A DNA stretch of 64,000 nucleotides, from assembly GCF_024345855.1 (NCBI RefSeq), contig NZ_JAGQBX010000001.1:1-64000 (forward strand), given 5' to 3'. The notes below the pieces were generated by a model, which was not told where the DNA came from, searched no databases, and worked only from the letters and a program-made list of their open reading frames with translations. The position numbers and the translations under genes were made by a program. This DNA is from Synechococcus sp. GreenBA-s (GTDB taxonomy: Bacteria > Cyanobacteriota > Cyanobacteriia > PCC-6307 > Cyanobiaceae). Positions 1-64,000 of the stretch are shown piece after piece. Positions within the stretch are counted from its first letter, which is position 1; the number at the start of each line of letters is the position of its first letter.

Positions 1-870
1 GGCGCGTGAGCGGGTGAGTTCGATCGCCTGCTCCGGTGCATCGCACCACTGCTCCATCAGGGCGTTCATGAAGGCTGGATCGTTATCCGCATCGATCCCG
101 CGCAGGGGGAAGGGCAGTTGCTGCCGCAGCCGCTGGATGGCGGCCAACACCGAGGCCCCATCCCGTGTGATCACGGGCAGGCTCTCGCTCCAGCCGGTGG
201 CGATGTCGGTGGCCACCAGGGTCCAGATGAACCGGCCCTCCAGACGGCCGCCGCAATGGGCCACCAGGTCGATCTCCAGCCAGCCGGGCTGCTTGTGGTC
301 GTCCCAGCCCTTGTAGACGCCAGTCGGCCGGAGGCCATACGTGCGCACCTGAACGCGCCGCCGTACGCCGCTGTGGGCCCGGGGAGGGCGCCGCCACCCA
401 TTGCCCGCACTGCTCTGGCGGACAGAGGCCAGCAGTCGATCAATCGTGGCGCTGCTCATCGTCAACACCCGTGCCCGCACGGACGGCTCCAGCTGCAAGT
501 GGCCGTGGTGCTCAAGCGACTCCACCAGCTGCGGCAGCAGGGCATGGAGCCGCTTGCCGCAAAGCCGATCACTGGCTTCCCACAGCGGCACCAGCGCCTC
601 AACCACCTCGGGGCCGTAGCGGCGGCGATGCTGGCCGCGGAGGCTGGTCTGCCGCTGATCGGGCTGCTGGTTCAACCGGCGCAGCAGCGATTTGCGGTGA
701 TAGCCGGTGAGAGCCTGCAGCTCATTCAGAAGCAGCTGCTTCCCCGTGCGGCTCAAGCTCCGGTAACGCGCGGCTGCCGCGTTGATCGCCAACGCAATTC
801 GCTCTCCCTCCTTGAGAGAGCCCGCCCGGACTGGCCTCAGGTTTTGCTCGCCCTGCCGGGCTGATGCCAT
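1..870 (-). CDS. DDE (rve-type) integrase-catalytic transposase, 3' end beyond the window
   Basis: The minus strand is open from an ATG at 870 to the window edge (290 codons, no stop reached). After an N-terminal part resembling a helix-turn-helix region (ELQALTGYHRKSLLRRL), the frame reads like the RNase H-like integrase core of transposases: LEIDLVAHCGG carries the likely first Asp and GIDADNDPAFMN the likely second. The final Glu would lie outside the window. The family is probably an ISNCY or IS481-like group, but I cannot fix it. It lies about 70 bp from the IS21-type element in the same orientation, so it is a second insertion rather than part of it. What is visible shows no frameshift. 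Confidence 0.75.
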   Translation of the reverse strand, partial: MASARQGEQNLRPVRAGSLKEGERIALAINAAAARYRSLSRTGKQLLLNELQALTGYHRKSLLRRLNQQPDQRQTSLRGQHRRRYGPEVVEALVPLWEASDRLCGKRLHALLPQLVESLEHHGHLQLEPSVRARVLTMSSATIDRLLASVRQSSAGNGWRRPPRAHSGVRRRVQVRTYGLRPTGVYKGWDDHKQPGWLEIDLVAHCGGRLEGRFIWTLVATDIATGWSESLPVITRDGASVLAAIQRLRQQLPFPLRGIDADNDPAFMNALMEQWCDAPEQAIELTRSRA

Positions 871-966
871 CAGAGGACGCCACTTTTGATGCAACAACCC
901 TAGACGGGTAGCAGCTTTAAAGATGCAATGCGCGGCTCGCGTCAATTACGTAGGCGGGTAGGAGCC

Positions 967-994
967 CCCACCCCCTGCCATGGCAGGGGGTGGG
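967..994. repeat. 28-bp perfect palindrome near the left IS21 end
   Basis: Every base pairs about the centre at 980/981, which contains CCATGG. The arms are CCCACCCCCTGCCA and its complement. It lies between the outer left repeat (941-960) and the inner repeat (1018-1031) of the IS21 element, downstream of istB. It could be an extruded hairpin that stops transcription or a transposase-binding structure. No U-rich run follows on either strand, so it is not a standard intrinsic terminator. Confidence 0.75.
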
Positions 995-1050
995 CCGCGC
1001 CGGGCTTGGGGGCGGTTGGCGGGTAATTGACACCCGGTCACGGCGCCGAA

Positions 1051-1845
1051 TCACCTGGCCGCAGTGCTGCCGGCGCGGCCTGCCCGTCTGCGGCGGTAGC
1101 TCTCTCCGTTGATCTGGATGATCGTGCTGTGGTCTACCAGCCGGTCCACCGCCGCCACCGTCATGGCGCTGGTGGAGAACACGTTCTCCCACTCGCTGAA
1201 CGGCTGATTGCTGGTCACCAGCAGGGAGCGGCGTTCGTAGCGGTGCATCACCAGCTCGAACAGCACCGAGGTCTCGGCCTCGTCCTTGCGGACGTAGCCA
1301 ATGTCGTCAATCACCAGCAGGGCGTAGCGATCCAGCTTGGTGAGCGCCTTGGCCAGGGCGTAATCGGCCTTGGCCTGCTGCAGCTGCTGCACCAGGGCCG
1401 TGCCGGAGAAGAAGCGAGCCGAGCGATCCAGGCTGATCAGGCTGCGGCAGATCCCGGAGGCCAGATGCGTTTTGCCCACGCCGCTGGGGCCAAACAGCAG
1501 CAGGTTTTCAGCACGATCCACCCAGCTGGTGTCATGGGCGAGCTGCTCGATCTGGGGGCGGTCCAGATCGGGGATGGCGCCCCAGTCGTAATCCGCCAGG
1601 GTCTTGGGCCAGGGCAGTTGGGCCTCATGCAACAGCCGCCGCAGCCGCGCCTGGTGCCTCTGCTGGTGCTCCTGCTCCGCCAGCACATAGAGGTAGCTGG
1701 CCGGGCTCCAGCCATCGGCTGCCGCCTGCTGTTCGGCCGCCTGCCACTGGCTGCGGAACTGCGCTAGTTTCAGCTGTTTGAGGAGCGCCGGCAGGGCACT
1801 CTCCAGTGCCGGCCGGCTGGGGGGCTCCACCCAGGAGTTCGTCAT
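1051..1845 (-). CDS. istB: IS21-family transposition helper ATPase IstB
   Basis: This 264-residue protein has the DnaC/DnaA-like AAA+ fold of IstB. Walker A is GPSGVGKTH (about residues 119-127) and Walker B is LLVIDDIG (about 174-181). The C-terminal half has the arginine-rich stretches and the VDRLVDHSTIIQINGESYR motif typical of the family. Length matches the usual 250-265 residues. IstB assembles on target DNA and activates IstA. Its ATG lies inside the 3' part of the istA frame, so translation is probably coupled. No disrupting mutation is visible. Confidence 0.95.
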   Translation of the reverse strand: MTNSWVEPPSRPALESALPALLKQLKLAQFRSQWQAAEQQAAADGWSPASYLYVLAEQEHQQRHQARLRRLLHEAQLPWPKTLADYDWGAIPDLDRPQIEQLAHDTSWVDRAENLLLFGPSGVGKTHLASGICRSLISLDRSARFFSGTALVQQLQQAKADYALAKALTKLDRYALLVIDDIGYVRKDEAETSVLFELVMHRYERRSLLVTSNQPFSEWENVFSTSAMTVAAVDRLVDHSTIIQINGESYRRRRAGRAGSTAAR

Positions 1846-3343
1846 AGCTGCTCAGTTGGTGTTCAGGGATCTGGAGTTGGGGCAGGGCCGAAAGACCCCG
1901 CGGCGGCCGCAGGCCGTAGTGATCGCGCAAGGCGGTAAGGCTGAGGGCACCGCTGCGTAGTGCCCGGCGCAGATACCGCTCCACACCTGGGAGATCGTCT
2001 GTGCGAGCGGCGACATGGAGGGCATCGACCATGACCTTGGCGGCCTGATCCGGCGGCAGGGCGACCAGCAGCTGGCGCCAGAGCTGCCGCCAGCTTTCTC
2101 CAGGCAGCAGGTCGGCCTGCAGCTGGGCGCGCAGCAGAGCCCGGGGCTTGCGGCGCAGGCTCTCGATCACGTGGCGGAAATCGATCCGCCGCAGTGGGCC
2201 ACTCTCGCCTGCTCGCCGATGCAACCGCGGCAGGGTTTCGACGAACTGGCTGCGCAGGTAGATGTCCAGCCGGTCATGGCGCAGATGCACCGTGAGCTGC
2301 TGACCGATCAGCCGTGAGGGGACGCTGTAGGTGACCTGCCGCACCTCGATCGTGCTGGTGCTCCGTACCCGCACCACCACGGGGTCGTAGTCGGCAAAGC
2401 GCTCCACCGGCAGCGGCTGCAGGTGCAGCCGCTCGATCTCCAGCCTCCCAGCCACCTCATGGCGGCCGTTGAGGGTGGCGGTGACGCGTGCCACCAGCTG
2501 CCGGTACTCGGCCTCGGTGGCGAAATCACGGCTGCCGCGCTGGAGTAGCTGCTGCTCCAGCCGCCTCTTCCAGTGCCGGTGCGGGCCCTCGATCGCGCCG
2601 TTCTCATGGGCCACGCCGCGGTTGTTGCGGGTGGCGATCACGCCCAGGTGGGAGCAGAGCTCGCGGTACCGGCTGGTGTAGTCGCCGGCGTAGCTGCCAT
2701 CGCGGTTGCGGAAGCAGGCGCTGAGGCTGTCGGTGCGGTGCTCCGACGGCACACCGCCGCAGAGCGTGAGGGCGTTCTGCAGGGCTTCTGAAAGGGCGAC
2801 AAAGCTCTCGCCGCCGTGAATCACCTCCACATGACACCAGCCCGAATAGGGCAGGCGGAAGTGGAACAGCCGGTGCTCCAGCACCTCTCCGGCCACGGTG
2901 ATGGGCTCACCCTTGAGCAGGGTGAAATCGGAGATGCCCAGGACGCCGGGCTGGTGGTGCTGCAGAAACATCACGTCGCGGGCAGGGCCATGCAGGGCCT
3001 TCCACTGCTCGACGCGGCGCTGCAGGGTGCGCTTGCGCCGATACCACTCCTGGCCGGGGAAGGTCTGCTCCAGGTGCAGGAGCAGCGTCTGGGGTTCAAG
3101 CTGCGGTGCCTTCTCGAGCATGGGCACCAGCACGCTCTCCCACACCGCCGCCAGCGGATCGGCGCGGGTGCGCCAGTGACGGCCGCGCTGTTGCTGATCC
3201 TGGGGCTGCAGGTCGCCCCGATCGATCCGCTGGGCGCTGCGCACCGAGATCCCCACCGCATCAGCAGCGATCTGCTGGCTGAGCCCGGCGGCCCGTCTGG
3301 CCATGTACCGCTCCTTGATCCGCAACGACAGAGGGGCGGGCAT
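1625..3343 (-). CDS. istA: IS21-family transposase IstA with an unusual run-on C-terminus
   Basis: The protein is 572 residues. The N-terminus has a helix-turn-helix (RMAGLSQQIAADAVG-like region) and is followed by an RNase H-fold integrase core. The likely acidic triad is Asp in GISDFTLLKG, Asp in SEHRTDSLSACF and Glu in HENGAIEGPHRHW. Normal IstA homology ends at about HQLSSYDELL, exactly where the istB start codon lies (1845). Here the frame does not stop, and it continues about 73 codons through istB as Pro/Ala/Gly-rich sequence. This suggests that the normal stop was lost or that this copy tolerates a 221-nt overlap. Upstream and downstream parts are otherwise intact. Confidence 0.9.
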   Translation of the reverse strand: MPAPLSLRIKERYMARRAAGLSQQIAADAVGISVRSAQRIDRGDLQPQDQQQRGRHWRTRADPLAAVWESVLVPMLEKAPQLEPQTLLLHLEQTFPGQEWYRRKRTLQRRVEQWKALHGPARDVMFLQHHQPGVLGISDFTLLKGEPITVAGEVLEHRLFHFRLPYSGWCHVEVIHGGESFVALSEALQNALTLCGGVPSEHRTDSLSACFRNRDGSYAGDYTSRYRELCSHLGVIATRNNRGVAHENGAIEGPHRHWKRRLEQQLLQRGSRDFATEAEYRQLVARVTATLNGRHEVAGRLEIERLHLQPLPVERFADYDPVVVRVRSTSTIEVRQVTYSVPSRLIGQQLTVHLRHDRLDIYLRSQFVETLPRLHRRAGESGPLRRIDFRHVIESLRRKPRALLRAQLQADLLPGESWRQLWRQLLVALPPDQAAKVMVDALHVAARTDDLPGVERYLRRALRSGALSLTALRDHYGLRPPRGLSALPQLQIPEHQLSSYDELLGGAPQPAGTGECPAGAPQTAETSAVPQPVAGGRTAGGSRWLEPGQLPLCAGGAGAPAEAPGAAAAAVA

Positions 3344-3425
3344 CGCGGGGCTCCAGACCTGAACTGGAGCCCTGTTGTCGCGTCCTGAGACCCGCCTATG
3401 TAGTTGCGCGGTCCCGCCTATCTAA

Positions 3426-3839
3426 TCGTCGCCGGACAATCTCACCGATCCGCTGCTGGCCTGGCTGCCAAGTGCCCTGAGTCCCGATCTGGCCAGGCCC
3501 GCGATGCCGAGTCTGAGTGAAATGGCGCTCGCGGTAGCCCTGGCGCGGGCGGTGGATGGTCTGGAAGAGGGTCGCTGGGTGGCGGACGACACGATCGGCT
3601 ACAGCCGTACGACCTCCGGCAATGAGATCGACTTCAGCCCCGTGCGGGTGCCCACCGAGGAGGGATCTGGCCTGACAACCCCGATCGAATCGAAGTGGGT
3701 GGGTGACGGGTGGCGCCGGGAAGCGCTCGTGCTGGAGGGGCGCTACGGCCGCGGTGTGATGGCCACCAAGTCGATCCTGAACCTGGAGCATCCGAGCTGG
3801 GCGATCCCGGCGCCACTGGTGGCCTGTCTGCTGGGGTAG
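3426..3839 (+). pseudogene. C-terminal fragment of an AAA/DUF4143-type ATPase, cut by IS21
   Basis: The frame is open from just after a TAA at 3423-3425, next to the IS21 right end, to a stop at 3837-3839. It encodes about 137 residues, with the last 111 following an ATG at 3504. The sequence GNEIDFSPV ... TPIESKWVGDGWRREAL ... GVMATKSILNLEHPSWAIPAPLVACLLG matches the C-terminal nuclease-like part of DUF4143 ATPases, which normally exceed 400 residues. The N-terminal AAA+ module with Walker motifs is absent, and it is not visible on the far side of the IS. I infer gene disruption followed by loss of the 5' part. Confidence 0.7.
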
Positions 3840-3862
3840 GGCTTCAGCCCTGCCAGGAGCAG

Positions 3863-4207
3863 TCAGGGGAGCTCCAGCCAGCCCCGCAGGGCCAGATCGA
3901 GTTCGATCAACGCCTGGGGTTGCAGCTGACCCACCACCTCCCCCACGGCCTAGATGGACACCATGAACAGCTTGTCGACCATCAGCTGCGAGGGCTTGCG
4001 CAGCCCATTGCGCGGCGAGGGCTCCACGGCGATCCGCACCAGCGGGGCCTGCGTGAGGGTGCTGGTGAGCGGGCAGAGGGTGACGCTGGGATGGGCCTGC
4101 AACCAGCGGTCGGCCTGCACCACCACGGCCGGTCGTGGCTGGCCGGAATAGACCCCGGGGCTGGCCACGGTCACCACCGTTCCCCGGCGGAGCGGCGGGA
4201 TCGTCAT
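3863..4207 (-). pseudogene. MazF/PemK-type toxin interrupted by an in-frame amber codon
   Basis: The start MTIPPLRRGTVVTVASPG..YSGQPRPAVVVQ is the classic MazF/PemK opening, an SH3-like barrel endoribonuclease. The reading frame meets TAG at 3950-3952 after LMVDKLFMVSI. The same frame then continues with AVGEVVGQLQPQALIELDLALRGWLELP and ends with TGA at 3863-3865, which is the expected MazF C-terminal helix. Without the stop it would be 114 residues, the normal family length. The truncated 85-residue product would lack the last helix and is probably inactive. Its ATG overlaps the antitoxin stop (ATGA). Confidence 0.8.
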
Positions 4208-4440
4208 GCCGTCCAGTCGCTCCAGTTGGGCACCTGCTCACTCCAGTGGGGCTGCTCCAACTGGGCGAGATGCTCCGACTGGCGCCGGGCCTCGTCGCCA
4301 TCGCCATGGCGCAGCAGGTATTGATCGATGGCTTCGCGGATGCAGGCACTACGGCTTTTGCCCAGGTGCTGGGCCACCGCATCAAGCCGCTGTTCCACTG
4401 CGGGATCCACCCGCACGCCGATCACCATGACCCCAGCCAT
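4204..4440 (-). CDS. Ribbon-helix-helix antitoxin partner of the MazF-like toxin
   Basis: This 78-residue protein has an N-terminal ribbon-helix-helix: beta strand VMVIGVRVDPAVEQRLDAVAQ followed by HLGKSRSACIREAIDQYL. It belongs to the CopG/Arc/MetJ superfamily and acts as DNA-binding autorepressor and toxin neutraliser. The C-terminal tail, rich in Gln/Trp/Glu, would wrap the toxin. It precedes and overlaps the MazF-like gene by 4 nt, the usual coupled order. The toxin is broken, so this gene may survive as a solitary repressor or against toxins elsewhere in the genome. Confidence 0.8.
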   Translation of the reverse strand: MAGVMVIGVRVDPAVEQRLDAVAQHLGKSRSACIREAIDQYLLRHGDGDEARRQSEHLAQLEQPHWSEQVPNWSDWTA

Positions 4441-4793
4441 CAGCCAGCCGCCGCAGAATCGCGAATCTCCACCCAGGGTTCACCGGCCTCAAGGGCCTGG
4501 ATCGCCGCCGGCAGAGTCAGTGCCAGCACGTTCTGGAGCGCCTGGTTGGAGCTGTTCCCCAGCCGCAGCCAGATCACCTGGGGAGGTGGTCCATCAGCCT
4601 GCAGGAGCGTGATGAAGTCCCGATCCTTGGTCATCACCACAGCCTCCGCAGCCCGGGCGGCGCGGAAGATCTCGCGATCATCCGCATCCCTGAGGTTCAG
4701 GTCCCTCACGGCACGCACGATGAGGCCAGGGAACTGCGCCTCCAGCCAGGGAGCCATCAGGGGAGAGAGCTGGGCGTCGAGCCAGAGGATCAC
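4440..4793 (-). CDS. DUF5615 PIN-like toxin
   Basis: The 117-residue protein starts MILWLDAQLSPLMAPWL, with the first PIN-type acidic residue in WLDAQL. It also carries LRDADDREIFRAARAAEAVVMTKDRDF, whose Asp cluster is the usual acidic centre of DUF5615, a PIN-fold family. By family knowledge these act as RNase toxins with DUF433 partners. The gene overlaps the upstream DUF433 gene by 4 nt (4790-4793) and abuts the RHH antitoxin gene downstream, so four toxin-antitoxin genes run in one direction. The length looks complete. Confidence 0.85.
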   Translation of the reverse strand: MILWLDAQLSPLMAPWLEAQFPGLIVRAVRDLNLRDADDREIFRAARAAEAVVMTKDRDFITLLQADGPPPQVIWLRLGNSSNQALQNVLALTLPAAIQALEAGEPWVEIRDSAAAG

Positions 4794-5008
4794 GCCACGA
4801 GAACCGGGTGGTCCACTTCCCGGGCGGCGTAGCTGAGCGCTGCCACGAGATCAGCAGGTTCGAGATCCGGCAGCTCCACCAGGATCTGTTCGCTGCTTAA
4901 GCCAGCGGCATAGAGATCGAGCACATCGCTCACACGGATCCTCATGCCCCGAATGCAGGGCTTGCCGCTGCACTGATCCGGGTTGTGGGTGATGCGCTTG
5001 TGGGCCAT
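4790..5008 (-). CDS. DUF433 antitoxin
   Basis: The 72-residue protein has the DUF433 signature: ITHNPDQCSGKPCIRGMRIRVSDVL, then DLYAAGLSSEQILVELPDLEPADLVAALSYAARE. This is a winged/homeodomain-like fold related to VapB-type antitoxins. It is first in a two-gene unit with the DUF5615 toxin and overlaps it by ATGA-type coupling. It probably represses its own promoter in the region upstream of 5008. The start is the only ATG giving the normal family length. Confidence 0.85.
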   Translation of the reverse strand: MAHKRITHNPDQCSGKPCIRGMRIRVSDVLDLYAAGLSSEQILVELPDLEPADLVAALSYAAREVDHPVLVA

Positions 5009-5414
5009 AGCTCCAGGCTAAGGGGTTGCTCCATGCACGAACACCTGCCACCAGGAGCTCCGCTGCATGTGGTTTCGCCGTTCCGCTGGCATGGAGCAGG
5101 ACACCATCTGCAGCAGAGACACCCGCGTGCCTCCCGCACGGCGGACGCTATCTGGGCCTGGTTCCGCTGAAGGGCCATGCCGGGCTGCCTCAGTGTCCGT
5201 CGGGGGCAAGGGCTGCGCCCCACGGCGCCTGCGCCCATGTCCCCCACCCTCGATCGGCTCACCGCTGAGGATCCCGTCGCCCTGGTGCAGTCGTGCCACA
5301 GCGCTCTGCTCTGGATCCTGCGCAGCCACCAGAGCCAGCCGATTCCCCCCTTCCGGATCGATCACTCCTACGGGAAGAGGGAGCCACGCCGCAGGGTTAT
5401 CCCCCTGGTGCAGA
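5009..5414. other. Stretch without a convincing gene, left of the IS407-type element
   Basis: Several overlapping frames are open here on both strands because of high GC. The best plus-strand candidate starts at 5237 (MSPTLDRLTAEDPVALVQ) and runs into the left end of the IS3-type element, stopping at 5422 inside it. It may be the N-terminal stump of a gene cut by the insertion. No family is recognised and no continuation is seen beyond the right end of the element at 6724. Confidence 0.3.
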
Positions 5415-5465
5415 TGACGTGACCCCCTTTGTCGGTCCAGGCCTTATGAGAGTGGGTGGTTGTGG

Positions 5466-6384
5466 TCATGCTGCAGCTCCCTTTTGAGCTGCCTCCAGGG
5501 GCGTCAGCCCCTGGAGGGCCGAGTGCGGCCTGATTGCGTTGTACTCCCAGCGCCAACGGTCGGCCAGGATCTGCGCCTCCGGAGCTGTGGTGAACAACTC
5601 AGTGTTGAGGAACTCATCCCGGAAGCGGCCGTTGTAGACGAAGTCGAGCGGAGCTCATCGGATTCCGCGAATCCGTTCTCCCATGGGGATCCCGGCGCGA
5701 TGTAGGCCGTGCTGGTGGTGGGGCTGGCCTCACACCAGTTCCGTAGGGCCTCGGCGTAGCCCTTGGGCTTCTGCGTAGGCAAAGCCTTCTCGAAGAGAAG
5801 CAGTTGAACTCCGGGCCGTTGTCGCTGCGGATGAACGCCGGCGCCGGGTAGAGGCTGGTGAGTTCCTCCAGCACGGCCACCACGTCCTTGGCCTTGCAGC
5901 GCCTGCCCACCCGGATCGCCAGGCAGAGGCGACTGTGCTCGTCGATCACGTTCAGGAACTTGAGCCTGCGGCCATCAGCTGTGGCATCGAACTGGAAGTC
6001 CATGGCCCACACCTGGTGGGGACGCTCGGCACGGTGACGCCTCACCGAGCCGTCTGCGGGTCGTGCCCGCTTTCGCTTCCTGGGAGTGGGCCGCTGCAGG
6101 CCTTCCTCCCGCCAAAGCCGTTGCACCCGCTTGTGATTGACGGTCCATCCCTCCCTCCGCAGCAGGCGGTAGGCCATGCGCCGGCCCCAGCGGATGTGCT
6201 CAGCCGCGATCTCGCGGAGACGATGGCGGAGCTTTGCCTCCTCAATGGCGAGGACCTTGCCGGCATGGCGCTGGGTGCTGCGGTGCTGCCCCACCACCCG
6301 GCAGATGAAGCGTTCAGAAGCCCGGTAGCGCTCCTGCAGGACCACGACAGCCCTGCGCCGGCGTTCCGGGCTCAGAAGTTTCCC
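5466..6384 (-). pseudogene. IS3-family OrfB (DDE transposase) with two frameshifts
   Basis: From the slippery site the frame reads GKLLSPERRRRAVVVLQERY and continues through the IS3 core with HQVWAMDFQFDATADG (first Asp) and FIRSDNGPEF (second Asp). After GPEF there are about 50 nt of foreign sequence (NCFSSRRLCLRR in this frame) and the frame changes. The next piece, ALRNWCEASPTTSTAYIAPGSPWENGFAES, carries the catalytic Glu region. A second shift follows, then YNGRFRDEFLNTELFTTAPEAQILADRWRW to the normal end and TGA at 5466. All parts of the enzyme can be traced, but in three frames. Confidence 0.85.
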
Positions 6385-6650
6385 TCGGCGAGATCCTTGA
6401 GCATCGCCTTTTCCAGCTCCGCCTCCGCCAACAGCTTTTTGAGGCGGGCGTTCTCCTTCTCCAGCTGCGTCAGCCGTTTGGCCTCCTCGGCCTGCATGCC
6501 GCCGTACTGCTGCCGCCACCGGTGGTAGGTCGGCTGCGTCACCTCGATGAGGCGGCAGACGTCGGCAACGGTCTTGCCTTGGGCGATCAGCTGCTCGGCG
6601 GTCTTGAGCTTGCGGATGATCTGCTCCGCTGTGTGCCTGGTGCGTTTCAT
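6372..6650 (-). CDS. IS3-family OrfA (helix-turn-helix/leucine zipper)
   Basis: The ATG at 6650 gives MKRTRHTAEQIIRKLKTAEQ, the standard start of IS407-type OrfA. Then comes the HTH (IAQGKTVADVCRLIEVTQPTYHRWRQQYGG) and a heptad-repeat coiled coil (LTQLEKENARLKKLLAEAELEKAML) that makes the leucine zipper. It is 92 residues, the normal size. OrfA binds the ends, and the OrfAB frameshift product is the transposase. The gene is intact although its orfB partner is not. Confidence 0.9.
   Translation of the reverse strand: MKRTRHTAEQIIRKLKTAEQLIAQGKTVADVCRLIEVTQPTYHRWRQQYGGMQAEEAKRLTQLEKENARLKKLLAEAELEKAMLKDLAEGNF
6378..6384 (-). promoter_or_regulatory. Programmed -1 frameshift heptamer GGGAAAC
   Basis: In the zero frame of orfA the codons are GAG GGA AAC TTC TGA, which gives the X XXY YYZ heptamer G GGA AAC just before the orfA stop. 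Slipping back one base yields GGG AAA CTT CTG AGC, exactly the start of the orfB homology (GKLLS). This is the usual means by which IS3 elements make the OrfAB transposase. Confidence 0.75.
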
Positions 6651-7007
6651 GGTCGAGTCCCCGGCCCAGTCTGGCCGGATGAGGACTCTCATTCACCCTG
6701 GACCGATTCCCGGGGTCCACGTCAGGGGCTCGGACCCAACGGAACGTCCCGATTGACACCTGGCCCCAGGTGCCTGCACCGGCAGCTCCGCCCACAACTG
6801 AAAACACTTGATCCGAACACGATCAACCGACCGCACAGCTGCGCCCGACCCCCTTGGGATGGCACCACGGCTGAGCAGACAGACGCCCGGGGCCAACGCT
6901 CCGGGCTTTGTTGTGCTTGGGCCTGAAGGCGTTGGATCAGATCGGGCCTGCAGCAGATCGCTAGCTGCCGAGTATGACGGTCACTGCCCCAGACATGCCC
7001 TGACAGA

Positions 7008-9947
7008 TCAGTCGCCAGCCACGCAGTTGCGGCCGGCTTCCTTGGATGCATACAGGCGACCATCAAGCCGCTGCAGCCAATCCGTGAGGGATTCTCCCTC
7101 CCGTCGCTGCGCCACACCGAAACTGGCGGTGACGGTGCCCGCCTGGCTGAAGGGTGTTGCGGCAATCAGCTGCCGCAGCTTTTCAGCCAGCGCTAACGCA
7201 GCATCGGGCTCACTCTGGGGCAGGAGGATCAGAAACTCCTCTCCGCCCCAGCGCCCGAAGCCATCACTGGTGCGGAGTTGCTCCCGGATGCGCCGGCAGA
7301 ACTCGATCAATACCTGGTCACCAACTGGATGCCCAAGGTGATCATTGATCGTCTTGAAGTGATCAATATCGCAGAGGATCAGCGTGAGCGGTTCGCCATA
7401 GCGATCGGAGCGATCGATAGCCTCGTCGATGGTGGCTTCCATCTGGCGACGGTTCCAGATGCCCGTGAGGGTGTCGGTGGTGGCCAGCTCCTGCAGCTGC
7501 TGGTTCGCCGCAATCAGCTGACGCTCAAAGGCCTTGCGCTCGCTGATATCCCGACTAACGCCCAGTAGCTTGTCAAACTCACCCTCCGCCTTGAAGGTGG
7601 GCAGGGCGATCACATCCGCCCAGATGGTGGAGCCATCGTGGCAGTAGTACTCCAGCCCTCCACGGAACGGCTGCGGCACCCGACCCGCCTGGAGGTCCTC
7701 AAGCATCTGCTGAAAATAGGCCCGGGAGCGCTGCTGCGAGTCAGGGGTGAGAGTCTGCTCCAGGGGTTGGTGCATCGCCTCCTCAGGGGTGTATCCGCGC
7801 AGCAGCTGAATCGATGGGCTCACATAACTGATGCGTCCATCGCGCTCCATGGTCCAGATCACATCGCGGGCGTTCTCCGCCAGCAATCTGTAACGCTCCT
7901 CGCTGATGCGCAGCTCCTCCCGGAGCCGACGCTGGATCGTAATATCCCGCGTGATCCCTACAATTTCGAGGAAGTTACCCTCTTTGGCATAGATGGATGT
8001 GGCCTTGGCATCCGTCCAGACCGTACTGCCATCCTTGCAATATTCTTCCAGTTCCGCATGGAAGACCACAGGACGGCCAGCGGCCACGTCGTCGCGAGCC
8101 TTGCTCAGCCCCTCAGCGACGAGTGCGTATGAATCCGGGGTTAAGGTTTGATTGAGAGGGAGATCCATGATCTCCTCGGGCGAAAAGCCACGGAGCTGCT
8201 GTACTGATGGGCTGAGGTAAGTGAGTTGCCCATCAAGACTGATGGCCCACACCACATCCAGCATCTGATCGGCCAGGCGGCGATGGCGCTCCTCGCTGAT
8301 GCGCAGCTGCTCCTGAAGTTTGCGCTGCACGGTGATGTCGCGCGAGACACCGGCCACCTCCAGAAACTGGCCATCCTCGTCGTAGATGCTGGTGGCTTTG
8401 ACATCGGTCCAGACCGTGCTGCCATCCTTGCAATATTCCTCTACCTCCTGTTGGAAGATCACGGGTCGACCGGCTGCCACATCCTCCCGGGCCTGCCGCA
8501 CGCCCTCTAGCACCACGGCATAGGACGCCGGCGTGAACTGCTGCTCCAGCGGCATGGCGATCAGCTCTTCGGGCGTAAAGCCGCGCACCCGCTGCAACGA
8601 GGGGCTGAAGTATGTGAACTTTCCCTCCTCCAGATTGATTGCCCACACCACATCCAGCATCTGATCGGACAGGCGCCGGTGGCGCCGTTCGCTCTGCTTG
8701 AGCTTTTCTTCTGCGGCCACCATCTCATCGATGATATGGAAGCTGGCGACGTTTCCATCCACGACGCCCTCGCCATTGACGCAGGGCCCTGCATGGGTTT
8801 CAATCCAGTGCAATCTGCCGTCCTTGGCGTAGATCTGATCGCGGGCGATCACGCTGGTGCCGTCCATTTTCAGCCTATCGAGATTGGCCTGGTATTGCTC
8901 GGCTTCGCCGCCATGGAGCAGGAACTGGGTGCCCACCTGGCCGATCCAGTCCTCCGGTAGCCACCCCAGGGCGGCGGTGAGTGAGGGCGACACCCAGACG
9001 ATCCGCCCCTCGCGGTCTATCCGGAACACCACATCACTGGAGTTTTCTGCCAGCAACCGGAAGTGCTGTTCCGAGGCAGCCAGTTGCTCCGTGGCGCGGT
9101 GCTGGTCGCTGATGTCGATCAGCACCCCTTCCCAGACCGTGCTGCCATCGGGAAGGTCACGGGGAGTCGACTCTGCACGGATCCACCGCACTTCGCCATC
9201 CACCACCACCCGGCACTCGCCGACGAAGGGCTGCTTGTTTGCAAAGGCCTCGGCATTGCGCTGCACCCAGGCGTCATGGTCATCGGGGTGCACGCAGGCA
9301 AAGACCCTGAGGGGATCGGCAGCGGCCTCCTCCCGCTCGAGGCCGCAGATCTGCAGGAAACGCTCGCTCATGAAGGCAAACGAGGCCATACCGCCCTGTG
9401 GCGGCAGCACCATCGTGTACGTGCCCACGGGAATGGCTTCGGTGATCGCCAGGGCGTTCTCGGCCAGCAGGCGGTAGTGCTCTTCCTGCTCGGCCAGCGC
9501 CAGCCGCTGGCGGCGGGCCTCACTGACATCGAGGATCTGCACGATGAACAGGCACTGCCCGCCGCTGCGCAGGCAGGACACCGACACCTGACCCCAGATC
9601 AGGTGCCCATCGGCATGGATGTAGCGCTTCTCGCGCTGAAAGGCCTCCCGCCGGCCCGCCACCATCTCCTCCACCAGCTGGAAGCTCTCGGCCAGGTCTT
9701 CGGGGTGGGTGACATCCCGCAGCTGCAGCTGGCGCAGCGTGGCCTCATCGCGGCCGAGCATCTGGCAGAGGGCGGCATTCACCTCCAGAAAGCGGCCTTC
9801 TGCCGTCACCAGGGCCATGCCGATCGCCGCGTGGCGCATGGCCTGCTCGAACAGCCGGCCCTGGCCCAGGTCTTCACCGGCGAGGAGCCCCTCAGTTGCT
9901 GGATCCCCCGGAGCGGAGCCCGTTGCAGGACAGCTCGAATGATCCAA
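7008..9947 (-). CDS. Six-PAS diguanylate cyclase (GGEEF)
   Basis: This 979-residue protein has no obvious membrane segments and is probably a cytosolic sensor. PAS domains lie at about 32-150, 162-285, 290-412, 422-545, 550-672 and 680-805, each ending in a DIS/DIT-type linker. The C-terminal GGDEF domain begins at TDTLTGIWNRR. The active site GGEEF is at 901-905, and an inhibitory-site RxxD (RTSD) lies five residues before it, so it should make cyclic di-GMP with product inhibition. PAS 4-6 look like recent tandem copies. No EAL domain is fused. A good sigma-70 promoter lies upstream at 10038-10066. Confidence 0.93.
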   Translation of the reverse strand: MDHSSCPATGSAPGDPATEGLLAGEDLGQGRLFEQAMRHAAIGMALVTAEGRFLEVNAALCQMLGRDEATLRQLQLRDVTHPEDLAESFQLVEEMVAGRREAFQREKRYIHADGHLIWGQVSVSCLRSGGQCLFIVQILDVSEARRQRLALAEQEEHYRLLAENALAITEAIPVGTYTMVLPPQGGMASFAFMSERFLQICGLEREEAAADPLRVFACVHPDDHDAWVQRNAEAFANKQPFVGECRVVVDGEVRWIRAESTPRDLPDGSTVWEGVLIDISDQHRATEQLAASEQHFRLLAENSSDVVFRIDREGRIVWVSPSLTAALGWLPEDWIGQVGTQFLLHGGEAEQYQANLDRLKMDGTSVIARDQIYAKDGRLHWIETHAGPCVNGEGVVDGNVASFHIIDEMVAAEEKLKQSERRHRRLSDQMLDVVWAINLEEGKFTYFSPSLQRVRGFTPEELIAMPLEQQFTPASYAVVLEGVRQAREDVAAGRPVIFQQEVEEYCKDGSTVWTDVKATSIYDEDGQFLEVAGVSRDITVQRKLQEQLRISEERHRRLADQMLDVVWAISLDGQLTYLSPSVQQLRGFSPEEIMDLPLNQTLTPDSYALVAEGLSKARDDVAAGRPVVFHAELEEYCKDGSTVWTDAKATSIYAKEGNFLEIVGITRDITIQRRLREELRISEERYRLLAENARDVIWTMERDGRISYVSPSIQLLRGYTPEEAMHQPLEQTLTPDSQQRSRAYFQQMLEDLQAGRVPQPFRGGLEYYCHDGSTIWADVIALPTFKAEGEFDKLLGVSRDISERKAFERQLIAANQQLQELATTDTLTGIWNRRQMEATIDEAIDRSDRYGEPLTLILCDIDHFKTINDHLGHPVGDQVLIEFCRRIREQLRTSDGFGRWGGEEFLILLPQSEPDAALALAEKLRQLIAATPFSQAGTVTASFGVAQRREGESLTDWLQRLDGRLYASKEAGRNCVAGD

Positions 9948-10037
9948 GGGACTCAGGCCGCAAGAGCTGGCGGCGGCAATGTGGTTAGGCGAACCCTAAT
10001 GAGACTGCCAAAACACCTGACTTGACCATCGAGGCAT

Positions 10038-10066
10038 CTTTATTGAAATTCGGTATGGAGAGTCAA
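10038..10066 (-). promoter_or_regulatory. Sigma-70-type promoter of the six-PAS diguanylate cyclase gene
   Basis: Read on the minus strand, TTGACT (10066-10061) is followed after exactly 17 nt by ATAAAG (10043-10038), a good -35/-10 pair. The start codon at 9947 lies about 90 nt downstream. The -35 is followed by CTCCA, a half-site also seen in the MerR-like operators of this window, but no second half-site is present here. Confidence 0.5.
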
Positions 10067-10146
10067 TGTCATGGCGTTTGATGGTGTAGCTGGTCTGAGC
10101 CAGGGCTCGGGACTGCCCCACGCCGGGACGGGACCTCAGGCCCAGC

Positions 10147-10602
10147 TCAACCGAGGCCCCCCAGCCGGATCAGCGCCCCCACCACCACGAAGGCGATCGC
10201 CAGGGCCGTGATGGCGCGGATGTGCCAGGCCAGGCTGCTGAGAGTGTCGTCCGTGAGCTGGGGGATCAGCCGCAGCCGGGCATGCACCGCCAGCGCGGCC
10301 GTGCCGGTCAGCAGGAGCAGCTTCACGCCCACCAGCATCCCGATCGGGTTCTCCGGGCTGAAGAGCCCCTCAAAGCCCGGCAAGTAGATCCAGCCCATCC
10401 ACAGCCCCGTGAGCACCTGGATCCCTAGGGCCGTCAGGCCCAGCGGCTCGAAGACTTCCTCGAAGGCGCGGATCTGAGCCGCGCTCTGCTGCCTTTGGGC
10501 CCGCGGCAGCACCCCCAGATCGAGCACCAGATGGCCGCCGGTCCAGACCGTGGCGGCAAGCGCATGCACGATCACCAGCAGCGGAAAGGCAGCCACGGCC
10601 AC
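10147..10602 (-). CDS. CopD-domain integral membrane protein
   Basis: This 151-residue protein has four predicted membrane helices. The first contains VIVHALAATVWTGGHLVLDL, the His/Trp pattern of the CopD (copper resistance D) family, and the last contains WHIRAITALAIAFVVVGALI. Stand-alone CopD proteins are thought to move copper or other metals across the inner membrane, but some homologues are only membrane proteins of unknown role. It follows two HupE-like genes in the same direction, 70 bp downstream of them, so it may belong to one metal-transport operon. Confidence 0.75.
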   Translation of the reverse strand: MAVAAFPLLVIVHALAATVWTGGHLVLDLGVLPRAQRQQSAAQIRAFEEVFEPLGLTALGIQVLTGLWMGWIYLPGFEGLFSPENPIGMLVGVKLLLLTGTAALAVHARLRLIPQLTDDTLSSLAWHIRAITALAIAFVVVGALIRLGGLG

Positions 10603-10672
10603 ACCGGAACGACTGTTCCCACGATGGTCGCCGTTTACTGAGGCTGTCTGGGGAGCGAGCTCTGGCGTGGGA

Positions 10673-11224
10673 TCACTGGGGATGGCGCAGCAGCCAGCCG
10701 AGCATCAACAGGGATGAAGCGGTGATCCAGCTGCCACCGACCCGCAGGCCGATGACCAGCCATCGGGGGTGGGGCGGCTCCAGCGGCAGCAGCAGGAGCG
10801 TGATGAGCACGGCGATGGCCACCGCCTCCCCCAGCAGGGCGGCTGGGGCCCCCGGATGGCCGGCCAGGGCTGAGCCCGCCACCAGGGAGAAGACCAGGGC
10901 CAGGGCAGTGGCAAGGGACAGCAGAACCAGGGGCCGCAGCCGCACCCCCAGGGCCACCAGCAGACCGATCGCCCCGACCAGGGCCGCCGATGGGAGGGCC
11001 AGCAGCAGCTCAGAGGGCAGGCACAGACCGATCAGGCCCCCCGCCAGCCAGGCCACCGGCAGCAGCAGGGGCAGGCGATCGAGGCCGGGCCGGCCGGACT
11101 GGGCGGCCAGAAGCCCCAGGCTGAGCACCACCAGCAGATCGGTGGGCTCCAGAAACAGCCGCGCCATGCCATCCCCCCAGGGCCCCAGGCCGGTGGCGGT
11201 GAGATGCGCGAGGGGAAGACTCAC
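10673..11224 (-). CDS. HupE/UreJ-like membrane protein, divergent copy
   Basis: The 183-residue protein is very hydrophobic with about six helices. The layout (early LFLEPTDLLVVLSLGLLAAQSG, later GLCLPSELLLALPSAALVG) parallels HupE/UreJ but lacks their His-rich signature. It overlaps the preceding HupE gene by 4 nt (ATGA at 11221-11224), so the two are translationally coupled and may form a two-subunit permease. Assignment rests mainly on neighbour and topology. Confidence 0.6.
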   Translation of the reverse strand: MSLPLAHLTATGLGPWGDGMARLFLEPTDLLVVLSLGLLAAQSGRPGLDRLPLLLPVAWLAGGLIGLCLPSELLLALPSAALVGAIGLLVALGVRLRPLVLLSLATALALVFSLVAGSALAGHPGAPAALLGEAVAIAVLITLLLLPLEPPHPRWLVIGLRVGGSWITASSLLMLGWLLRHPQ

Positions 11225-11850
11225 GTGAGGGCCTGCTCCAGAAACCAGAGCCCCACCAGCGCCACGCAGCCGCCGGCCGCCTGCACAAAGCGCCGGCCAC
11301 CGGGCCAGCGGCGCGTTTCACCCACCAGGATCCCGAGCAGATGCAGCAGCCCCGTGGCGATCACAAACGCGAGGCTGTAGAGGAGGGCGTTGCTGCCGGC
11401 GGGCAGCTCGGTCCCATGGGCATGGCCGTGGAATACCGCGAAGGCCGCCACGATTAGAGCCGCCAGCCACAGCGGCGGCCGGAGTTCCAGCAGCACCATC
11501 AGGCCCATCACCAGTCCCGAGACGGCGATGCCGATCTCCACTCCCGGAATCGGTACGCCAAGCAGACCGAGCATCCCCCCGAAGGCCATCACGATCGGAA
11601 AGGCCACCGGCAGCACCCACAGGGCCGGCATGCCGAGCACCGCCCCCCAGAGGCCGACGGCCACCATCGCCACCACGTGATCGAGGCCGCTGATCGGATG
11701 CAGGAAGCCGGCCACGAAACCGCCGCCGGGCTGGGCATCGGCATGGGCCCAGGCGGCGGTTGGCGCCAGGGTGAGGGCGGCTGCAGCTGTGGCCAGAACG
11801 GTTGATCGCCAGTGGATCCGCGTCATCAGCGGGAGGACATCGCGTTTCAT
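11221..11850 (-). CDS. HupE/UreJ family metal permease
   Basis: From the ATG at 11850 the protein is 209 residues. It opens with a cleavable signal (STVLATAAAALTLAPTAAWA) followed by mature HADAQPGGGF. The HupE signature FLHPISGLDHVVAMVAVGLWG is present, then a second His cluster, FHGHAHGTELP. HupE/UreJ proteins transport nickel, cobalt or, in some lineages, other divalent metals. A longer frame upstream to 11928 is open, but the residues before the signal peptide are not family-like. A second internal ATG at 11826 is also possible. The dyad site at 11962-11990 lies about 110 nt upstream and could control this operon. Confidence 0.8.
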   Translation of the reverse strand: MKRDVLPLMTRIHWRSTVLATAAAALTLAPTAAWAHADAQPGGGFVAGFLHPISGLDHVVAMVAVGLWGAVLGMPALWVLPVAFPIVMAFGGMLGLLGVPIPGVEIGIAVSGLVMGLMVLLELRPPLWLAALIVAAFAVFHGHAHGTELPAGSNALLYSLAFVIATGLLHLLGILVGETRRWPGGRRFVQAAGGCVALVGLWFLEQALT

Positions 11851-11961
11851 CCTGGATCGGCTGCCCGGGTCACAGGAATGCCCCAATGGAAGGTGCTCGG
11901 ACCAGGGCGACACGGAGAACCATGGCAACGGCCTGGCTGTGGTGTCCTAACCATGACCATG

Positions 11962-11990
11962 GTCTCCAGTGCTCGCGACTTGGTGGAGAC
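11962..11990. promoter_or_regulatory. 29-bp dyad (site A) between the HupE operon and the porin gene
   Basis: Perfect 7-bp arms GTCTCCA (11962-11968) and TGGAGAC (11984-11990) are separated by 15 bp. Read on the minus strand, it shares arms, spacing and the inner CCA...GTCG bases with site B at 14624-14652. The shared layout suggests one regulator. The HupE start lies 112 bp to the left and the porin start 58 bp to the right, so either or both could be controlled. The binding protein is not known. Confidence 0.55.
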
Positions 11991-12047
11991 ATGGGTGATT
12001 ATTTCGAGCAAGCCGCCGGCCCGGCGGTGCTCTGGAGACTCTGGTCC

Positions 12048-13661
12048 ATGCTTCCTCTGCGTTCCACGCTCATCGTTCTCGGTCTGTCGGCTCCGCTGGC
12101 GTCCCACGCCGCGAACCTCGACATGGCGGGTGTGAGCCGATACGCCAGCCAGGAGCAGGTCACCTCGATCACCCAGTTCTCGGACGTGCAGCCGACCGAC
12201 TGGGCCTACCAGGCTCTGAGCAACCTGATCGAGCGCTACGGCTGCGTGGCCGGCTACCCCAACGGCACCTTCAAGGGCCGGCAGGCACTCACCCGCTATG
12301 AAGCGGCCGCCCTGCTGAACGCCTGTCTCGATCGGATCACCGAGGTGACCGACGAGCTGAAGCGCCTGATGAAGGAGTTCGAGAAGGAACTCGCCGTGCT
12401 GAAGGGCCGCGTGGATGGCCTGGAGGCCAAGGTGGGCGAACTGGAGGCCACCCGCTTTTCCACCACCACCAAGCTCAGCGGGCAAGCGACCTTTGTGGTG
12501 GGAGCTAATGCCTTCTCGGGTTCGGCTGTCAACAAGGGAGCCAACACGGTCAATCGTGCGCCGAATGCACTCACCGGTCTCCCACGAACGCCCGTGCCTC
12601 TGCCGAATGCCACAACCTTCAACTACGACCTGCAGCTGACCTTCGACACGAGCTTTAACGGCAAGGATCTCTTGCGCACCAACCTGCGGGCCGGCAACTT
12701 CGGCCGCAGCGTGTTTGGCGGTGAGCCCCATTCTCTGGCGCTTTCAACTCTGGAAGTTGCCTTTGAGGAGGATGCTGGCCCCGATGTTGTGGCTATTGAC
12801 AAGCTCTTCTACCAATGGCCCATCGGCAGCGGCTTCACGGCCACCCTGGGTGCCCGCGTGGGGCAGGAAGACATGCTGGCGCTGTGGCCCAGCGTGTATC
12901 CGGCGGACACCATCCTCAACGTGATGACGGTGAATGGTGCGCCGGCGGCCTACAGCAAGAATCTCGGCGCTGGTGCAGGGTTGTGGTGGCAGAGCAACGG
13001 CTTCAGCCTCAGTGCCAACTACGTGGCAGCCAATGGCGACAGCGGCAATCCCAGTGTTTCGGCAAAGGACGGTGGCGGTGGTCTTGGCAACAGGAATTCC
13101 GGCGCCACCGGCAGTGTGCAGCTGGGCTATCAGCAGGAGCAATGGGGTCTTGCTGCGATCTGGACCTACGTGCAACCAGAGACCCAGTTCGTGCCTGGTA
13201 CCACCCCGTTCACGCACAGCGCCATCGATCACAACATCAATGCCTCAACCAGTGCCTTGGGCCTGAGCGCCTTCTGGCAACCGCTCCGCAGCGGTTGGCT
13301 GCCTTCCCTGAGCCTGGGATGGGGAATCAACAGCACCACCTACAGCACGCCCCAACCTCGCGGCAGCCTCAGCACCAGTCAGTCCTGGATGGTGGGTCTG
13401 CAGTGGACCGATGTCTTCCAGAAGGGCAATGACTTCGGCTTTGCTGTGGCTCAACCTGTGTTTGCCACAGCGCTCAGCGGCGGCGCAACGCCGAACGACG
13501 GCAACTATGTGTGGGAGTGGTGGTACAAGTTCCAGGTGACTGACAACATCTCGATCACTCCGGCTCTGATCTATCTCAGCCGCCCCCTTGGCCAGGTGAC
13601 ACCTTCAGGCGAAAGCTTCAGCCAGTTCGGTGGCCTGGTGAAGACGAGCTTCCGCTTCTGA
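12048..13661 (+). CDS. SLH-domain OprB-type outer-membrane porin (iron-uptake porin family)
   Basis: The ATG at 12048 gives MLPLRSTLIVLGLSAPLASHAANLDM with a normal signal peptide. Residues about 40-105 form an SLH domain (FSDVQPTDWAYQALSNLIERYGCVAGYPNGTFKG), which anchors to the cell wall. A short coiled coil follows (ELKRLMKEFEKELAVLKGRVDGLEAKVGELE). The remainder is a beta-barrel ending in Phe (KTSFRF), the usual outer-membrane signature. The 537-residue length fits cyanobacterial porins of the SomA/iron-uptake porin type. A longer frame back to 11802 runs through the upstream regulatory region and lacks a signal sequence, so I reject it. Confidence 0.92.
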   Translation: MLPLRSTLIVLGLSAPLASHAANLDMAGVSRYASQEQVTSITQFSDVQPTDWAYQALSNLIERYGCVAGYPNGTFKGRQALTRYEAAALLNACLDRITEVTDELKRLMKEFEKELAVLKGRVDGLEAKVGELEATRFSTTTKLSGQATFVVGANAFSGSAVNKGANTVNRAPNALTGLPRTPVPLPNATTFNYDLQLTFDTSFNGKDLLRTNLRAGNFGRSVFGGEPHSLALSTLEVAFEEDAGPDVVAIDKLFYQWPIGSGFTATLGARVGQEDMLALWPSVYPADTILNVMTVNGAPAAYSKNLGAGAGLWWQSNGFSLSANYVAANGDSGNPSVSAKDGGGGLGNRNSGATGSVQLGYQQEQWGLAAIWTYVQPETQFVPGTTPFTHSAIDHNINASTSALGLSAFWQPLRSGWLPSLSLGWGINSTTYSTPQPRGSLSTSQSWMVGLQWTDVFQKGNDFGFAVAQPVFATALSGGATPNDGNYVWEWWYKFQVTDNISITPALIYLSRPLGQVTPSGESFSQFGGLVKTSFRF

Positions 13662-13688
13662 TCGGAAGCTCGTTTGTTCAGAGTGCCA

Positions 13689-13741
13689 TCCACAGCTCCC
13701 GAAACGCTCCTACTGGGGAGCGCGCTGAGGAGCTGTGGATC
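13689..13741 (+). terminator. Nested hairpin after the porin gene
   Basis: Twelve-base arms ATCCACAGCTCC (13689-13700) and GGAGCTGTGGAT (13730-13741) pair perfectly. A second small stem, GCTCC/GGAGC, lies in the loop. It starts 28 nt after the porin stop. There is no clear U-run, so it could be a bidirectional stop or an RNA-stability structure. Confidence 0.5.
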
Positions 13742-13901
13742 CATTCTCAGAAGATGGCGCTGCTGGCCTGTGTTGATGCTGGCCAGGCCGGGCTGGTTTG
13801 CGATAGCTGCCTGACCCGCCGCCGCCACAGGCCAGGGCGTCAGGCGTGGATGCCAGGAGGGCAAAGATCAGGGCCAAGCTGAGGTTGCGCGTTGGTTTCA
13901 T
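13710..13901 (-). CDS. Possible small exported protein
   Basis: The 63-residue frame starts MKPTRNLSLALIFALLASTPDALACGGGGSGS. This is a convincing signal sequence with a Cys soon after the likely cleavage site, followed by a hydrophilic His/Pro/Ser tail. Its 3' end overlaps the porin hairpin, and no strong ribosome binding site is seen. It follows the DUF3721 genes on the same strand with only a few nucleotides between, so it could be the last gene of that unit. No family is recognised. Confidence 0.4.
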   Translation of the reverse strand: MKPTRNLSLALIFALLASTPDALACGGGGSGSYRKPARPGQHQHRPAAPSSENGSTAPQRAPQ

Positions 13902-13904
13902 AAA

Positions 13905-14309
13905 TCAGTGTTGGTGTGTGGACTGTTGTGTTGGATGCTCTGAGCACGGCATCCAGAGATCGCCCATGGCGTGCACGCCTTCGCAGCCGAGCTCACGGGC
14001 CTTCTGAAGGGCCATCTGCCGGCTCGGGTAGGCCAGTAGCTGTTGCTGCGCAGCCCCGTTGCTGTGGTGTTGATGACCGCTGCCTGGGCTGATTGTCCAG
14101 ATCCCCATGGCATGGAAACCGGCCACCACCACCCCCATCCCCACCACGCAGGCATTGAGCACACCCATGCCCACCACCCCGATGCTGATGACCCCCATCG
14201 GCACCACGCCGATGCTCACCACCCCCATCGGCACGATGCCGATCGAGATGATGCCGAGCGGTGCCACCCCGAAGGCGATCCGCTTGGGCTTGTCGCCGCA
14301 ATGGGCCAT
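13905..14309 (-). CDS. DUF3721 protein with glycine-methionine hydrophobic repeats
   Basis: The 134-residue protein starts MAHCGDKPKRIAFGVAPLG. It then has about nine short units of the form GVV(S/P)(I/M)G across residues about 13-62 (GIISIGIVPMGVVSIGVVPMG), likely one or two membrane-spanning stretches or a small beta-solenoid. The C-terminus is a DUF3721 domain (YPSRQMALQKARELGCEGVHAMGDLWMPC), as in its upstream neighbour. The repeats are also visible as a DNA periodicity of about 36 nt. The role is unknown. The genes neighbour a MerR regulator and share orientation, with a gap of 14 nt. Confidence 0.75.
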   Translation of the reverse strand: MAHCGDKPKRIAFGVAPLGIISIGIVPMGVVSIGVVPMGVISIGVVGMGVLNACVVGMGVVVAGFHAMGIWTISPGSGHQHHSNGAAQQQLLAYPSRQMALQKARELGCEGVHAMGDLWMPCSEHPTQQSTHQH

Positions 14310-14323
14310 GGGAGTGCTCGGCT

Positions 14324-14593
14324 TCAGTGGGAGGGCTTGGAGCCTTGGCCATCACCGTGCTTGGCGCACGGCATCCACTGATCGCCCATCTTGTGGGCGC
14401 CGCTGCAGTTGAAGTGCAGCTTGCCGGCCTTCTCCGCTTCTGCCTGGGTCGGGTAGAGAGCGGGAACGCCACCTGAACCGGCGGCAGGAGCGGCCAGGCC
14501 AGCGGCGGAAAGCAGGATGTTGGCGCCGATCGTGGCTGCCGCCCGGGCTGCCCAGGGATGGGGGAGGAGCGACATGGGAAGGGGCGTGCGCAT
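14324..14593 (-). CDS. Exported DUF3721 protein
   Basis: The 89-residue protein has an N-terminal signal (AARAAATIGANILLSAAGLAAPAAG) and then the DUF3721 core: ALYPTQAEAEKAGKLHFNCSGAHKMGDQWMPCAKH, with two conserved Cys and His residues. An internal ATG at 14575 gives a cleaner signal peptide and may be the true start. DUF3721 is common in cyanobacteria and has no settled function. The Cys/His/Met pattern would suit metal binding. Site B (14624-14652) lies 30 bp upstream. Confidence 0.8.
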   Translation of the reverse strand: MRTPLPMSLLPHPWAARAAATIGANILLSAAGLAAPAAGSGGVPALYPTQAEAEKAGKLHFNCSGAHKMGDQWMPCAKHGDGQGSKPSH

Positions 14594-14623
14594 AGGGCCT
14601 GCTGGATGGCCACCCTAACGGAT

Positions 14624-14652
14624 GTCTCCAGTCATGCACGACTGGTGGAGAG
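14624..14652. promoter_or_regulatory. 29-bp dyad (site B) between DUF3721 and merR-like gene
   Basis: Arms GTCTCCA (14624-14630) and TGGAGAG (14646-14652) lie 15 bp apart, the same spacing as site A. An inner pair, CCAGTC/GACTGG (14628-14633 and 14640-14645), adds symmetry. Read on the minus strand it is followed by TTAGGG near 14613-14618, a possible -10 region for the DUF3721 gene. The MerR-type gene begins 72 bp to the right, making this a plausible divergent control site. Confidence 0.55.
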
Positions 14653-14690
14653 TGATGGGAGGTCGACTCGCGGCCTGGCCTGTCTAGTGT

Positions 14691-14703
14691 TGGAAAGTTT
14701 CCA
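14691..14703. promoter_or_regulatory. Palindrome TGGAAAGTTTCCA upstream of the merR-like gene
   Basis: A 13-bp perfect palindrome ends 20 nt before the TTG start at 14724, just before a good Shine-Dalgarno run (GAGGG, 14711-14715). It may be an autoregulatory operator. It differs from the CTCCA/TGGAG sites elsewhere in the window. Confidence 0.4.
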
Positions 14704-14723
14704 CCCAGTAGAGGGTTCTTGCC

Positions 14724-15134
14724 TTGGCCCGCCAGGGATCTGTGTCAGCGAAACCCGCTCCCAGCCTGCGCATTGGCGAGGTGGCTAGGCGCACTGGCCT
14801 GCCGGTGAAGACGATCCGCTATTACTGCGATGAGGGATTGCTCCAGCCCAGGGCTCGCTCCGAATCTGGGTACAGATTGTTTGACGAAGAGAATCTCGCT
14901 GAGCTGACGATCATTCGCTCCCTGCGGGCGATGGATGTATCGATTCCCGAGTTGGTGAGGATCCTGGAGGTGCGGCGAGCTGGTGTCTGCAACTGCTCTG
15001 TTCTGAAAGACAGCATTGCGGCCAAGGTGGACTCCATCAACCTGCGCATCGATGAGCTGGCCGCCATGAAGGATGAGCTGGCTCGTCTGCTGAACAGCTG
15101 GCAGGACTGCGGTGGCTCCAAGGCCGACGACTGA
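14724..15134 (+). CDS. MerR-family metal-responsive transcription regulator
   Basis: This 136-residue protein has the MerR winged helix (LRIGEVARRTGLPVKTIRYYCDEGLL ... SGYRLFDEENLAELTIIRSL) and a dimerisation helix. A CxC pair (GVCNCSVLKDSI) sits at the start of that helix, and one more Cys is near the C-terminus (WQDCGG). This places metal ligands much as in the MerR/ZntR/CueR group, although the usual C-terminal CPxx loop is shortened. TTG at 14724 is chosen because GAGGG lies 8 nt upstream. GTG at 14742 is the alternative. It is divergent from the DUF3721 genes and is the best candidate to bind the operators at 19172-19196 and 26129-26152. Confidence 0.88.
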   Translation: MARQGSVSAKPAPSLRIGEVARRTGLPVKTIRYYCDEGLLQPRARSESGYRLFDEENLAELTIIRSLRAMDVSIPELVRILEVRRAGVCNCSVLKDSIAAKVDSINLRIDELAAMKDELARLLNSWQDCGGSKADD

Positions 15135-15407
15135 TTGCCATGGGGTTCCGTTTCCGCCGCTCCGCCCGCCTGGGTCCCCTGCGGTTCAACTTTGCCAAGG
15201 GCGAGCTGGGATGGTGGCTGCGGTGCTGTCGGGCGGAAACCCTCAATGTAGCCAGGCCTGGCTGAAGCTATGGGTTCAATGGTCTGGGACTTTTTATGTC
15301 AATTCGCAAGTTCTTGAGCCGCTGTTGTCTCGGCTAAGTGAATGTTGTGATTCACCGACTCTGCTCAGGATCATGACTGCCGCCAGCGCCGCTCACCGGC
15401 AGCTTCC

Positions 15408-16427
15408 ATGAACGACTACAACGCTCCGGTCTGGCAGCGACTGAGCCACTCGGCCCTGCTGCGCTTCCTGTTGCTGCTTGCCTGTGGCTGGGGTGTGGTG
15501 AAGCTAATCGACTATTTCCAAGCGGTGCTCACCCTGTTCATTACAGCGGCGATGCTGGCAGTGCTGCTGGACTTCCCAGTACGCCGGTTGGTGCGCCTGG
15601 GTTGCGGGAGAAGCCTGGCGATCCTGCTCACCGTGCTGGGAGCCATCGGTGTGGTGAGCCTGTTTGTGAGGGTGCTTGGCTTCCAGTTGGTCAACCAATG
15701 TACCGGCCTGCTCAATGATCTGGTTCTGGCCTTTCAGAGCCCAGATCTGCCCTTTCACAGTTTCCTGAAAACGATTGGGCCCTCTCAGCTGATCGAGCTT
15801 TTGCGCGATAGTCTCGGTAAGGGCATGGGAATGGTCGGGGGAGCCTTTGCCAGCGTATTTGGCAGCGTTTTTCTGGTCGTGATCGTGGTCTACATGCTCC
15901 TCGACAATGGAGCCACTTGGCGCCAGCTCTTGCGCCTGTTGCCGAATGACCTGCGCGGCCGCTTTGACCGAAGCGTTCAGAAAAACGTGCTGGGCTTTCT
16001 GCGTGGGCAGATCACGCTGATGATCTTTCTGAGCCTGGCAAGTCTCCTGGTCTTCGCTGTACTGGGTGTTAAGTTCTCCTTGGTGCTGGCAATTGTGGTG
16101 GGTGTGCTGGATGCCATCCCAGGTATCGGTGCCACCCTCGGTGTGATCGTAGCTGCCACCTTGGTGTTCCTTACCCAGGGCCAGTGGCTGGCCCTGCAGG
16201 TGGTGGTCGCCTCGGTAGTTCTTCAGCAGATCCAGGACAATCTGATCCATCCGCGGGTGATGGGACGGGCCCTTGAGATTCAGCCGGTGGTGCTGTTCTT
16301 TGCACTGTTCGTGGGTGAGCGTCTGGCGGGTCTGCTTGGAGTATTCCTGGCCATTCCCGTGACTGGCATGATCCTGGGTTGGGGCAAGGATGAGGAACAG
16401 GAAGAATCACCATTTGCCACGCCATAG
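15408..16427 (+). CDS. AI-2E family transporter (PerM/YdiK type)
   Basis: This 339-residue membrane protein has about eight helices. Family marks are VFLVVIVVYMLLDNGATWRQLLRLLP in the middle and LGVKFSLVLAIVVGVLDAIPGIGATLGVI with the DxIPxxG motif. The late stretch QQIQDNLIHPRVMGRALEIQPVVLFFALFVGERLAGLLGVFLAIPV is also characteristic. The substrate is unknown for most members, and the AI-2 label is historical; some act as Na+/H+ antiporters. The gene stands alone, about 270 bp after the MerR gene. Confidence 0.9.
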   Translation: MNDYNAPVWQRLSHSALLRFLLLLACGWGVVKLIDYFQAVLTLFITAAMLAVLLDFPVRRLVRLGCGRSLAILLTVLGAIGVVSLFVRVLGFQLVNQCTGLLNDLVLAFQSPDLPFHSFLKTIGPSQLIELLRDSLGKGMGMVGGAFASVFGSVFLVVIVVYMLLDNGATWRQLLRLLPNDLRGRFDRSVQKNVLGFLRGQITLMIFLSLASLLVFAVLGVKFSLVLAIVVGVLDAIPGIGATLGVIVAATLVFLTQGQWLALQVVVASVVLQQIQDNLIHPRVMGRALEIQPVVLFFALFVGERLAGLLGVFLAIPVTGMILGWGKDEEQEESPFATP

Positions 16428-16634
16428 CCGATCCCCTGTCGGTGAAGTTGCGTGGTATATCATCCATGCAGGGAGCTGGTCCTGGAGCGTGTCCTTTTCG
16501 CTCTTATTCGTGTCCACCAGTCAGCGCGAAGTGACTGCGCGCGTGAGGACCTTGGCGGCTCAGAGGTTGTGGCGTTTTGAGATGAACGGAGACTTCCCAT
16601 TCCCAACGTTGGCGATACTGTGGCGAGTTGATGA

Positions 16635-17246
16635 GTGACGTTGGCGACTCCCTATCAGCCCTCTCTGCTCCGCCTGCTGCATGGCGTGGCCGCTGCAGTA
16701 GCCGTGGTAGCCTCGTTCACCGGCTTTCTCATTTACAACCACTACGACGGCCGGTTTGGTCGCCTGCCACTCGGGGGATCGGAGCAGGTGATCGACCTGC
16801 ACGGTGATGTAGGCGGTCTTCTGCAGTGGGTGCTTGTTCCATTTGCCCTTTACTCACTCACCCTCGGTGTCCGCCGTTTGTTCCGTCCGGCCGATCTGGG
16901 CCGGATGGTGGGATCTCTGCCGGCCTGGCAGCGCCTGACCAATACAGCGGCCCTGCTGAGCTTGGCGGCTGCTGTGCTCAGTGGCCTGCCGATGGAAGAC
17001 GACTGGCTGACGGACGGAGATCTCAATCAGTTCTGGTACGTCCTTCATCTCACCAGCTGGGTGGTGCTCACCCTCGCTGTAGTCGGGCATCTGATTGTCC
17101 TCAGCCTCAACGGTGGCTGGCCCCTGCTTCGCTCGATGTTGACCTTGAAGCTACGCAGCGGCGACCTCCCCAAGCATTGGCCACAGCAGGTATGGACGTT
17201 CATTCGGCGCCGTGGGCCCTCGGGTGGTCGTCAGCATGGGCCGTGA
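16635..17246 (+). CDS. Cytochrome b561/b6-like membrane protein
   Basis: This 203-residue protein starts at GTG 16635. Four helices carry histidines in the pattern of di-haem cytochrome b domains: RLLHGVAAAVAVV, VIDLHGDVGGLLQW, FWYVLHLTSWVVL and VVGHLIVL. It would pass electrons within the membrane, probably linked to a partner encoded elsewhere. The C-terminal tail is basic and cytosolic. The IS3 element at 17434 lies downstream, so any operon partner may have been separated. Confidence 0.8.
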   Translation: MTLATPYQPSLLRLLHGVAAAVAVVASFTGFLIYNHYDGRFGRLPLGGSEQVIDLHGDVGGLLQWVLVPFALYSLTLGVRRLFRPADLGRMVGSLPAWQRLTNTAALLSLAAAVLSGLPMEDDWLTDGDLNQFWYVLHLTSWVVLTLAVVGHLIVLSLNGGWPLLRSMLTLKLRSGDLPKHWPQQVWTFIRRRGPSGGRQHGP

Positions 17247-17499
17247 CGAGCCGCGAGATTTGGCCCCATGGCCTATGGCCGGTGAGCACCAGGGGATGGA
17301 CCTCCTCTCTTTCCAGCGCGTTATCTGACTTCACTGTGGAGGATTGAGCTGGTGCCCCACATCCAGCCGCACCAACAGGATCGCCCCAAAAGACCAAGGA
17401 TGCAGCTTCCCCACACTGGGCTCAGGCCTCAATTGGGGTTCCCCCGATTCCGTTGACAGGTCAGGAAGGGTCACGCCATGACCACCAGACTGTCCATCG

Positions 17500-17895
17500 A
17501 TGACGAACCCGACCAAGAGCCGCCGCCGGTTCACCGCCCAGCAGAAGCAGGAGGCGATTGACCTCTGCCTGCAGGAGGGCCTCTCCTGTAATGCCGTCGC
17601 TGAGCAGCTGGGCCTTCCCTCCAGCAGCCTGGCGCGCTGGGTGCGCCAGGCACGCAACTCCTTCGGAGAAGGCTGCGCCTACGATCGCGGACAGGCCGGT
17701 CTCAGGGACCAGGGCCTGCTCACCAGTGAGGAGCGCGCCGAGCTCAACCGGCTCCGCAAGGAGAACCGCGAGCTGCGGAGGGAGAAGGATTTTTTCAAGC
17801 TGGCGGCAGCGCACTTTGCCCTAGCCCGAAGGGCTTCCGCTTGCGGTAGGAGCAGCTGCCGCCGAGAGGTTTCGCCTGATCGAGGAGCTCGCTGA
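17500..17895 (+). CDS. IS3-family OrfA
   Basis: The homologous part is MTNPTKSRRRFTAQQKQEAIDLCLQEGLSCNAVAEQLGLPSSSLARWVRQ, a Tnp_1 helix-turn-helix. It is followed by a leucine-zipper helix (ELNRLRKENRELRREKDFFKLAAAHFA). The last 20 or so residues are past the usual frameshift region. The 131 residues are slightly longer than most OrfA proteins. By family, it yields the OrfAB transposase through a -1 shift near the zipper end. Confidence 0.88.
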   Translation: MTNPTKSRRRFTAQQKQEAIDLCLQEGLSCNAVAEQLGLPSSSLARWVRQARNSFGEGCAYDRGQAGLRDQGLLTSEERAELNRLRKENRELRREKDFFKLAAAHFALARRASACGRSSCRREVSPDRGAR

Positions 17896-17905
17896 TCAGC
17901 ACGGG

Positions 17906-18772
17906 GTGTCCTGGCTGAGCCGTCAGCTGGGGGTGACACGAAGCGGCTACAACGCCTGGCGGCAGCGCCAGGATTCATCGGGACAGCGTGCGGCTGAGAA
18001 CGCCCGACTGACCGCTGAGATCCAGGCCGTCTTCCAGCAACACCGTGGCTTCTACGGATCGCCGCGGATCCACCAGGAGCTGCGTGCTGCCGGCCATCCG
18101 GTGGGTCGTCACCGGGTCGCCCGCCTCATGCAGCGGGCTCAGCTCAAGGCCAGGAGCCGCAGGCCTTTCAGGCTCTACTCCAGGGCAACCAAGGGGGCGG
18201 CTGGGGTGGTGGAGAACCTGTTGCAGCAGGACTTCTAGCCGCCTGCCCCGAACCGTTGCTGGGCCGGTGACATCACCTACATCCGGACGTCGGCAGGCTG
18301 GCGGTATCTGGCCGTCTGGATCGATCTGTTCAGCCGCCGCGTAGTCGGCTGGAAGCTCGATGGGCGTATGGATGCCGCCCTGGTGATCGAGGCCCTCAAC
18401 CGGGCGCTCGGGCATCGCCAGGTGGGGCCTGAGACGCTGCTTCTCCACACGGACCAGGGGAGCCAGTACCGGGCGACCGACTACCGCGATCTGCTCCGGC
18501 AGCACCAGTTGTCCTGCAGCATGTCGGCCAAGGGCTGCTGCGGGGACAACGCCGTGGTGGAGAGCTTCTTCTCCACCCTGAAGCTGGAACTGGAGCTCGA
18601 CGACAACCGTAGGGAGCTGATCAGTCCGCAACAGCTCCAGCACGATCTCGCCTTCTGGATCGAGGGCTACTACAACCGCGAGAGGCGCCATTCAACGATC
18701 GGCTACCTCAGCCCGATCGGCTACGAGCAGCAGTTCATTGCAGCCCGTACACTCCCCTCCGTGACCACCTGA
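17906..18772 (+). pseudogene. IS3-family OrfB with an in-frame amber stop
   Basis: The frame reads RFRLIEELADQHGVSWLSRQLGVTRSGYNAWRQR and the IS3 HTH_21 region (HRGFYGSPRIHQELRAAGHPVGRHRVARLM). It meets TAG at 18236-18238 after LLQQDF. The same frame resumes with PPAPNRCWAGDITYIRTSAGWRYLAV (first Asp), LLHTDQGSQY (second Asp) and DNAVVESFFSTLKLEL (Glu), ending at TGA 18772. All catalytic residues are present, so a single substitution (for example CAG to TAG) inactivated it. Coordinates start at a GTG, but real translation would begin upstream by frameshifting from orfA. Confidence 0.88.
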
Positions 18773-18906
18773 TCGGTGTCAACGGAATCGGGGGAACCCC
18801 AATAGGCCTTGATGCCATCGGGATAGACGTGCAGCACCAGGGTGCGGCTCTCGCAGCAGGGAGCGGAGGGGAGGGCCATGGAAGCAGCGGCTGACTCGAA
18901 ACTCCT

Positions 18907-18932
18907 GGGGCCGCTGCAGCGGCCCCCTTTTT
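18907..18932 (+). terminator. Intrinsic terminator between the IS3 element and the metallothionein-like gene
   Basis: A perfect 20-bp GC palindrome (18907-18926, centre CTGCAG) is followed on the plus strand by CTTTTTGG. It would stop plus-strand transcripts leaving the IS. On the minus strand it lies 25 nt after the metallothionein-like stop and could also protect that mRNA's 3' end, though without a U-run. Confidence 0.7.
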
Positions 18933-18950
18933 GGTGGCTTCTCGCGGCCG

Positions 18951-19097
18951 TCAGCCCTGCCGGTCGCTGCGCTCGGCGGCGCAGCTGCAACCACAGTCGC
19001 AGGCACCGCCGCTGGTGCAGGCACAGGTGTTGGTGCAACCGCAGCCGCAGGGGCAGGCGGCGGGCTGGGTGAGGGGAGTGGAACAGGTGCAGGTCAT
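18951..19097 (-). CDS. Small all-CxC metallothionein-like protein
   Basis: The ATG at 19097 opens a 48-residue protein with 12 cysteines, at 3, 5, 15, 17, 19, 21, 25, 27, 33, 35, 37 and 39, every one within a CxC motif (CTC, CPCGCGC, CAC, CDCGCSC). There is no aromatic residue and no histidine, unlike SmtA/BmtA metallothioneins, so it is not that family. AGGA lies 9-12 nt upstream of the ATG. A MerR-type operator-promoter lies about 75-100 nt upstream (19172-19196). The composition and the operator together argue for a thiolate metal chelator, copper(I) or zinc, in the cytosol. The overlapping frames on this strand are shadows. Confidence 0.72.
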   Translation of the reverse strand: MTCTCSTPLTQPAACPCGCGCTNTCACTSGGACDCGCSCAAERSDRQG

Positions 19098-19171
19098 GGT
19101 GATTGTCCTGGTTGGGGATGGTCTGGGGGATTGCGAGCGGGGCCTCAGCCCCGCCCACAACCCAACCATGC

Positions 19172-19196
19172 ACCCTCCAGTCGAGTGGAGAGTCAA
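19172..19196 (-). promoter_or_regulatory. MerR-type operator-promoter of the metallothionein-like gene
   Basis: The 22-bp dyad has arms ACCCTCCA (19172-19179) and TGGAGAGT (19186-19193) separated by 6 bp. Read on the minus strand, TTGACT (19196-19191) is a consensus -35 that runs into the dyad. A -10-like CATGGT lies about 20 nt further on. This is the layout of ZntR/CueR-controlled promoters, where the regulator binds between -35 and -10 across a long spacer. Confidence 0.68.
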
Positions 19197-19209
19197 GGCT
19201 CCAAGGGGA

Positions 19210-19598
19210 GGGTTGCCGCACCAGTCCCAGGGCGTCCAATGATCCCAAGGCAGCTGCACGCCGCCGGCGGGCGGGAGCTGGCCATGGTTACCGCAGGGGA
19301 TGTGCCCACACGGCGGAGGAAGGAGGCACTTTCCGGCAATAGTGGCCTTCCTCGAGCGGATGGATAGGATCGATCCCGTGCCCCATCTGGGCGGAGGCGG
19401 CATGGTTGCAGGGCCAGCCTGGGGTGGAGTGGCTCGAGCGAGGGGCTCCATGGATCCAGTGGCCGCCATCACGGAGAGCCTGGCCACCGATGCGGCCAGG
19501 AGCGTGGAGCTGCGCCGTCACTGGTACTCGCCGGCCTCAGCGGCCTATGCCGCCACCCGGCCCGGGTACCTGCAGTCAGTGGTGGATGCGGTGGCTCA
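19210..19598. other. Gap between the metallothionein-like operator and dedA
   Basis: No gene is convincing here. A plus-strand frame from about 19450 (MDPVAAITESLATDAARSVELRRHW) has protein-like composition, but it runs on antisense into the DedA gene with no recognisable family. It may be a gene remnant. Confidence 0.3.
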
Positions 19599-20258
19599 TC
19601 AGCCACGACCCTGTCGCTTCCGGAACCAACGCAGCGCAAACCAGGCCCCTGCACCCAGCACGATCAGCAGCACGCCATCGCGCACCAGCGTGGCAACCCA
19701 GAGGAGTCCATCGATGACCACGGCGTAGTTGGCCCCCAGCGCCGATCCCGCCAGGGTGAGCGCCACCACCCAGATCAGACTGCCCGCACTCGTCCAGAAC
19801 AGGAACGGGCCAAGCGGCATCAATTCAATGCCAGCCGGCAGGGACACGAAGGGACGCACCCCCGGCACGATCCGTCCCCAGAACACCACTGCCGCCCCAT
19901 GGCGGGCGAACCAGCGGCGGCTCGTGGCCAGATCCTCCGCCCGAAGGCCAAGCCAGCGCCCCCTGCGGCGCAGCCAGTGTTCAAGCCGCTCTTCATTGAT
20001 GAGGCGGCCCACGCCATACCAGAACACCGCCCCGAGAACCGTGCCGGCCAAGCCAGCCAGGATCACGAACACCAGCTCCAGCTTCTGCTGATGCACCAGG
20101 AAGCCCGCCAGGGGCATCACCAGTTCCGTCGGGATCGGCGGGATCAGGTTTTCGAGGAGCAGGGCCAGGCCGATGAGCCCGTACGCCTGCCAGGGATTGA
20201 CCTCAACGGCTGCCGAGATCTGCTGCACCAGGCTGTCGACAAAACCCTCGAGCGCCAC
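19599..20258 (-). CDS. DedA-family membrane protein
   Basis: The 219-residue protein has the DedA/SNARE-associated pattern: LIGLALLLENLIPPIPTELVMPLAGFLV (membrane-entering loop with Glu and prolines), then GAVFWYGVGRL and FARHGAAVVFWGRIVPGVRPFVSLPAGIELMPLGPFLFWT with the conserved Arg. DedA proteins support membrane-lipid recycling (flippase activity for undecaprenyl phosphate or phosphatidylethanolamine) and proton-motive-force homeostasis. Its start lies directly after the stop of the P-type ATPase gene, so the two are probably co-transcribed. Confidence 0.92.
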   Translation of the reverse strand: MALEGFVDSLVQQISAAVEVNPWQAYGLIGLALLLENLIPPIPTELVMPLAGFLVHQQKLELVFVILAGLAGTVLGAVFWYGVGRLINEERLEHWLRRRGRWLGLRAEDLATSRRWFARHGAAVVFWGRIVPGVRPFVSLPAGIELMPLGPFLFWTSAGSLIWVVALTLAGSALGANYAVVIDGLLWVATLVRDGVLLIVLGAGAWFALRWFRKRQGRG

Positions 20259-23021
20259 TCAGGTATTGGCCTGGTTCCGGCGGCGCCAGAGACGCCAGAG
20301 TTTGTCCAGCTCGAGGTAGAGGAAGAACACGAGGCTGAACCCAACGCAGACCAGCAGATCATGGAGGGCCAGGGGGGTGGTGCCGAAGAAGGTCGAGAGC
20401 GCTGGAACGTAGAGCAGCAGCATCTGGAGGCCGCTGGTCAGCACCACAGCCCAGATCAGCCAGGGGTTGGAGAAGGGGGGCACCTGGAACAGGGGCTTGT
20501 CGCTGCGGGCGGACAGAGCGTGTCCCATCTGGGCCAGGCAGAGGGTGGTGAACACCATGGTCTGCCAGGGGGCGCCGGTGCGGGCGGCGTAGAGCATCAT
20601 CACGATCGTGATCGCGGCGAACACCACACCAACGCGCAGGATGTAGCGGCCGATTCCACGGGCAAAGATCGATTCACCCGGGCGGGCCGGAGGGCGTTGC
20701 ATCAAGCCGTCCTCCCCTGGTTCCAGGGCCAGGGCCAGGGCCGGCACCCCGTCGGTCACCAGGTTCATCCAGAGGATCTGCAGGGGCGTGAGCGGCACAC
20801 CCATCAGTCCCACCAGGGGAGCGGCGGCGATGGTGATCAGCTCACCCACATTGCTGCCGAGGATGTACTTCACGAAGCGGCGGATGTTGGCATACACCAG
20901 CCGGCCCTCCTCCACCGCGCTCACGATCGTGGCGAAGTTGTCGTCGAGCAGCACCATGTCGGCGGCCTCCTTGCTCACCTCGGTGCCGGTGATGCCCATG
21001 GCCACGCCGATGTGGGCCTGCTTCAGGGCCGGGGCGTCGTTGACGCCGTCGCCGGTCATCGCCACCACCTGGCCATTGGCCTGCAGGGCCTTGACGATGC
21101 GAAGCTTCTGTTCGGGGGCCACCCGGGCGTAGACGCTGCAGCGCGCCACTGCCTCCCGCAGGGCCGGCTCCTCCATGGCTTCCAGCTCCCGGCCGAGGAT
21201 CACCTCGCCATCGCTGGTGGTGAGGCCGATGGTGGTGCCGATGGCGCGGGCGGTGAGGGGGTGATCGCCGGTGATCATCACCGGACGGATGCCGGCCTCG
21301 CGGCAGGTGGCCACGGCCTCGGTCACCTCGGGTCTGGCGGGATCCAGCTGGGCCATGAGGCCCAGCAGCACCTGCTGCTCGAGCTCCCGCTCCGGGCTGG
21401 GATGGTGGGGCGCGCAGGCGAACGCCAACACGCGCAGTCCGCTGGCGGCCAGCTGTCGGGCCTGCTCGATCCACCACTGGCGCTGCTCGGAGCTGAGCGC
21501 CGTCACCCCTGAGCCGTCGATCCAGCGGTCGCAGCTGGCGATGATCACTTCAGGCGCACCTTTGCTGATCAGCAGCCGCTGGGATCCGGCCGCGGTGGGG
21601 CCCAGGGGGGTCTGGAGCTGTCCGTGGGGATCGTCGATCCACACGGCCATCAGCTGGCGTTCGGAGCTGAAGGGAATCTCGGCAGCCCGTTGGAAATGGC
21701 TGCGCAGTTCGAAATCGTCGATGCCGTCCTTCTCGGCCACCACCGAGAGGGCCCCCTCGGTGGGATCCCCGAGGATCTCCCAGGTGCCATCGGCGTCCTG
21801 GCGCAGTTCGGCGTCGCTGCAGAGCACGGCGGCCTGAAGCAGCAGGCGCTGCAGACCCTCGGGGCTGCCCGCCGTGGCCCCCGGAGGAGGCGTGAGGGGG
21901 CTGGCACTGAAGGAGCCGTGGGGCACATAGCCCTGGCCGCCCACGGCCACGCTGGTGGTGCCGAGCCGCAGCTCCTGCACCACCTGACGGTTCTGGGTGA
22001 GGGTGCCGGTCTTGTCGGAGCAGATCACGGTGACCGAGCCCAGGCCCTCCACCGCCGGCAGACGCCGGATCAGGGCGGCGCGGCGCACCATCCGCTGGGT
22101 GCCGATCGCCAGGGTCACAGTGATCACCGCCGGCAGGCCCTCGGGAACGATGGCCACCGCCATCGACAGCGACACCTCCAGCAGGTTGAGCAGCGGCTGA
22201 CCCAGGAGCCAGCCCAGCAGCACCACCAGGGCCACCAGAGCCAGGGCGCTGCCCACCAGCACCTTGGCCAGGCCGTCAAGCCGCTCCTGCAGGGGGGTGC
22301 TCTCGCCGCCGGCGGTGTTGATCAGTTCGGCGATCTGACCCAGTTCGGTGGCCATGCCGGTGGCGCTCACCACGGCCACACCGCGGCCCCGCACCACCTC
22401 GGTGCCCTGGAACAGGCAGTTCAGGCGCTCCATCACGGGAGTAGCAGGCTCCAGCAGGAGCTCCGGCCGCTTGAACACCGCCTCGGTCTCGCCGGTGAGG
22501 GCGGCCTCGCGCACCCCCAGATCCGCCGCCTCCAGCAGACGCGCATCCGCGGGCACCCGGTCGCCGGCCTCCAGGCGGATTAGGTCACCCGGCACCAGCA
22601 GTTCGCTGCTGAAGCGCTGCCAGGTGCCGTCGCGGCGCACCTGCACCAGGGGCTGGGCCATGTTGCGCAGGGCGAGCAGGGCCTGCTGGGCCTTGCTTTC
22701 CTGCAGATAGCCGAGGAGGCCATTGAGCACCACGATCACCAGGATCGCGATCGCATCCTTGGGGAATTCCTGCTGGTGGACGGACACCGCCGCCGAGACG
22801 GCCGCGACCGCCAGCAGCATGATCAGCATCACATTGCTGAACTGATCCCAGAGGATCTGCAGGTTGCTGCGGCCTGCCGCCAGTTCGATGCGGTTGGGCC
22901 CCGTGTCCGCCAGTCGACGGGCAGAGTCCGCCGTGGTGAGGCCTTCCCTGCTGGCCTGAAGCTGCTGAAGGCAGTCCTCAGGGCTGAGGGCATACCAGGG
23001 GCTGGAAGCGGGTCGCGACAA
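20259..23021 (-). CDS. Type II P-type cation ATPase (PacL/SERCA-like)
   Basis: This 920-residue pump shows all expected parts: N-terminal cation-ATPase domain, TGET actuator loop (176-179), PEGLP in helix M4 (293-297), phosphorylation site CSDKTGTLT (Asp336) and hinge [22 protein letters not shown]. Six C-terminal helices begin at [21 protein letters not shown]. The M4 PEGLP and absence of CPC argue for calcium or manganese rather than copper. Start TTG at 23021 is the longest reasonable start, and [21 protein letters not shown] fits the family N-terminus. The downstream dedA gene abuts. Confidence 0.94.
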
Positions 23022-23278
23022 GGAGGAGACGCGCTCAGGGCGCAGTAATTGAGAAGGACCTTAAGTTGGCCTGCGCTTGGGTGGCTGAGAGGCCAGGGCT
23101 GGGGCATGCACCTGCCAAGACAGCGCTGGCGAGGCCTACGCCATCGGGCTGCGAGTCTCAGCGGCACGTATCGGCGGATCGGCCGGTCTGTGCCATTCGA
23201 TGCGGGCCCCCCGTCGCCCGTGAACACCGCCCATCAGCGGACCGATCCAGGCTGGTGGCCAGCCATCACCGACTCTCC

Positions 23279-23413
23279 ATGGTGCGCATCCACGGCGATC
23301 GCCTCAGCCTCCTGGCCGCCCTCACCGCCCACTGGGCGGAGCAGCAGCTGCAGATCCCGAAGCCACTGCGGCCTGCGCCCAGAACCCTCCAACGCCAGCA
23401 GGCCAGGCCTTAG
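23279..23413 (+). CDS. Possible 44-residue protein
   Basis: The frame runs MVRIHGDRLSLLAALTAHWAEQQLQIPK and ends with a basic tail. It looks like real protein (amphipathic helix) but has no recognised family. It converges on, and overlaps by 4 nt, the end of the hydrolase gene on the other strand. The rest of 23022-23278 holds nothing clear. Confidence 0.3.
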   Translation: MVRIHGDRLSLLAALTAHWAEQQLQIPKPLRPAPRTLQRQQARP

Positions 23414-24042
23414 GCCTTCAGCAGCTCGCTCAGGAACCCATGGCTGCAGGCCACCGCCGCGGCCAGGGTCTGCTCCTCGCTGAGGCCGGAGCTGCGGGTG
23501 GGCTTGAAGCTGTGGTCGCCGGAGGGGATCCACTGCAGGTGCACCTGGGGCGAGAGGCTGTAGGCCTCCACCTCCGGCCGCTTGCCGAAGCTGTCGCGCT
23601 CCCCCTGCACGATCAGGGTTTGGGTCTGCAGGACGGCCAGGTGCTCGGTGCGCAGAGTCAGCGGCCGACCGGGAGGGTGGAAGGGGTAGCCCAGGCACAG
23701 GCAACCCCGCACGGCATCGCTGGCGGCCAGCGCATCCACCAGCAGGCTGGCCACCCGCCCACCCATGGACTTGCCTCCGATCACCAGGGGGCGCTCGGGG
23801 TAGGCGGCCCGCTCGAGCCGCACCTGCTCGCGGAACGCCTCCTGCAGCACCGGCATCCGATCGGGCCCGTGCTGGCGGCCCGTCTCGCGGCTGCGGGCCA
23901 TGTAGGAAAATTCAAAGCGCACCACGCGCCAGCCCCGCTGGGCAAGCCCGCCGGCGATTGCCGCCATGAACGGGCTGTCCATCGGAGCCCCGGCGCCATG
24001 GGCCAGCAGCACACTGGCCGGCGCCTGGGCCGGGCCGTCCAA
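23410..24042 (-). CDS. KANL3/Tex30-type alpha/beta hydrolase
   Basis: The protein has SVLLAHGAGAPMDSPFMAAIAGGLAQRGWRVVRFEF, the nucleophile elbow PLVIGGKSMGGRVAS (GxSxG, Ser nucleophile) and a late Asp (LIVQGERDSFG) and His (SGDHSFKP), a complete triad. The family is the small dienelactone-hydrolase-like KANL3/Tex30 group; the substrate is unknown. There is no ATG in frame after the cyAbrB stop. TTG at 24042 (210 residues) is my choice, and GTG at 24012 is an alternative. The short gap to cyAbrB suggests a shared transcript. Confidence 0.82.
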   Translation of the reverse strand: MDGPAQAPASVLLAHGAGAPMDSPFMAAIAGGLAQRGWRVVRFEFSYMARSRETGRQHGPDRMPVLQEAFREQVRLERAAYPERPLVIGGKSMGGRVASLLVDALAASDAVRGCLCLGYPFHPPGRPLTLRTEHLAVLQTQTLIVQGERDSFGKRPEVEAYSLSPQVHLQWIPSGDHSFKPTRSSGLSEEQTLAAAVACSHGFLSELLKA

Positions 24043-24064
24043 CAGGCGCGGCGGGGCTGTCAGC

Positions 24065-24436
24065 TCACTCCTCCTCGTCGCTGCCGCCGGCGGGGACAAG
24101 GCGGATCTGCTTCTTGCCCAGCTTGATCTCGAATTCATCGCCGGGCTTGAGGTCCAGCAGGGCGGTGTAGGCCTTGCCCACCAGCAGGTTGCCGTTGAAC
24201 TGCACCTTGGCCACATAGCTCAGGGAGCGGCCCCCTTTGCCCTTGCCCTTACCACCGGTCTCGCCAAGGCTGACGCCCTTGGCCTCCAGCAGCGCCTCAT
24301 AGAAGGCGGTGAAGTTCAGGCGCTCGCTGCCGTCCTTCTTGGTGCTCACGTAGCCGGCGGCCCGCACCAGATCGGACTTGGAGGCATCGCCGAGCTCCTT
24401 GACCTTGGCCAGCAGATCAGATCCAGTGAGTGCCAT
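24065..24436 (-). CDS. Cyanobacterial AbrB-type regulator, copy 1
   Basis: The ATG at 24436 gives a 123-residue protein starting MALTGSDLLAKVKELGDASKSDLVRAAGYVS. A basic Gly-Lys linker (GGKGKGKGG) leads to a C-terminal AbrB-like swapped-hairpin domain (LLVGKAYTALLDLKPGDEFEIKLGKKQIRL) and an acidic tail. cyAbrB proteins are global regulators of carbon/nitrogen metabolism and stress in cyanobacteria. A nearly identical copy lies at 55938-56309. The longer open frame to 24490 has no family support. Confidence 0.92.
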   Translation of the reverse strand: MALTGSDLLAKVKELGDASKSDLVRAAGYVSTKKDGSERLNFTAFYEALLEAKGVSLGETGGKGKGKGGRSLSYVAKVQFNGNLLVGKAYTALLDLKPGDEFEIKLGKKQIRLVPAGGSDEEE

Positions 24437-25223
24437 GCGTGGGAATGGAAGTGGACACAACCTACACAGGAAACGGCCAACCGCAAGCACGAGAGGTGTG
24501 GTTTGCGGTCATCTCGGCGCGGCAGACTTTCCCAGGCCCTGCCATCTCCTAAGCCCCGGTGGTGGTATGGCCCTGGCGACAGAGTTCCCGGACGTGGGCA
24601 TCGGAGCTGACCCTGCCGCAGCGATAGCCGCGGCCACGGACTGGGGTCGAGGTGCTACCGGCGGATTGCCCCAGGTCACGATGGGCGACGGGCGCGGATT
24701 CGGGCCGCGCCCCTCCATCCAGCGGGCGACACTGTCAGCGGTCGCAGCGAGCCACCACCCGCTCGGCATCGGCGCCGGGCTCAATGGCCAGGCCCGCCAG
24801 GTGAACCACCGGCTGCGGGGCGGCTTCAGCCAGGAGGGATCCGAGGCTCTGGGCCGCCGGCCTTGCGGCGAAGGCCTGCGGCTGCAGCAGCCTGCAAAGC
24901 CAATCCCCCGCAGGAGAGCACTGCGGGGGATTCGAATCGACGGCTGCACCGTCACCCGGTAGAGAACCAGGCGTCAGGGAGAGAACAAGGAGGAGATGGC
25001 GCTCACACCCGCCACTCCTGAACGGAGTTGGACCTGCACCAAGGGCATCACCTCGGGGACCCATCAACGGACTGGAGGGAAGTTGGGGGGCCTGCCTTCC
25101 CTCAACTTCAAGATAAGCGTCTCTGACGTCTGGGACGGGGCTGGAGCGGTCCCATTCCCGCCCCTCGCACGGCGGTTTGCCCCACGTCTCCCCCAGCCCG
25201 TGGTCTGGCCCCATCCCATGGCG
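24437..25223. other. Mostly non-coding stretch with a possible minus-strand gene
   Basis: No confident gene. A minus-strand frame 24735-25064 (MGPRGDALGAGPTPFRSGG ... QSLGSLLAEAAPQPVVHLAGLAIEPGADAERVVARCDR) has a protein-like C-terminal half but no recognised family. The hairpin at 24902-24932 lies inside it, which speaks against coding. Confidence 0.3.
24902..24932. repeat. Strong 12-bp-stem hairpin
   Basis: Arms AATCCCCCGCAG (24902-24913) and CTGCGGGGGATT (24921-24932) pair perfectly around a 7-nt loop. No U-run follows. It may be a bidirectional terminator-like or REP-like structure. Confidence 0.6.
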
Positions 25224-25358
25224 CTAACGCCGCAGGCCTTCCTGCTGGGGCCGGCCGCTGGAGATCAGCAGGCCGATGCCCGACAGGATCACCACCAGCG
25301 TGAGCAGCACCAGTCTGGCCAGCTCGTCCACCGCTCGGATCCCCGTCATGGCGGCCAT
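25224..25358 (-). CDS. 44-residue single-helix membrane protein coupled to DUF305
   Basis: The sequence MAAMTGIRAVDELARLVLLTLVVILSGIGLLISSGRPQQEGLRR has one clear membrane helix and a basic tail. The start codon shares its first base with the stop of the DUF305 gene (TGATG at 25358), a standard coupling arrangement that supports it being real. No family is recognised. It may anchor or partner the DUF305 protein. Confidence 0.6.
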   Translation of the reverse strand: MAAMTGIRAVDELARLVLLTLVVILSGIGLLISSGRPQQEGLRR

Positions 25359-26092
25359 CAGGAGGAAAAGAGGGCGTCGTAGCGGTAGTACTCCGGCTTG
25401 TTGAGACCATCGCGCTGGAGCATGCGCCGCAGCTCGAGGATCTCGCGGCGCTGGGCCACGATGATCTGCCGCGCCAGCCGCCGAATGGTGGTGTTGGTGG
25501 AGTTCCGCAGCGCATCGTGGGCCATCTCCAGGGCGCCACCGTGGTGGGCGAGCATCCCCTCCAGGAACCAGGTGACGCGGTTGGCCCTGGTGGGGGTGCT
25601 GCCGGTCATGCGCATGGCCGCGATCTGGGCGGGGCCCATGCGCTCCAGGCCGGCCAGGCTGTTGGGATCCCCACCGGGCTTCAGGGCCACGGGATAGACG
25701 GGCGCCTCCGGATACCAGGCCCTGCGCCATTGCCCCATGGCCTTGATCTCCTGGGCCTGGTCACGCCAGATGGCCTTGGCCAGCGCCCCCACCCCCGGCT
25801 GGCCGATGTCGAACACCACCTCGCTCATCCGCAGCGCACCGGTGTGGTGCTGCACCATCGCGTCGATCCAGCGCAGGTCGTAGGTGGTGCCGGCGGCGCC
25901 CAGCCCATGGCCATGGGCGCTGTGATCCATCGATCCAGCGGCCGACTGCGGCGTTGCGGTTGCCGGCGCCATGGACGGCGGGCTGTGGTGCTGGTGGTGC
26001 GGGTCGTGCGCGGGGGACGGGGCCTGAACCTGGGCCCGGGCCATCGGCACCAGCAGGCCCACCAGGGCGAGAGTCGCCAGGACAGGACGCAT
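25358..26092 (-). CDS. Exported DUF305 protein, His-rich
   Basis: This 244-residue protein has a signal (VLATLALVGLLVPMARA) and a His/Pro/Met linker (HDPHHQHHSPPSM ... MDHSAHGHG), then two DUF305 halves: WIDAMVQHHTGALRMSE and WFLEGMLAHHGGALEMAHDAL. Each carries the HHxGAxxM pattern that resembles a metal-binding ferritin-like helix. DUF305 proteins often sit with copper-resistance genes and are periplasmic. A MerR-type operator at 26129-26152 precedes it by about 37 bp. Confidence 0.88.
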   Translation of the reverse strand: MRPVLATLALVGLLVPMARAQVQAPSPAHDPHHQHHSPPSMAPATATPQSAAGSMDHSAHGHGLGAAGTTYDLRWIDAMVQHHTGALRMSEVVFDIGQPGVGALAKAIWRDQAQEIKAMGQWRRAWYPEAPVYPVALKPGGDPNSLAGLERMGPAQIAAMRMTGSTPTRANRVTWFLEGMLAHHGGALEMAHDALRNSTNTTIRRLARQIIVAQRREILELRRMLQRDGLNKPEYYRYDALFSS

Positions 26093-26128
26093 CGCGAACA
26101 GGTGGAGGAGAAACCAGCCCTACCCTGC

Positions 26129-26152
26129 AGCCTCCTGTAGGTGGAGAGTCAA
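26129..26152 (-). promoter_or_regulatory. MerR-type operator-promoter of the His-rich DUF305 gene
   Basis: Dyad arms AGCCTCC (26129-26135) and GGAGAGT (26143-26149) have one mismatch. Read on the minus strand, TTGACT (26152-26147) overlaps the dyad, just as at 19172-19196, and the shared run TTGACTCTCCAC is identical at both loci. The start codon lies at 26092. The -10 box is weak (CAGGGT at 19 nt), as is usual for activator-dependent promoters. Confidence 0.65.
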
Positions 26153-26180
26153 GGGGTGGCGGGGCCGGTCCGCACGTCGT

Positions 26181-26843
26181 TCAGGAGCCGTACCACTGGC
26201 GATACCACTGCTCCATCTGCTCCATCTCCTGGCTCTGCACCCGCACCATGGCGGCCTGCAGGCTGCGCAGCTCGGGATGCCGGGTATTCCACTGGGCGTG
26301 GGAGGCCATCATCACGCCCATGCGGTGATGGGGAATCATCTGCTCGATGAAGGCGCGATCGAAATCGGGCGCGGCCTTCAGGGCCTCCAGGCTGGTGGCC
26401 ATGCCCGGCATGCCCGAGCCCCGGCCCATGCCCCAGCCCATGCCGGAACCCGCCCCCATGCCCATCCCCATGGCTGATCCAGGCCCGCCCAGGGTCCACG
26501 CCGGCACAGCGGTGCCATACCACTGGCGGTACCAGCGGCGCATCTGGGCATTTTCCTCGCTCTGACTGGCCTTGATCCGCTGGGCCAGGGCCTGGATCTC
26601 AGGCCGCTTGGCCCGGGTGAGCGCCAGATCGGCCATCGCGATCGCCCCATCGTGGTGGGGAATCATCATCACGATGAAGCGCTGATCGGCCATCCCCATC
26701 GGCAGGCCCAGCGCCCCCGGCCCCGGGCCCAGCGCCGGTGCGGGAGCCGCCCAGGCAGCGGGCGGCATCAGGGCTGAACTGCTCAGCAACCCGGCGGTGA
26801 TGGCCGCCGCCCAGCTCCAGCGATGCATCTCCCCAATCGCCAT
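26181..26843 (-). CDS. Exported Met-rich DUF305 protein
   Basis: The 220-residue protein follows a strong AGGAGG ribosome site. After a signal peptide (AAAITAGLLSSSALMPPAAWA) there are two DUF305 units: RFIVMMIPHHDGAIAMADLAL and AFIEQMIPHHRMGVMMASHA. Each ends in the repeat MRRWYRQWYG / MEQWYRQWYG. A Met/Gly-rich linker (GSAMGMGMGAGSGMGWGMG) lies between them and suits copper(I) binding. It is likely periplasmic and probably in one run with the flanking minus-strand genes. Confidence 0.88.
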   Translation of the reverse strand: MAIGEMHRWSWAAAITAGLLSSSALMPPAAWAAPAPALGPGPGALGLPMGMADQRFIVMMIPHHDGAIAMADLALTRAKRPEIQALAQRIKASQSEENAQMRRWYRQWYGTAVPAWTLGGPGSAMGMGMGAGSGMGWGMGRGSGMPGMATSLEALKAAPDFDRAFIEQMIPHHRMGVMMASHAQWNTRHPELRSLQAAMVRVQSQEMEQMEQWYRQWYGS

Positions 26844-26930
26844 GGCGACCTCCTGCGCAGGGGAACACCTCCAGCTTGATCACGATTCCGCCGCGCGGGA
26901 GTGCTGAGCGGGAGTGGGGTTGGCTGGGGA

Positions 26931-27725
26931 TCAGAGCTTGCGTTGCAGCGCCTGGAGCTGGGCTGCACTCAGCACCGCCCTCTGGGGGGGCATCGCCGTG
27001 GGGAAGGCCTGCAGCATGGCGCTGATGCCCTGCTGCAGGGCCAGCAGCTGGGGCCGGGCCGCGGGCTGGTTCACCAGGGCGCTGCTCAGCTGCCGCTGGG
27101 CCTCCCGCAGAAAGCCCCGGGCGTCCTGATACTCGATCACCTCCACCACACGGCCCTCGGCGACGGCGGCACCGTATTCCTCGGCGGCCGTCTCGGCCAG
27201 CTGGCGCACCACGGCGACCACGGTCTCGGGGTTGGCACGCACGGCCGGGGGCAGCGCCTGGGCCGCGGCCGTCACGGCCTGTTGCGCCTGGGCCAGCTTG
27301 CGGGCGGTGGCAGGGTCCTGGGGATTGAGGCGCACCTGCTGGCGCAGATCCTCCAGGCTGGAGAGAAAGGGCGGGATGCCGCGCTGCCTGAGGGCCGGTT
27401 CCGCAGCGCCGTAGAGCTCATCCACGGGGTGCCCCACATGGGGTTCGGCGGCCGCGACCTGCCCCTGGCTGAGCAGCTCCTGGGCCACCAGCAGATGGCC
27501 CTGCATCTGGGCCAGCACCACCAGCAGATCGATGTCACGGCTGATCGCCACGGTCTCGCCGGCCTCGCCCCCCTCGCCGCCTTCCCCGCCCTCGGATGGC
27601 TGATGGCTGGCGTGGGGGTGGGGCTGGGCCCAGGCCTGGGGCGCCGCTGTGGGGCCAGCCGTCCAGAGGCCGGCCCCCGTGCCGAGGCTGAGGAAGATCT
27701 GCAGGGCTCTGCGGGCAGGTTGCAT
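26931..27725 (-). CDS. Exported helical protein with GEGGEGG tract
   Basis: The 264-residue protein has a signal peptide (LGTGAGLWTAGPTAAPQAWA), a His-rich start (HPHASHQ), then SEGGEGGEGGEAGE, followed by an all-helical region (DLLVVLAQMQGHLLVAQELLSQGQ ... HVGHPVDELYG). I do not recognise a named domain. The glycine-glutamate tract is shared with the lipoprotein at 28819-29019. The neighbours (multicopper oxidase, DUF305) suggest an envelope metal function. Confidence 0.7.
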   Translation of the reverse strand: MQPARRALQIFLSLGTGAGLWTAGPTAAPQAWAQPHPHASHQPSEGGEGGEGGEAGETVAISRDIDLLVVLAQMQGHLLVAQELLSQGQVAAAEPHVGHPVDELYGAAEPALRQRGIPPFLSSLEDLRQQVRLNPQDPATARKLAQAQQAVTAAAQALPPAVRANPETVVAVVRQLAETAAEEYGAAVAEGRVVEVIEYQDARGFLREAQRQLSSALVNQPAARPQLLALQQGISAMLQAFPTAMPPQRAVLSAAQLQALQRKL

Positions 27726-27862
27726 CCATCAGGGGCGTCGTCACCCCATCCTCCTGAACTCAGGCCTCTGCCGGCCTCCCCAATGGGCCTGGTCGCCTGT
27801 GACCGATGGCACACCTGGGAGTCGTCGATCCACCGCCCCAACCCCAGACCTTCAGCAGGCCC

Positions 27863-28807
27863 TCACACCGGCACCACGTCGAAGAAGCCCATGCAGCCCC
27901 GCTCCGCGATCTGATCCTGATGGGGGTGGACCATGTAGCGACCGGGGAAGGGATAGCGGAACTCCAGGATCTGCCGCTCCGCCACCCCCAGGGTGATCAC
28001 ATCGGTGCTCTCACTCCAGCCGGGACGGATCACCCGGAACGCATTGGCGTGCAGATGGAAGGTCAGCGGCCCTTCCAGCTCCGTCATGTTGAGCAGATAG
28101 AGCCGAACCAGAGCGTTCTGACGGATCCGGATCGGCTGGTGCATGTAGGCATCGGGAATGCCATTGAAGGCGTAGAGCTCATTGCGGCCGTCGTTGTTGA
28201 GGTCGTAGCCGCCCATCACCAACACCAGCTCATCGGCCGGCGGCCGGGGGACCACGGGATCCACCACCAGCAGGCCGAACAGCCCCTTGCCCACATGCCG
28301 CGACACCGGCGCCACATGGCAGTGATAGGGATAGAGGCCCGCCGGGCCCACGTCGAACTCGTAGATGGCGGTGCGCCCCTTCAGCACCGGCTCGATGCCA
28401 TCCATCGCCGCCGGATGCACACCGTGGAAATGCAGGCTGTGGGAGGTGCTGTCGCCGTTGCGGAACTGCACGCGGATGCGCTCCCCCTCGCGGGCCCGCA
28501 GGGTCGGGCCCGGCACCCGGCCGTTCAGGGTCCAGGCCTTGAACAGCACCTGTCCGCCCAGGGGCAGGGTGATGCTGCGGGCCTCCACCTCGAAGATCCG
28601 CAGCGGACGGCCGTTCTCCTGCACCACACGGCCGGATTCGAAGCTGCGCAGGCACTCCTGCGGATCAAAGGGCAGCGGCTGGGCGGGCCGCCCCATCGCC
28701 CGGGCCCGGCCGTTCAGGCCCAGCGCCAGCAGGCTGCCACCACCCAGCAGCAGGCCCCCGGCCCGCAGGAGCTGGCGGCGGCTGCAGGACGGATCGGGGT
28801 CCCCCAC
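27863..28807 (-). CDS. Two-domain multicopper oxidase, Tat-exported
   Basis: This 314-residue protein starts at GTG with a twin-arginine signal (CSRRQLLRAGGLLLGGGSLLALG). Copper-binding motifs are HSLHFHGVH, YPYHCHVAPVSRHVGKGLFG (type 1 site in the first domain) and FHLHAN with YMVHPHQDQIAERGCMGF in the second. The short length marks the two-domain laccase/nitrite-reductase-like class, which works as a trimer. Possible roles are copper(I) or manganese oxidation, or nitrite reduction; context favours metal detoxification. It sits 12 nt after the lipoprotein stop. Confidence 0.87.
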   Translation of the reverse strand: MGDPDPSCSRRQLLRAGGLLLGGGSLLALGLNGRARAMGRPAQPLPFDPQECLRSFESGRVVQENGRPLRIFEVEARSITLPLGGQVLFKAWTLNGRVPGPTLRAREGERIRVQFRNGDSTSHSLHFHGVHPAAMDGIEPVLKGRTAIYEFDVGPAGLYPYHCHVAPVSRHVGKGLFGLLVVDPVVPRPPADELVLVMGGYDLNNDGRNELYAFNGIPDAYMHQPIRIRQNALVRLYLLNMTELEGPLTFHLHANAFRVIRPGWSESTDVITLGVAERQILEFRYPFPGRYMVHPHQDQIAERGCMGFFDVVPV

Positions 28808-28818
28808 GCGGTTTGGCC

Positions 28819-29019
28819 TCAGCCCTCGCCGCCTTCGCCGCCCTCTCCGCCCTCACCGGCGGCGTCGCTGGCGGGCGCGGGCTTGGCCGGCTGGCTGGGC
28901 TGCTCCTGACGGTCCTGATCGCCCCCCTGCTCGCCGGCTTCCGGGGTACGGCTGCAGGCCACGGTGCCGCCCGCCAGGGCCAGGCTGCTCAGGAACAGGG
29001 CGATGCTGTGGCGTTTCAT
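28819..29019 (-). CDS. Small lipoprotein ending in a GEGGEGGEGGEG tract
   Basis: From the ATG at 29019 the protein is 66 residues. It has a lipoprotein signal (SIALFLSSLALAGGTVAC) with lipobox Cys, a Gln/Pro/Ala linker, and the C-terminus AAGEGGEGGEGGEG. It is the first gene of the minus-strand run and lies 12 nt before the multicopper oxidase. The tract reappears inside the exported protein at 26931-27725. The function is unknown; the acidic Gly tail could bind metal or be a processing signal. Confidence 0.72.
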   Translation of the reverse strand: MKRHSIALFLSSLALAGGTVACSRTPEAGEQGGDQDRQEQPSQPAKPAPASDAAGEGGEGGEGGEG

Positions 29020-29123
29020 GGCGGCGGAATCGGCGTCGCGGTGCTTCGATCCTGCTGGATGGGACAGCCACCAGCGGGCCCCGTCAGCAGAGCCCACACA
29101 TCGCCGTAACACGCGTCACACCC

Positions 29124-29789
29124 ATGCGTTTCCCCCTGGAGCCGCTGCTCGAGCCGCAGCAGTGGCAGGCGATGGCCGAGCCGCTGCAGAACGCCACCGG
29201 CGACTGGCGCCTGGGCTCGGAGACGGCCGGCTGGCATGCCCGCGGCGTGAAGCACAACCACCAGCTGGATCGCGGCAGCGCGTTGCACCAGCGGCTGGCC
29301 TCGGAGCTGCAGGATCACCTGCTCCGCCATCCGCTGGTGCAGGCGGCGGCCTTCCCCCGCGGCGTCCACGGCATCCTGTTCAGCCGCAGCGGCGTGGGGG
29401 AGGGCTATGGCCGCCATGTCGACAACGCCTGGATGGCGGGCGGCCGCACGGATCTCTCCTTCACCGTGTTCCTAAGCGAGCCCGACACCTACAGCGGTGG
29501 AGCGCTGGTGCTGGAATCGCCGAGCGGTGAGGAGCCGTTCCGGCTGCCGGCAGGCCACGCGCTGGTGTATCCGAGCACGCTGCTGCATCGGGTGGAGCCG
29601 GTGACGGCCGGGCAGAGGCTGGTGGCGGTGGGCTGGATCGAAAGCCGGATCCGCCAGGCCGAGCAGCGGGAGCTGCTGTTCGAACTGGATTCGGCGCGGC
29701 GGGCCCTGTTCGCGCGCAGCGGCAAGGACGAGATCTTCGATCTGATCAGCCGCAGCTACAGCAACCTGCTGCGGGCCTGGGACAGCTGA
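29124..29789 (+). CDS. PKHD-type Fe(II)/2-oxoglutarate dioxygenase (PiuC-like)
   Basis: From ATG 29124 the protein is 221 residues. The double-stranded beta-helix shows the iron ligands H-x-D in YGRHVDNAWM and a later His in PSTLLHRVEPV, with Arg in GQRLVAVGWIESRIR for 2-oxoglutarate. Family marks LSFTVFLSEPDTYSGGALVLE and QRELLFELDSARRALF are typical of PKHD-type hydroxylases, often linked to iron uptake. Length is normal. It is divergent from the lipoprotein gene. Confidence 0.92.
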   Translation: MRFPLEPLLEPQQWQAMAEPLQNATGDWRLGSETAGWHARGVKHNHQLDRGSALHQRLASELQDHLLRHPLVQAAAFPRGVHGILFSRSGVGEGYGRHVDNAWMAGGRTDLSFTVFLSEPDTYSGGALVLESPSGEEPFRLPAGHALVYPSTLLHRVEPVTAGQRLVAVGWIESRIRQAEQRELLFELDSARRALFARSGKDEIFDLISRSYSNLLRAWDS

Positions 29790-29798
29790 GCCCTCCCC

Positions 29799-30476
29799 TC
29801 ACCAGAGCGTGGGGGGCAGGCTGCGGAACAGCTGCAGCATGGCCGCCAGCAGACCCAGCATCGAGGCCAGGGCCAGGGCCCGCTGCCCCCGGGACCCCAG
29901 CCCCTCGGCCCAGGGGCCGTAGAGGCGGCTGACCCAGGGCACCAGCAGCCAGCCGGTGATGGCGACGCTGCAGACATTGCCGAGCAGCAGCTTGGCGGGG
30001 AAATCCCACGGCAGAGCGTGCAGGGCCATGGTCAACGCCATCACCGTGGGGTAGAGAACGAGCAGCACCAGCAGGTTGGTCTTCCAGAGCGGCACCCTGC
30101 CCCGCACCGACTGGGCGAGCCAACGGGCATACCCCTCCCAGTCGGCGGAACCCTCGTAGGCGTAGCCCTGCTGTTCGGACGGTTCCAGGATGGCGCGACG
30201 GATGGGGCTGTCCATCCACTCCAGGAAGCTCTGCAGGCCGTCGAAGCGCAGGATCGATTCATACAGATGCACGGATCGCTGGGCCGGCTGGCCCTGGATC
30301 CGACCCACATAGCGGGGGCCGCTCTCGCCCAAATAACCGGGGACGTCCTGAACCGCCGCCTGCAGCCGTCGCTCCAGGGCGAGGAACTGGGCCACTGACG
30401 TGGCAGGCACCCGGTGCAGCAGGCGGTAGTCGAAGCCCGGGCCCCCCGGCGGATCGGCAGCGATCGGCGGACGCAT
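29799..30476 (-). CDS. Antibiotic-biosynthesis-monooxygenase-like domain plus membrane region
   Basis: The 225-residue protein has an ABM (dimeric alpha-beta barrel) domain at about 15-105 (DYRLLHRVPATSVAQFLALERRLQAAV ... SILRFDGLQSFLEWMDSPIRRAILEP). Three membrane helices follow (NLLVLLVLYPTVMALTMAL; LLLGNVCSVAITGWLLVPWV; ALALASMLGLLAAMLQLF). Such proteins are widespread in cyanobacteria without a known reaction. It converges on the dioxygenase gene with a 9-nt gap. Confidence 0.8.
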   Translation of the reverse strand: MRPPIAADPPGGPGFDYRLLHRVPATSVAQFLALERRLQAAVQDVPGYLGESGPRYVGRIQGQPAQRSVHLYESILRFDGLQSFLEWMDSPIRRAILEPSEQQGYAYEGSADWEGYARWLAQSVRGRVPLWKTNLLVLLVLYPTVMALTMALHALPWDFPAKLLLGNVCSVAITGWLLVPWVSRLYGPWAEGLGSRGQRALALASMLGLLAAMLQLFRSLPPTLW

Positions 30477-30634
30477 GGCGGACGGTGGATGCGCGCAAGC
30501 TAGAAACGCCCGACCGTTGACGCAGCCTCTGCGGCGTGGCGATGGTGGCGATGCCGCGTCGGTCGCTCCGCCATGGCGTCGCCCATGCCCCCGCCCATGC
30601 CCCCGCCCCTGGACCCAGCCGCTGGTGGGGGGCG

Positions 30635-31579
30635 ATGAAGTTCAAGGACTACTACGAGACCCTCGGCGTTGGCCGCGACGCCAGCGAGGAGGAGATCAAG
30701 AAGGCCTACCGCCGGCTGGCCCGCCAGTTTCACCCCGACATCTCCAAGGAAGCCGGAGCCGAGGAGCGCTTCAAGGCGATCAGTGAGGCCTACGGGACCC
30801 TCAGCGATCCCGAGAAGCGCCAGGCCTACGACGAGCTGGGCCGCCACCACGCCGGCGAGGACTTCCGGCCGCCACCGGGCTGGGACACCCGTTTCTGGCA
30901 GGGCCAGCCCCATGGCGACGTGGATCTGGCCGATCTGTTCGAGCAGATGGGCTTCCGGGCCTCCCAGCGCCAGGCGCGGCCCGATTTCCCCATGCGCGGC
31001 CAGGACATCGAGGCCGTGGCCGAGCTGAGCCTCGAGGAGGTGGTGCACGGCACCACCGTGACCCTGGAGCGCCCGGTGCCGCAGCGGCGCCCCGACGGCA
31101 GCCTCGAGCGCCAGAGCCAGACCGTGCGCATCCGAGTCCCGAAGGGGGTGACCGACGGCGAGCGGCTGCGCATCCCGGCCCGCGGCGGCCCGGGCAGTGG
31201 CGGTGGCCCGCCCGGGGACGTCTACCTCGACATCCGCCTCAGGCCCCATCGCCTGTTCCAGGCCGTGGGCCATGACCTCTACCTGCAGCTGCCCCTGACC
31301 CCGTGGGAGGCGGTGCTCGGCGCAGAGGTTGCGGTGCCCACCCTCGATGGCCGCGTGCGCGTGACCGTGCAGCCCGGGGCCCAGGCGGGCCAGAAACTGC
31401 GGCTGGCCGGCAAAGGACTTCCCAGGCGCCAGGAGGGCGCCGGCGATCTCTACGGCGTGCTGCAGATCGTGACCCCCAGGCAGATCAACGAGCGCGAACG
31501 GGAGCTCTACCTTGAGCTGGCCTCCGCCTCCAGCTTCGATCCACGCCAATCCTTCTTCGCCGGTGCCACCCATGACTGA
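30635..31579 (+). CDS. cbpA: CbpA-type DnaJ co-chaperone
   Basis: ATG 30635 gives 314 residues. The J domain is [35 protein letters not shown] with HPD at 33-35. A G/F-poor linker leads to DnaJ C-terminal domains I and II ([16 protein letters not shown] ... [21 protein letters not shown] ... [26 protein letters not shown]). The zinc finger is absent, so it is the CbpA class working with DnaK. The next gene overlaps and encodes CbpM, its usual regulator. The open frame upstream to 30536 is low-complexity and not family-like. Confidence 0.95.
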
Positions 31580-31880
31580 CGACGTGCTGATTCCGGCCGA
31601 TGCGGAAAGCCCGGTGGACCTGGCCGAGTTGCTGGCCGCGTCGGGTCTGGCCGAGGCGGAGGTGCTGGAACTGGTGGAGTTCGGGGTGCTGGAAACCAAG
31701 GGGAGCGTCTCGGGCTGGAGTTTCCACGCCCGGGTGGTGCATCAGGCCCGGCGGGCCGCGACGCTGCGCGACACCTTCGGCCTCAACACGCCCGGCATGG
31801 CCCTGGCCCTCACCTACCTGGAGCGCATCGAGGCCCTGGAGCAGCGCCTGCGGGAACTGCAATGCCTCCTGCCCCGCTGA
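31572..31880 (+). CDS. cbpM: Chaperone modulator CbpM
   Basis: This 102-residue protein ([41 protein letters not shown]) has the MerR_2-type helix-turn-helix of CbpM and a C-terminal coiled coil ([18 protein letters not shown]). CbpM binds the J domain of CbpA and inhibits it. It overlaps the cbpA stop by 8 nt (ATGACTGA), the typical coupled pair. Confidence 0.88.
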
Positions 31881-31978
31881 CCAATCCTTCGCAGCAGGAG
31901 TTCACCCCACCGAGGGACTCACCGAAGGATCCCTCGCACAACGCGCCGCCTACAGTTCGACCCACGCGATGCCTTGCC

Positions 31979-32200
31979 ATGGAGCCTGGAGATCTCGCCA
32001 CCAGCCAGCTGATCAGCCGCCATCTGCGGGTGCAGAGCGTGGCCGATCTCTCCCTCTACGAGCAGCACTCCGATGTGATCCAGCGGCTCTGCAAGGAACT
32101 GGGTTTCCAGAATCCCGCCACCGCCATGGCCTGGGTGTTCGATCAACTGGAGCAGTCGCAGGATCTGCAGAAAGCGATCTTTGATCTGCTCAACGACTGA
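31979..32200 (+). CDS. Conserved-looking small protein of unknown function
   Basis: The 73-residue frame from ATG 31979 reads MEPGDLATSQLISRHLRVQSVADLSLYEQHSDVIQRLCKELGFQNPATAMAWVFDQLEQSQDLQ. It is helical and soluble, with no signal or membrane segment, and the codon usage fits its neighbours. I do not recognise a family. It lies 98 nt after cbpM on the same strand. Confidence 0.6.
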   Translation: MEPGDLATSQLISRHLRVQSVADLSLYEQHSDVIQRLCKELGFQNPATAMAWVFDQLEQSQDLQKAIFDLLND

Positions 32201-32233
32201 GACCGGATCCACCCCCTTCAGGCCTGGGCAAGC

Positions 32234-32488
32234 TCAGCCCTTCAGGCGGGTGCGCTCGGCGCGACTCAGCCACAGCAGCACCGCCACCAGGATCGGCGTG
32301 AGCAGGTCGGTGTCGAGGATCATGCCCCCGTTGGAGGGGGCCCGGTTGCCCGTGGCGACCAGCGCGATCACCAGGCCCCAGAGAGCCAGATGGCCCAGGA
32401 ACAACGGCAGTGCACCGCCCATGAGCGTGGCCCAGCTGCCCCCGAGGAGGGCGGAGAACCCCACCGCCCCACTCCCGTCACACTCCAT
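32234..32488 (-). CDS. Small two-helix membrane protein
   Basis: The 84-residue frame has two membrane helices (GGALPLFLGHLALWGLVIALVA and LLTPILVAVLLWLSRAE) and ends in a basic tail. No family is recognised. It is divergent from the hli gene with only 30 bp between starts, so its true start may be an internal ATG (MGGALPLFLGH). Confidence 0.6.
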   Translation of the reverse strand: MECDGSGAVGFSALLGGSWATLMGGALPLFLGHLALWGLVIALVATGNRAPSNGGMILDTDLLTPILVAVLLWLSRAERTRLKG

Positions 32489-32518
32489 TACAGTGGGCGC
32501 AACACTTCGTAACGACCC

Positions 32519-32662
32519 ATGGCTGACTCCTCTTCCCGCTTCGGTTTCGTGGCCTTCGCCGAAACCTGGAACGGCCGCCTCGCCATGCTCGGCTTCGTGA
32601 TCGGGCTGGGCACCGAGCTGCTCACCGGCCAGGGCATCCTCTCCCAGATCGGTCTGGGCTGA
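32519..32662 (+). CDS. hli: High-light-inducible protein (Hli/SCP)
   Basis: The 47-residue single-helix protein has the chlorophyll-binding signature AETWNGRLAMLGFVIGLGTELLTGQGIL (ExxNGRxAMxGF). Hli proteins bind chlorophyll and carotenoid in thylakoids, protecting photosystem II assembly under stress. Length is typical for short marine/freshwater picocyanobacterial Hlis. It heads a three-gene run of tiny membrane proteins with a 5-nt gap to the next gene. Confidence 0.9.
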   Translation: MADSSSRFGFVAFAETWNGRLAMLGFVIGLGTELLTGQGILSQIGLG

Positions 32663-32667
32663 TCGCC

Positions 32668-32787
32668 ATGGAAACCAACTACACCGCCGCCATCGGCGCC
32701 GTCGTCGGCCTGATCGTGGTGCTCACCGGCATGGTGGCCTACGTGCTCAGCCGGCCCAGCGACCTCTCCACCACCAACTCCCGATGA
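32668..32787 (+). CDS. 39-residue single-helix membrane protein after hli
   Basis: The sequence METNYTAAIGAVVGLIVVLTG-MVAYVLSRPSDL-STTNSR has one membrane helix and a short tail. LTGxxAYVLSRPS distantly recalls PsbN (TG..Y....PS), but the PsbN tail is missing, so I do not assign it. It starts 5 nt after the hli stop, and its stop overlaps the next start (ATGA). Confidence 0.6.
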   Translation: METNYTAAIGAVVGLIVVLTGMVAYVLSRPSDLSTTNSR

Positions 32788-32861
32788 TCGCCACCGTCGC
32801 CGTGCTGCTCTTTGCCGCCTGGGTCCTTGGAGCGCTGCTCCAACCCGACCTCGCCGACTGA
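32784..32861 (+). CDS. 25-residue membrane micropeptide coupled to the preceding gene
   Basis: ATG 32784 overlaps the preceding TGA. The peptide starts MIATVAVLLFAAWVLGALL and ends QPDLAD, one hydrophobic helix with an acidic C-terminus. This is the size range of photosystem or cytochrome b6f small subunits. The overlap is good evidence for translation, but no homology is recognised. Confidence 0.5.
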   Translation: MIATVAVLLFAAWVLGALLQPDLAD

Positions 32862-32895
32862 GCGCTCCACGTCCACGCCGCTCCGGAATCCCCCT

Positions 32896-33585
32896 TCAGG
32901 ACGGTTGGACCTCGCGCCACCAGCGCTCGACCACCTCCGGGGTGCCATACCAGGTCGGACCGAAGGCGCCGCCATGGGCCACCCCCGGCAGCACCACGGG
33001 GTTGGACCCCTCCAGCACGGCCGAGGCCACCGGCACCAGCCCATCGCCGCGGTCGTCGGCATCGCCGGTGCTGTTGCGGTAGGCCGTCGGCGCCAGGCGC
33101 TGGGCCAGGGGCGTCGCCGCCTCCAGCCTCAGATCTCCCGCCACCGAGACGTAGCGGACCCGATCGCCAAACGCCGCACCCGGTAGCCGCTCCTGCACCA
33201 TCTGGCGGAGCACCGTGGCCTTGAGGGCCGTGTGGGGGCTGCCCAGCATCACCAGGGTGTTGGCCAGGGCCTTGCCGTCGTAGCGGCGTCCCTGGAACGG
33301 GGCTGCATCCAGAAACAGCCGCAGCATGATGCCGCCGGAACTGTGGCCGATCAGCGTCACCCGCCCCGTGGGCGACTGGCGGGCCAGATCGACCACCGCC
33401 CGCTGGACCCGATCCAAGATCCGCGCCCAGCCGAAGGCGAAAACGGTGAGCAGCCAGTCGAGCTTGCTCACCGCCACCACCCGCACCGGCTGGCCGGCCA
33501 GCTGCTCCAGCCGCTCGGCCATCGGGGCGTAGGCCTCCGGGCTGATCAGAAAGCCACCGAGGATCACGATCGGCTGCGGAACCAT
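32896..33585 (-). CDS. Lipase-like alpha/beta hydrolase
   Basis: From the ATG at 33585 the protein is 229 residues and starts MVPQPIVILGGFLISPEAYAPMAERLEQL. The nucleophile elbow is VTLIGHSSGGIMLRLFL, and the late part DDRGDGLVPVASAVLEGSNPVVLPGVAHGG supplies Asp and His. It resembles plant/cyanobacterial PGAP1-like or triacylglycerol-lipase-like esterases. The longer frame to 33750 has no family match. It faces the Hli micro-operon tail to tail. Confidence 0.85.
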   Translation of the reverse strand: MVPQPIVILGGFLISPEAYAPMAERLEQLAGQPVRVVAVSKLDWLLTVFAFGWARILDRVQRAVVDLARQSPTGRVTLIGHSSGGIMLRLFLDAAPFQGRRYDGKALANTLVMLGSPHTALKATVLRQMVQERLPGAAFGDRVRYVSVAGDLRLEAATPLAQRLAPTAYRNSTGDADDRGDGLVPVASAVLEGSNPVVLPGVAHGGAFGPTWYGTPEVVERWWREVQPS

Positions 33586-34016
33586 GGACGGGGGCGGGCG
33601 GACGGCACCGCAGCAGCATGCCCAAGGGCCATGACCAGGGAGGGGGGCAAGGAGCTGGGGATCGGTGCAGCGGGTTGGCGCCGCGAGGAACCAGCAGAAC
33701 GACGCCTCAGACGAAGAATGACAACGGGCAGCGTGGGGATTGGCTGCCATCCACCATCACAAAGCGGCCCAGATTCACACCCAGAACGTCAACGGGGCGC
33801 GTCAGCCGCACTCTCCCAGCCCTGGCGCGCGAGCCGAGGCTTGCAACAGCGCCGACCTATGCCGTGCACCGCTGCGGGCTGCTGCAGCGCCTATCACTGA
33901 CAGGCACATCAACCCCGCTTCAGGCGACACAGACGGTGGTGGGATAACCGACCACCCACCCAGGGGCTCCATTCAGAACAGGGCTGCTACAGTATGTGAC
34001 AAATGAGGGAACCGTG
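33586..34016. other. Upstream region of ocp
   Basis: I see no gene. The segment ends in GAGGGAACCGTG just before the ocp ATG, giving a GAGGGA ribosome site. The ocp promoter should lie within about 33900-34000, but no clear -35/-10 pair stands out. Confidence 0.5.
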
Positions 34017-34970
34017 ATGTTCACACTTGAAAGGGCTACACAAATCTTTCCTGAAACGCTGTCCGCCGATCTCGTGCCCGCCATCACGGCACGTTTTCGC
34101 CTGCTCAGCGCCGAAGACCAGCTCGCCCTGATCTGGTACGCCTATCTGGAGATGGGCAGCACCATCACCGTGGCCGCCCCCGGTGCCGCCCGGATGCAGT
34201 TCGCCGAGCCGGTGCTCAACCAGATCAAGGCCATGTCCTTCGCGGAGCAGAGCCAGGTGATGTGCGATCTCGCCAATCGCACCGATACCCCCATCGGCCG
34301 CACCTATGCCTACTGGTCGGTCAACATCAAGCTGGGCTTCTGGTATCAGCTGGGTGAGTGGATGGCTGCTGGGCTCGTGGCACCGATTCCCGAGGGCTAT
34401 CAGCTGTCCGCCAACGCATCGGCCGTGCTGAGTTCCGTGAAGGAGGTGGATCAGGGCCAGCAGATCACCCTGCTGCGCAACTTCGTGGTGGACATGGGCT
34501 ATGACCCCCAGAAGGGTGAAGGCCAGCGGGTGATGGAACCCGTGGCTGCACCCACGCCGGAGGAGCAGCGCAAGAAGGTGTTCATCGAAGGGGTGATCAA
34601 TCCCACGGTGAACAACTACATGGATCTGCTCAATGCCAACGATTTCGACAGTCTGATTGAGCTGTTCCTCCCCGACGGCGCCCTTCAGGCCCCCTTCCAG
34701 AAGCCGATCGTGGGCCGTGAGGCCATCCTGCGCTTCTTCCGGGAGGACTGCCAGAACCTGCGTCTGCTGCCCGAGCGCGGCTACGCCGAGCCCACGGAAG
34801 GCGATTTCACCCAGATCAAGGTGACCGGCAAGGTGCAGACCCCCTGGTTCGGTGCCGGCATCGGCATGAACGTGGCCTGGCGCTTCCTGCTCAACCCCGA
34901 GGGCAAGATCTACTTCGTGGCCATCGATCTGCTCGCTTCGCCGGCGGAGCTGCTGAAGTTCGCCCGTTGA
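34017..34970 (+). CDS. ocp: Orange carotenoid protein
   Basis: The 317-residue protein starts MFTLERATQIFPETLSADLVP. The helical N-terminal carotenoid domain includes EDQLALIWYAYLEMG, MCDLANRTDTPIGRTYAYWSVNIKLGFWYQLG (the conserved Trp pair near 100-109) and LVAPIPEGYQLSANA. After a linker comes the NTF2-like domain (NNYMDLLNANDFDSLIELF ... GKVQTPWFGAGIGMNVAWRFLLNPEGKIYFVAIDLLASPAELL) with the ketocarotenoid-contacting Tyr/Trp. OCP quenches phycobilisome energy in strong blue light. It is full-length, and frp downstream suggests the OCP1 class. Confidence 0.98.
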   Translation: MFTLERATQIFPETLSADLVPAITARFRLLSAEDQLALIWYAYLEMGSTITVAAPGAARMQFAEPVLNQIKAMSFAEQSQVMCDLANRTDTPIGRTYAYWSVNIKLGFWYQLGEWMAAGLVAPIPEGYQLSANASAVLSSVKEVDQGQQITLLRNFVVDMGYDPQKGEGQRVMEPVAAPTPEEQRKKVFIEGVINPTVNNYMDLLNANDFDSLIELFLPDGALQAPFQKPIVGREAILRFFREDCQNLRLLPERGYAEPTEGDFTQIKVTGKVQTPWFGAGIGMNVAWRFLLNPEGKIYFVAIDLLASPAELLKFAR

Positions 34971-35737
34971 GTGGCATCACCCGCCTGAGCAATCCCACCC
35001 GAACGGGATTGCTCCTGGCCACACTGATCCTGCTGGGCTGGCTGGTCTCCCTGATCGGTCTGCTCAGCATTGATCTGTCCAGACGTCCTGGGCTGGTGAT
35101 CCTGGCGGCGGTGGTGGGGCGGACTCTGCTGCAGACCGGCCTGTTCATCGTCGGCCACGACGCCATGCACCGGGTGCTGCTGCCCGAGCGGGTGGGCTGG
35201 AACGATCGCCTGGGTGCCCTAGTTCTCGCCCTCTATGCCGCCTTGCCCTATCGGCAGTGCCGGCACAATCACCAGCGCCACCACCGCTTCCAGGCCACGG
35301 CCAGGGATCCCGATTTCTGCAGCGACCCCGGGGCCGGAGCGCTGGGCTGGTATCGGCAGTTCATGGCCGGCTACCTGACGGCAGGCCAGATGGCACGGCT
35401 GCTGGGCAGCTGGGCACTGCTGACCCTGGTGGCCTGCCACCACAACCCCACGGGCTGGCTGAACGTGCTGCTGGTCTGCACGCTGCCCCTGCTGCTGAGC
35501 TCGCTGCAGCTGTTTGTCTTCGGCACCTATCTGCCGCACCGGGTCCAGCGCGCCCCGCTGCTTCGGGCCAAGTCCGACAGCCTGGACCTGCCCCCCTGGC
35601 TGTCGTTGCTGGCCTGCTTCCATTTCGGCTATCACCGGGAACATCACGACAGGCCCGCTCTGGCCTGGTTCCAGCTGCCCGCCGAACGGCGGCGCAGCCT
35701 CCAGGCCCAGGCGGCAGGGCCGCTCGCGGTGGCCTGA
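34967..35737 (+). CDS. crtW: Beta-carotene ketolase, CrtW type
   Basis: GTG at 34967 overlaps the ocp stop (GTGA). The 256-residue membrane protein has the di-iron histidine boxes GHDAMHR, CRHNHQRHHRF and YHREHHDRP, plus FGTYLPHRV. These fit CrtW ketolases of the fatty-acid-desaturase superfamily. It would make echinenone/canthaxanthin, the ketocarotenoids OCP needs, which explains the coupling. Length and motifs are intact. Confidence 0.95.
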   Translation: MSGITRLSNPTRTGLLLATLILLGWLVSLIGLLSIDLSRRPGLVILAAVVGRTLLQTGLFIVGHDAMHRVLLPERVGWNDRLGALVLALYAALPYRQCRHNHQRHHRFQATARDPDFCSDPGAGALGWYRQFMAGYLTAGQMARLLGSWALLTLVACHHNPTGWLNVLLVCTLPLLLSSLQLFVFGTYLPHRVQRAPLLRAKSDSLDLPPWLSLLACFHFGYHREHHDRPALAWFQLPAERRRSLQAQAAGPLAVA

Positions 35738-35775
35738 CGACGCGACTAGCGTCGCGGGCTGGGAGCTCTCAACCG

Positions 35776-36123
35776 ATGGTGGAAACGATGCGCGAAGGCT
35801 GGACAGAGCTGGAGGGGTGGACCGACCCTGAGCAGAGCGTCGCCAAGGACGCTTTTGAGCGCGCCTATGGCCGCGCTGTGGAGCGGCTGGTAGACGCGCT
35901 GCGGAGCAGGGCTGCAGGGCTGCACTCAGCAGAGAGTGTGTGGCAGCTGCACGATTATCTCAGTATCGAGCGGCACACGATGGAAGGCCGCTTCGACTTC
36001 CGCCTCGATGGCATCCTGTTCGTGTTCGCCAGTCTGGTGAAGGACGACCTGCTGACGATCGACGAATTGGCGGGTCTGGACGCCGAGAAACTGGCCAAGA
36101 TCGCAGCCATGTCGCGCTTCTAA
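35776..36123 (+). CDS. frp: Fluorescence recovery protein
   Basis: The 115-residue protein (MVETMREGWTELEGWTDPEQSVAKDAFERAYGRAVERLV) has the FRP core ESVWQLHDYLSIERHTMEG with the Trp, Asp and Arg that contact OCP. It continues FRLDGILFVFASLVKDDLLTIDELAGLDAEKLAKIAAMSRF. FRP dimers speed the return of active OCP to the orange form. It follows crtW by 38 nt, completing an ocp-crtW-frp unit. Confidence 0.96.
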   Translation: MVETMREGWTELEGWTDPEQSVAKDAFERAYGRAVERLVDALRSRAAGLHSAESVWQLHDYLSIERHTMEGRFDFRLDGILFVFASLVKDDLLTIDELAGLDAEKLAKIAAMSRF

Positions 36124-36130
36124 ATCGCGG

Positions 36131-36286
36131 TCATGGCTTGGCGGTTGCGGGGGTAGCCGGGGCAGCGGGGGGCTGAGGGGCGGTGATCGACTCCTCCATG
36201 CCCAGATCGATCTCCCCGATCCAGAGCCCAAGGCCAGCCAGGCAGGCCAGAGCCGCCAGCAGCAGGCCCACGTGACGGCGATCCAT
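36131..36286 (-). CDS. 51-residue membrane-anchored protein
   Basis: MDRRHVGLLLAALACLAGLG starts a single N-terminal anchor, followed by LWIGEIDLGMEESITAP and a Pro/Ala-rich tail. No family is recognised. It sits 4 nt downstream of the peroxiredoxin-like gene on the same strand and converges on frp. Confidence 0.6.
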   Translation of the reverse strand: MDRRHVGLLLAALACLAGLGLWIGEIDLGMEESITAPQPPAAPATPATAKP

Positions 36287-36290
36287 GGCG

Positions 36291-36977
36291 CTAGGTCTCC
36301 AGGAAGGGATCGAGAAAGCTCAACGGCCGCGCCATCGTCTCGGAGAAACCGAGAATCCCGCGGTCGCGGTGGCTGTAGAGCACGGTGTCGTCGCTCTCCA
36401 GCAGATAGGTGCCGCCGCGCTGGGTGATGAAGTCGTCGCGGGGCACGTAGGTGCGCCAGTTGCCGAGCACCTCCAACATGTTGCGCAGCCGCACCGTGGC
36501 CAGCTCAAACGGTCGCTGGAAGCCCTCCCCGCCGGCCAGGGCAAACAGGGGTGAGTCCAGGCGCTGGGGGGCGCGGCGGTCGCCGGTGTAGCCACGCAGC
36601 ACTTCGGCAAGGGTGCCGGGCGAGCCGATGCCCGCACACATCAACAGCAGCGCCGGCCAGGCGCCACCGGGGGTGGTCGGCCCTGGGTAGAGCCCCAGGG
36701 CCCGGTGCAGCTCCGGGGTGGCTTCCACCTGCAGCCGTTCGGCGGGAAAGCCTGTGAAGCCGCAGAAGCGCTGGCGGCCGGCCTCGTCGCCGATGCCGAT
36801 GGCAACGACCTCGATGCCGGCGGCCTGGAGGCGGGGCAGCAGCGGCACCAGGGCCTGGGCGTATTCGAGGCTGTCGAAGTCCCCCAGCTGGGACAGCAGC
36901 AGCACCAGCCGCCGGCGCCCGGGGTCCAGGGCCGGCCGCTGGGCCAGGCGTTGCAGCAGCGGTTCAGGGGCCTTCAT
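36291..36977 (-). CDS. Peroxiredoxin-like (AhpC/TSA-related, PRXL2-type) protein
   Basis: The 228-residue protein has a thioredoxin-like fold: RLVLLLSQLGDFDSLEYAQALVPLLPRLQAAGIEVVAIGIGDE, FCGFTGFPAERLQVEATPELHRALGL, and GGTYLLESDDTVLYSHRDRGILGFSE. The first active-site Cys is replaced (LSQLGDFD), so it is not a standard peroxidase. Cyanobacterial and plant homologues of this AhpC/TSA-like group are uncharacterised. Start ATG 36977 gives a normal length. Confidence 0.8.
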   Translation of the reverse strand: MKAPEPLLQRLAQRPALDPGRRRLVLLLSQLGDFDSLEYAQALVPLLPRLQAAGIEVVAIGIGDEAGRQRFCGFTGFPAERLQVEATPELHRALGLYPGPTTPGGAWPALLLMCAGIGSPGTLAEVLRGYTGDRRAPQRLDSPLFALAGGEGFQRPFELATVRLRNMLEVLGNWRTYVPRDDFITQRGGTYLLESDDTVLYSHRDRGILGFSETMARPLSFLDPFLET

Positions 36978-37078
36978 GGCTGCAGCCAGGGGCTCAAACC
37001 GTACCGGGGAGCCGGCTGGACTGGGTCGGGCCAGGGGGACGGCCTGATGGGTCGCGAACGGGCAGGACGCACCGCTCC

Positions 37079-37282
37079 CTACTGGAAGGCCAACCAGTCC
37101 AGCCTTTGGCTCGCTCCATCCTGGCTGGCGTCCACCAGCTCCACGCCCCTGACGGTGCCATCACTCCGATACCAGGGATCGGCGCAGAGGGTGGCAAAGG
37201 CCTGTCGTGCCTCCGCCAGCGACTGGAAGTCCCCAACCTTGACGATGCCCCAGGCGTCATGGGTCTGGATGGTGTAGGTCAT
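37079..37282 (-). CDS. 67-residue conserved-looking protein
   Basis: The frame MTYTIQTHDAWGIVKVGDFQSLAEARQAFATLCADPWYRSDGTVRGVELVD is soluble, with beta-strand and helix alternation. No named family is recognised. The longer frame to 37435 has a low-complexity leader and is rejected. Confidence 0.6.
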   Translation of the reverse strand: MTYTIQTHDAWGIVKVGDFQSLAEARQAFATLCADPWYRSDGTVRGVELVDASQDGASQRLDWLAFQ

Positions 37283-37495
37283 CACCTCGGGTGTGGATGG
37301 GGTGTGGAAGGGGTGTGGAAGCAGTGCCGGTCGGTCGCTCTGGCGGCGGCCGACGCCAACCGCCAGGCGCTCACCATCCTGCTGCTCCCTGGAGCGGGTT
37401 CCGGGGCCCTGGCCCTGAGGCGCCGCTGGGCCCATGGCTCTGAGCCGCAGCGAGCGGCCTCCGCCCGCCAGAGTGCGTCCATCTTCCTTGCCGCC

Positions 37496-37792
37496 ATGAC
37501 GCCGACCCGTGAGCAGATCCTCGCCGCCTCGGCCGGTTGGGTGGCCGTTGTGCTCAACGTGGTCCCCGGGCTGGGGGCCGGCTACCTCTATCAGCGCCGC
37601 TGGAGGGCCTACTGGATCACCTCCGCCCTCGCCACAGCCTGGTTCGTGGCCGGTGCCGTGCTCGCCCAGAACGCCGATGCCGCCGCTGAAGCCCAGAACC
37701 AGCTGGTGGGCCTGATCGGCCTGCTGGCGCTGGCGGCCGTCACCGCCACCGAGGCGGGCCTGGCCGTCAAGCGGGTCCGGGCGGACGGCTGA
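37496..37792 (+). CDS. Small membrane protein with two or three helices
   Basis: The 98-residue protein (MTPTREQILAASAGWVAVVLNVVPGLGAGYLYQRRWRAYWIT) opens like TM2-type proteins with PGxGxxYxxRRWRAYW, then two further helices (ALATAWFVAGAVLAQ and LVGLIGLLALAAVTATEAGLAV). The function is unknown. The upstream open frame back to 37106 overlaps the opposite-strand gene and is not used. Confidence 0.65.
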   Translation: MTPTREQILAASAGWVAVVLNVVPGLGAGYLYQRRWRAYWITSALATAWFVAGAVLAQNADAAAEAQNQLVGLIGLLALAAVTATEAGLAVKRVRADG

Positions 37793-37863
37793 GGCGGCAA
37801 GGGGGCTTCACAGCTGCGTCCGGGCCAGGCAGCGGCTAAGAAAGGGCAGGAACCAAGGCAGGG

Positions 37864-38619
37864 ATGACGCCTGCAGACACCACCGCCGTCGCGTCACGCT
37901 GCACCTGGGATCACAGCGAGGACTTCCTGCTGCTGCCCGGCGATGGCCTGATCCTCGCCAATGGCGATGGGGTGATCACCTACTTCGACCTCAGGGCCCG
38001 TCAGCTGATGGGCCGTGAACCGGGGTGCCGCTGCGGCGATGGGCTCGAGGAGATCTGGCCGGAGCTGGCGGAGGTGCTGGAGGAACACGCGATCGTGGCT
38101 GACCGCTCAGGCCCGGTGGTGACGCGGCTGACCTGCGGGGATCGCCTGCGCACGCTTCACCTGTTCCGCTCCGATTGCGGGATCGGAATCGTGCTGCTGG
38201 CGGATCGCAGCGACGCCCACGGGGCCGCTCACCAGCAGCTGCTGATGCACCAGCGCATCCTGCAGCATGTGCGCGATGCCGTGATCGTGACCACCGCCGA
38301 GCCGGTGGCGACCCCCGGCCCGGTGATTGTCTACGCCAACCCCGCCGCCCTGCGGCAGACCGGCTATCGGCTGGGGGAGGTGCTGGGGCGGAGTCCGCGG
38401 ATCTTCCAGGGGCCCGACACCGATCGCGCGGCCCTGCGAAGTCTCCATGCGGCCATCCAGCACTGGCAGCCGGCCCGGCAGAAGCTGCTGAACTACCGCA
38501 AGGACGGCTCCACCTTCTGGGTGGAGATCGACATCGCCCCCCTGGAAGACAGCGACGGCTGGTACACCTACTGGGTATCGGTGCAGCGCGAATGCCGCGG
38601 ACCGGGACACGCGCCCTGA
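37864..38619 (+). CDS. Two-PAS protein with a LOV-like domain lacking the photoactive cysteine
   Basis: The 251-residue protein has an N-terminal PAS (LILANGDGVITYFDLRARQLMGREPG) and a C-terminal domain close to LOV: VYANPAALRQTGYRLGEVLG-RSPRIFQGPDTDRAALRSL, then QKLLNYRKDGSTFWVEIDIAPLED. LOV photoreceptors have GRNCRFLQGPDTD, and here the flavin-binding Cys is Pro (GRSPRIFQ). No output domain is attached. It may be a flavin redox sensor or an adaptor rather than a light-adduct sensor. Confidence 0.85.
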   Translation: MTPADTTAVASRCTWDHSEDFLLLPGDGLILANGDGVITYFDLRARQLMGREPGCRCGDGLEEIWPELAEVLEEHAIVADRSGPVVTRLTCGDRLRTLHLFRSDCGIGIVLLADRSDAHGAAHQQLLMHQRILQHVRDAVIVTTAEPVATPGPVIVYANPAALRQTGYRLGEVLGRSPRIFQGPDTDRAALRSLHAAIQHWQPARQKLLNYRKDGSTFWVEIDIAPLEDSDGWYTYWVSVQRECRGPGHAP

Positions 38620-38684
38620 CGCCATCGGCAGGGGCCATGGCTGGCACGGGCGTTGTTCGTGGCCCTCGCTGCGGTGAGACGTCG

Positions 38685-39056
38685 TCAGATCGCCGGAGTC
38701 GCGGCCTGGACGGGCAGGCGTTCCGTGCAGGCGCGATCCAGTTCTGCGAGATACTCCCTGGCCGGGAGTTGGGCCATGGCCCTGGCCTCCGCTTCCCGCA
38801 GACGGCGCTGGGGCTGCACCAGCGCCTGCAGTTCCAGTCGGTCCTGCCGGGTCAATCGCCGTTCGATCCGCTCGGCGGGGAGCCATGGTCCGTCGCCCAG
38901 GCCATCGAGATTGGGCTCCTGGCAGCGGGGATGCTGGTTCAGCACGCGGATACCACGGCCTTCAAAGGCGGCGAGCACCTGCTGCCAGGTGGCGGTGTCG
39001 GTGCGTGGCGTGGGGCGCAGAAAGGGCAGGGGAAGGATGAACGCCACCACGGCCAT
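38685..39056 (-). CDS. Exported protein of unknown function
   Basis: From ATG 39056 the protein has 123 residues: a short signal (MAVVAFILPLPFLRPTPRTD), then WQQVLAAFEGRGIRVLNQHPRCQEPNLDGLGD and a charged helical tail (QRRLREAEARAMAQLPAREYLAEL). No family assigned. It follows the YcgJ-like gene on the same strand; a longer frame to 39407 is antisense overlap and rejected. Confidence 0.6.
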   Translation of the reverse strand: MAVVAFILPLPFLRPTPRTDTATWQQVLAAFEGRGIRVLNQHPRCQEPNLDGLGDGPWLPAERIERRLTRQDRLELQALVQPQRRLREAEARAMAQLPAREYLAELDRACTERLPVQAATPAI

Positions 39057-39079
39057 CCACCCCCCGACCCGGGACGCGG

Positions 39080-39823
39080 TCACTGGAACAGGCTGTTGAG
39101 CAGGTTGCCAAGGGCGTTGCCCAGCGCCGCATCCCGGTTGGCAGGGGGACGCATGGCGTTCTGCTGGGTGGCCACCAGCTTGTAGTCCCCGAAGCGGAAG
39201 ATCCCGGTATTGCCGTGATCCACGAAGGTCACCGGCCAGCTCCCCCCGAAGCCATCGCGGATCAGGAAACCGCTGCCCTGCTGCTCGAACACGTAGCGGT
39301 TGCCGTTCTCCAGCCGCACCTCGTAGCGACTCAGGCCGCCCTGCATCACCTGCTTGAGCTGGCAGGAGCCATCGAACACCCGCTGTCCAGCGCGGCTGAG
39401 GCTGCACAGCCCCCGGTCGCGGCTCACCTGGGCCTGGCCAGGGCGCATCCCCCCAGCACCGGTGCCGCCGAACAGTTGCTGCGTCAGACCCGTTGCCACG
39501 CGAGTCGCACTCCAGCCATCGTTCCAGCAGGTGCGACGGGCCACGCTGCAGGCCTGGCCGCTGCTCAGGCGGAAATCGCGGCTGTTGCTCTGGCTGAGGT
39601 TGCGGCTGAGCTGATTGGCCGCCCGCTGTCCGAAAACCTCCTCAGTGATGGCAACGGAAGGGCCATAGCTGTCGTAGCAGGCCCTGCCCACCGAATCGCA
39701 GACCGTTCCCTGGCGTGGGTAGGTGATGCCGACGGGCTGGGCCAGCGCGGCTGACGTGGCGATCACAGGCAGGCAGGCGGCGGCAAGCCGGGCTGCCACG
39801 TGGCGGCGGGACATGGATGGCAA
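39080..39823 (-). CDS. YcgJ-family exported protein
   Basis: The 247-residue protein has a signal (HVAARLAAACLPVIATSAALAQ) and the Cys-containing motif VGITYPRQGTVCDSVGRACYDSYGPSVAITEEVFGQRAANQL, repeated loosely as SGQACSVARRTCWNDGWSATRVATGLTQQLFG. This matches YcgJ-family secreted proteins. The C-terminal half (GLCSLSRAGQRVFDGSCQLKQV ... YEVRLENGNRYVF) is a separate beta-rich region. Role unknown. Confidence 0.75.
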   Translation of the reverse strand: MPSMSRRHVAARLAAACLPVIATSAALAQPVGITYPRQGTVCDSVGRACYDSYGPSVAITEEVFGQRAANQLSRNLSQSNSRDFRLSSGQACSVARRTCWNDGWSATRVATGLTQQLFGGTGAGGMRPGQAQVSRDRGLCSLSRAGQRVFDGSCQLKQVMQGGLSRYEVRLENGNRYVFEQQGSGFLIRDGFGGSWPVTFVDHGNTGIFRFGDYKLVATQQNAMRPPANRDAALGNALGNLLNSLFQ

Positions 39824-39883
39824 CGAACATGTTCTGCCATTGTGTGGCCTGGCGCGTGGGGCCCGAGGGACAGGCCCGCCGGC

Positions 39884-40285
39884 CTATGGGCTGGTGTTCT
39901 CCAGCTGCTCCAGCCCCTTGCGCAGCAGCAGCTGGCCGCCCTCGATCACGCGCTGCTGATCGCTCTTGAACTGACAGCTCGCAGTTCGGAACTGAACCGT
40001 CCGGCTGAAGGGCACGTACCAGAGGGCATCGAGCTTGCAGAAGTTGCGGCCCTTCTTCTGCGGCACGTCCTGGAGCAGCTCACCGCTGAGACAGCGGAAA
40101 CCGGTGCGGTCCTTGCCCTCCCGCAGGCAGGTGCCCAGGTTGCGAACAAAGATCGGCTGCCCCTTCGTCTTGAAGGTCTGGTTGGCGAAACCGGCGAACG
40201 ACACTGGGTCGTAGCTGAAGGGGGCCGCCTGGGCCGCGCCGGACAGCACCCACAGGAGCAGCAGGGGACGAAGCAGACGCAGCAC
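39884..40285 (-). CDS. Small exported Cys-containing protein
   Basis: The 133-residue protein has a clear signal (LRPLLLLWVLSGAAQA) and a mature part with four Cys (LGTCLREGKDRTGFRCLSGELL, FCKLDALWYVPF, TASCQF), probably disulphide bonded. No family recognised. It lies 60 nt before the start of the YcgJ-like gene in the same orientation. Confidence 0.65.
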   Translation of the reverse strand: MLRLLRPLLLLWVLSGAAQAAPFSYDPVSFAGFANQTFKTKGQPIFVRNLGTCLREGKDRTGFRCLSGELLQDVPQKKGRNFCKLDALWYVPFSRTVQFRTASCQFKSDQQRVIEGGQLLLRKGLEQLENTSP

Positions 40286-40332
40286 CGGGGCGGGGCGGAA
40301 TCAGGACGTCCCCATCATCAGGGGTTCGGACC

Positions 40333-42792
40333 TCACCAGGGCCTGCTCATCGACGTCCCGGCCTGTGGGCTCCCGCACCCGATCGCCACGACCTGATTGC
40401 GGCCCTGCTGCTTGGCCGCATACATGGCGGCGTCAGCCCTGGCGATCAGCTCGTCCAGCGATTCATCGGGACAGGCCAGGGCCACCCCCACACTCAGGCT
40501 GATGTGAACATCGCCGGCGGGCGTCGGCACCGGATCGCTGGCCAGCTGCCGCGCCTTCTCGGCGATGGTCACGGCATGGGCCAGGTCCTGCACCCCCGGC
40601 AGCACCACCATCAGCTCATCGCCGCCGATGCGCGCGGCCAGGTCCGAGGTCCGCACGCAGGAGCGGATCCGATCCGCCATGGCCTGCAGCACCGCATCGC
40701 CGGCCTGGTGGCCATAGCGGTCGTTCACATCCTTGAAGTGGTCGAGGTCGCAGAAGAGCACCGCCAGTTCGCCGCCCCGGCGCTGGTCGCCGGCCAGGAG
40801 CTGTTTCATCTGCGTCAACACCTCCTCGCGATTCAGCAGGGCGGTAAGGCTGTCGGTGGCGGCCCGCTGATGCAGCGCCTGCTCCATGGCGATCCGCTCA
40901 CTCACATCGCGCCAGGTGATGCTCAGCTCCTCGCCCACCTTCACGGCGCGGATGTCGAGATAGCGCAGGCTGCCCTGCTGGGGATGGTGAAACGGGAAGC
41001 TGTCGAGCACCAGCGGCTGGCCGCCGCTGAGCACCTCCAGGTAGCGATCGAGCAGTCCATTGCCCCCATCGGGCCAGAACTGCCGCAGCCTGGCCCCCAC
41101 AAACGCCTCCTGCGCCATGTGGTTGTAGGCGGCGGCGGCGGGGTTGGCCCGCCGGATGAGCAGGTCCACGACCGAGCCGGCGTCATCGCACACGGGCCCA
41201 AGCATGAGGTGGGGGTCCATCAGGGCATCGAGGGTGGTGCTCAGCCGTTCCTGTTCGAGCTGCAGCCGCTCCTGGGTCTGCACCAGCTCCGTCACGTCGT
41301 AGTTGACCCCGAGCATGCGCAGGGGCTGGCCCTCCCGGTCGTAGGTGGTGTGGGAGACAGCCTGCAGGTGGTGCACGGAGCCATCGGGCCAGATCACCCG
41401 GAAGCGCGGGGCGTACTCCCGCTCGCCGCGCAGGGCCGCCTGGATCTCCCCCTCCGCATAGGCCCGGTCCTCCGGATGCACCGCATCGGCCCAGGCCTCG
41501 TAGGCGCCGCCGAAGTCGACAGGATCGCGGCCGTAGAGCTGATACATCACCGGATCCCAGCTGAGCACGTTGGCCGGCACGTCCCAGTCCCAGATGCCCA
41601 CCACCCCGGCGGCGGCAGCGGCCTGGAGGTACTCCGTCTGGGCCACCAGGTCGGTGATGTCGTCGAGCTCCAGCAGCACATGCTCAGCGGCACCGCTGGC
41701 ATCGCGGAGGTTGCTCAGCCGCAGGTCACCCCAGCCCCTCAGGACGCCGGCCCGCAGCAGCCTCACACGCACCCTGTAACCATCAATCTCACCCAGCAGC
41801 AGGGACTCCAGTGCGGCCTGGTCCATCGGGGTGAGCACGTCTGCCGCCTCCGCCGACACCTGCTCCAGGGCGCCGACAACCTGCGCCAGGCTGCGGCCCA
41901 CCAGCTCCGCAGGGGTGAGGTCCAGCTCCGCGCAGAGTTCAGGATTGGCCTGCAGGATCACCCCCGTACCCGGCGCACACAACCCCAGGCCAACGCTGCA
42001 GTGTTCCAGGGTGCGGTCCAGCATCTCCTCGGACCTGACCAGGGCGTTCTGGGCCGTCATCTGGGTGGTGATGTCGATGCCCTGGCCGATCAAGAACTCG
42101 AGGCGCCCGTCAGGGCCGCGCGCACAGGCCACGCTCAGGTCCACCCAGATGGTGCCGCCATCGCCGCGCCGATAGCGCTTCCTGAGTCTGTAGCTGTCGC
42201 GCCGGTTCGCCAGCACCTCCTCCACCAGCGGCTGCTCCTGGGCGAGGTCATCCGGATGGGTGATCTCAGGCCAGGAGAGCTGGAGCAGGGTCTCCGCATC
42301 GCGACCGAGCATGGCGCAGAAGGCGGCATTCACGCGGACCAGCCGGCCGCTGGCATCCGTCAGCACCTCTCCTGCGGCGGCGTTGTCGAGCGTGAGGTTG
42401 AGAATCTGCTCGCTGCGGCGCCGCAGGGCCGTTTCCCAGCAGCGCTGGGCGGAGAGCCAGAGCGCCACAGCGGCCACGCCACTGAGCGCCAGCAGGCGGG
42501 TGAGGTAGTCGATCGAAGGGAGGAAGCGCCAGTAGAGCCCCGACGCGATCGCCAGCCCATAGGCCTGACCGATCAGGGGGACCATCTGGCGTGGCGTCGC
42601 GATGCTCGCCGAGAGCACCACCACTAGGAAGTAGTAGGGCAGCAGCGGGATGTTGCGCGGCAGGGCCAGATCGAGCAGGAAGAGCCCGACCATCGCCAGA
42701 TGCAGGATCGCGATCCGGCTGCGGTTCCTGGCAGCCCCTGGCGCTGGTTGCAACCGGTCCTGGCCCATGGCATCCGGTGCACGCCACTCCAT
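40333..42792 (-). CDS. Membrane-anchored multi-PAS diguanylate cyclase with GGDEL
   Basis: The 819-residue protein has three or four N-terminal membrane helices (HLAMVGLFLLDLALPRNIPLLPYYFLVVVLSAS ... LLALSGVAAVALWL), then PAS domains near 135-255, 260-380, 390-505 and 515-640, then GGDEF. The active-site sequence is ARIGGDELMVVLP, with Leu for the usual Phe. The inhibitory RxxD (RTSD) five residues before is kept. The rest of the fold (DLDHFKDVNDRYGHQAGDAVLQAMA) is well conserved, so it may still be active. Confidence 0.9.
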   Translation of the reverse strand: MEWRAPDAMGQDRLQPAPGAARNRSRIAILHLAMVGLFLLDLALPRNIPLLPYYFLVVVLSASIATPRQMVPLIGQAYGLAIASGLYWRFLPSIDYLTRLLALSGVAAVALWLSAQRCWETALRRRSEQILNLTLDNAAAGEVLTDASGRLVRVNAAFCAMLGRDAETLLQLSWPEITHPDDLAQEQPLVEEVLANRRDSYRLRKRYRRGDGGTIWVDLSVACARGPDGRLEFLIGQGIDITTQMTAQNALVRSEEMLDRTLEHCSVGLGLCAPGTGVILQANPELCAELDLTPAELVGRSLAQVVGALEQVSAEAADVLTPMDQAALESLLLGEIDGYRVRVRLLRAGVLRGWGDLRLSNLRDASGAAEHVLLELDDITDLVAQTEYLQAAAAAGVVGIWDWDVPANVLSWDPVMYQLYGRDPVDFGGAYEAWADAVHPEDRAYAEGEIQAALRGEREYAPRFRVIWPDGSVHHLQAVSHTTYDREGQPLRMLGVNYDVTELVQTQERLQLEQERLSTTLDALMDPHLMLGPVCDDAGSVVDLLIRRANPAAAAYNHMAQEAFVGARLRQFWPDGGNGLLDRYLEVLSGGQPLVLDSFPFHHPQQGSLRYLDIRAVKVGEELSITWRDVSERIAMEQALHQRAATDSLTALLNREEVLTQMKQLLAGDQRRGGELAVLFCDLDHFKDVNDRYGHQAGDAVLQAMADRIRSCVRTSDLAARIGGDELMVVLPGVQDLAHAVTIAEKARQLASDPVPTPAGDVHISLSVGVALACPDESLDELIARADAAMYAAKQQGRNQVVAIGCGSPQAGTSMSRPW

Positions 42793-42994
42793 ATTGGTCG
42801 ATTCCGGCTGATGGGGCCCTTCGCCAGCGGGGATGGCCAGCCCTCACCGCTGAGGGACCGGCTCGAGCCCATCCAGGTACGCCTGCGGATCGCGCCACAA
42901 AGCAGCAGCAGCACCTCATCCCACGGGGTGGCGGCCTGGTGCCGCAGGGCTCCAGGAAGACCGGGCAGCCAGGCAGCCGCCGCCCTCACCCAGC

Positions 42995-44867
42995 TCAAGG
43001 GCAGGTCACGGTGCCGTGTCCGGCCGTCCTCCAGGCCTGAAAGCACGGGTTGCCGGGATCCAGCACCAGGGGCTTGAACAGGTCGTTGCGCTGGCCGTCG
43101 ATCAACTGCTGCTGGTTGATCCAGGTGCCCGGCGCCGGCACCACCGTGCGGTGGCGCACTGAATCAGCGCCGGCCACGGCCGTGAGTGTGGGCGTCTGCA
43201 CCACGGGCTCAGGGCCGTAGATGCCCGCGGCTGTGGCGTCACCGACGCGGCGCCCACCACTCACCACCCAGAACTGACCGAGCTTGGCGGCCAGGTAGGG
43301 ATGCAGATCGGCTCTGCCGGTGGGTGGATCGCTCACCGCATAGAGCCTGCGATCGATCTCCACCTTCAAGGCCGAAGGGTCGCCGGAGGGGACCGCCAGC
43401 ACGTCCGTCCGCAGGCTCTGGTAGAGGCCTGTCACCTCCGTCACAGCCAGGTCTGCGGCGGTGGCCAGGCCGATGCGACCCAGCGGCGTGCTCACCAGCG
43501 TGGGGGCATCACCCGCCCTGGCCCAGGCCTTCTCGGCGGCGCTGAGGTGGGTGGCGCGGTAGCGCGCCAGGATGGTGCCGCCAGGACCCGCCAACGCCAC
43601 GGTGTGGAACACCCTGGAGCCTTCGCGCTCGGGATAGCTCCCCACCAGGTAGCCGTTGCCGGCCTTGGCCCGCTGGGCCAGCAGCTGCTCAAAGGAGCCA
43701 CCGCGCCGCTCAGCTCGGCGGGCGATCTCAGCCGCCTGCAGACCGCGAGGCAAACCGGTGAGCTCGGGGAGCACCAGCAGCTCCTGGGCCTGGGGCTGGC
43801 TGCGGGTCAGCCGTGATGGATCGCCCGTCCACTGGGCGGCTGCCAGCTGCACCGGGCGCGGCGTCGCGGTGGCGGTGGTGTCCACGGGGGCACGGCGCAG
43901 CGCCAGCAGAGGGTTGTAGAGCGCAGGCCGGCGGGAGGCCAACCGTCGCTCGCGCACCGCATCGGCCTCGGCCGGGATGATCGTGGTGGCGATGAGACCG
44001 TTCAACCCGGGGGGGCAGCACGGCGGGAGGCACAACCGGTGCTTGCACAAGCTTGCGACCCTCGGGCGACCAGATGCTTGAGCCGCCGTTGTAATAGAGC
44101 TGGCTGCCATTGATCGGATTGCGCTCGATGCCGCTGCGGGTCGCCCCGATCACCCACACGCCGTTGAGTGCGCTCATGTGCTGCACGCTGGCCACGGTGG
44201 AGTGATTGGCCCTGGCCTGGGCTGGCGGCGTGCCGGGCATCACCCGATCCGACACGGAATGCCAACCGATGATCTGAGCTCCGCGCAGGGCGGCCAGGCG
44301 GTCGTACTGCCAGTAGGTGTCGTCGTAGCAGATGATCAGGGCAATGCGGCCGATCGGCGTGTCAAACACACCGACACCGGTATCACCCGGGCCAAAGAGT
44401 TGCACGTCCTGGCCATTGAGACCATTCTTTCGATATTTGCCGATGATGCCATCGGGCCCCATCAACACGGCAGTGTTGTAGAAGATGCCGGTATTGGCAT
44501 CCTTTTCGGCAATGCCAACACTCACGATCATGCCGGTGCGCTTGAGCACCGGCTGCAACGCATCGGTGGCGCGCCCGGGGATGGTGTCCACAAAGGGAGC
44601 CAACTGGGCTGGATCGGTGAAGTCGTAGCCGCTGATGGCCGTTTCCGGGAACACCGCATACTGCACCCCCTGGGCCGCCACGCGTTCCGCCGCCTGCACC
44701 AGGCGGCGGATGTTGCCCTCGCGATCCCCCCAGGCAGGGATGAAATCAACGGCGGCCACCTTCACCGGCTTGCTGCCCACCTCGGCCCTGGCCGGTGCAC
44801 TCAGGGAACCGACGATGGATCCCGTGATCGATCCACTGAGCACCAGTCCCAGACAACCTGTGGCCAT
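42995..44867 (-). pseudogene. Tandem two-domain carbon-nitrogen hydrolase, frameshifted at a G7 tract
   Basis: The first part (ATG 44867 or GTG 44885, signal GLVLSGSITGSIVGSLSAPARA) is a nitrilase-fold domain with Glu (FPETAISGYD), Lys (GKYRKNGLNGQ) and Cys (ALIICYDDTYWQ). The frame then breaks at a run of seven G (44009-44015); six would give VLPPGLNGLIATTIIPAEA in frame. The other frame continues to a stop at 42995 with a second nitrilase-like domain (LLVLPELTGLPRGLQ ... RYRATHLSAAEKAW ... IGLATAADLAV) where catalytic Lys and Cys are replaced. Sequencing error, decay or phase variation are all possible. Confidence 0.82.
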
Positions 44868-44885
44868 CCGATAGCGAGCGCGCAC

Positions 44886-45761
44886 GATCACCGAGGCAGA
44901 GATTTTGACGCTATCAGCGCTCACGAACGACGCCGGCTGGTCGACACAAGTCAATGAAATCCTGCCGCCGGCGCTAGGGGTGTGACAGGTGCCAGGCGGC
45001 ATCACCCGCCCCGGGGACTTCCGGCGGGGCAGGAGAACCACGCCAGCCGCTTGGTGGGGACACCGCTGGATCCAGCAACCAGAAGCAAGCCCCTTGGACC
45101 ACCACGACCCCGCTTCCACCCACGGGTGCCACCAACATCCCAACCGGTGGGGCGCCGCTACCGCTGCCGAGAGATCGGCTCCTAGCACCAGGCCCAGCTG
45201 ACGCCTTGCTGGACTCCTGAGTAGTGGCGACAAGGTGCAGATCGCCTCAAACTGTGCGCAACAGGCGGCACCTCCATCATTCGCCTTGGCCAGAGGATGA
45301 CCCCGTTCAGGTTGCTGCTGTACGCCGAGGTGACTGTGGCTGTGCAATCACGTCCTTGCCACCTGGCGTTCGTCGGCGTTCAGATCATTCACTCGCTTCC
45401 TGATGGCAAGAGAACTCTTTGGAGAGAATCGGTTCCCTAGCTCCGTTCAAACTGGCCACCACGAATTGTTGGCAGAGCGGACTCCCTCCCCCGCGTCTCC
45501 TTCCCGATCAGACCTGGTGGCTTGTCAGACGGACTGCCTCCCAGAGCATCGACGAGCTCCCTGCTGATTCCTTGCGTGGACGTGGATGCAGCTCGTACAT
45601 GCTAGGTCTGCAAGTTGTCGATTCTTGAGCCGATACTCGAGCCGATACTCCAGTGATCGATGCACGCATCCTGGCCTCCAGCCTGAATACAGTCCCGATG
45701 GAGTGCCTACGCTTATCCAGCAGCTGACCTATGTTGTGGTGGACGTCGTACTCGTGGCTGT
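44886..45761. other. Long region without a convincing gene
   Basis: About 870 bp with no supported frame. A GC-rich segment near 44990-45060 holds short inverted repeats, and 45627-45650 holds a tandem repeat. The start of the next gene (TTG 45762) implies its promoter lies at the right end. Confidence 0.5.
45627..45650. repeat. Tandem 12-bp repeat GAGCCGATACTC
   Basis: Two perfect adjacent copies (45627-45638 and 45639-45650) lie about 110 bp upstream of the GAF-domain gene. The repeat has short internal symmetry (GAG...CTC) and could be a regulator-binding site. Confidence 0.55.
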
Positions 45762-46691
45762 TTGAACACTGACCGGGGTAGCCAGGGCTTCAACGATCTG
45801 GGTGAGGAGCGCCGTCTCAGGGAGCTCCATGACCATGGCGTCCTGGATCAACCCAGCAATGCCCAGCTGGATCGGATCGTGTCCCTGGCTGCCGAGATCC
45901 TCGGCACGCCGATCGCCCTGATCTCCCTGGTTGACCGTGATCGCCAGTGGTTTCTCAGTCGCCAGGGCCTGGAGGCCCAGGAGACCCCCAGGGACATTGC
46001 CTTCTGCGACCACGCCATCCGCGCCGACCGGGTGTTCGTGGTGGCCGATGCCCTCAACGACTCCCGCTTCCAGGGCAACCCCCTGGTGCAGGGCGATCCC
46101 AAGATCCGCTTCTATGCCGGCGCTCCGCTGATCACCGACTCCGGCCAGCGCCTGGGCACCCTGTGCGTGATCGACCGCCAGCCCCATCTGCTCACCCCCT
46201 ACCAGGAAGACCTGCTGGCCCAGCTCAGCGCCATGGCCATGCATGAGATCGCCAGCCTGCGACGGAGCCGCCTCTGCGGTCTGACCGAGGTCCTGACGCG
46301 CGTAGCCCTGCTGGAGCTGGGGGAACAGCGGTTGCAGCAGTTCCGGCAGGAGGGGAGGTGCCCGGTGCTGGTCACCGTTGTCCTCACGGGCCTGCGCCCG
46401 CTGAATGCCCAACCGGCTGGGGTGACCACTGCAGACCGCTGCCTGCAGCAGGTCGCCGCTGTGTGTCGGGACCACCAGGGAGCCACCGGGGTACTGGGCC
46501 GAAGCGGACACGGCGAATTCAGCCTGCTCTGGCCGGATGCGACCGAGGTTGAGCAGCGCCTCAGCGCTCTGAAGGGGGCCGTGGAGGCGGCAGCCCAACC
46601 GCTGCGCACCAGGGTGGTGATCACAGCGGCACGGGCGGAGTGCGCCAGCCTCGTCTCCCTGCTTCAGCTGGCGGCCGGCACCCTCAGCTGA
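45762..46691 (+). CDS. GAF-domain protein with a degenerate GGDEF-like domain
   Basis: The 309-residue protein (TTG start) has a GAF domain at about 20-165 (LRELHDHGVLDQPSNAQLDRIVSLAAEILGTPIALISLVDRDRQWFLSRQGL ... AGAPLITDSGQRLGTLCVIDRQP). The C-terminal part follows GGDEF spacing, but the active site reads GRSGHGEFSLLWP and the nucleotide-binding residues are poor. It is probably a non-catalytic sensor or c-di-GMP/partner-binding protein. It is 9 nt upstream of the CHASE-GGDEF gene. Confidence 0.82.
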   Translation: MNTDRGSQGFNDLGEERRLRELHDHGVLDQPSNAQLDRIVSLAAEILGTPIALISLVDRDRQWFLSRQGLEAQETPRDIAFCDHAIRADRVFVVADALNDSRFQGNPLVQGDPKIRFYAGAPLITDSGQRLGTLCVIDRQPHLLTPYQEDLLAQLSAMAMHEIASLRRSRLCGLTEVLTRVALLELGEQRLQQFRQEGRCPVLVTVVLTGLRPLNAQPAGVTTADRCLQQVAAVCRDHQGATGVLGRSGHGEFSLLWPDATEVEQRLSALKGAVEAAAQPLRTRVVITAARAECASLVSLLQLAAGTLS

Positions 46692-46700
46692 ATCGCCGCC

Positions 46701-48710
46701 ATGGGTCAGTCACCACCGCAGGGGTCATCACCACCGCGACCGCCACAGTATCGGCGCCGCATCCAGGCGTTGCCTGTTGTCGTTCTGGCGGCAGGCCTGC
46801 TCATCAGCACTGGATTCGCCATCCAGAACGTGGCGTTCAACCGTCGCTTGCACGAACAGGCCGAGGGCGCCCTGCTCGATGATGTGGTCGATTCGCTTCG
46901 GATGCATACATCGGCGGCCACCTCAGCGGTGGTGAGCCTTAGCGCCATGGCCGAGGCCAGCGGTGGGCTCAGGCCTGATGGCTTCAGCCGCTACGCCCAG
47001 ACCCTGAGGCAGACCGGTCAACTTCCCGAGGGTGCCCTGGGTCTGGGCTATGCCCGCTACGTGACGCCGGCCACCAAAGCCAGCTTCGAGCGCGAACTGT
47101 CGGTCTTCCACGGCGATGCCGTCGTGATCCGGCCCGCGGGACTTCGGCCGGCCTATGCCCCGGTCACGGCGCTGGAGCCGATGGATCAAGCCAACCGCAG
47201 GGCGATCGGCTTCGACCTGCTGAGTGAGCCCGTCCGTCGGCAGGCCCTGCTGCAGGCCGCGCAGAGCGGAACCCCAGTCGTGACCGGGAAACTGGAGCTG
47301 CAGCAGACTGGATCTGGTGAGCAGTTGCCTGCCGTCATCCTCTACTCCCTGATCCGCCGGACCTCTCCATCCGTCCCGTCGTCCTCTGCGTTGAATCCGT
47401 CAGCCGAGCCGTGGGGCTGGGCCAGCTGCCCGATCCTCATTCAGGAGCTGATGCAGGAGAGCCTCAGGGGAATCAACAACCCCTACCTCCAGGGCTCGAC
47501 AATCCTGCTGTTCGACGGAGTTCGCCCCAGCGGTGAGGGGCGCCTGTATGACCCCATGGGGGTGTATGGAACCCCGAGGCTGAGCGATCCCAACTACCAA
47601 CGCCTTTCCTTTGGTGGCCGCCAATGGCTGGTGGGAGTCCAGCTCACGAGAGCCCTGCCGGGGCCGGACGGTCTGCACCCGAGCCAGGCCCTGATCCTGC
47701 TGGTGGGTGGACTGCTCTCCATTGTGGCCAGTCTGGTGAGCCGTGAACTGGTCGTGAGCCATCGACAGACGCTGGAGGCTCTGCGCCAGGTCTCCGAGGC
47801 GGCCGAAGAGCAGGCCATTTCAGCGGCCGTCTTCGAGGGAACCGTGGAAGGGGTCGTGATCACCAATCCGGAAGGACAGGTGATCTCCGTGAACCAGAGC
47901 TTCACCCAGCTCACCGGTTACACCAATCTCGACATACGGGGCAAATCCCTGCGGATTCTGCGCTCAGGCAACCACGATTCCAGTTTCTATCAGGATCTCT
48001 GGGAGCAGTTGCTTCGCGATGGCAGCTGGCGCCATGAGATCTGGAACCGCTGCAAAGACGGAACAATCCAACTCCACGACCTCAGCATCACGACCGTTCG
48101 CGACAAGCACCTGAGCGCGCTGTACTACGTGGCGATGTATCAGGATATCACGGCTAGATACAAGGAACAGCAGAACATTCTCCACCAGGCCACCCACGAC
48201 ACCCTGACCGGCCTGGCCAATCGAACTCTGCTGGTGGATCGCCTGGAGCAGGCCCTGGCCATGGCCCAGCGCTACGGGTACATGGTTGGCGTGATGTTCA
48301 TGGATCTTGATGGATTCAAGGCTGTGAACGATAACTTCGGCCATGCCATCGGCGACGATCTGCTCGTTGCCGTCAGCAAGCGCCTTCAGGACTTTCTACG
48401 CAAGACGGACACCCTCTGCCGCCAGGGGGGCGACGAATTCGTGCTGCTGCTCCCCCAGGCTCCTGATCTCGACAGCCTGATGACCCTGGCTGAACGCATC
48501 CGTACGGCCGTGAGCAAGCCCTACCACGGTATTCATCACACCGTGGATCTGCGGATCTCGGTGAGCATCGGTATCGCGCGCTGGCCGGAGCACGGTGCCG
48601 ATGCGGATGCCCTGATGCTGGCCGCCGACCGGGCGATGTACCAGAGCAAGAAGAGTGGGGATAGCCTGCCGATCCTGGCCGTTCCGCTCAAAAGTGCCAC
48701 AAGGGCCTGA
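46701..48710 (+). CDS. CHASE-PAS-GGDEF diguanylate cyclase
   Basis: The 669-residue protein has an N-terminal helix (ALPVVVLAAGLLISTGFAIQNVAF), a periplasmic CHASE domain (ALGLGYARYVTPATKASFERELSVF ... PVTALEPMDQANRRAIGFDL), a second helix (ALILLVGGLLSIVASLVSREL), a PAS domain (AAVFEGTVEGVVITNPEGQVISVNQSFTQLTGY) and GGDEF (CRQGGDEFVLLLPQ) with RxxD (RKTD) before it. It should make c-di-GMP in response to a ligand outside the membrane. It follows the GAF gene by 9 nt, so the two are probably co-transcribed. Confidence 0.95.
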   Translation: MGQSPPQGSSPPRPPQYRRRIQALPVVVLAAGLLISTGFAIQNVAFNRRLHEQAEGALLDDVVDSLRMHTSAATSAVVSLSAMAEASGGLRPDGFSRYAQTLRQTGQLPEGALGLGYARYVTPATKASFERELSVFHGDAVVIRPAGLRPAYAPVTALEPMDQANRRAIGFDLLSEPVRRQALLQAAQSGTPVVTGKLELQQTGSGEQLPAVILYSLIRRTSPSVPSSSALNPSAEPWGWASCPILIQELMQESLRGINNPYLQGSTILLFDGVRPSGEGRLYDPMGVYGTPRLSDPNYQRLSFGGRQWLVGVQLTRALPGPDGLHPSQALILLVGGLLSIVASLVSRELVVSHRQTLEALRQVSEAAEEQAISAAVFEGTVEGVVITNPEGQVISVNQSFTQLTGYTNLDIRGKSLRILRSGNHDSSFYQDLWEQLLRDGSWRHEIWNRCKDGTIQLHDLSITTVRDKHLSALYYVAMYQDITARYKEQQNILHQATHDTLTGLANRTLLVDRLEQALAMAQRYGYMVGVMFMDLDGFKAVNDNFGHAIGDDLLVAVSKRLQDFLRKTDTLCRQGGDEFVLLLPQAPDLDSLMTLAERIRTAVSKPYHGIHHTVDLRISVSIGIARWPEHGADADALMLAADRAMYQSKKSGDSLPILAVPLKSATRA

Positions 48711-48930
48711 GCCTGGGGGCAGGCGGTAGCGGCGGGCGGCTGATCCCCCAGACCACTGACCGCGATGGCCGCACCGTGGCCGAGGTGATCGGCGAGGAGA
48801 GGGTGGTGCCGTGGAGCAGGTCAAAGCAGAGGGTGAGCCCTGAAAGCCCAGGATTCCCGTCGAGATCCAGACCACCAGCCGGCGGGGGACAGTGGTGCTT
48901 GGCAGCGGCGACCCCAGAGGGTTCCGGGGT
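48711..48930 (-). pseudogene. Decayed copy of the membrane protein encoded at 53417-53854
   Basis: On the minus strand the stretch NPLGSPLPSTTVPRRLVVWISTGILGFQG closely matches NPLGLPLPLAMESRRLVVWISTGILGFQG of the intact gene. After GFQG the reading frame differs by one, and the other frame restores LTLCFDLLHGTTLSS. The DNA on either side of the match diverges. This copy is therefore a frameshifted remnant next to a lysozyme remnant, parallel to the intact 53.4-55.7 kb region. Confidence 0.7.
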
Positions 48931-48933
48931 GCC

Positions 48934-49143
48934 TCACTCCAGCGCCGGGTCCTGCTCACCCGGGAACGCGGCCGCCAGGCGATCGGCCAGCGCCAGGCAC
49001 TGATCCATCTCCTGCCAGAGCAGTTCACGGCGCTGGTCGGTGACGGCAAACGAGCGGTGGTGCAGGTCGCGGCCGAGGTAGCGCAGGGCGGCGCAGATGC
49101 GCTGCCAGTCGTCTGAGCTGAGCTCGCCAGGGTTGATGGTCAT
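48934..49143 (-). CDS. 69-residue protein of unknown function
   Basis: From ATG 49143: MTINPGELSSDDWQRICAALRYLGRDLHHRSFAVTDQRRELLWQEMDQ and a helical end. It is soluble and helical with no recognised family. The frame upstream to 49245 lacks support. Confidence 0.55.
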   Translation of the reverse strand: MTINPGELSSDDWQRICAALRYLGRDLHHRSFAVTDQRRELLWQEMDQCLALADRLAAAFPGEQDPALE

Positions 49144-49189
49144 GCCCTTGATCCTGCTCCAGGCACCGTCCTGCCCTGCGTGAGATCCC

Positions 49190-49275
49190 GGAATCGTTCG
49201 AGGTCTGCGCACACGCTCTCTGCCCCTCGCCTCGGCTACGGCCACACCGGCCCAGACATCGTGCCCGGCCTGGAT
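49190..49275 (+). pseudogene. Remnant of a lysozyme gene (copy of 54327-55667)
   Basis: The plus strand holds GAGGTCTGCGCACACGCTCT followed by a frame giving LGYGHTGPDIVPGLDQPQ. The intact gene has a matching AGGTCTGCGCAC segment and IGYGHTGPEVVPGLVISQQQ. The lysozyme catalytic Glu region between the two segments is deleted. Only about 90 bp survive. Confidence 0.6.
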
Positions 49276-49508
49276 CAGCCCCAGATTCCCAGGGGCTGGT
49301 GGTCAGCGCCTGAGGTCGGCGGCTCCTCCGACATCCAGTCCTGGCAGGTGGTCAGCCAGAGGATCTCCGGGTCGCTGAGGTCATAGCCGGCTCCCCGCAC
49401 AGTCTCGGCCAGTTGCACAGGGTCAGCCTCCAGCCCCAGGAGGCGTTGCCGCCAGGTGGGATCGGCACGCACCACCGCAATGAAGGCATCGAGCTGCGCC
49501 TGCGACAT
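49275..49508 (-). CDS. Nif11-like small protein
   Basis: The 77-residue protein MSQAQLDAFIAVVRADPTWRQRLLGLEADPVQLAETVRGAGYDLSDPEILW follows the Nif11 domain pattern (residues 1-50), found in RiPP leader peptides and in nitrogen-fixation-linked proteins. The tail (CQDWMSEEPPTSGADHQPLGIWG) is short and has one Cys, with no GG cleavage site, so a RiPP role is unproven. No modification enzyme is seen nearby. Confidence 0.65.
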   Translation of the reverse strand: MSQAQLDAFIAVVRADPTWRQRLLGLEADPVQLAETVRGAGYDLSDPEILWLTTCQDWMSEEPPTSGADHQPLGIWG

Positions 49509-49655
49509 CGAGCTGCGGTCGTGGAACCTCCCCCCTTGTCTAGGCCCAGCGGCGAGGAGCGGCCACGACCAGGGGCAACCAAGACGTGGCCACCGCGGCA
49601 GTGGAGTGGAGTGGACCTACGGCGTGAGAACCGCTAGCTGTCGATGGTATCCGGA

Positions 49656-50795
49656 TCATGTGTCCTGAAAGCGCTGGCGGATCGCTACGACTTCTGCTGA
49701 ATGGCGGCGCAGGGCCGCCACGCCCCTGGGGTCGAGGTGGCCGGCAGCCACCTGGCGCTCCAGTTCCAGCAGACCCTCTTCGATCGGCAGGGGCTCGCGA
49801 TAGGGGCGGCGGCAGGTGATGGCATCGAACACATCGGCCACGGCCACGATGCGCGCCTCCAGCGGAATCGCCTCTCCCCGCAGGCCTTTGGGATAGCCGG
49901 AGCCATCGAGGCGCTCATGGTGCCCCCCCACGATGTTGCGCATCAGGGTGAAATCTGGGAGGTCTTCCACGGCATGGATGCCGATCACCGTCTCGAGGAT
50001 GCCCAGTCCCAGCTCAACGTGGGTCTGGATCAATTGGCGCTCGTCGGAACTGAGCTCGCCCGTTTTGCGCAGAATGGCATCGGGTATTCCCAGCTTGCCG
50101 ATGTCGTGCAGGGGGGTGTAGTGAAACAGCTGCTCGACAAACGCGTTGCTGAGCCCGAGGGGGCTGGCAAGGCTCTTGGCGATCAGGCGGGAATAATGCG
50201 CAACGCGATCGAGGTGGTTGCCAGTCTCGTAGTCGCGCAAGCGCAGGCAGTCTTGGGCCACCACGGCGGAGGCTCTCAGGGAGCGCACGGCGGCATAGAG
50301 GCTGGAGATCGTGATGTTGATCAGGTTGGAAAAGAGCTCCAGATCGCGTTGAAGGCTGGCCGTGAAGGCGTTGGCCTGCAGGGAGCCATAGAAAATCAAA
50401 CCGATAAAGACGCCGTTGTCGCTCATCGGAACGGTCAGCGATGAGAGGTAGCCATGCTGCTGTAGCCAGCTGGAGTGCTCGGACGGACCCTCGACAGTGA
50501 CGGCGATGTCGCTGAGACCGAACATGCCCAAATGGCGAGTCAAGGCATGCAAATCGCCGACCTCAGGTCGTTTAACTTTGTCGCTGGTGGCTGCTTTGCC
50601 ACTGCGGGTACTGCTGACGACCGTCCTGAGCAAATCCGTGGCTTGCCCGTAGGGCACGCAGGCAATGTGATCGATCGTGGGTGCCATCGCCAGAATCCGG
50701 GCGTGCAGCTCCTTCAACTGCACGTGGAGACTGTTGGCCATTCCACCGACCTTGGGCCGCTCGGCATGGGATGGCCCGAGGGCTTCAGTCTCCAT
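49656..50795 (-). CDS. HD-GYP cyclic di-GMP phosphodiesterase with a sensor domain
   Basis: The 379-residue protein has a GAF-like N-terminal part (about 40-170) and an HD-GYP domain: DYETGNHLDRVAHYSRLIAKSL, LHDIGKLGIPD (His230-Asp231) and GGHHERLDGSGYPKGL with GYP at 300-302. It lacks the usual Trp in HHERWDG (Leu here) but keeps the metal ligands. It would break down c-di-GMP, opposing the GGDEF proteins in this window. Confidence 0.93.
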   Translation of the reverse strand: METEALGPSHAERPKVGGMANSLHVQLKELHARILAMAPTIDHIACVPYGQATDLLRTVVSSTRSGKAATSDKVKRPEVGDLHALTRHLGMFGLSDIAVTVEGPSEHSSWLQQHGYLSSLTVPMSDNGVFIGLIFYGSLQANAFTASLQRDLELFSNLINITISSLYAAVRSLRASAVVAQDCLRLRDYETGNHLDRVAHYSRLIAKSLASPLGLSNAFVEQLFHYTPLHDIGKLGIPDAILRKTGELSSDERQLIQTHVELGLGILETVIGIHAVEDLPDFTLMRNIVGGHHERLDGSGYPKGLRGEAIPLEARIVAVADVFDAITCRRPYREPLPIEEGLLELERQVAAGHLDPRGVAALRRHSAEVVAIRQRFQDT

Positions 50796-51034
50796 TCATC
50801 CCCGACCTCATGTGAGGCATTGCGGCTTAACGCTACTGTGATTACGGTACTCGCGCAACGTTCCCCGCCTCGCCTCAAGCCCTGGCTTTGGACGGCTTCA
50901 GTAGCCATCGCGGCCTGCACCCGCTCCACATCGGCCTCCTTGGCCGCCCAGACATCCGTAGCGATCTCGCCGGTGCGGGCCAGGCGCTCCTCGATGGCAG
51001 AGAGCAGCGGCTCAACGCCTGGGTGCCAACCGCG

Positions 51035-51514
51035 TCAGGCGCTGCGGCCGTGCTGGTAGAGCCCGATCAGCTCCGCCTGGCGGAGCACATGACCGTCCAT
51101 GGCCTGGCGCACCTCCGCCGCCGTGGACCCGGCCGGCAATCCCAGCCGGCAATCCAGGGCGCTGAGCTGGAAGCGGTCGTGATGCACCGGCCCCGGGGGC
51201 AGCTGGGGGCCGTAGTAGCCCCGCCGGCTGAACTGATCCACCCCCCAGCAGGAGCCATGGCGGGCCCCGTTGGCCAGTTCGACGCTCCGCTCCAGACCCT
51301 CCGGCAGGGAGTTGAGCGTGGCTGGCAGATCAAGCAGCACCCAGTGAATCCACAGCCCCGCCGGGGCGTCCGGGTCATCGAGGATCAGAGCCAGGGAGAC
51401 CGTGTCTGCCGATGCTCCCTGCCACTGCAGCGGCGGGGACAGGTCATCTCCCTCGCCGGTGTGGGGGCGGGGGATCCAGCCACCGCTGGGAAAGGCCGTG
51501 CTGCTCAGCTGCAT
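51035..51514 (-). CDS. YbhB/YbcL (PEBP-like) protein
   Basis: The 159-residue protein has the PEBP ligand-pocket motifs GEGDDLSPPLQW, LILDDPDAPAGLWIHWVLLDLP and GYYGPQLPPGPVHHDRFQLSALD. Bacterial YbhB/YbcL proteins are kinase-inhibitor homologues of unknown physiological role. Length is normal. The segment between it and the HD-GYP gene (50796-51034) has no gene I can support. Confidence 0.92.
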   Translation of the reverse strand: MQLSSTAFPSGGWIPRPHTGEGDDLSPPLQWQGASADTVSLALILDDPDAPAGLWIHWVLLDLPATLNSLPEGLERSVELANGARHGSCWGVDQFSRRGYYGPQLPPGPVHHDRFQLSALDCRLGLPAGSTAAEVRQAMDGHVLRQAELIGLYQHGRSA

Positions 51515-51687
51515 CGATCGATGACGCCCCTGTCCTCAGGATCGAGGGTCCGGCGGTGTTGTCCACCCCCGCTGACAGCCGCAAGGCCCCGCCTGGAGCC
51601 CCTGAGCCGTGGTGCCTAGCCGCCGTTGCTGCGGCCCGGGTCACTGTTCCGCCGCCACCGGGCTGAGGCTGGAAGGCCAGCGGCCGC

Positions 51688-52656
51688 TCAGCTCACCACC
51701 ACGTTGGTGACGCGGCCCAGCCGGCTGGCACGCTGCAGCGCTTGATTCAGCCGTGCCAGGGGAACGCGCATCACGTACTCGCCGCTGCGGACGACCTGCT
51801 GATTCACCACGCCCGACACGGTGATCGTGGCGGTGCGGCTCTCGGAAGCGCCATAGCCCGAGCTTCCCAGCCGTGCCGATTCCCGCTGGGTCTGGGCAGG
51901 GGTGTTGCGGGCGCCGGGCGCATGGAAATCGCCGTACAGACCCTCCTGCTCGGAGAGCACCGCGCGGAACGGTCCATCGGTGCTGATGAAGCGATAGATG
52001 TCTGTGGCACTGCCGCCGCCGTAACCCACCGAGACAGCAGGCAGGGCTCCGGGAACGGACACCGCCCGGTTCTGGTGCAGGAAGCGATTGAGCGCCGACT
52101 GGTTACCGCTGCCGCTGCCTTTCACAGAAGCCGACGCGCCACGGGCCAGCTGCATCAGCCAGGAGAACTGGCGACCCTCATGACCGACCGAGTATCCCCA
52201 GCCATGGATGTAGGGCACCACATCATTGCCAAATCGATCCACATACTCGGCACTGTCGACGTAAGAATCGATCTCCGCGTCACAGCCCTGCTCCTGCAGG
52301 ATCGTGAAGTGGTGCAGCATCTCCTCCCGGTTGTGGGGAGCCCGACCGAGCAGGTGCTTGTGGTTCAGCTCAATAAAGCGATAGGCATTGCAGTTCTCGA
52401 AGAACTTGCTGCGGTAGAGATTGCTTTTCGCGACGGTACGTACAAGCTCACGGACCGTCAGATAACCGTTGCGGAAGAGCGATTCAGCTCCGCCGAGGCG
52501 CTCACTGGCCATCAGGTACTGCTGACCCAGTAACTGTTGATAGACAGCACGAATGAGCATGTCCTTGTCACTCGGCGACCCCGTCGACCAGCTCTCTTTA
52601 TCCCGATCGTTGGCGTAGCGATCAATCCCGAGTTGGGCAGCGCGGAGGAGGCTCAT
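51688..52656 (-). CDS. Phycobilisome rod linker polypeptide
   Basis: From ATG 52656 the protein is 322 residues. The pfam00427 linker domain (DMLIRAVYQQLLGQQYLMASERLGGAESLFRNGYLTVRELVRTVAKSNLYRSKFFENCNAYRFIELNHKHLLGRAP) is followed by a Gly/Ser-rich linker. The C-terminal CpcD-type domain reads TATITVSGVVNQQVVRSGEYVMRVPLARLNQALQRASRLGRVTNVVV. This is the layout of CpcC/CpeC rod linkers. The true start is the MSLLRAAQLGIDRY ATG; a longer frame to 52968 is rejected. No phycobiliprotein gene neighbours it. Confidence 0.94.
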   Translation of the reverse strand: MSLLRAAQLGIDRYANDRDKESWSTGSPSDKDMLIRAVYQQLLGQQYLMASERLGGAESLFRNGYLTVRELVRTVAKSNLYRSKFFENCNAYRFIELNHKHLLGRAPHNREEMLHHFTILQEQGCDAEIDSYVDSAEYVDRFGNDVVPYIHGWGYSVGHEGRQFSWLMQLARGASASVKGSGSGNQSALNRFLHQNRAVSVPGALPAVSVGYGGGSATDIYRFISTDGPFRAVLSEQEGLYGDFHAPGARNTPAQTQRESARLGSSGYGASESRTATITVSGVVNQQVVRSGEYVMRVPLARLNQALQRASRLGRVTNVVVS

Positions 52657-53211
52657 GGGAAACAGGCAGGGGGAGCAGGAGGCACGCATCACGCCATCAC
52701 GACTAGCGCCGGCGCGGGAAACCATCGGCAGGCCGCCACAAGCAACCTGTCGCCATGCACTAGGTCGACGCAGGCAGCCGCTGCAGGCAGCCGCTGGATG
52801 CTGGGTGAATTCGCGATACCTAGGGGAGGAGGCTACCCAGCTTCTACCAGCAAAAGACCGAATGTTGCAAAACGCTGGAAGTCGAATCTTCCTTAACCAA
52901 TCAGCTCGCCAACCACTTGATTCTTTAGATTTGTTCTTAACGAACACCCTCAAATAGGGTGCCAACAATGAGCCCTACCGCTTTCGTCCAGAGGAATCGA
53001 GGTCCTTGGCGGCCCCGAGGGCAGTGCTCAGGGAAGGCGAAGGGCGCGCAACACACTGTTGACAACGCTCAGGGCGCTGTTGGCTGGTGCCATGGGGTCA
53101 TTCCCAGACCGTTCGCGATCTCAGACCGGCCTGGACAGAAGGTCCTCTGATCCCGTGAAATCGACTGCAAATACTGGCCAAAGCCCAGTAATTGCAAGCC
53201 AAGATTCAGTA
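52657..53211. other. Upstream region of the rod linker gene
   Basis: No gene is supported in this 555-bp stretch. The short open frames at 52655-52957 and 52959-53150 lack family features. The linker promoter should lie at its left end. Confidence 0.5.
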
Positions 53212-53255
53212 TGGGTCGCCTGAGATTCGAACTCAGGACCAATCGGTTACAAGCC
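53212..53255 (-). tRNA. 3' half of a tRNA-Thr(TGT)-like sequence, no 5' half
   Basis: Read on the minus strand, the segment gives an anticodon loop CTTGTAA, a variable region, a T arm (CTGAG TTCGAAT CTCAG) and an acceptor 3' strand GCGACCC with A73. The matching 5' acceptor strand (GGGTCGC) and D arm are not found upstream, and the anticodon stem pairs only in part. It is therefore a fragment, most likely an attachment-site scar from an element integrated at a tRNA gene. Confidence 0.6.
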
Positions 53256-53416
53256 AGAAAGGGATCGCTGGAATCCATTGCGCTGTCTGAGGTGACCTGA
53301 CGGCCCCCAAACATTCCCCCAAACAATCGACTGCGACGGGTGAGACGAGTATGCCAGAAATCCGCCGGTCAAAGCCTGCTCAGGACCACTCCGATGGGGC
53401 AAGGCTGCGGGGTCCA

Positions 53417-53854
53417 TCACGGCTGCCCCTGCCCCCGATCGCTCCCCATCGAGCCCCCCAGCGCCAGCCCGGCCAGGATGCTCAGCCCCTGGCTGACGGC
53501 GTCATCGATGCGGCCCTGGGGCCTAGCACAGAACAGAGCCAGCGGGTGCACCGGCAACGGCGGGGCTGAGCCCTCCACATGCGGTATTGGGGCATCGGGG
53601 TCGAGGACGCCGCCCCGACCCCGGGGACGCTGCAGCGCCGGCTCTGGCGCCGAGGCCACCGAGCGCTGCACGGCGGCGTCAAAGCCGTGCAGCCGCACGT
53701 AGAGCCAGGAGAGGGCCGTGCAGTTCAGCAGGTCAAAGCAGAGGGTCAGGCCCTGAAACCCCAGGATTCCGGTGGAGATCCAGACCACCAGCCGGCGGGA
53801 TTCCATGGCGAGAGGCAGCGGCAACCCCAGGGGGTTCCGGGCCTGCGCCGCCAC
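53417..53854 (-). CDS. Small membrane protein, duplicated family
   Basis: The 145-residue protein has MESRRLVVWISTGILGFQGLTLCFDLLNCTALSWLYVRLHGF as an N-terminal helix region, a loop with many Pro/Arg, and a C-terminal hydrophobic stretch (AVSQGLSILAGLALGGS). Function unknown. A related broken copy is at 48711-48930. The true start may be the internal ATG at MESRR. Confidence 0.55.
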   Translation of the reverse strand: MAAQARNPLGLPLPLAMESRRLVVWISTGILGFQGLTLCFDLLNCTALSWLYVRLHGFDAAVQRSVASAPEPALQRPRGRGGVLDPDAPIPHVEGSAPPLPVHPLALFCARPQGRIDDAVSQGLSILAGLALGGSMGSDRGQGQP

Positions 53855-53888
53855 CCCGCGCCATGCCGCCCCGGGAGCCGAAGCGGTG

Positions 53889-53903
53889 GATACCGTTGGT
53901 ATC
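53889..53903. promoter_or_regulatory. Palindrome upstream of the vapB-like gene
   Basis: GATACCGTTGGTATC is a perfect 15-bp palindrome with a 3-bp centre, ending 17 nt before the antitoxin start. VapB/AbrB-type antitoxins bind such sites to repress their operon. Confidence 0.6.
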
Positions 53904-53920
53904 TACCCCGGGGTTGGCTG

Positions 53921-54154
53921 ATGGACACCGCGCGCCTGTTTCAGTCGGGCCGCAGCCGGGCGGTGCGGCTACCCAAGGACTACGGCTTCAGCGGCAGCGG
54001 AGTGGCCGTGGAGCCCCTCGGCAATGGCATGCTGCTGTTGCCGATCGGTGACCCCTGGCAGACCCTTGAGGCCGGGCAGGTCGCCTTCGAGCCGGGCTTT
54101 GTCCTCGAGCGCGAGCAACCAGAGCAGCAGCAACGAGATGCCATCAACCCGTGA
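53921..54154 (+). CDS. vapB: VapB-type AbrB-fold antitoxin
   Basis: The 77-residue protein (MDTARLFQSGRSRAVRLPKDYGFSGSGVAVEPLGNGMLLLPIGDPW) has the SpoVT/AbrB DNA-binding fold and a C-terminal tail with an acidic/Gln run. It overlaps the remaining toxin fragment (GTGA) as in intact VapBC operons. With the toxin mostly deleted it may be a solitary repressor. Confidence 0.85.
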   Translation: MDTARLFQSGRSRAVRLPKDYGFSGSGVAVEPLGNGMLLLPIGDPWQTLEAGQVAFEPGFVLEREQPEQQQRDAINP

Positions 54155-54279
54155 TTCCGCTCGGCACGACGATCGCCGCCCATGCCCTGAGCCAGCAGGC
54201 GCCCTTGATCACCAACAACACCCGCGAGTTCGCCAAGGTGCCCGGCCTGCAGCTCGACAACTGGGTGCCCGCCAGCTGA
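54151..54279 (+). pseudogene. VapC remnant with an internal deletion
   Basis: The 42-residue frame starts with GTG overlapping the vapB stop, like a normal vapC. After two residues it jumps to PLGTTIAAHALSQQAPLITNNTREFAKVPGLQLDNW, the C-terminal third of VapC PIN toxins. The N-terminal LLDTN and the middle acidic residues are gone. An in-frame deletion of roughly 90 codons explains it. The product cannot form the PIN active site. Confidence 0.8.
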
Positions 54280-54326
54280 GTCGACGGGTGCCTTGATCGC
54301 AGGCGCAGCGGGCCCAGGCATGGGCG

Positions 54327-55667
54327 GTGGAGCTGCACCACCCGGAACCCTTCCAGGTCTGCGCACGCTCCCCTTTGACCCTCTCCCCTGACGGCTGGCA
54401 ACTGCTCAAGCGCTGGGAGGGCTGCCGTCTGGCGACCTATCCCGATCCCGGCAGTGGCGGCGAGCCCTGGACCATCGGCTACGGCCACACCGGCCCCGAG
54501 GTGGTGCCCGGCCTGGTGATCAGCCAGCAGCAGGCGGAAGCCTGGCTCCAGATCGACGCCGGCGAGGCGGCCGCCACGGTGGATCAGCTCCTGGCCGGCT
54601 GCGCCCTGACCGCCCGACAGCGCGAGGCGCTTGTGAGCTTCTGCTTCAACGTGGGGGCCGGGGCACTGGAGGGCTCAACGCTGCGTCGCCGGCTGCTGGC
54701 CGGGGAACCCACGGCAAGGGTGATCGCCGAGGAACTGCCCCGCTGGTGCCTTGGCGAGAGCGGCCCGCTGGAGGGACTGCAGCGGCGCCGTGCCGCTGAG
54801 GTGGCCCATGCCCTGGAAGGCACGGGAGCCACCACCACGCCGCTGCCATCGGGCAAACACGGATTGCCGCAGGACCAGACATCCGGGGATGAGCGACCGA
54901 TCCAGCTCCGCGATGCGGCGGCCTTCCACCGGGATCTGCCCCACCAGCGCCAGGCCTGGGAGTCCCTGCAGCGCTCCCTCAGCGCCGAGCAGCTGGAACA
55001 GTTCGCCAGGGCGTATCGGCAGGCCCCGGCCCCTGCGGGCCAGCAGGCATGGACTCAAGCGGTGGCCCAGCCCGAGACACCAGCCAAGCCAGCAGCACCG
55101 ACCCAGGGCCTGATCCAGCTGGCGATCCCCTATCTCGCCCAGAACGACAGCGCCACAGGCCAGGGGCCGCGCATGTGTTTCTCCTCCAGCTGCGCCATGG
55201 CCGCCGCCTTCCTGCGGCCCGGCTGCCTGCACGGCCCCGGTCAGCTCGACGACCAGTTCCTGGCCCTGGTGCAGCGCCACGGCGACAGCACCGAGGCCCC
55301 GGCCCAGCTGGCGGCCCTGGCCGATCTGGGCCTCCGTGCACGCTTCCGCAACGATGGCCGCCTCTCGGATCTGGTGGCGCAGCTGCAGCGGGGCCTCCCT
55401 TGCCCCGTCGGCTGGCTGCACAAGGGCCCAGTCAGTGCTCCCAGCGGCGGCGGCCACTGGAGCCTGGTGATCGGCTGGGATCCGGCGGCACACCAGCTGC
55501 TGATGCACGACCCCAACGGCGAGGCCGATCTCGTCGCTGGCGGCTATGTCAGCACCGCCATCGGCAGCGGCAAGGCTCTGCGCTACTCGGAGCGCAACTG
55601 GGGACGCCGCTGGATGGTGGAGGGGCCGGGATCGGGCTGGTGGGTTGAGCTGCAGGCGGCCGACTGA
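54327..55667 (+). CDS. T4-type lysozyme fused to a C39-like cysteine peptidase
   Basis: The 446-residue protein has a GH24 lysozyme at about 18-160 (LLKRWEGCRLATYPDPGSGGEPWTIGYGHTG with Glu, Asp and Thr of the triad), a linker, and a papain-like C39_2 domain from about 270 (IPYLAQNDSATGQGPRMCFSSSCAMAAAFL; GHWSLVIGWD; LMHDPNGEADL). The Cys, His and Asp/Asn positions look complete. It may cleave peptidoglycan and peptides, for instance as a lytic or contact-dependent effector. No signal peptide is seen. A deleted copy lies at 49190. Confidence 0.88.
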   Translation: MELHHPEPFQVCARSPLTLSPDGWQLLKRWEGCRLATYPDPGSGGEPWTIGYGHTGPEVVPGLVISQQQAEAWLQIDAGEAAATVDQLLAGCALTARQREALVSFCFNVGAGALEGSTLRRRLLAGEPTARVIAEELPRWCLGESGPLEGLQRRRAAEVAHALEGTGATTTPLPSGKHGLPQDQTSGDERPIQLRDAAAFHRDLPHQRQAWESLQRSLSAEQLEQFARAYRQAPAPAGQQAWTQAVAQPETPAKPAAPTQGLIQLAIPYLAQNDSATGQGPRMCFSSSCAMAAAFLRPGCLHGPGQLDDQFLALVQRHGDSTEAPAQLAALADLGLRARFRNDGRLSDLVAQLQRGLPCPVGWLHKGPVSAPSGGGHWSLVIGWDPAAHQLLMHDPNGEADLVAGGYVSTAIGSGKALRYSERNWGRRWMVEGPGSGWWVELQAAD

Positions 55668-55937
55668 TGGGCTGCGGTATCGGTCATCGTGACCTCCAGT
55701 GGGCCCTGTCCCATCGGTCATCGGTGGCGGGGCGGCGGTAACGCATCGCCAGCAGTGCGCACCGGGCGCGAAGAACCCAAGGGCTGCATCTGCTGCGGCA
55801 GCTGCAAAACGACCGAAGCGGGTCATCGCTCCCCTTTGGTGTGGCGGTCCGCGCCATCCAGGCGCCATCAGACAACACAGAGCGACCCACGGGCAGCACC
55901 ATGGCTGCTAGGTTTGTGTGATGACGAAATAACCTCC

Positions 55938-56309
55938 ATGGCCCTTACTGGACCCGATCTGCTGGCCAAGGTCAAGGAGCTCGGCGATTCCTCCAAGTCC
56001 GATCTGGTGCGGGCCGCCGGCTACGTGAGCACCAAGAAGGACGGCAGCGAGCGTCTCAACTTCACCGCCTTCTACGAGGCGCTGCTGGAGGCCAAGGGCG
56101 TCAGCCTCGGCGAAACCGGTGGTAAAGGCAAGGGCAAAGCTGGCCGCTCCCTGAGCTATGTGGCCAAGGTGCAGTTCAACGGCAACCTGCTGGTGGGCAA
56201 GGCCTACACGGCCATGCTGGACCTCAAGCCCGGCGATGAGTTCGAGATCAAGCTGGGCAAGAAGCAGATCCGTCTGCTCCCCGCAGGCGGCAGCGACGAG
56301 GAGGAGTGA
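55938..56309 (+). CDS. Cyanobacterial AbrB-type regulator, copy 2
   Basis: The 123-residue protein differs from copy 1 (24065-24436) at only five positions (Ser6 to Pro, Ala18 to Ser, Gly68 to Ala, Leu93 to Met, Val113 to Leu). The DNA is also very close, mostly third-position changes. The domain layout is the same: N-terminal SDLVRAAGYVS region, GKGKGK linker, C-terminal AbrB-like domain, acidic tail. The upstream region 55668-55937 has no other gene. Confidence 0.92.
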   Translation: MALTGPDLLAKVKELGDSSKSDLVRAAGYVSTKKDGSERLNFTAFYEALLEAKGVSLGETGGKGKGKAGRSLSYVAKVQFNGNLLVGKAYTAMLDLKPGDEFEIKLGKKQIRLLPAGGSDEEE

Positions 56310-56373
56310 GCTGAGGTCTGCGTCAGGTCCTGAGGGCGAGATGCCGCGATGATGGCCATTGCGGTCGCCTGCG

Positions 56374-57045
56374 ATGACACCCCCTGATCTCGCCCACAGC
56401 CAGCGCTACATCGATGCCCTCGGCTGGAGTGCTGAGCTGCACCGGGGCCAGCGGCGCAAGGGCAAACCCACCCCCTACATCTCCCACCTGATCGCCGTGA
56501 GTGCGCTGGTGTGGGAGGACGGCGGCAGTGAGAACCAGGCCATCGCCGGCCTGCTGCACGACGCGATCGAGGACGCCGGCCAGAGCCACGGCTCGATCGC
56601 TGCCCGTTTCGGCGAGGAGGTGGCCCAGATCGTGGTGGATTGCACCGACACCCAGGGCCCCACAGAACCCGGAGCCGAGAAAGAACCCTGGCTGTTGCGC
56701 AAGACCCGCTATCTGGCGAGCCTGGAGCACAAGGCCGATGGATCCCTGCTGGTGACGGCGGCCGACAAGGCCCACAACGCCCGCGACCAAGTACTGGACG
56801 CCCGCCGGGATCCCTCCAGCTGGGAGCGGTTCAACGCCGGGCTGGAGGGCAGTGCCTGGTATCTGCTGCGGATCCACCAGACCCTCAGCCACCGCATCCC
56901 CCAGAGCCGCTCCACCACCCTGCTGGGGGAAGCGGTGCAGGAGATCCTGGCCAGCGATGCCTACCGGCGCCTGGTGCCGCGCGGCATCGCTCCGGCGGTG
57001 TGGGCGGCGGGGTATCTGGAGCGGGTGGAGGCCCAAGGCGGCTGA
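56374..57045 (+). CDS. RelA/SpoT-type HD hydrolase (single-domain)
   Basis: From ATG 56374 the protein is 223 residues, with the HD-domain marks HRGQRRKGKPTPYISHLIAVSALV, LLHDAIEDAGQ (HDxxED) and LLVTAADKAHNARD. These match the hydrolase half of RelA/SpoT and MESH1-like small alarmone hydrolases. No synthetase, TGS or ACT domain is present. Possible substrate is (p)ppGpp, but other nucleotides are possible. Confidence 0.88.
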   Translation: MTPPDLAHSQRYIDALGWSAELHRGQRRKGKPTPYISHLIAVSALVWEDGGSENQAIAGLLHDAIEDAGQSHGSIAARFGEEVAQIVVDCTDTQGPTEPGAEKEPWLLRKTRYLASLEHKADGSLLVTAADKAHNARDQVLDARRDPSSWERFNAGLEGSAWYLLRIHQTLSHRIPQSRSTTLLGEAVQEILASDAYRRLVPRGIAPAVWAAGYLERVEAQGG

Positions 57046-57311
57046 GCTTTCAGCCTCTCCGCCGCGCTTGGGGGCGGCAGCGCAGCGGACCCGGGGCGCG
57101 GAGAAGGAGTCAGAGGGCGACGAGGCCTCTGCTATCGGCGAGGCTGAATACAGCCGCATGGCCCAGAAGGTGCGCGAGGGCCTTGGAGCAGAGGGAATCT
57201 GAGTGCTCTTGATGCAGATTCTGCACGGGTTCCATGCCTCTGGGCAGCATGCCCGTTGGTCGCTGGACGGGGGAGCAGCACCGCACCACCCCCAGCCGGA
57301 GCACCACCCGC
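57046..57311. other. Short spacer with a weak open frame
   Basis: A plus-strand frame ending IGEAEYSRMAQKVREGLGAEGI (stop 57200-57202) has a protein-like C-terminus but no clear start or family. Otherwise no gene. Confidence 0.3.
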
Positions 57312-57809
57312 TCAGCACGGTGGCAGGACACCAGGCTCCTGCAGCGCCTTGATCGCCTCCTGCGGGACACCCACCTCAAGGGCGATGAGCAGCACCAGGC
57401 GCTCGAGGCGATCGAGTCGCTGCTCCACAGCCACTAGATCAGGGCGTTGGTGTGGGGCCCGGGCCTCCAGGGCGCTGCCAGCTCTTGCGCTCCCCTGGGC
57501 TTTGGCCGGCAGGGAACCGCGCAGGGGTGGTCCACCTGGGCAGCTGAGTAGGGCATCCACCTGCCTGCTCTTTGGTCCACTGCTCAGGCCCTTGACTCCC
57601 CTGGCCTTGCACAGCTCCCACAATGCCTTGATCGACAGGGTCTCCAGCTCCTGCCGGCTGGCAGGCACCTCACCCTCAAGAGACGCCACAGCCTGGGTGG
57701 ATTCGGGGGTGGAGTCAGTCAGTTCCTGCTGCAGACCGCGATAAAGCCGGCCGTCGGACTGGGCCAGATCCCGCAAGGTTGCCCGCAGCGTGTCAGCGAT
57801 CTGGCCCAT
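57312..57809 (-). CDS. Coiled-coil protein with a SAP-like segment
   Basis: The 165-residue protein (MGQIADTLRATLRDLAQSDGRLYRGLQQEL) has a helix-linker-helix resembling a SAP motif (TLSIKALWELCKARGVKGLSSGPKSRQVDALL), a Pro/Ala linker and a C-terminal helix (VAVEQRLDRLERLVLLIALE). It overlaps the preceding gene by 17 nt, so the two are coupled. Function unknown. Confidence 0.7.
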   Translation of the reverse strand: MGQIADTLRATLRDLAQSDGRLYRGLQQELTDSTPESTQAVASLEGEVPASRQELETLSIKALWELCKARGVKGLSSGPKSRQVDALLSCPGGPPLRGSLPAKAQGSARAGSALEARAPHQRPDLVAVEQRLDRLERLVLLIALEVGVPQEAIKALQEPGVLPPC

Positions 57810-58413
57810 TCTCAGCCTCCGCTGCCGCTGGGTTGACCGCGTCTTCCGCCCTGTCCTGTGGGGCCGGATCCGAGGGGCTGAGCTGTTGAACGGGCTCCGC
57901 TGGCAGGGGCACAGGCCCCTGATGGCCATTGCCTCCCAGGGCGAAGGGTGGAGACTCCTGGCTCTTTTCCAGGAACTCCTGGCGCTTGCGGTCCAGTTCC
58001 ACAACCCGTTCCTTGGTCTGGGTCCAGCGGTTGATGAACCTGATCACCGCCTGAATCAGGCCCCCGATGAACGAACCGCCTTGATAAGTCTTGCGCCCCA
58101 GCTTGTAACGGCCGAATTCATTCACCAGGTCATCGCCGGCGTCCTCAATGTCGCCGGCCAGGGCGGTGACGATCTCCAGCATTTCGTAGACGTCCTTGCG
58201 TACGGACGCCTCTCTGGCGGCAAGGTCCAGCAGGCGCTGCCTGAGCTGAGCCGTTTCTCCCTTGGCCTTGTTGGCGAGACTGCGGTGCTGCCCGCGGCTG
58301 CGCATCAAGCTCTTGTAGCAGTTGCGCAGTTCGAGGTAGGTGCTCTCCAGGGTGTCACGATCCAGCGGCTTGGGATCCGGGGGAAAGTCGGTTGTGGGCG
58401 GCAGAGTGACCAC
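57793..58413 (-). CDS. Coiled-coil protein of unknown function
   Basis: The 206-residue protein is mostly helical (LESTYLELRNCYKSLMRSRGQHRSLANKAKGETAQLRQRLLDLAAR ... FIGGLIQAVIRFINRWTQTKERVVELDRKRQEFLEK) with a disordered acidic tail. A short hydrophobic patch (SFIGGLIQAVIRFI) could touch a membrane. It is divergent from the coiled-coil pair at 58909-60068; together they look like a four-gene cassette. Confidence 0.7.
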   Translation of the reverse strand: MVTLPPTTDFPPDPKPLDRDTLESTYLELRNCYKSLMRSRGQHRSLANKAKGETAQLRQRLLDLAAREASVRKDVYEMLEIVTALAGDIEDAGDDLVNEFGRYKLGRKTYQGGSFIGGLIQAVIRFINRWTQTKERVVELDRKRQEFLEKSQESPPFALGGNGHQGPVPLPAEPVQQLSPSDPAPQDRAEDAVNPAAAEAENGPDR

Positions 58414-58616
58414 GCCGTTCGTTCGTCTGGGTCAATCCTGCCTGCAGACAGGCCTGGCTGGGCCTGTCAGAGCCATCCGGTGGTATGCAATAAACGCATA
58501 GCCTTAGCGACAGCACCGGGGGCTCTGCTGGTCTTTCGCAGGAGATCTGGAACACCATCGGTCCTATCGGCCCAGGCTGCGGGCAGTGATTCCCCCGCCA
58601 CACCGCGGTTCCTCCG

Positions 58617-58811
58617 ATGGTCGACCCCCTGCTGATGGCTGAGCTGGTGCTTGCCCTGCTGATCGTGGCCACGCTGGATCACCCTCGTCGTCCGGTCGAG
58701 AGGCCCAGCAAGACCATGCCAGCTCCGCATCAGGCGGAGCGTGGTTGGAGCGCCGAGACGGATCTCCATGCCCAGCGGATCCTGAGGCTGGAGAGCCGGG
58801 CCGGCCGGTGA
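58617..58811 (+). CDS. Possible 64-residue membrane-anchored protein
   Basis: MVDPLLMAELVLALLIVATLDHP gives an N-terminal hydrophobic helix, and a basic soluble tail follows. No family is recognised. It lies upstream of the coiled-coil genes in the same direction. Confidence 0.4.
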   Translation: MVDPLLMAELVLALLIVATLDHPRRPVERPSKTMPAPHQAERGWSAETDLHAQRILRLESRAGR

Positions 58812-58908
58812 TGTCGGCTCTTATCCAGCCTGCCAGGGCAACCACACGCCTGCGGCCCTGGCGGCTGGGTTGGGAGTTGGCCATGGGGCTACCTAGGATC
58901 GTGTACCT

Positions 58909-59631
58909 GTGGAACCTGAACTGGAGGCCACCTGGATGAACGGGGGTGCAGACCAGAAAGCACTGTTCGACTACTGGTATGACCGTGTTCAGCTCAGGAA
59001 CCTGAAGCGGATTGGCGCCCAGGAGCACGTCACCACCCAGGAGCTGCGTCATGAGTGCACCAATTACGACCAACTCAGGCAGCTGCCACTGGTTCAGGAG
59101 CTCGATGAACTCGAGCGCTGCCGAGTCATCACGATCATCAAGTATCAGTGCACCGCCAAGGCGCTGCAGCGGCGCACCGGCCTGCTGAGGGAATTCGCCC
59201 GCCTCTGCGAAGAGAATGCCTTCGCCCAGAAGCAAGCACGCTCACGGCTTGGTGCGCTCCTCCAGAAGCTGAAGGAAGCCCTCCGGGGCAAACAGGTGGA
59301 GGTCGATCGCCTGAGCCAACGCATTCAGGCCCTGGAAGCCGAGAACGCGGCACTCCGCTCCGAGCAGCAGCAATCCAAGGCGGAGCTGCAGGTGCAGAAG
59401 GAGCTGGAAGCCTTGCAGCGCGCCTTTGAGGCTGAAGTGGAGCGCCGCAAGCAACTGGCCCGGAACAACCAGAGCCTCGGTGGGCGCGTTGCCCACAGCA
59501 ACCGCTACCGCCGCGAGCGCGACGAGCTGCGTGAGGCCCTCAGGATCGAACAGCAGACCAGCCAGGCGCTGCGGCAGGAACTGCAACAGCTGCGGGGCGG
59601 CGAGCAGCTGGGCCTCGGCCTCGCGGAGTGA
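58909..59631 (+). CDS. Long coiled-coil protein
   Basis: The protein starts at GTG 58909 (240 residues) or ATG 58936. The N-terminal globular part (LFDYWYDRVQLRNLKRIGAQEHVTTQELRHECTNYDQLRQLPLV) is followed by a coiled coil of about 120 residues (KLKEALRGKQVEVDRLSQRIQALEAENAALRSEQQQSKAELQVQKELEAL). It overlaps the next gene by 4 nt. No family recognised. Confidence 0.7.
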   Translation: MEPELEATWMNGGADQKALFDYWYDRVQLRNLKRIGAQEHVTTQELRHECTNYDQLRQLPLVQELDELERCRVITIIKYQCTAKALQRRTGLLREFARLCEENAFAQKQARSRLGALLQKLKEALRGKQVEVDRLSQRIQALEAENAALRSEQQQSKAELQVQKELEALQRAFEAEVERRKQLARNNQSLGGRVAHSNRYRRERDELREALRIEQQTSQALRQELQQLRGGEQLGLGLAE

Positions 59632-60068
59632 ACCCCATGGCGCGTCAAGCCCGACTCAAGCGGCAACAGGAACCAACGCTGGCCGACCTGAAACGGCAGG
59701 TCCTCGCCCTGGCCCAGGTCGCCAGCACCAAGGAGCTCAAGCGAACCAACGTGGACCTGCGCCATCTCGATTTCCGCCTCAAGGCCAGCTGGCGCTCCGC
59801 TCTGGACGTGCTGCAGCAGGCTGCAACGGCCTATCCCGACTGGGACAGCAACCCACCAGAGGAGTTCAGGGAGCTGTTCGCCGAGATCGATCAGGCGGCA
59901 GCGGCCTACGGCGCCTCAATTGATCAGGGGCTGAAGCTCAGCGGCCAGCTGCTTCAGGCCGCCGATGAGCTGGAGGCCCTCTCCGGTGAGCTGCAGCAGG
60001 AGGCCGAGGCGTTGAAAGCGATCGAGCAGACCGCCCGCCAGCAGCGCCGGGCCCGTTCGCTCAACTGA
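59628..60068 (+). CDS. Helical protein coupled to the coiled-coil gene
   Basis: The 146-residue protein (MNPMARQARLKRQQEPTLADLKRQVLALAQVASTKELKRTNVDLRHLDFRLKASWRSAL) is helical throughout, with a C-terminal coiled coil (LLQAADELEALSGELQQEAEALKAIEQTARQQRRAR). Its start overlaps the preceding stop, which shows coupling. No family recognised. Confidence 0.7.
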   Translation: MNPMARQARLKRQQEPTLADLKRQVLALAQVASTKELKRTNVDLRHLDFRLKASWRSALDVLQQAATAYPDWDSNPPEEFRELFAEIDQAAAAYGASIDQGLKLSGQLLQAADELEALSGELQQEAEALKAIEQTARQQRRARSLN

Positions 60069-60087
60069 GGCGGGTGCCCCATCAGGG

Positions 60088-60573
60088 TCAGCCTGCTGCG
60101 TCGGATAGCTGCAGCATCAACGTCCAGGCGCTGAGTGGCGACGGGCGAAATCCGAGCGAGCGGTAGAACGCAGCCGCCGGCTCGTCGATCGCGTGCACCA
60201 GCAGGGCTCTGGCGCCGATCAGGCGCCTAGCGGCAAGGCTGCGCCGCAGGGCGTCAGCCACCAGGGCGCGGCCAAGGCCCTGGCCCTGATGGCGACGATC
60301 CACCGCCAGGCGACCCAGCACCACCACGGGAAGCGGGTCGGGCATGTTGCGTCGCAAGGCACCAGGCACCTCCGCCAGCACAATCGCTCCGGCCGAGAGG
60401 CAGGCGTAGGCGATCACGTCGCTGCCCTCGTCTGGGCAGAGCACCACGGTGCGCGATACACCTTGGCGCTCATTGGCCAGGGCCCGCTGCTGCAGCCAGC
60501 GGTTCAACGCGGCGTTGCCGCAGTCGAAACCTTCCAGCTGATGCTGCGGGCTGAGGGTCTCAGGCGGGCGCAT
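60088..60573 (-). CDS. GNAT acetyltransferase toxin (TacT-like)
   Basis: The 161-residue protein starts RPPETLSPQHQLEGFDCGNAALNRWLQQRALANERQGVSRTVVL, the standard TacT/AtaT opening. The acetyl-CoA loop reads VVVLGRLAVDRRHQGQGLGRALVADALRR, and a catalytic Tyr lies in PAAAFYRSLGF. By family it acetylates aminoacyl-tRNA and blocks translation. It overlaps the DUF1778 antitoxin gene by 14 nt in the same direction. Confidence 0.9.
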   Translation of the reverse strand: MRPPETLSPQHQLEGFDCGNAALNRWLQQRALANERQGVSRTVVLCPDEGSDVIAYACLSAGAIVLAEVPGALRRNMPDPLPVVVLGRLAVDRRHQGQGLGRALVADALRRSLAARRLIGARALLVHAIDEPAAAFYRSLGFRPSPLSAWTLMLQLSDAAG

Positions 60574-60862
60574 GCCAGGGCTGCGGCATGGCGAGCAGTC
60601 GCTCGATGCTGGCCTGATCCTGGGCGGCAGCGCCGGAATCCTCCAGATCAGCCAGCAGGGCCGTGGTCTGCTCCGGCGTCAGGGAAAACAGCGTGCGATC
60701 CAGGAGCACATCCCGCGCCCGCTCCTGGCAGCTGCGCAGGATGAATTCGGTGCGGCTGATGCCTTCCGCTGCAGCGGCCTGATCAATCAGCTGGCGCTGC
60801 TCGGCCGAGGCCCGCAGCTGCAGCACCTGATCGCGTGCCATGGCCCACCGCTCTGCTGTCAT
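60560..60862 (-). CDS. DUF1778 (TacA-like) antitoxin
   Basis: From ATG 60862 the protein is 100 residues. A ribbon-helix-helix (RDQVLQLRASAEQRQLIDQAAAAEGISRTEFILRSCQERARDVLLDRTLFSL) is followed by a C-terminal toxin-binding tail. It precedes the GNAT toxin with overlap, as in TacAT operons. The longer frame is a shadow of the next gene. Both genes look intact. Confidence 0.88.
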   Translation of the reverse strand: MTAERWAMARDQVLQLRASAEQRQLIDQAAAAEGISRTEFILRSCQERARDVLLDRTLFSLTPEQTTALLADLEDSGAAAQDQASIERLLAMPQPWHAPA

Positions 60863-60881
60863 GACATTGTAATGCGCCCCC

Positions 60882-63008
60882 TCAGACCGCCTGATACACC
60901 CCCAGAGCGGCCTCCAGCTTCTGCCGGTGCTCCTCCCGCAGGGCCGCAGGGCTCTCGATGCGAATGCCGGCGCCAAAGCCGAACAGCCAGTTGCGCAGGT
61001 CGATGTCGCGCTCCACGGTCCAGGCGGGCAGATCGAGTTCCACCGGGTAGGGATGGGTGTCGGCGGCGGAGCCCGGCTCCAGCACGTGCGGGGCGTTGGC
61101 GTGATGCCACCAGTGCTCGCCAGGTAGCGGTTTGGAGAAGCGGGTGTGCTCGATCGGGTAGCGCTGCAGGCCCTCGCGGATGAAGGCAAAGGCCCAGCCC
61201 TGGCAGCAGAAGCGCAGGGTCACCAGCTGCCTTGCGCGCTGACGGGCGTTGGGGCTGGCCAGGCGCAGCTGCGCCGCCAGATCGTTCCCGAAGTAGATGC
61301 CGCCGCTGTGGTGCAGCAGCAGCTCCAGGCGGCGCAGGGCCTGGCTGTGGGCGTCGTCCGTGCGGCGGTTGCCGCGTTCGCTTCGTCGCAGGGCGAGGCG
61401 ATCGAGGCGTTCGCTGCGGATCAGGCCCACGCCGGTGCCGATCGCGTCCTCCTCGAACACGAGGTACCAGCCGATGTTGTGGAAGAGCAGCTGCAGCGGC
61501 CACACCCGGAACGCACCGCTGGGGCTGTCCGCGAAGGACGCCACCGACACGTAGCGCTCCAGCTCGATGCGGCGCCGCTCCACGATCGCCGTTTCCAGCG
61601 CTTCCGCCTGGCGCTCGGCCGCCAGGGAATCGGGCCGCACCAGGGCGCTGCTCACGATCGAGCGATTCGCGAAGGCCCGCACCGGCGGGGCACCATCCAG
61701 GGCGATCCCGCCCCAGCTGAGCCGCTGCTCCAGTTCGCTGAGCAGATCCTGGGCGCTGGGATCGGCCAGCCGGCCGGCGGCCTGGCTCACCACCCCATGG
61801 ATCTCGCGCAGGCGGTGGGCTGAGAGCAGCGCCGTGCCAAGGGCATAGCCGTGGCGCACGTTGTCGTTGCGGCGGCGGAAGCCGTAGGGGGTGAGCAGCT
61901 TCTCGAGGTCCTTGCGCAGGGTGGCCGTCTCACCGGGCAGGTAGGCACCGGGGATGGCCTCCATCTGGGCGATCAGATGCTCCGGAAGGGCGGTGCCAGG
62001 CGCCCGATCGAAGGGTTGCTGCAGCAGGTGGCGCAGCAGGGTGAACACCCGCTGGAACACGGGCCCATCCCCCAGGGGCGGCTGGCCGCCGTGCACGCCC
62101 CCCAGCCACGGGCCCTGTTGCGACGCCGCGAGGGGCGGTGGTGGCTGGATCGGCGCCAGCGAGGGCTCAGCGGCGCAGAAGCCATTGGCCTCCAACCAGG
62201 CCAGATCGGCACGGATCGCCGCCCCGTGGCCGTAGCAGGCGCCGTGAAGGCGGCGCAGGTACGCGGCGGCCTGATCGGCCAGGTCGCCCTCCGGCAGCGG
62301 CGACACGATCGCCTCCAGCTCGGATCGGGTGGCCGGATCGGCGCTGGAGAGTTCGGGGTAGGTGATCAGCAGCCGCAGCAGATAGAGCAGCCGCTCCAGA
62401 TCCAGCAGCCGCGAGTAGCCGTGGAGCTCAAAACGCCGCTCGCGGTTGCGGGCCGAGCGGATGCGGTGATCGAGGCGGGCCAGCTCGTCGCGGAGCAGGG
62501 GTTCGAGCTCGCGCTGGTGGGTGGGCACCACCGCCACCAGGGCCGCCAGACCCTCTGAGCGGGAGGGGCCAAAATCCGGATCCGCCAGGGCGGCGGCCAT
62601 CTCGCGGATCACCGGTTCGGGTACCAGGCGCTGGCGGGTCTGGTTCCACTGCAGGCAGGTGGCGAGCGGTGTGTAGAGCCACCAGCCGATCCACTCCACC
62701 GGTGCCGGCAGGCTCAGGGCCTGGGTGATCGCCAGCCGCCAGGGACGGCGGGCGTGGGTGGCATCCACGATCACCGGTGTGCCGGCTGCCACGCAGTCAC
62801 GGATGCGCTGGTGCAGCCGGGCCTCGATATCGCGCCAGGGGCCCTGCACGGCCGCATCGCCGAACAGCTCGCCGCGCACCACGTCGGTGGAGAGCACCAC
62901 GGCACCGGTGAGGCCAGCAAGAACGCCGGCGAGGGTGGTCTTGCCGCTGGCGGGCGGGCCGATCAGCAGGTGGCAGCGCAGGGGCTGCGGGGCGCGGGAG
63001 CGGGGCAT
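60882..63008 (-). CDS. P-loop kinase-like domain fused to a WYL-domain regulator
   Basis: From ATG 63008 the protein is 708 residues. An AAA_33/polynucleotide-kinase-like P-loop (LLIGPPASGKTT, residues 17-25) and VIVDATHARRPWRL occupy about 10-165. A winged-helix-like region follows. The C-terminal WYL domain includes RRIELERYVSVASFADSPSGAFRVWPLQLLFHNIGWYLVFEEDAIG and VELDLPAWTVERDIDLRNWLFGFGAGIRIESPAAL. WYL domains bind ligands or nucleic acids and regulate defence and DNA repair. Fusion with a P-loop domain is uncommon. Confidence 0.85.
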   Translation of the reverse strand: MPRSRAPQPLRCHLLIGPPASGKTTLAGVLAGLTGAVVLSTDVVRGELFGDAAVQGPWRDIEARLHQRIRDCVAAGTPVIVDATHARRPWRLAITQALSLPAPVEWIGWWLYTPLATCLQWNQTRQRLVPEPVIREMAAALADPDFGPSRSEGLAALVAVVPTHQRELEPLLRDELARLDHRIRSARNRERRFELHGYSRLLDLERLLYLLRLLITYPELSSADPATRSELEAIVSPLPEGDLADQAAAYLRRLHGACYGHGAAIRADLAWLEANGFCAAEPSLAPIQPPPPLAASQQGPWLGGVHGGQPPLGDGPVFQRVFTLLRHLLQQPFDRAPGTALPEHLIAQMEAIPGAYLPGETATLRKDLEKLLTPYGFRRRNDNVRHGYALGTALLSAHRLREIHGVVSQAAGRLADPSAQDLLSELEQRLSWGGIALDGAPPVRAFANRSIVSSALVRPDSLAAERQAEALETAIVERRRIELERYVSVASFADSPSGAFRVWPLQLLFHNIGWYLVFEEDAIGTGVGLIRSERLDRLALRRSERGNRRTDDAHSQALRRLELLLHHSGGIYFGNDLAAQLRLASPNARQRARQLVTLRFCCQGWAFAFIREGLQRYPIEHTRFSKPLPGEHWWHHANAPHVLEPGSAADTHPYPVELDLPAWTVERDIDLRNWLFGFGAGIRIESPAALREEHRQKLEAALGVYQAV

Positions 63009-63178
63009 CCGGGCAGCCTGGACGCCGCCATCGCCACTGACAACCCCCTCCTGCGAAGAAGCACAGGCCAAACGAGATGGGGGCAAGGTTCAGCCGAAGC
63101 CCATTGCTCTTTCGCAGGAGATCTTTCGAGAACCGGCGCCAAGGACCAGAGGCTTCCAGCAGCGCCCCGGAGATCCCC

Positions 63179-64000
63179 TTGGTCCTCTCGATTGAAGCCG
63201 TACCCCGCCCGGCCCACCGCTACCGCCTGCCAACCCTGCTGCAGGACATCCGACTACTGGATCTGTTGGAACTCAGCGGCACCACCCAGGAAACCGCGCG
63301 GATGGCTTGCCTCAGCCAGCCCACCGTGAGCCGCCGCACCCGTGCCGTGGCGCAGGACTTCTCCCTGGTGCCCAACCGGCGCCGGCTGGTGGGCTGCTGC
63401 TATGGCACCAACCCCGCGATCCAGCTGCTGCGCCTGAGCTGCCGTGCCCATCGGCTGATGGCGGGCGTGGCACGGCTGGGGTCGGATGTGATCCTGCAGC
63501 CGCTGCTGGCGGGCTGCGGCTGGCTGCTGCCGGCGCCGCCGCGGTTTCGGCTGGTGGAGGGCTGGCTGGAGCTGGTGCGCCAGGGGGTGCTCGATGGGGC
63601 GCTCCTCTCCGGCCTGGAGTTTGAGGGCGAGGGCCCGCCCGCTGGCCAAGGGCTGGAACTCCTGCCCCTGGGCGAGCTGCCGCTGGGCCTGGCCACGGGC
63701 TGGGGCGGAGCAGCAGCCATCCAGCCCACAACCCCCGCCGTGCTGACACCCAACCGGACGGTGGCGAAGGGGCTGCAGCGAGCCCTGGAGGAGCGCGGGC
63801 TCACGGTGAAGACCGCCGGCAACACCTGCCAGAGCCCGGCCCAGTGGCTGCTGCGGCTGGAGAGCACCGCCTTGGCGATGGCGCTGCCCGAGCTGGCGCC
63901 GGCGCATTGGTGGGCGCCGCTGCGGCGATTTCCTTTGCCCACACCGCTACGGGTGCCGCTCTGGCTGGTGGTGCCGGAAGGCTGGCGGCAGCAGGCCGTG
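63179..64000 (+). CDS. LysR-like transcription regulator, 3' end beyond the window
   Basis: The frame is open from TTG 63179 to the window edge (274 codons). It has a winged helix (LLQDIRLLDLLELSGTTQETARMACLSQPTVSRRTRAV) and a substrate-binding-like region (SDVILQPLLAGCGWLLPAPPRFRLVEGWLELVRQGVLDGALLSGLEF). The layout is LysR-like, although the HTH is not typical at the N-terminus. It is divergent from the WYL gene. Confidence 0.7.
   Translation, partial: MVLSIEAVPRPAHRYRLPTLLQDIRLLDLLELSGTTQETARMACLSQPTVSRRTRAVAQDFSLVPNRRRLVGCCYGTNPAIQLLRLSCRAHRLMAGVARLGSDVILQPLLAGCGWLLPAPPRFRLVEGWLELVRQGVLDGALLSGLEFEGEGPPAGQGLELLPLGELPLGLATGWGGAAAIQPTTPAVLTPNRTVAKGLQRALEERGLTVKTAGNTCQSPAQWLLRLESTALAMALPELAPAHWWAPLRRFPLPTPLRVPLWLVVPEGWRQQAV

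Follow-up and report, generated by a model that had tools for sequence, protein, structure and literature searches.

A putative new family of short cyanobacterial metallothioneins behind a predicted MerR-type promoter

Few families of bacterial metallothioneins are known, and short cysteine-rich open reading frames tend to escape automated annotation. The characterised metallothioneins of cyanobacteria are, in the studied cases, mostly controlled by repressors of the SmtB/ArsR type (PMC8790569). Promoters of MerR-family regulators typically have spacers of 19-20 bp (PMC4486848), and a survey of their binding sites places the centre of 21-bp sites 7 bp, and that of 22-bp sites 8 bp, from the -35 hexamer (PMC5045206). 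The locus described here lies in a stretch of 64,000 nucleotides from Synechococcus sp. GreenBA-s, referred to as the window.

On the minus strand of the window, positions 18951-19097 encode a protein of 48 residues, MTCTCSTPLTQPAACPCGCGCTNTCACTSGGACDCGCSCAAERSDRQG, with 12 Cys that all stand in CxC runs (positions 3,5 / 15,17,19,21 / 25,27 / 33,35,37,39), and this translation agrees with the original prediction. Metallothioneins are recognised here by their low mass, a Cys share of about 20% or more, CxC motifs and few aromatic residues; this protein is 25% Cys and contains no H, F, W or Y. The predicted lack of His and aromatic residues holds for this protein, but not across its family, where W or Y occur in some relatives and His in a second subgroup. 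The gene is the only open reading frame of up to 60 residues with at least nine Cys in the window, no such frame arose in 60 windows resampled with an order-2 Markov model, and the Cys content of the protein is far beyond chance. A possible ribosome-binding site, AGGA (19106-19109, minus strand), can be read 8 nt before the ATG, and the copies in V. limneticus have GGAG at this place. As no obvious signal peptide is present, the protein would be cytoplasmic. A terminator-like, perfect 20-bp palindrome, likewise read from the sequence, follows the gene at 18907-18926 with a T-run on the plus strand only, and a similar palindrome follows a second gene copy in the same genome.

The neighbourhood also holds an IS3-family element (17433-18802), whose inverted ends of about 26 bp match and whose second frame is broken by a stop near 18236. 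The small gene that this element interrupts has its intact counterpart next to the second copy (L034 4675-5028). Several of the metallothionein genes have an AbrB-like gene at a distance of about 1-5 kb (L034 5183-5608, L035 2624-3049, L068, L070, and 24065-24490 in the window, where it belongs to PF14250).

The family comprises 12 loci in two subgroups, and its known distribution is narrow, with nine genomes. The type-1 members include the second copy, which is 83% identical to the window protein, two copies in Vulcanococcus limneticus LL of the same genus (G006; 83% and 73% identity), and intact members found by profile search in G276, G322, G327 and G352, which all belong to one second genus of the bacterial family, by inference probably Cyanobium. 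Type 2 has the core CxCGCGC...CxC....CxC and occurs in a His-bearing form in G386 and G347; a third member without His, in G292, was reached through its promoter. At L160, a type-2 gene has a MerR gene some 0.5 kb away. A search of 386 genomes of the phylum found no member outside the bacterial family, and plasmid and phage collections queried with the protein, viral contigs queried with three alignments, and solved structures compared with the family profile all gave zero matches. Weak matches in relatives, among them G010:C269 (L037) and G292:C37 (L056), were dropped, since neither a Cys-rich frame of this pattern nor the dyad described below was found there.

The original prediction had named a lack of homologues with preserved Cys as a reason to discard it; such homologues exist in two genera. 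Cys are their most conserved residues: when the eight intact type-1 proteins are aligned, 10 of 12 Cys columns show no variation, as compared to 7 of 36 other columns (Fisher p = 1.4e-4), and the columns without variation in the 11-member alignment comprise Met1, ten Cys, two Gly and one Pro. Across the four Vulcanococcus copies, Cys codons show synonymous changes only, except for one C3W, by which Cys3 is lost in one V. limneticus copy. In one G276 copy (L069 7152-7289, G276:C54), an in-frame TGA replaces a Cys codon that is TGC in the paralogue; this copy has probably decayed. Substitution rates are mildly below the neutral expectation for these short sequences, both between the two copies of the window's genome (dN/dS 0.076/0.203) and in the codon rates of the four Vulcanococcus copies. 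With sequences this short and rates only mildly below 1, purifying selection is argued from the conservation of Cys and promoter and not from the rates.

The promoter region of the gene follows the geometry of MerR-regulated sites. A -35 hexamer, TTGACT (19191-19196, minus strand), is overlapped by a predicted 22-bp operator dyad, ACTCTCCACTCGACTGGAGGGT (19172-19193, minus strand), which is symmetric at 9 of 11 positions and reads into the -35 box, exactly at the place and on the strand first proposed. Counted on the sequence, 8 bp separate the centre of the dyad from the 3' end of the -35 hexamer, as the rule for 22-bp sites has it (PMC5045206). The predicted -10 hexamer, CATGGT (19165-19170, minus strand), stands 20 bp from the -35 hexamer. 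The proposed MerR-type arrangement recurs throughout the family: all 12 loci have a 22-bp dyad, a 20-bp spacer and a -10 hexamer of the form xAxxxT, with A2 and T6 kept at 12 of 12, and these hexamers are poor when compared with the consensus. Ten of the loci came from the original prediction or from protein similarity and two were met through the promoter, so that the promoter is an independent check for nine of the ten.

The promoter sequence is also rare. When up to 3 mismatches are allowed, TTGACTCTCCACTCGACTGGAGGGTGCA has a single occurrence in the window and none in 100 shuffles, and in the whole 2.85-Mb genome it lies solely upstream of the gene and its second copy. A scan of 400 genomes of the bacterial family with the operator pattern returned seven sites only, namely those of the four Vulcanococcus genes, of one relative in G276, of a DUF305 gene (G292) and of a DUF411 gene (G013). 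When paired copies are compared, identity is near random upstream, reaches 17-20 of 20 positions at the dyad and stays high through the leader within a genus.

The predicted leader RNA would begin with a 16-bp stem-loop (19128-19163, minus strand; z -2.85), for which a function may be supposed. Stems of different sequence stand at the same place in relatives (L068, L069, L071, L072), for example GGGAGAG/CTCTCCC and GGGGGAG/CTCCCCC. Such a hairpin, together with a low dN/dS in an antisense frame too, could be taken to mean that the reading frame is a by-product of GC-rich repeats and that the conserved promoter in fact serves to make a structured RNA or the product of another frame. We regard this as very improbable: relatives of only 50-67% identity align in the sense frame, differ in length by whole codons and keep their Cys, the start codon and the region of the ribosome-binding site are kept among the copies, and the window contains no Rfam match.

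The family is, by its sequence, distinct from SmtA. None of the 11 aligned members has a match in Pfam or NCBIfam, and none matches PF02069 at E values up to 1, while an SmtA-type control does so with 43.9 bits. A comparison by hhalign with SmtA-type proteins of the same genera gave a probability of 1.5% over 4 columns, so that the resemblance to SmtA/BmtA denied by the original prediction was not found by either route. A divergent SmtA/BmtA that had lost its zinc-finger part would likewise be short, Cys-rich and present in these genera, but this origin is hardly credible given these comparisons, the presence of both types together in G322, and the absence of such a dyad upstream of those SmtA-type genes that were inspected, among them genes near the MerR gene discussed next. 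No PF02069 gene was found in the window's genome, and no SmtA in G000, G006, G276, G327 and G352.

The search for MerR genes in the genome yielded only two, MerR-A in the window (14724-15134, plus strand) and MerR-B on contig C78, and both are candidate regulators. Each of the six genomes that carry type-1 genes has a MerR-A of at least 85% identity, and 24 of 400 genomes of the bacterial family have one of at least 79%; shared ancestry inflates the link with type-1 genes. No dyad identical to the operator of the gene lies beside either MerR gene. A conserved linkage between the gene and MerR-A was considered and rejected, as the two lie within 5 kb of each other in the window only, and the constant neighbours of MerR-A are two DUF3721 genes. 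These run divergently from it on the minus strand (14327-14593, kept with MerR-A in about 20 loci, and 13908-14309, the second gene of the same unit) and form a conserved unit with it (14327-15134; L140, L145 and L151 among the about 20 loci). Half-sites TCTCCA and TGGAGRGT recur between MerR-A and the DUF3721 genes, with a spacing that is longer by roughly one helical turn. In G276, MerR-B and a DUF305-like gene point away from each other, and a dyad with perfect half-sites lies between them.

The metal that would act on the promoter may be approached through possible regulon partners. Two tandem DUF305 genes lie at 25358-26843 (minus strand) with a MerR-type promoter of the 21-bp class between them (TTGACTCTCCACCTACAGGAGGCTG, 26128-26152, minus strand, 19-bp spacer); this related dyad stands upstream of the gene at 25358-26092 (minus strand), which encodes a CopM-like protein. 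Dyads of the 21-bp class are also found in front of DUF305 and DUF411 genes in relatives; the promoters of DUF305, DUF411 and the MerR-B gene of G276 follow the 21-bp rule and those of the metallothionein genes the 22-bp rule. CopM of Synechocystis is a copper-binding resistance protein with two DUF305 domains (PMC4335983), and the CopM-like partner therefore points to copper.

The features of the regulators point to divalent ions. MerR-A has, in an alignment, a Cys at or beside the place of Ser77 in CueR, and its top match among solved structures is CadR; MerR-B has the matching CxC and is taken to carry a Cys at the same place. The rule applied here, with Ser77 in CueR and Cys in sensors of divalent ions, is one that we take from the CueR/ZntR literature. 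The metallothionein could thus be induced by divalent metals (Cd, Pb, Hg, Zn) and serve these instead of copper, as a functional counterpart of SmtA under an activator like ZntR or CadR. This narrower reading, nested within the one that we prefer, is possible, and we lean somewhat against it. It would fit the 22-bp class of the operator with its 20-bp spacer, as in ZntR promoters, the SmtA-type genes that lie 1.6-1.9 kb from MerR-A in three other genomes (G190, G312, G288; L140, L141, L147), and the lack of an SmtA-type gene of the window's genome itself. However, DUF305 and DUF411, the regulon-like partners, are associated with copper, His is missing from the protein, and thioneins built of CxC alone suit Cu(I). 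The family models do not separate the two classes, as MerR-A scores 77 bits with the NCBIfam model of CueR (cut-off 147), 72 bits with that of ZntR (168) and 76 bits with that of CadR (151), below the cut-off in each case. Our best guess from these features is an inducer among the soft metals, which could be Cu(I)/Ag(I) or Cd/Hg/Pb, and a role that is not primarily zinc storage.

The protein most likely acts as a metallothionein, to judge from its composition and conserved Cys. A role other than that of a detoxifying sink, as a thiol buffer or metallochaperone passing metal on to an exporter or enzyme, would be compatible with the small size and the inducible type of promoter, yet we consider it unlikely: a single CxxC site or a fold like those of CopZ/Atx1 is missing, the arrangement of 12 Cys in CxC runs speaks for a cluster, and no exporter is adjacent. 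The nearby P-type ATPase (20259-23021) was considered as a heavy-metal exporter and rejected, since it belongs to the Ca2+ class, type IIA.

We thus think it likely that these genes represent a new family of short metallothioneins, absent from the curated libraries searched and activated by a MerR-type protein in response to a soft or thiophilic metal. The suggestion of an undescribed short family, first made for the window protein, gains support from the homologues, the missing Pfam and NCBIfam matches and the shared promoter. We infer metal binding and metal induction of the family, as well as the activation mechanism, the acting MerR protein and the inducing metal, from sequence features. 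In the resting cell, the metal-free activator would sit on the 22-bp dyad in the over-long 20-bp spacer and hold the promoter off. Loading of the activator with a thiophilic metal ion would untwist the spacer, which could allow the sigma-70 RNA polymerase to begin transcription, and the protein then made would wrap the excess metal in a thiolate cluster.

A family tied to an activator-type metal promoter could represent a testable second way for cyanobacteria to make metallothionein. It would also offer a natural, His-free thionein of CxC pairs only for comparison with SmtA, and the combined signature of dyad and CxC provides a route to further members. A broader proposal, on which we are evenly divided, is that a metallothionein family with CxC-only and His-bearing branches arose independently in the Cyanobium/Vulcanococcus lineage, is switched on by MerR-type activation and not by SmtB-type derepression, and shares a soft-metal regulon with DUF305/CopM-like proteins in genomes most of which lack SmtA.

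Among the known systems, promoters of MerR-type metal regulators (zntA/ZntR, copA/CueR and those of cyanobacterial heavy-metal MerR proteins) share with this one the dyad within a 19-20 bp spacer, as well as the distance of 8 bp between the centre of a 22-bp site and the -35 hexamer (PMC5045206), but the target here is a metallothionein. In the literature searched, with most subscription papers outside its scope, we found no published bacterial metallothionein under MerR control. MymT, the Cu(I) metallothionein of Mycobacterium tuberculosis, is also a short, Cys-rich bacterial protein (4.9 kDa), but comes from a different phylum; its Cys layout presumably differs, as does its control, which we take to be of the CsoR/RicR type. 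Fungal copper thioneins such as Neurospora MT are likewise dominated by CxC and have few or no aromatic residues and His; unlike the family described here, they are shorter and eukaryotic. SmtA and BmtA (PF02069) come from the same genera and are also small, Cys-rich cyanobacterial proteins with CxC pairs. They differ in that the members of PF02069 contain His, possess a hydrophobic core and have no sequence match to the new family, and in that repressors control them in the studied cases (PMC8790569), whereas the promoters found here are of the MerR-type activator kind.
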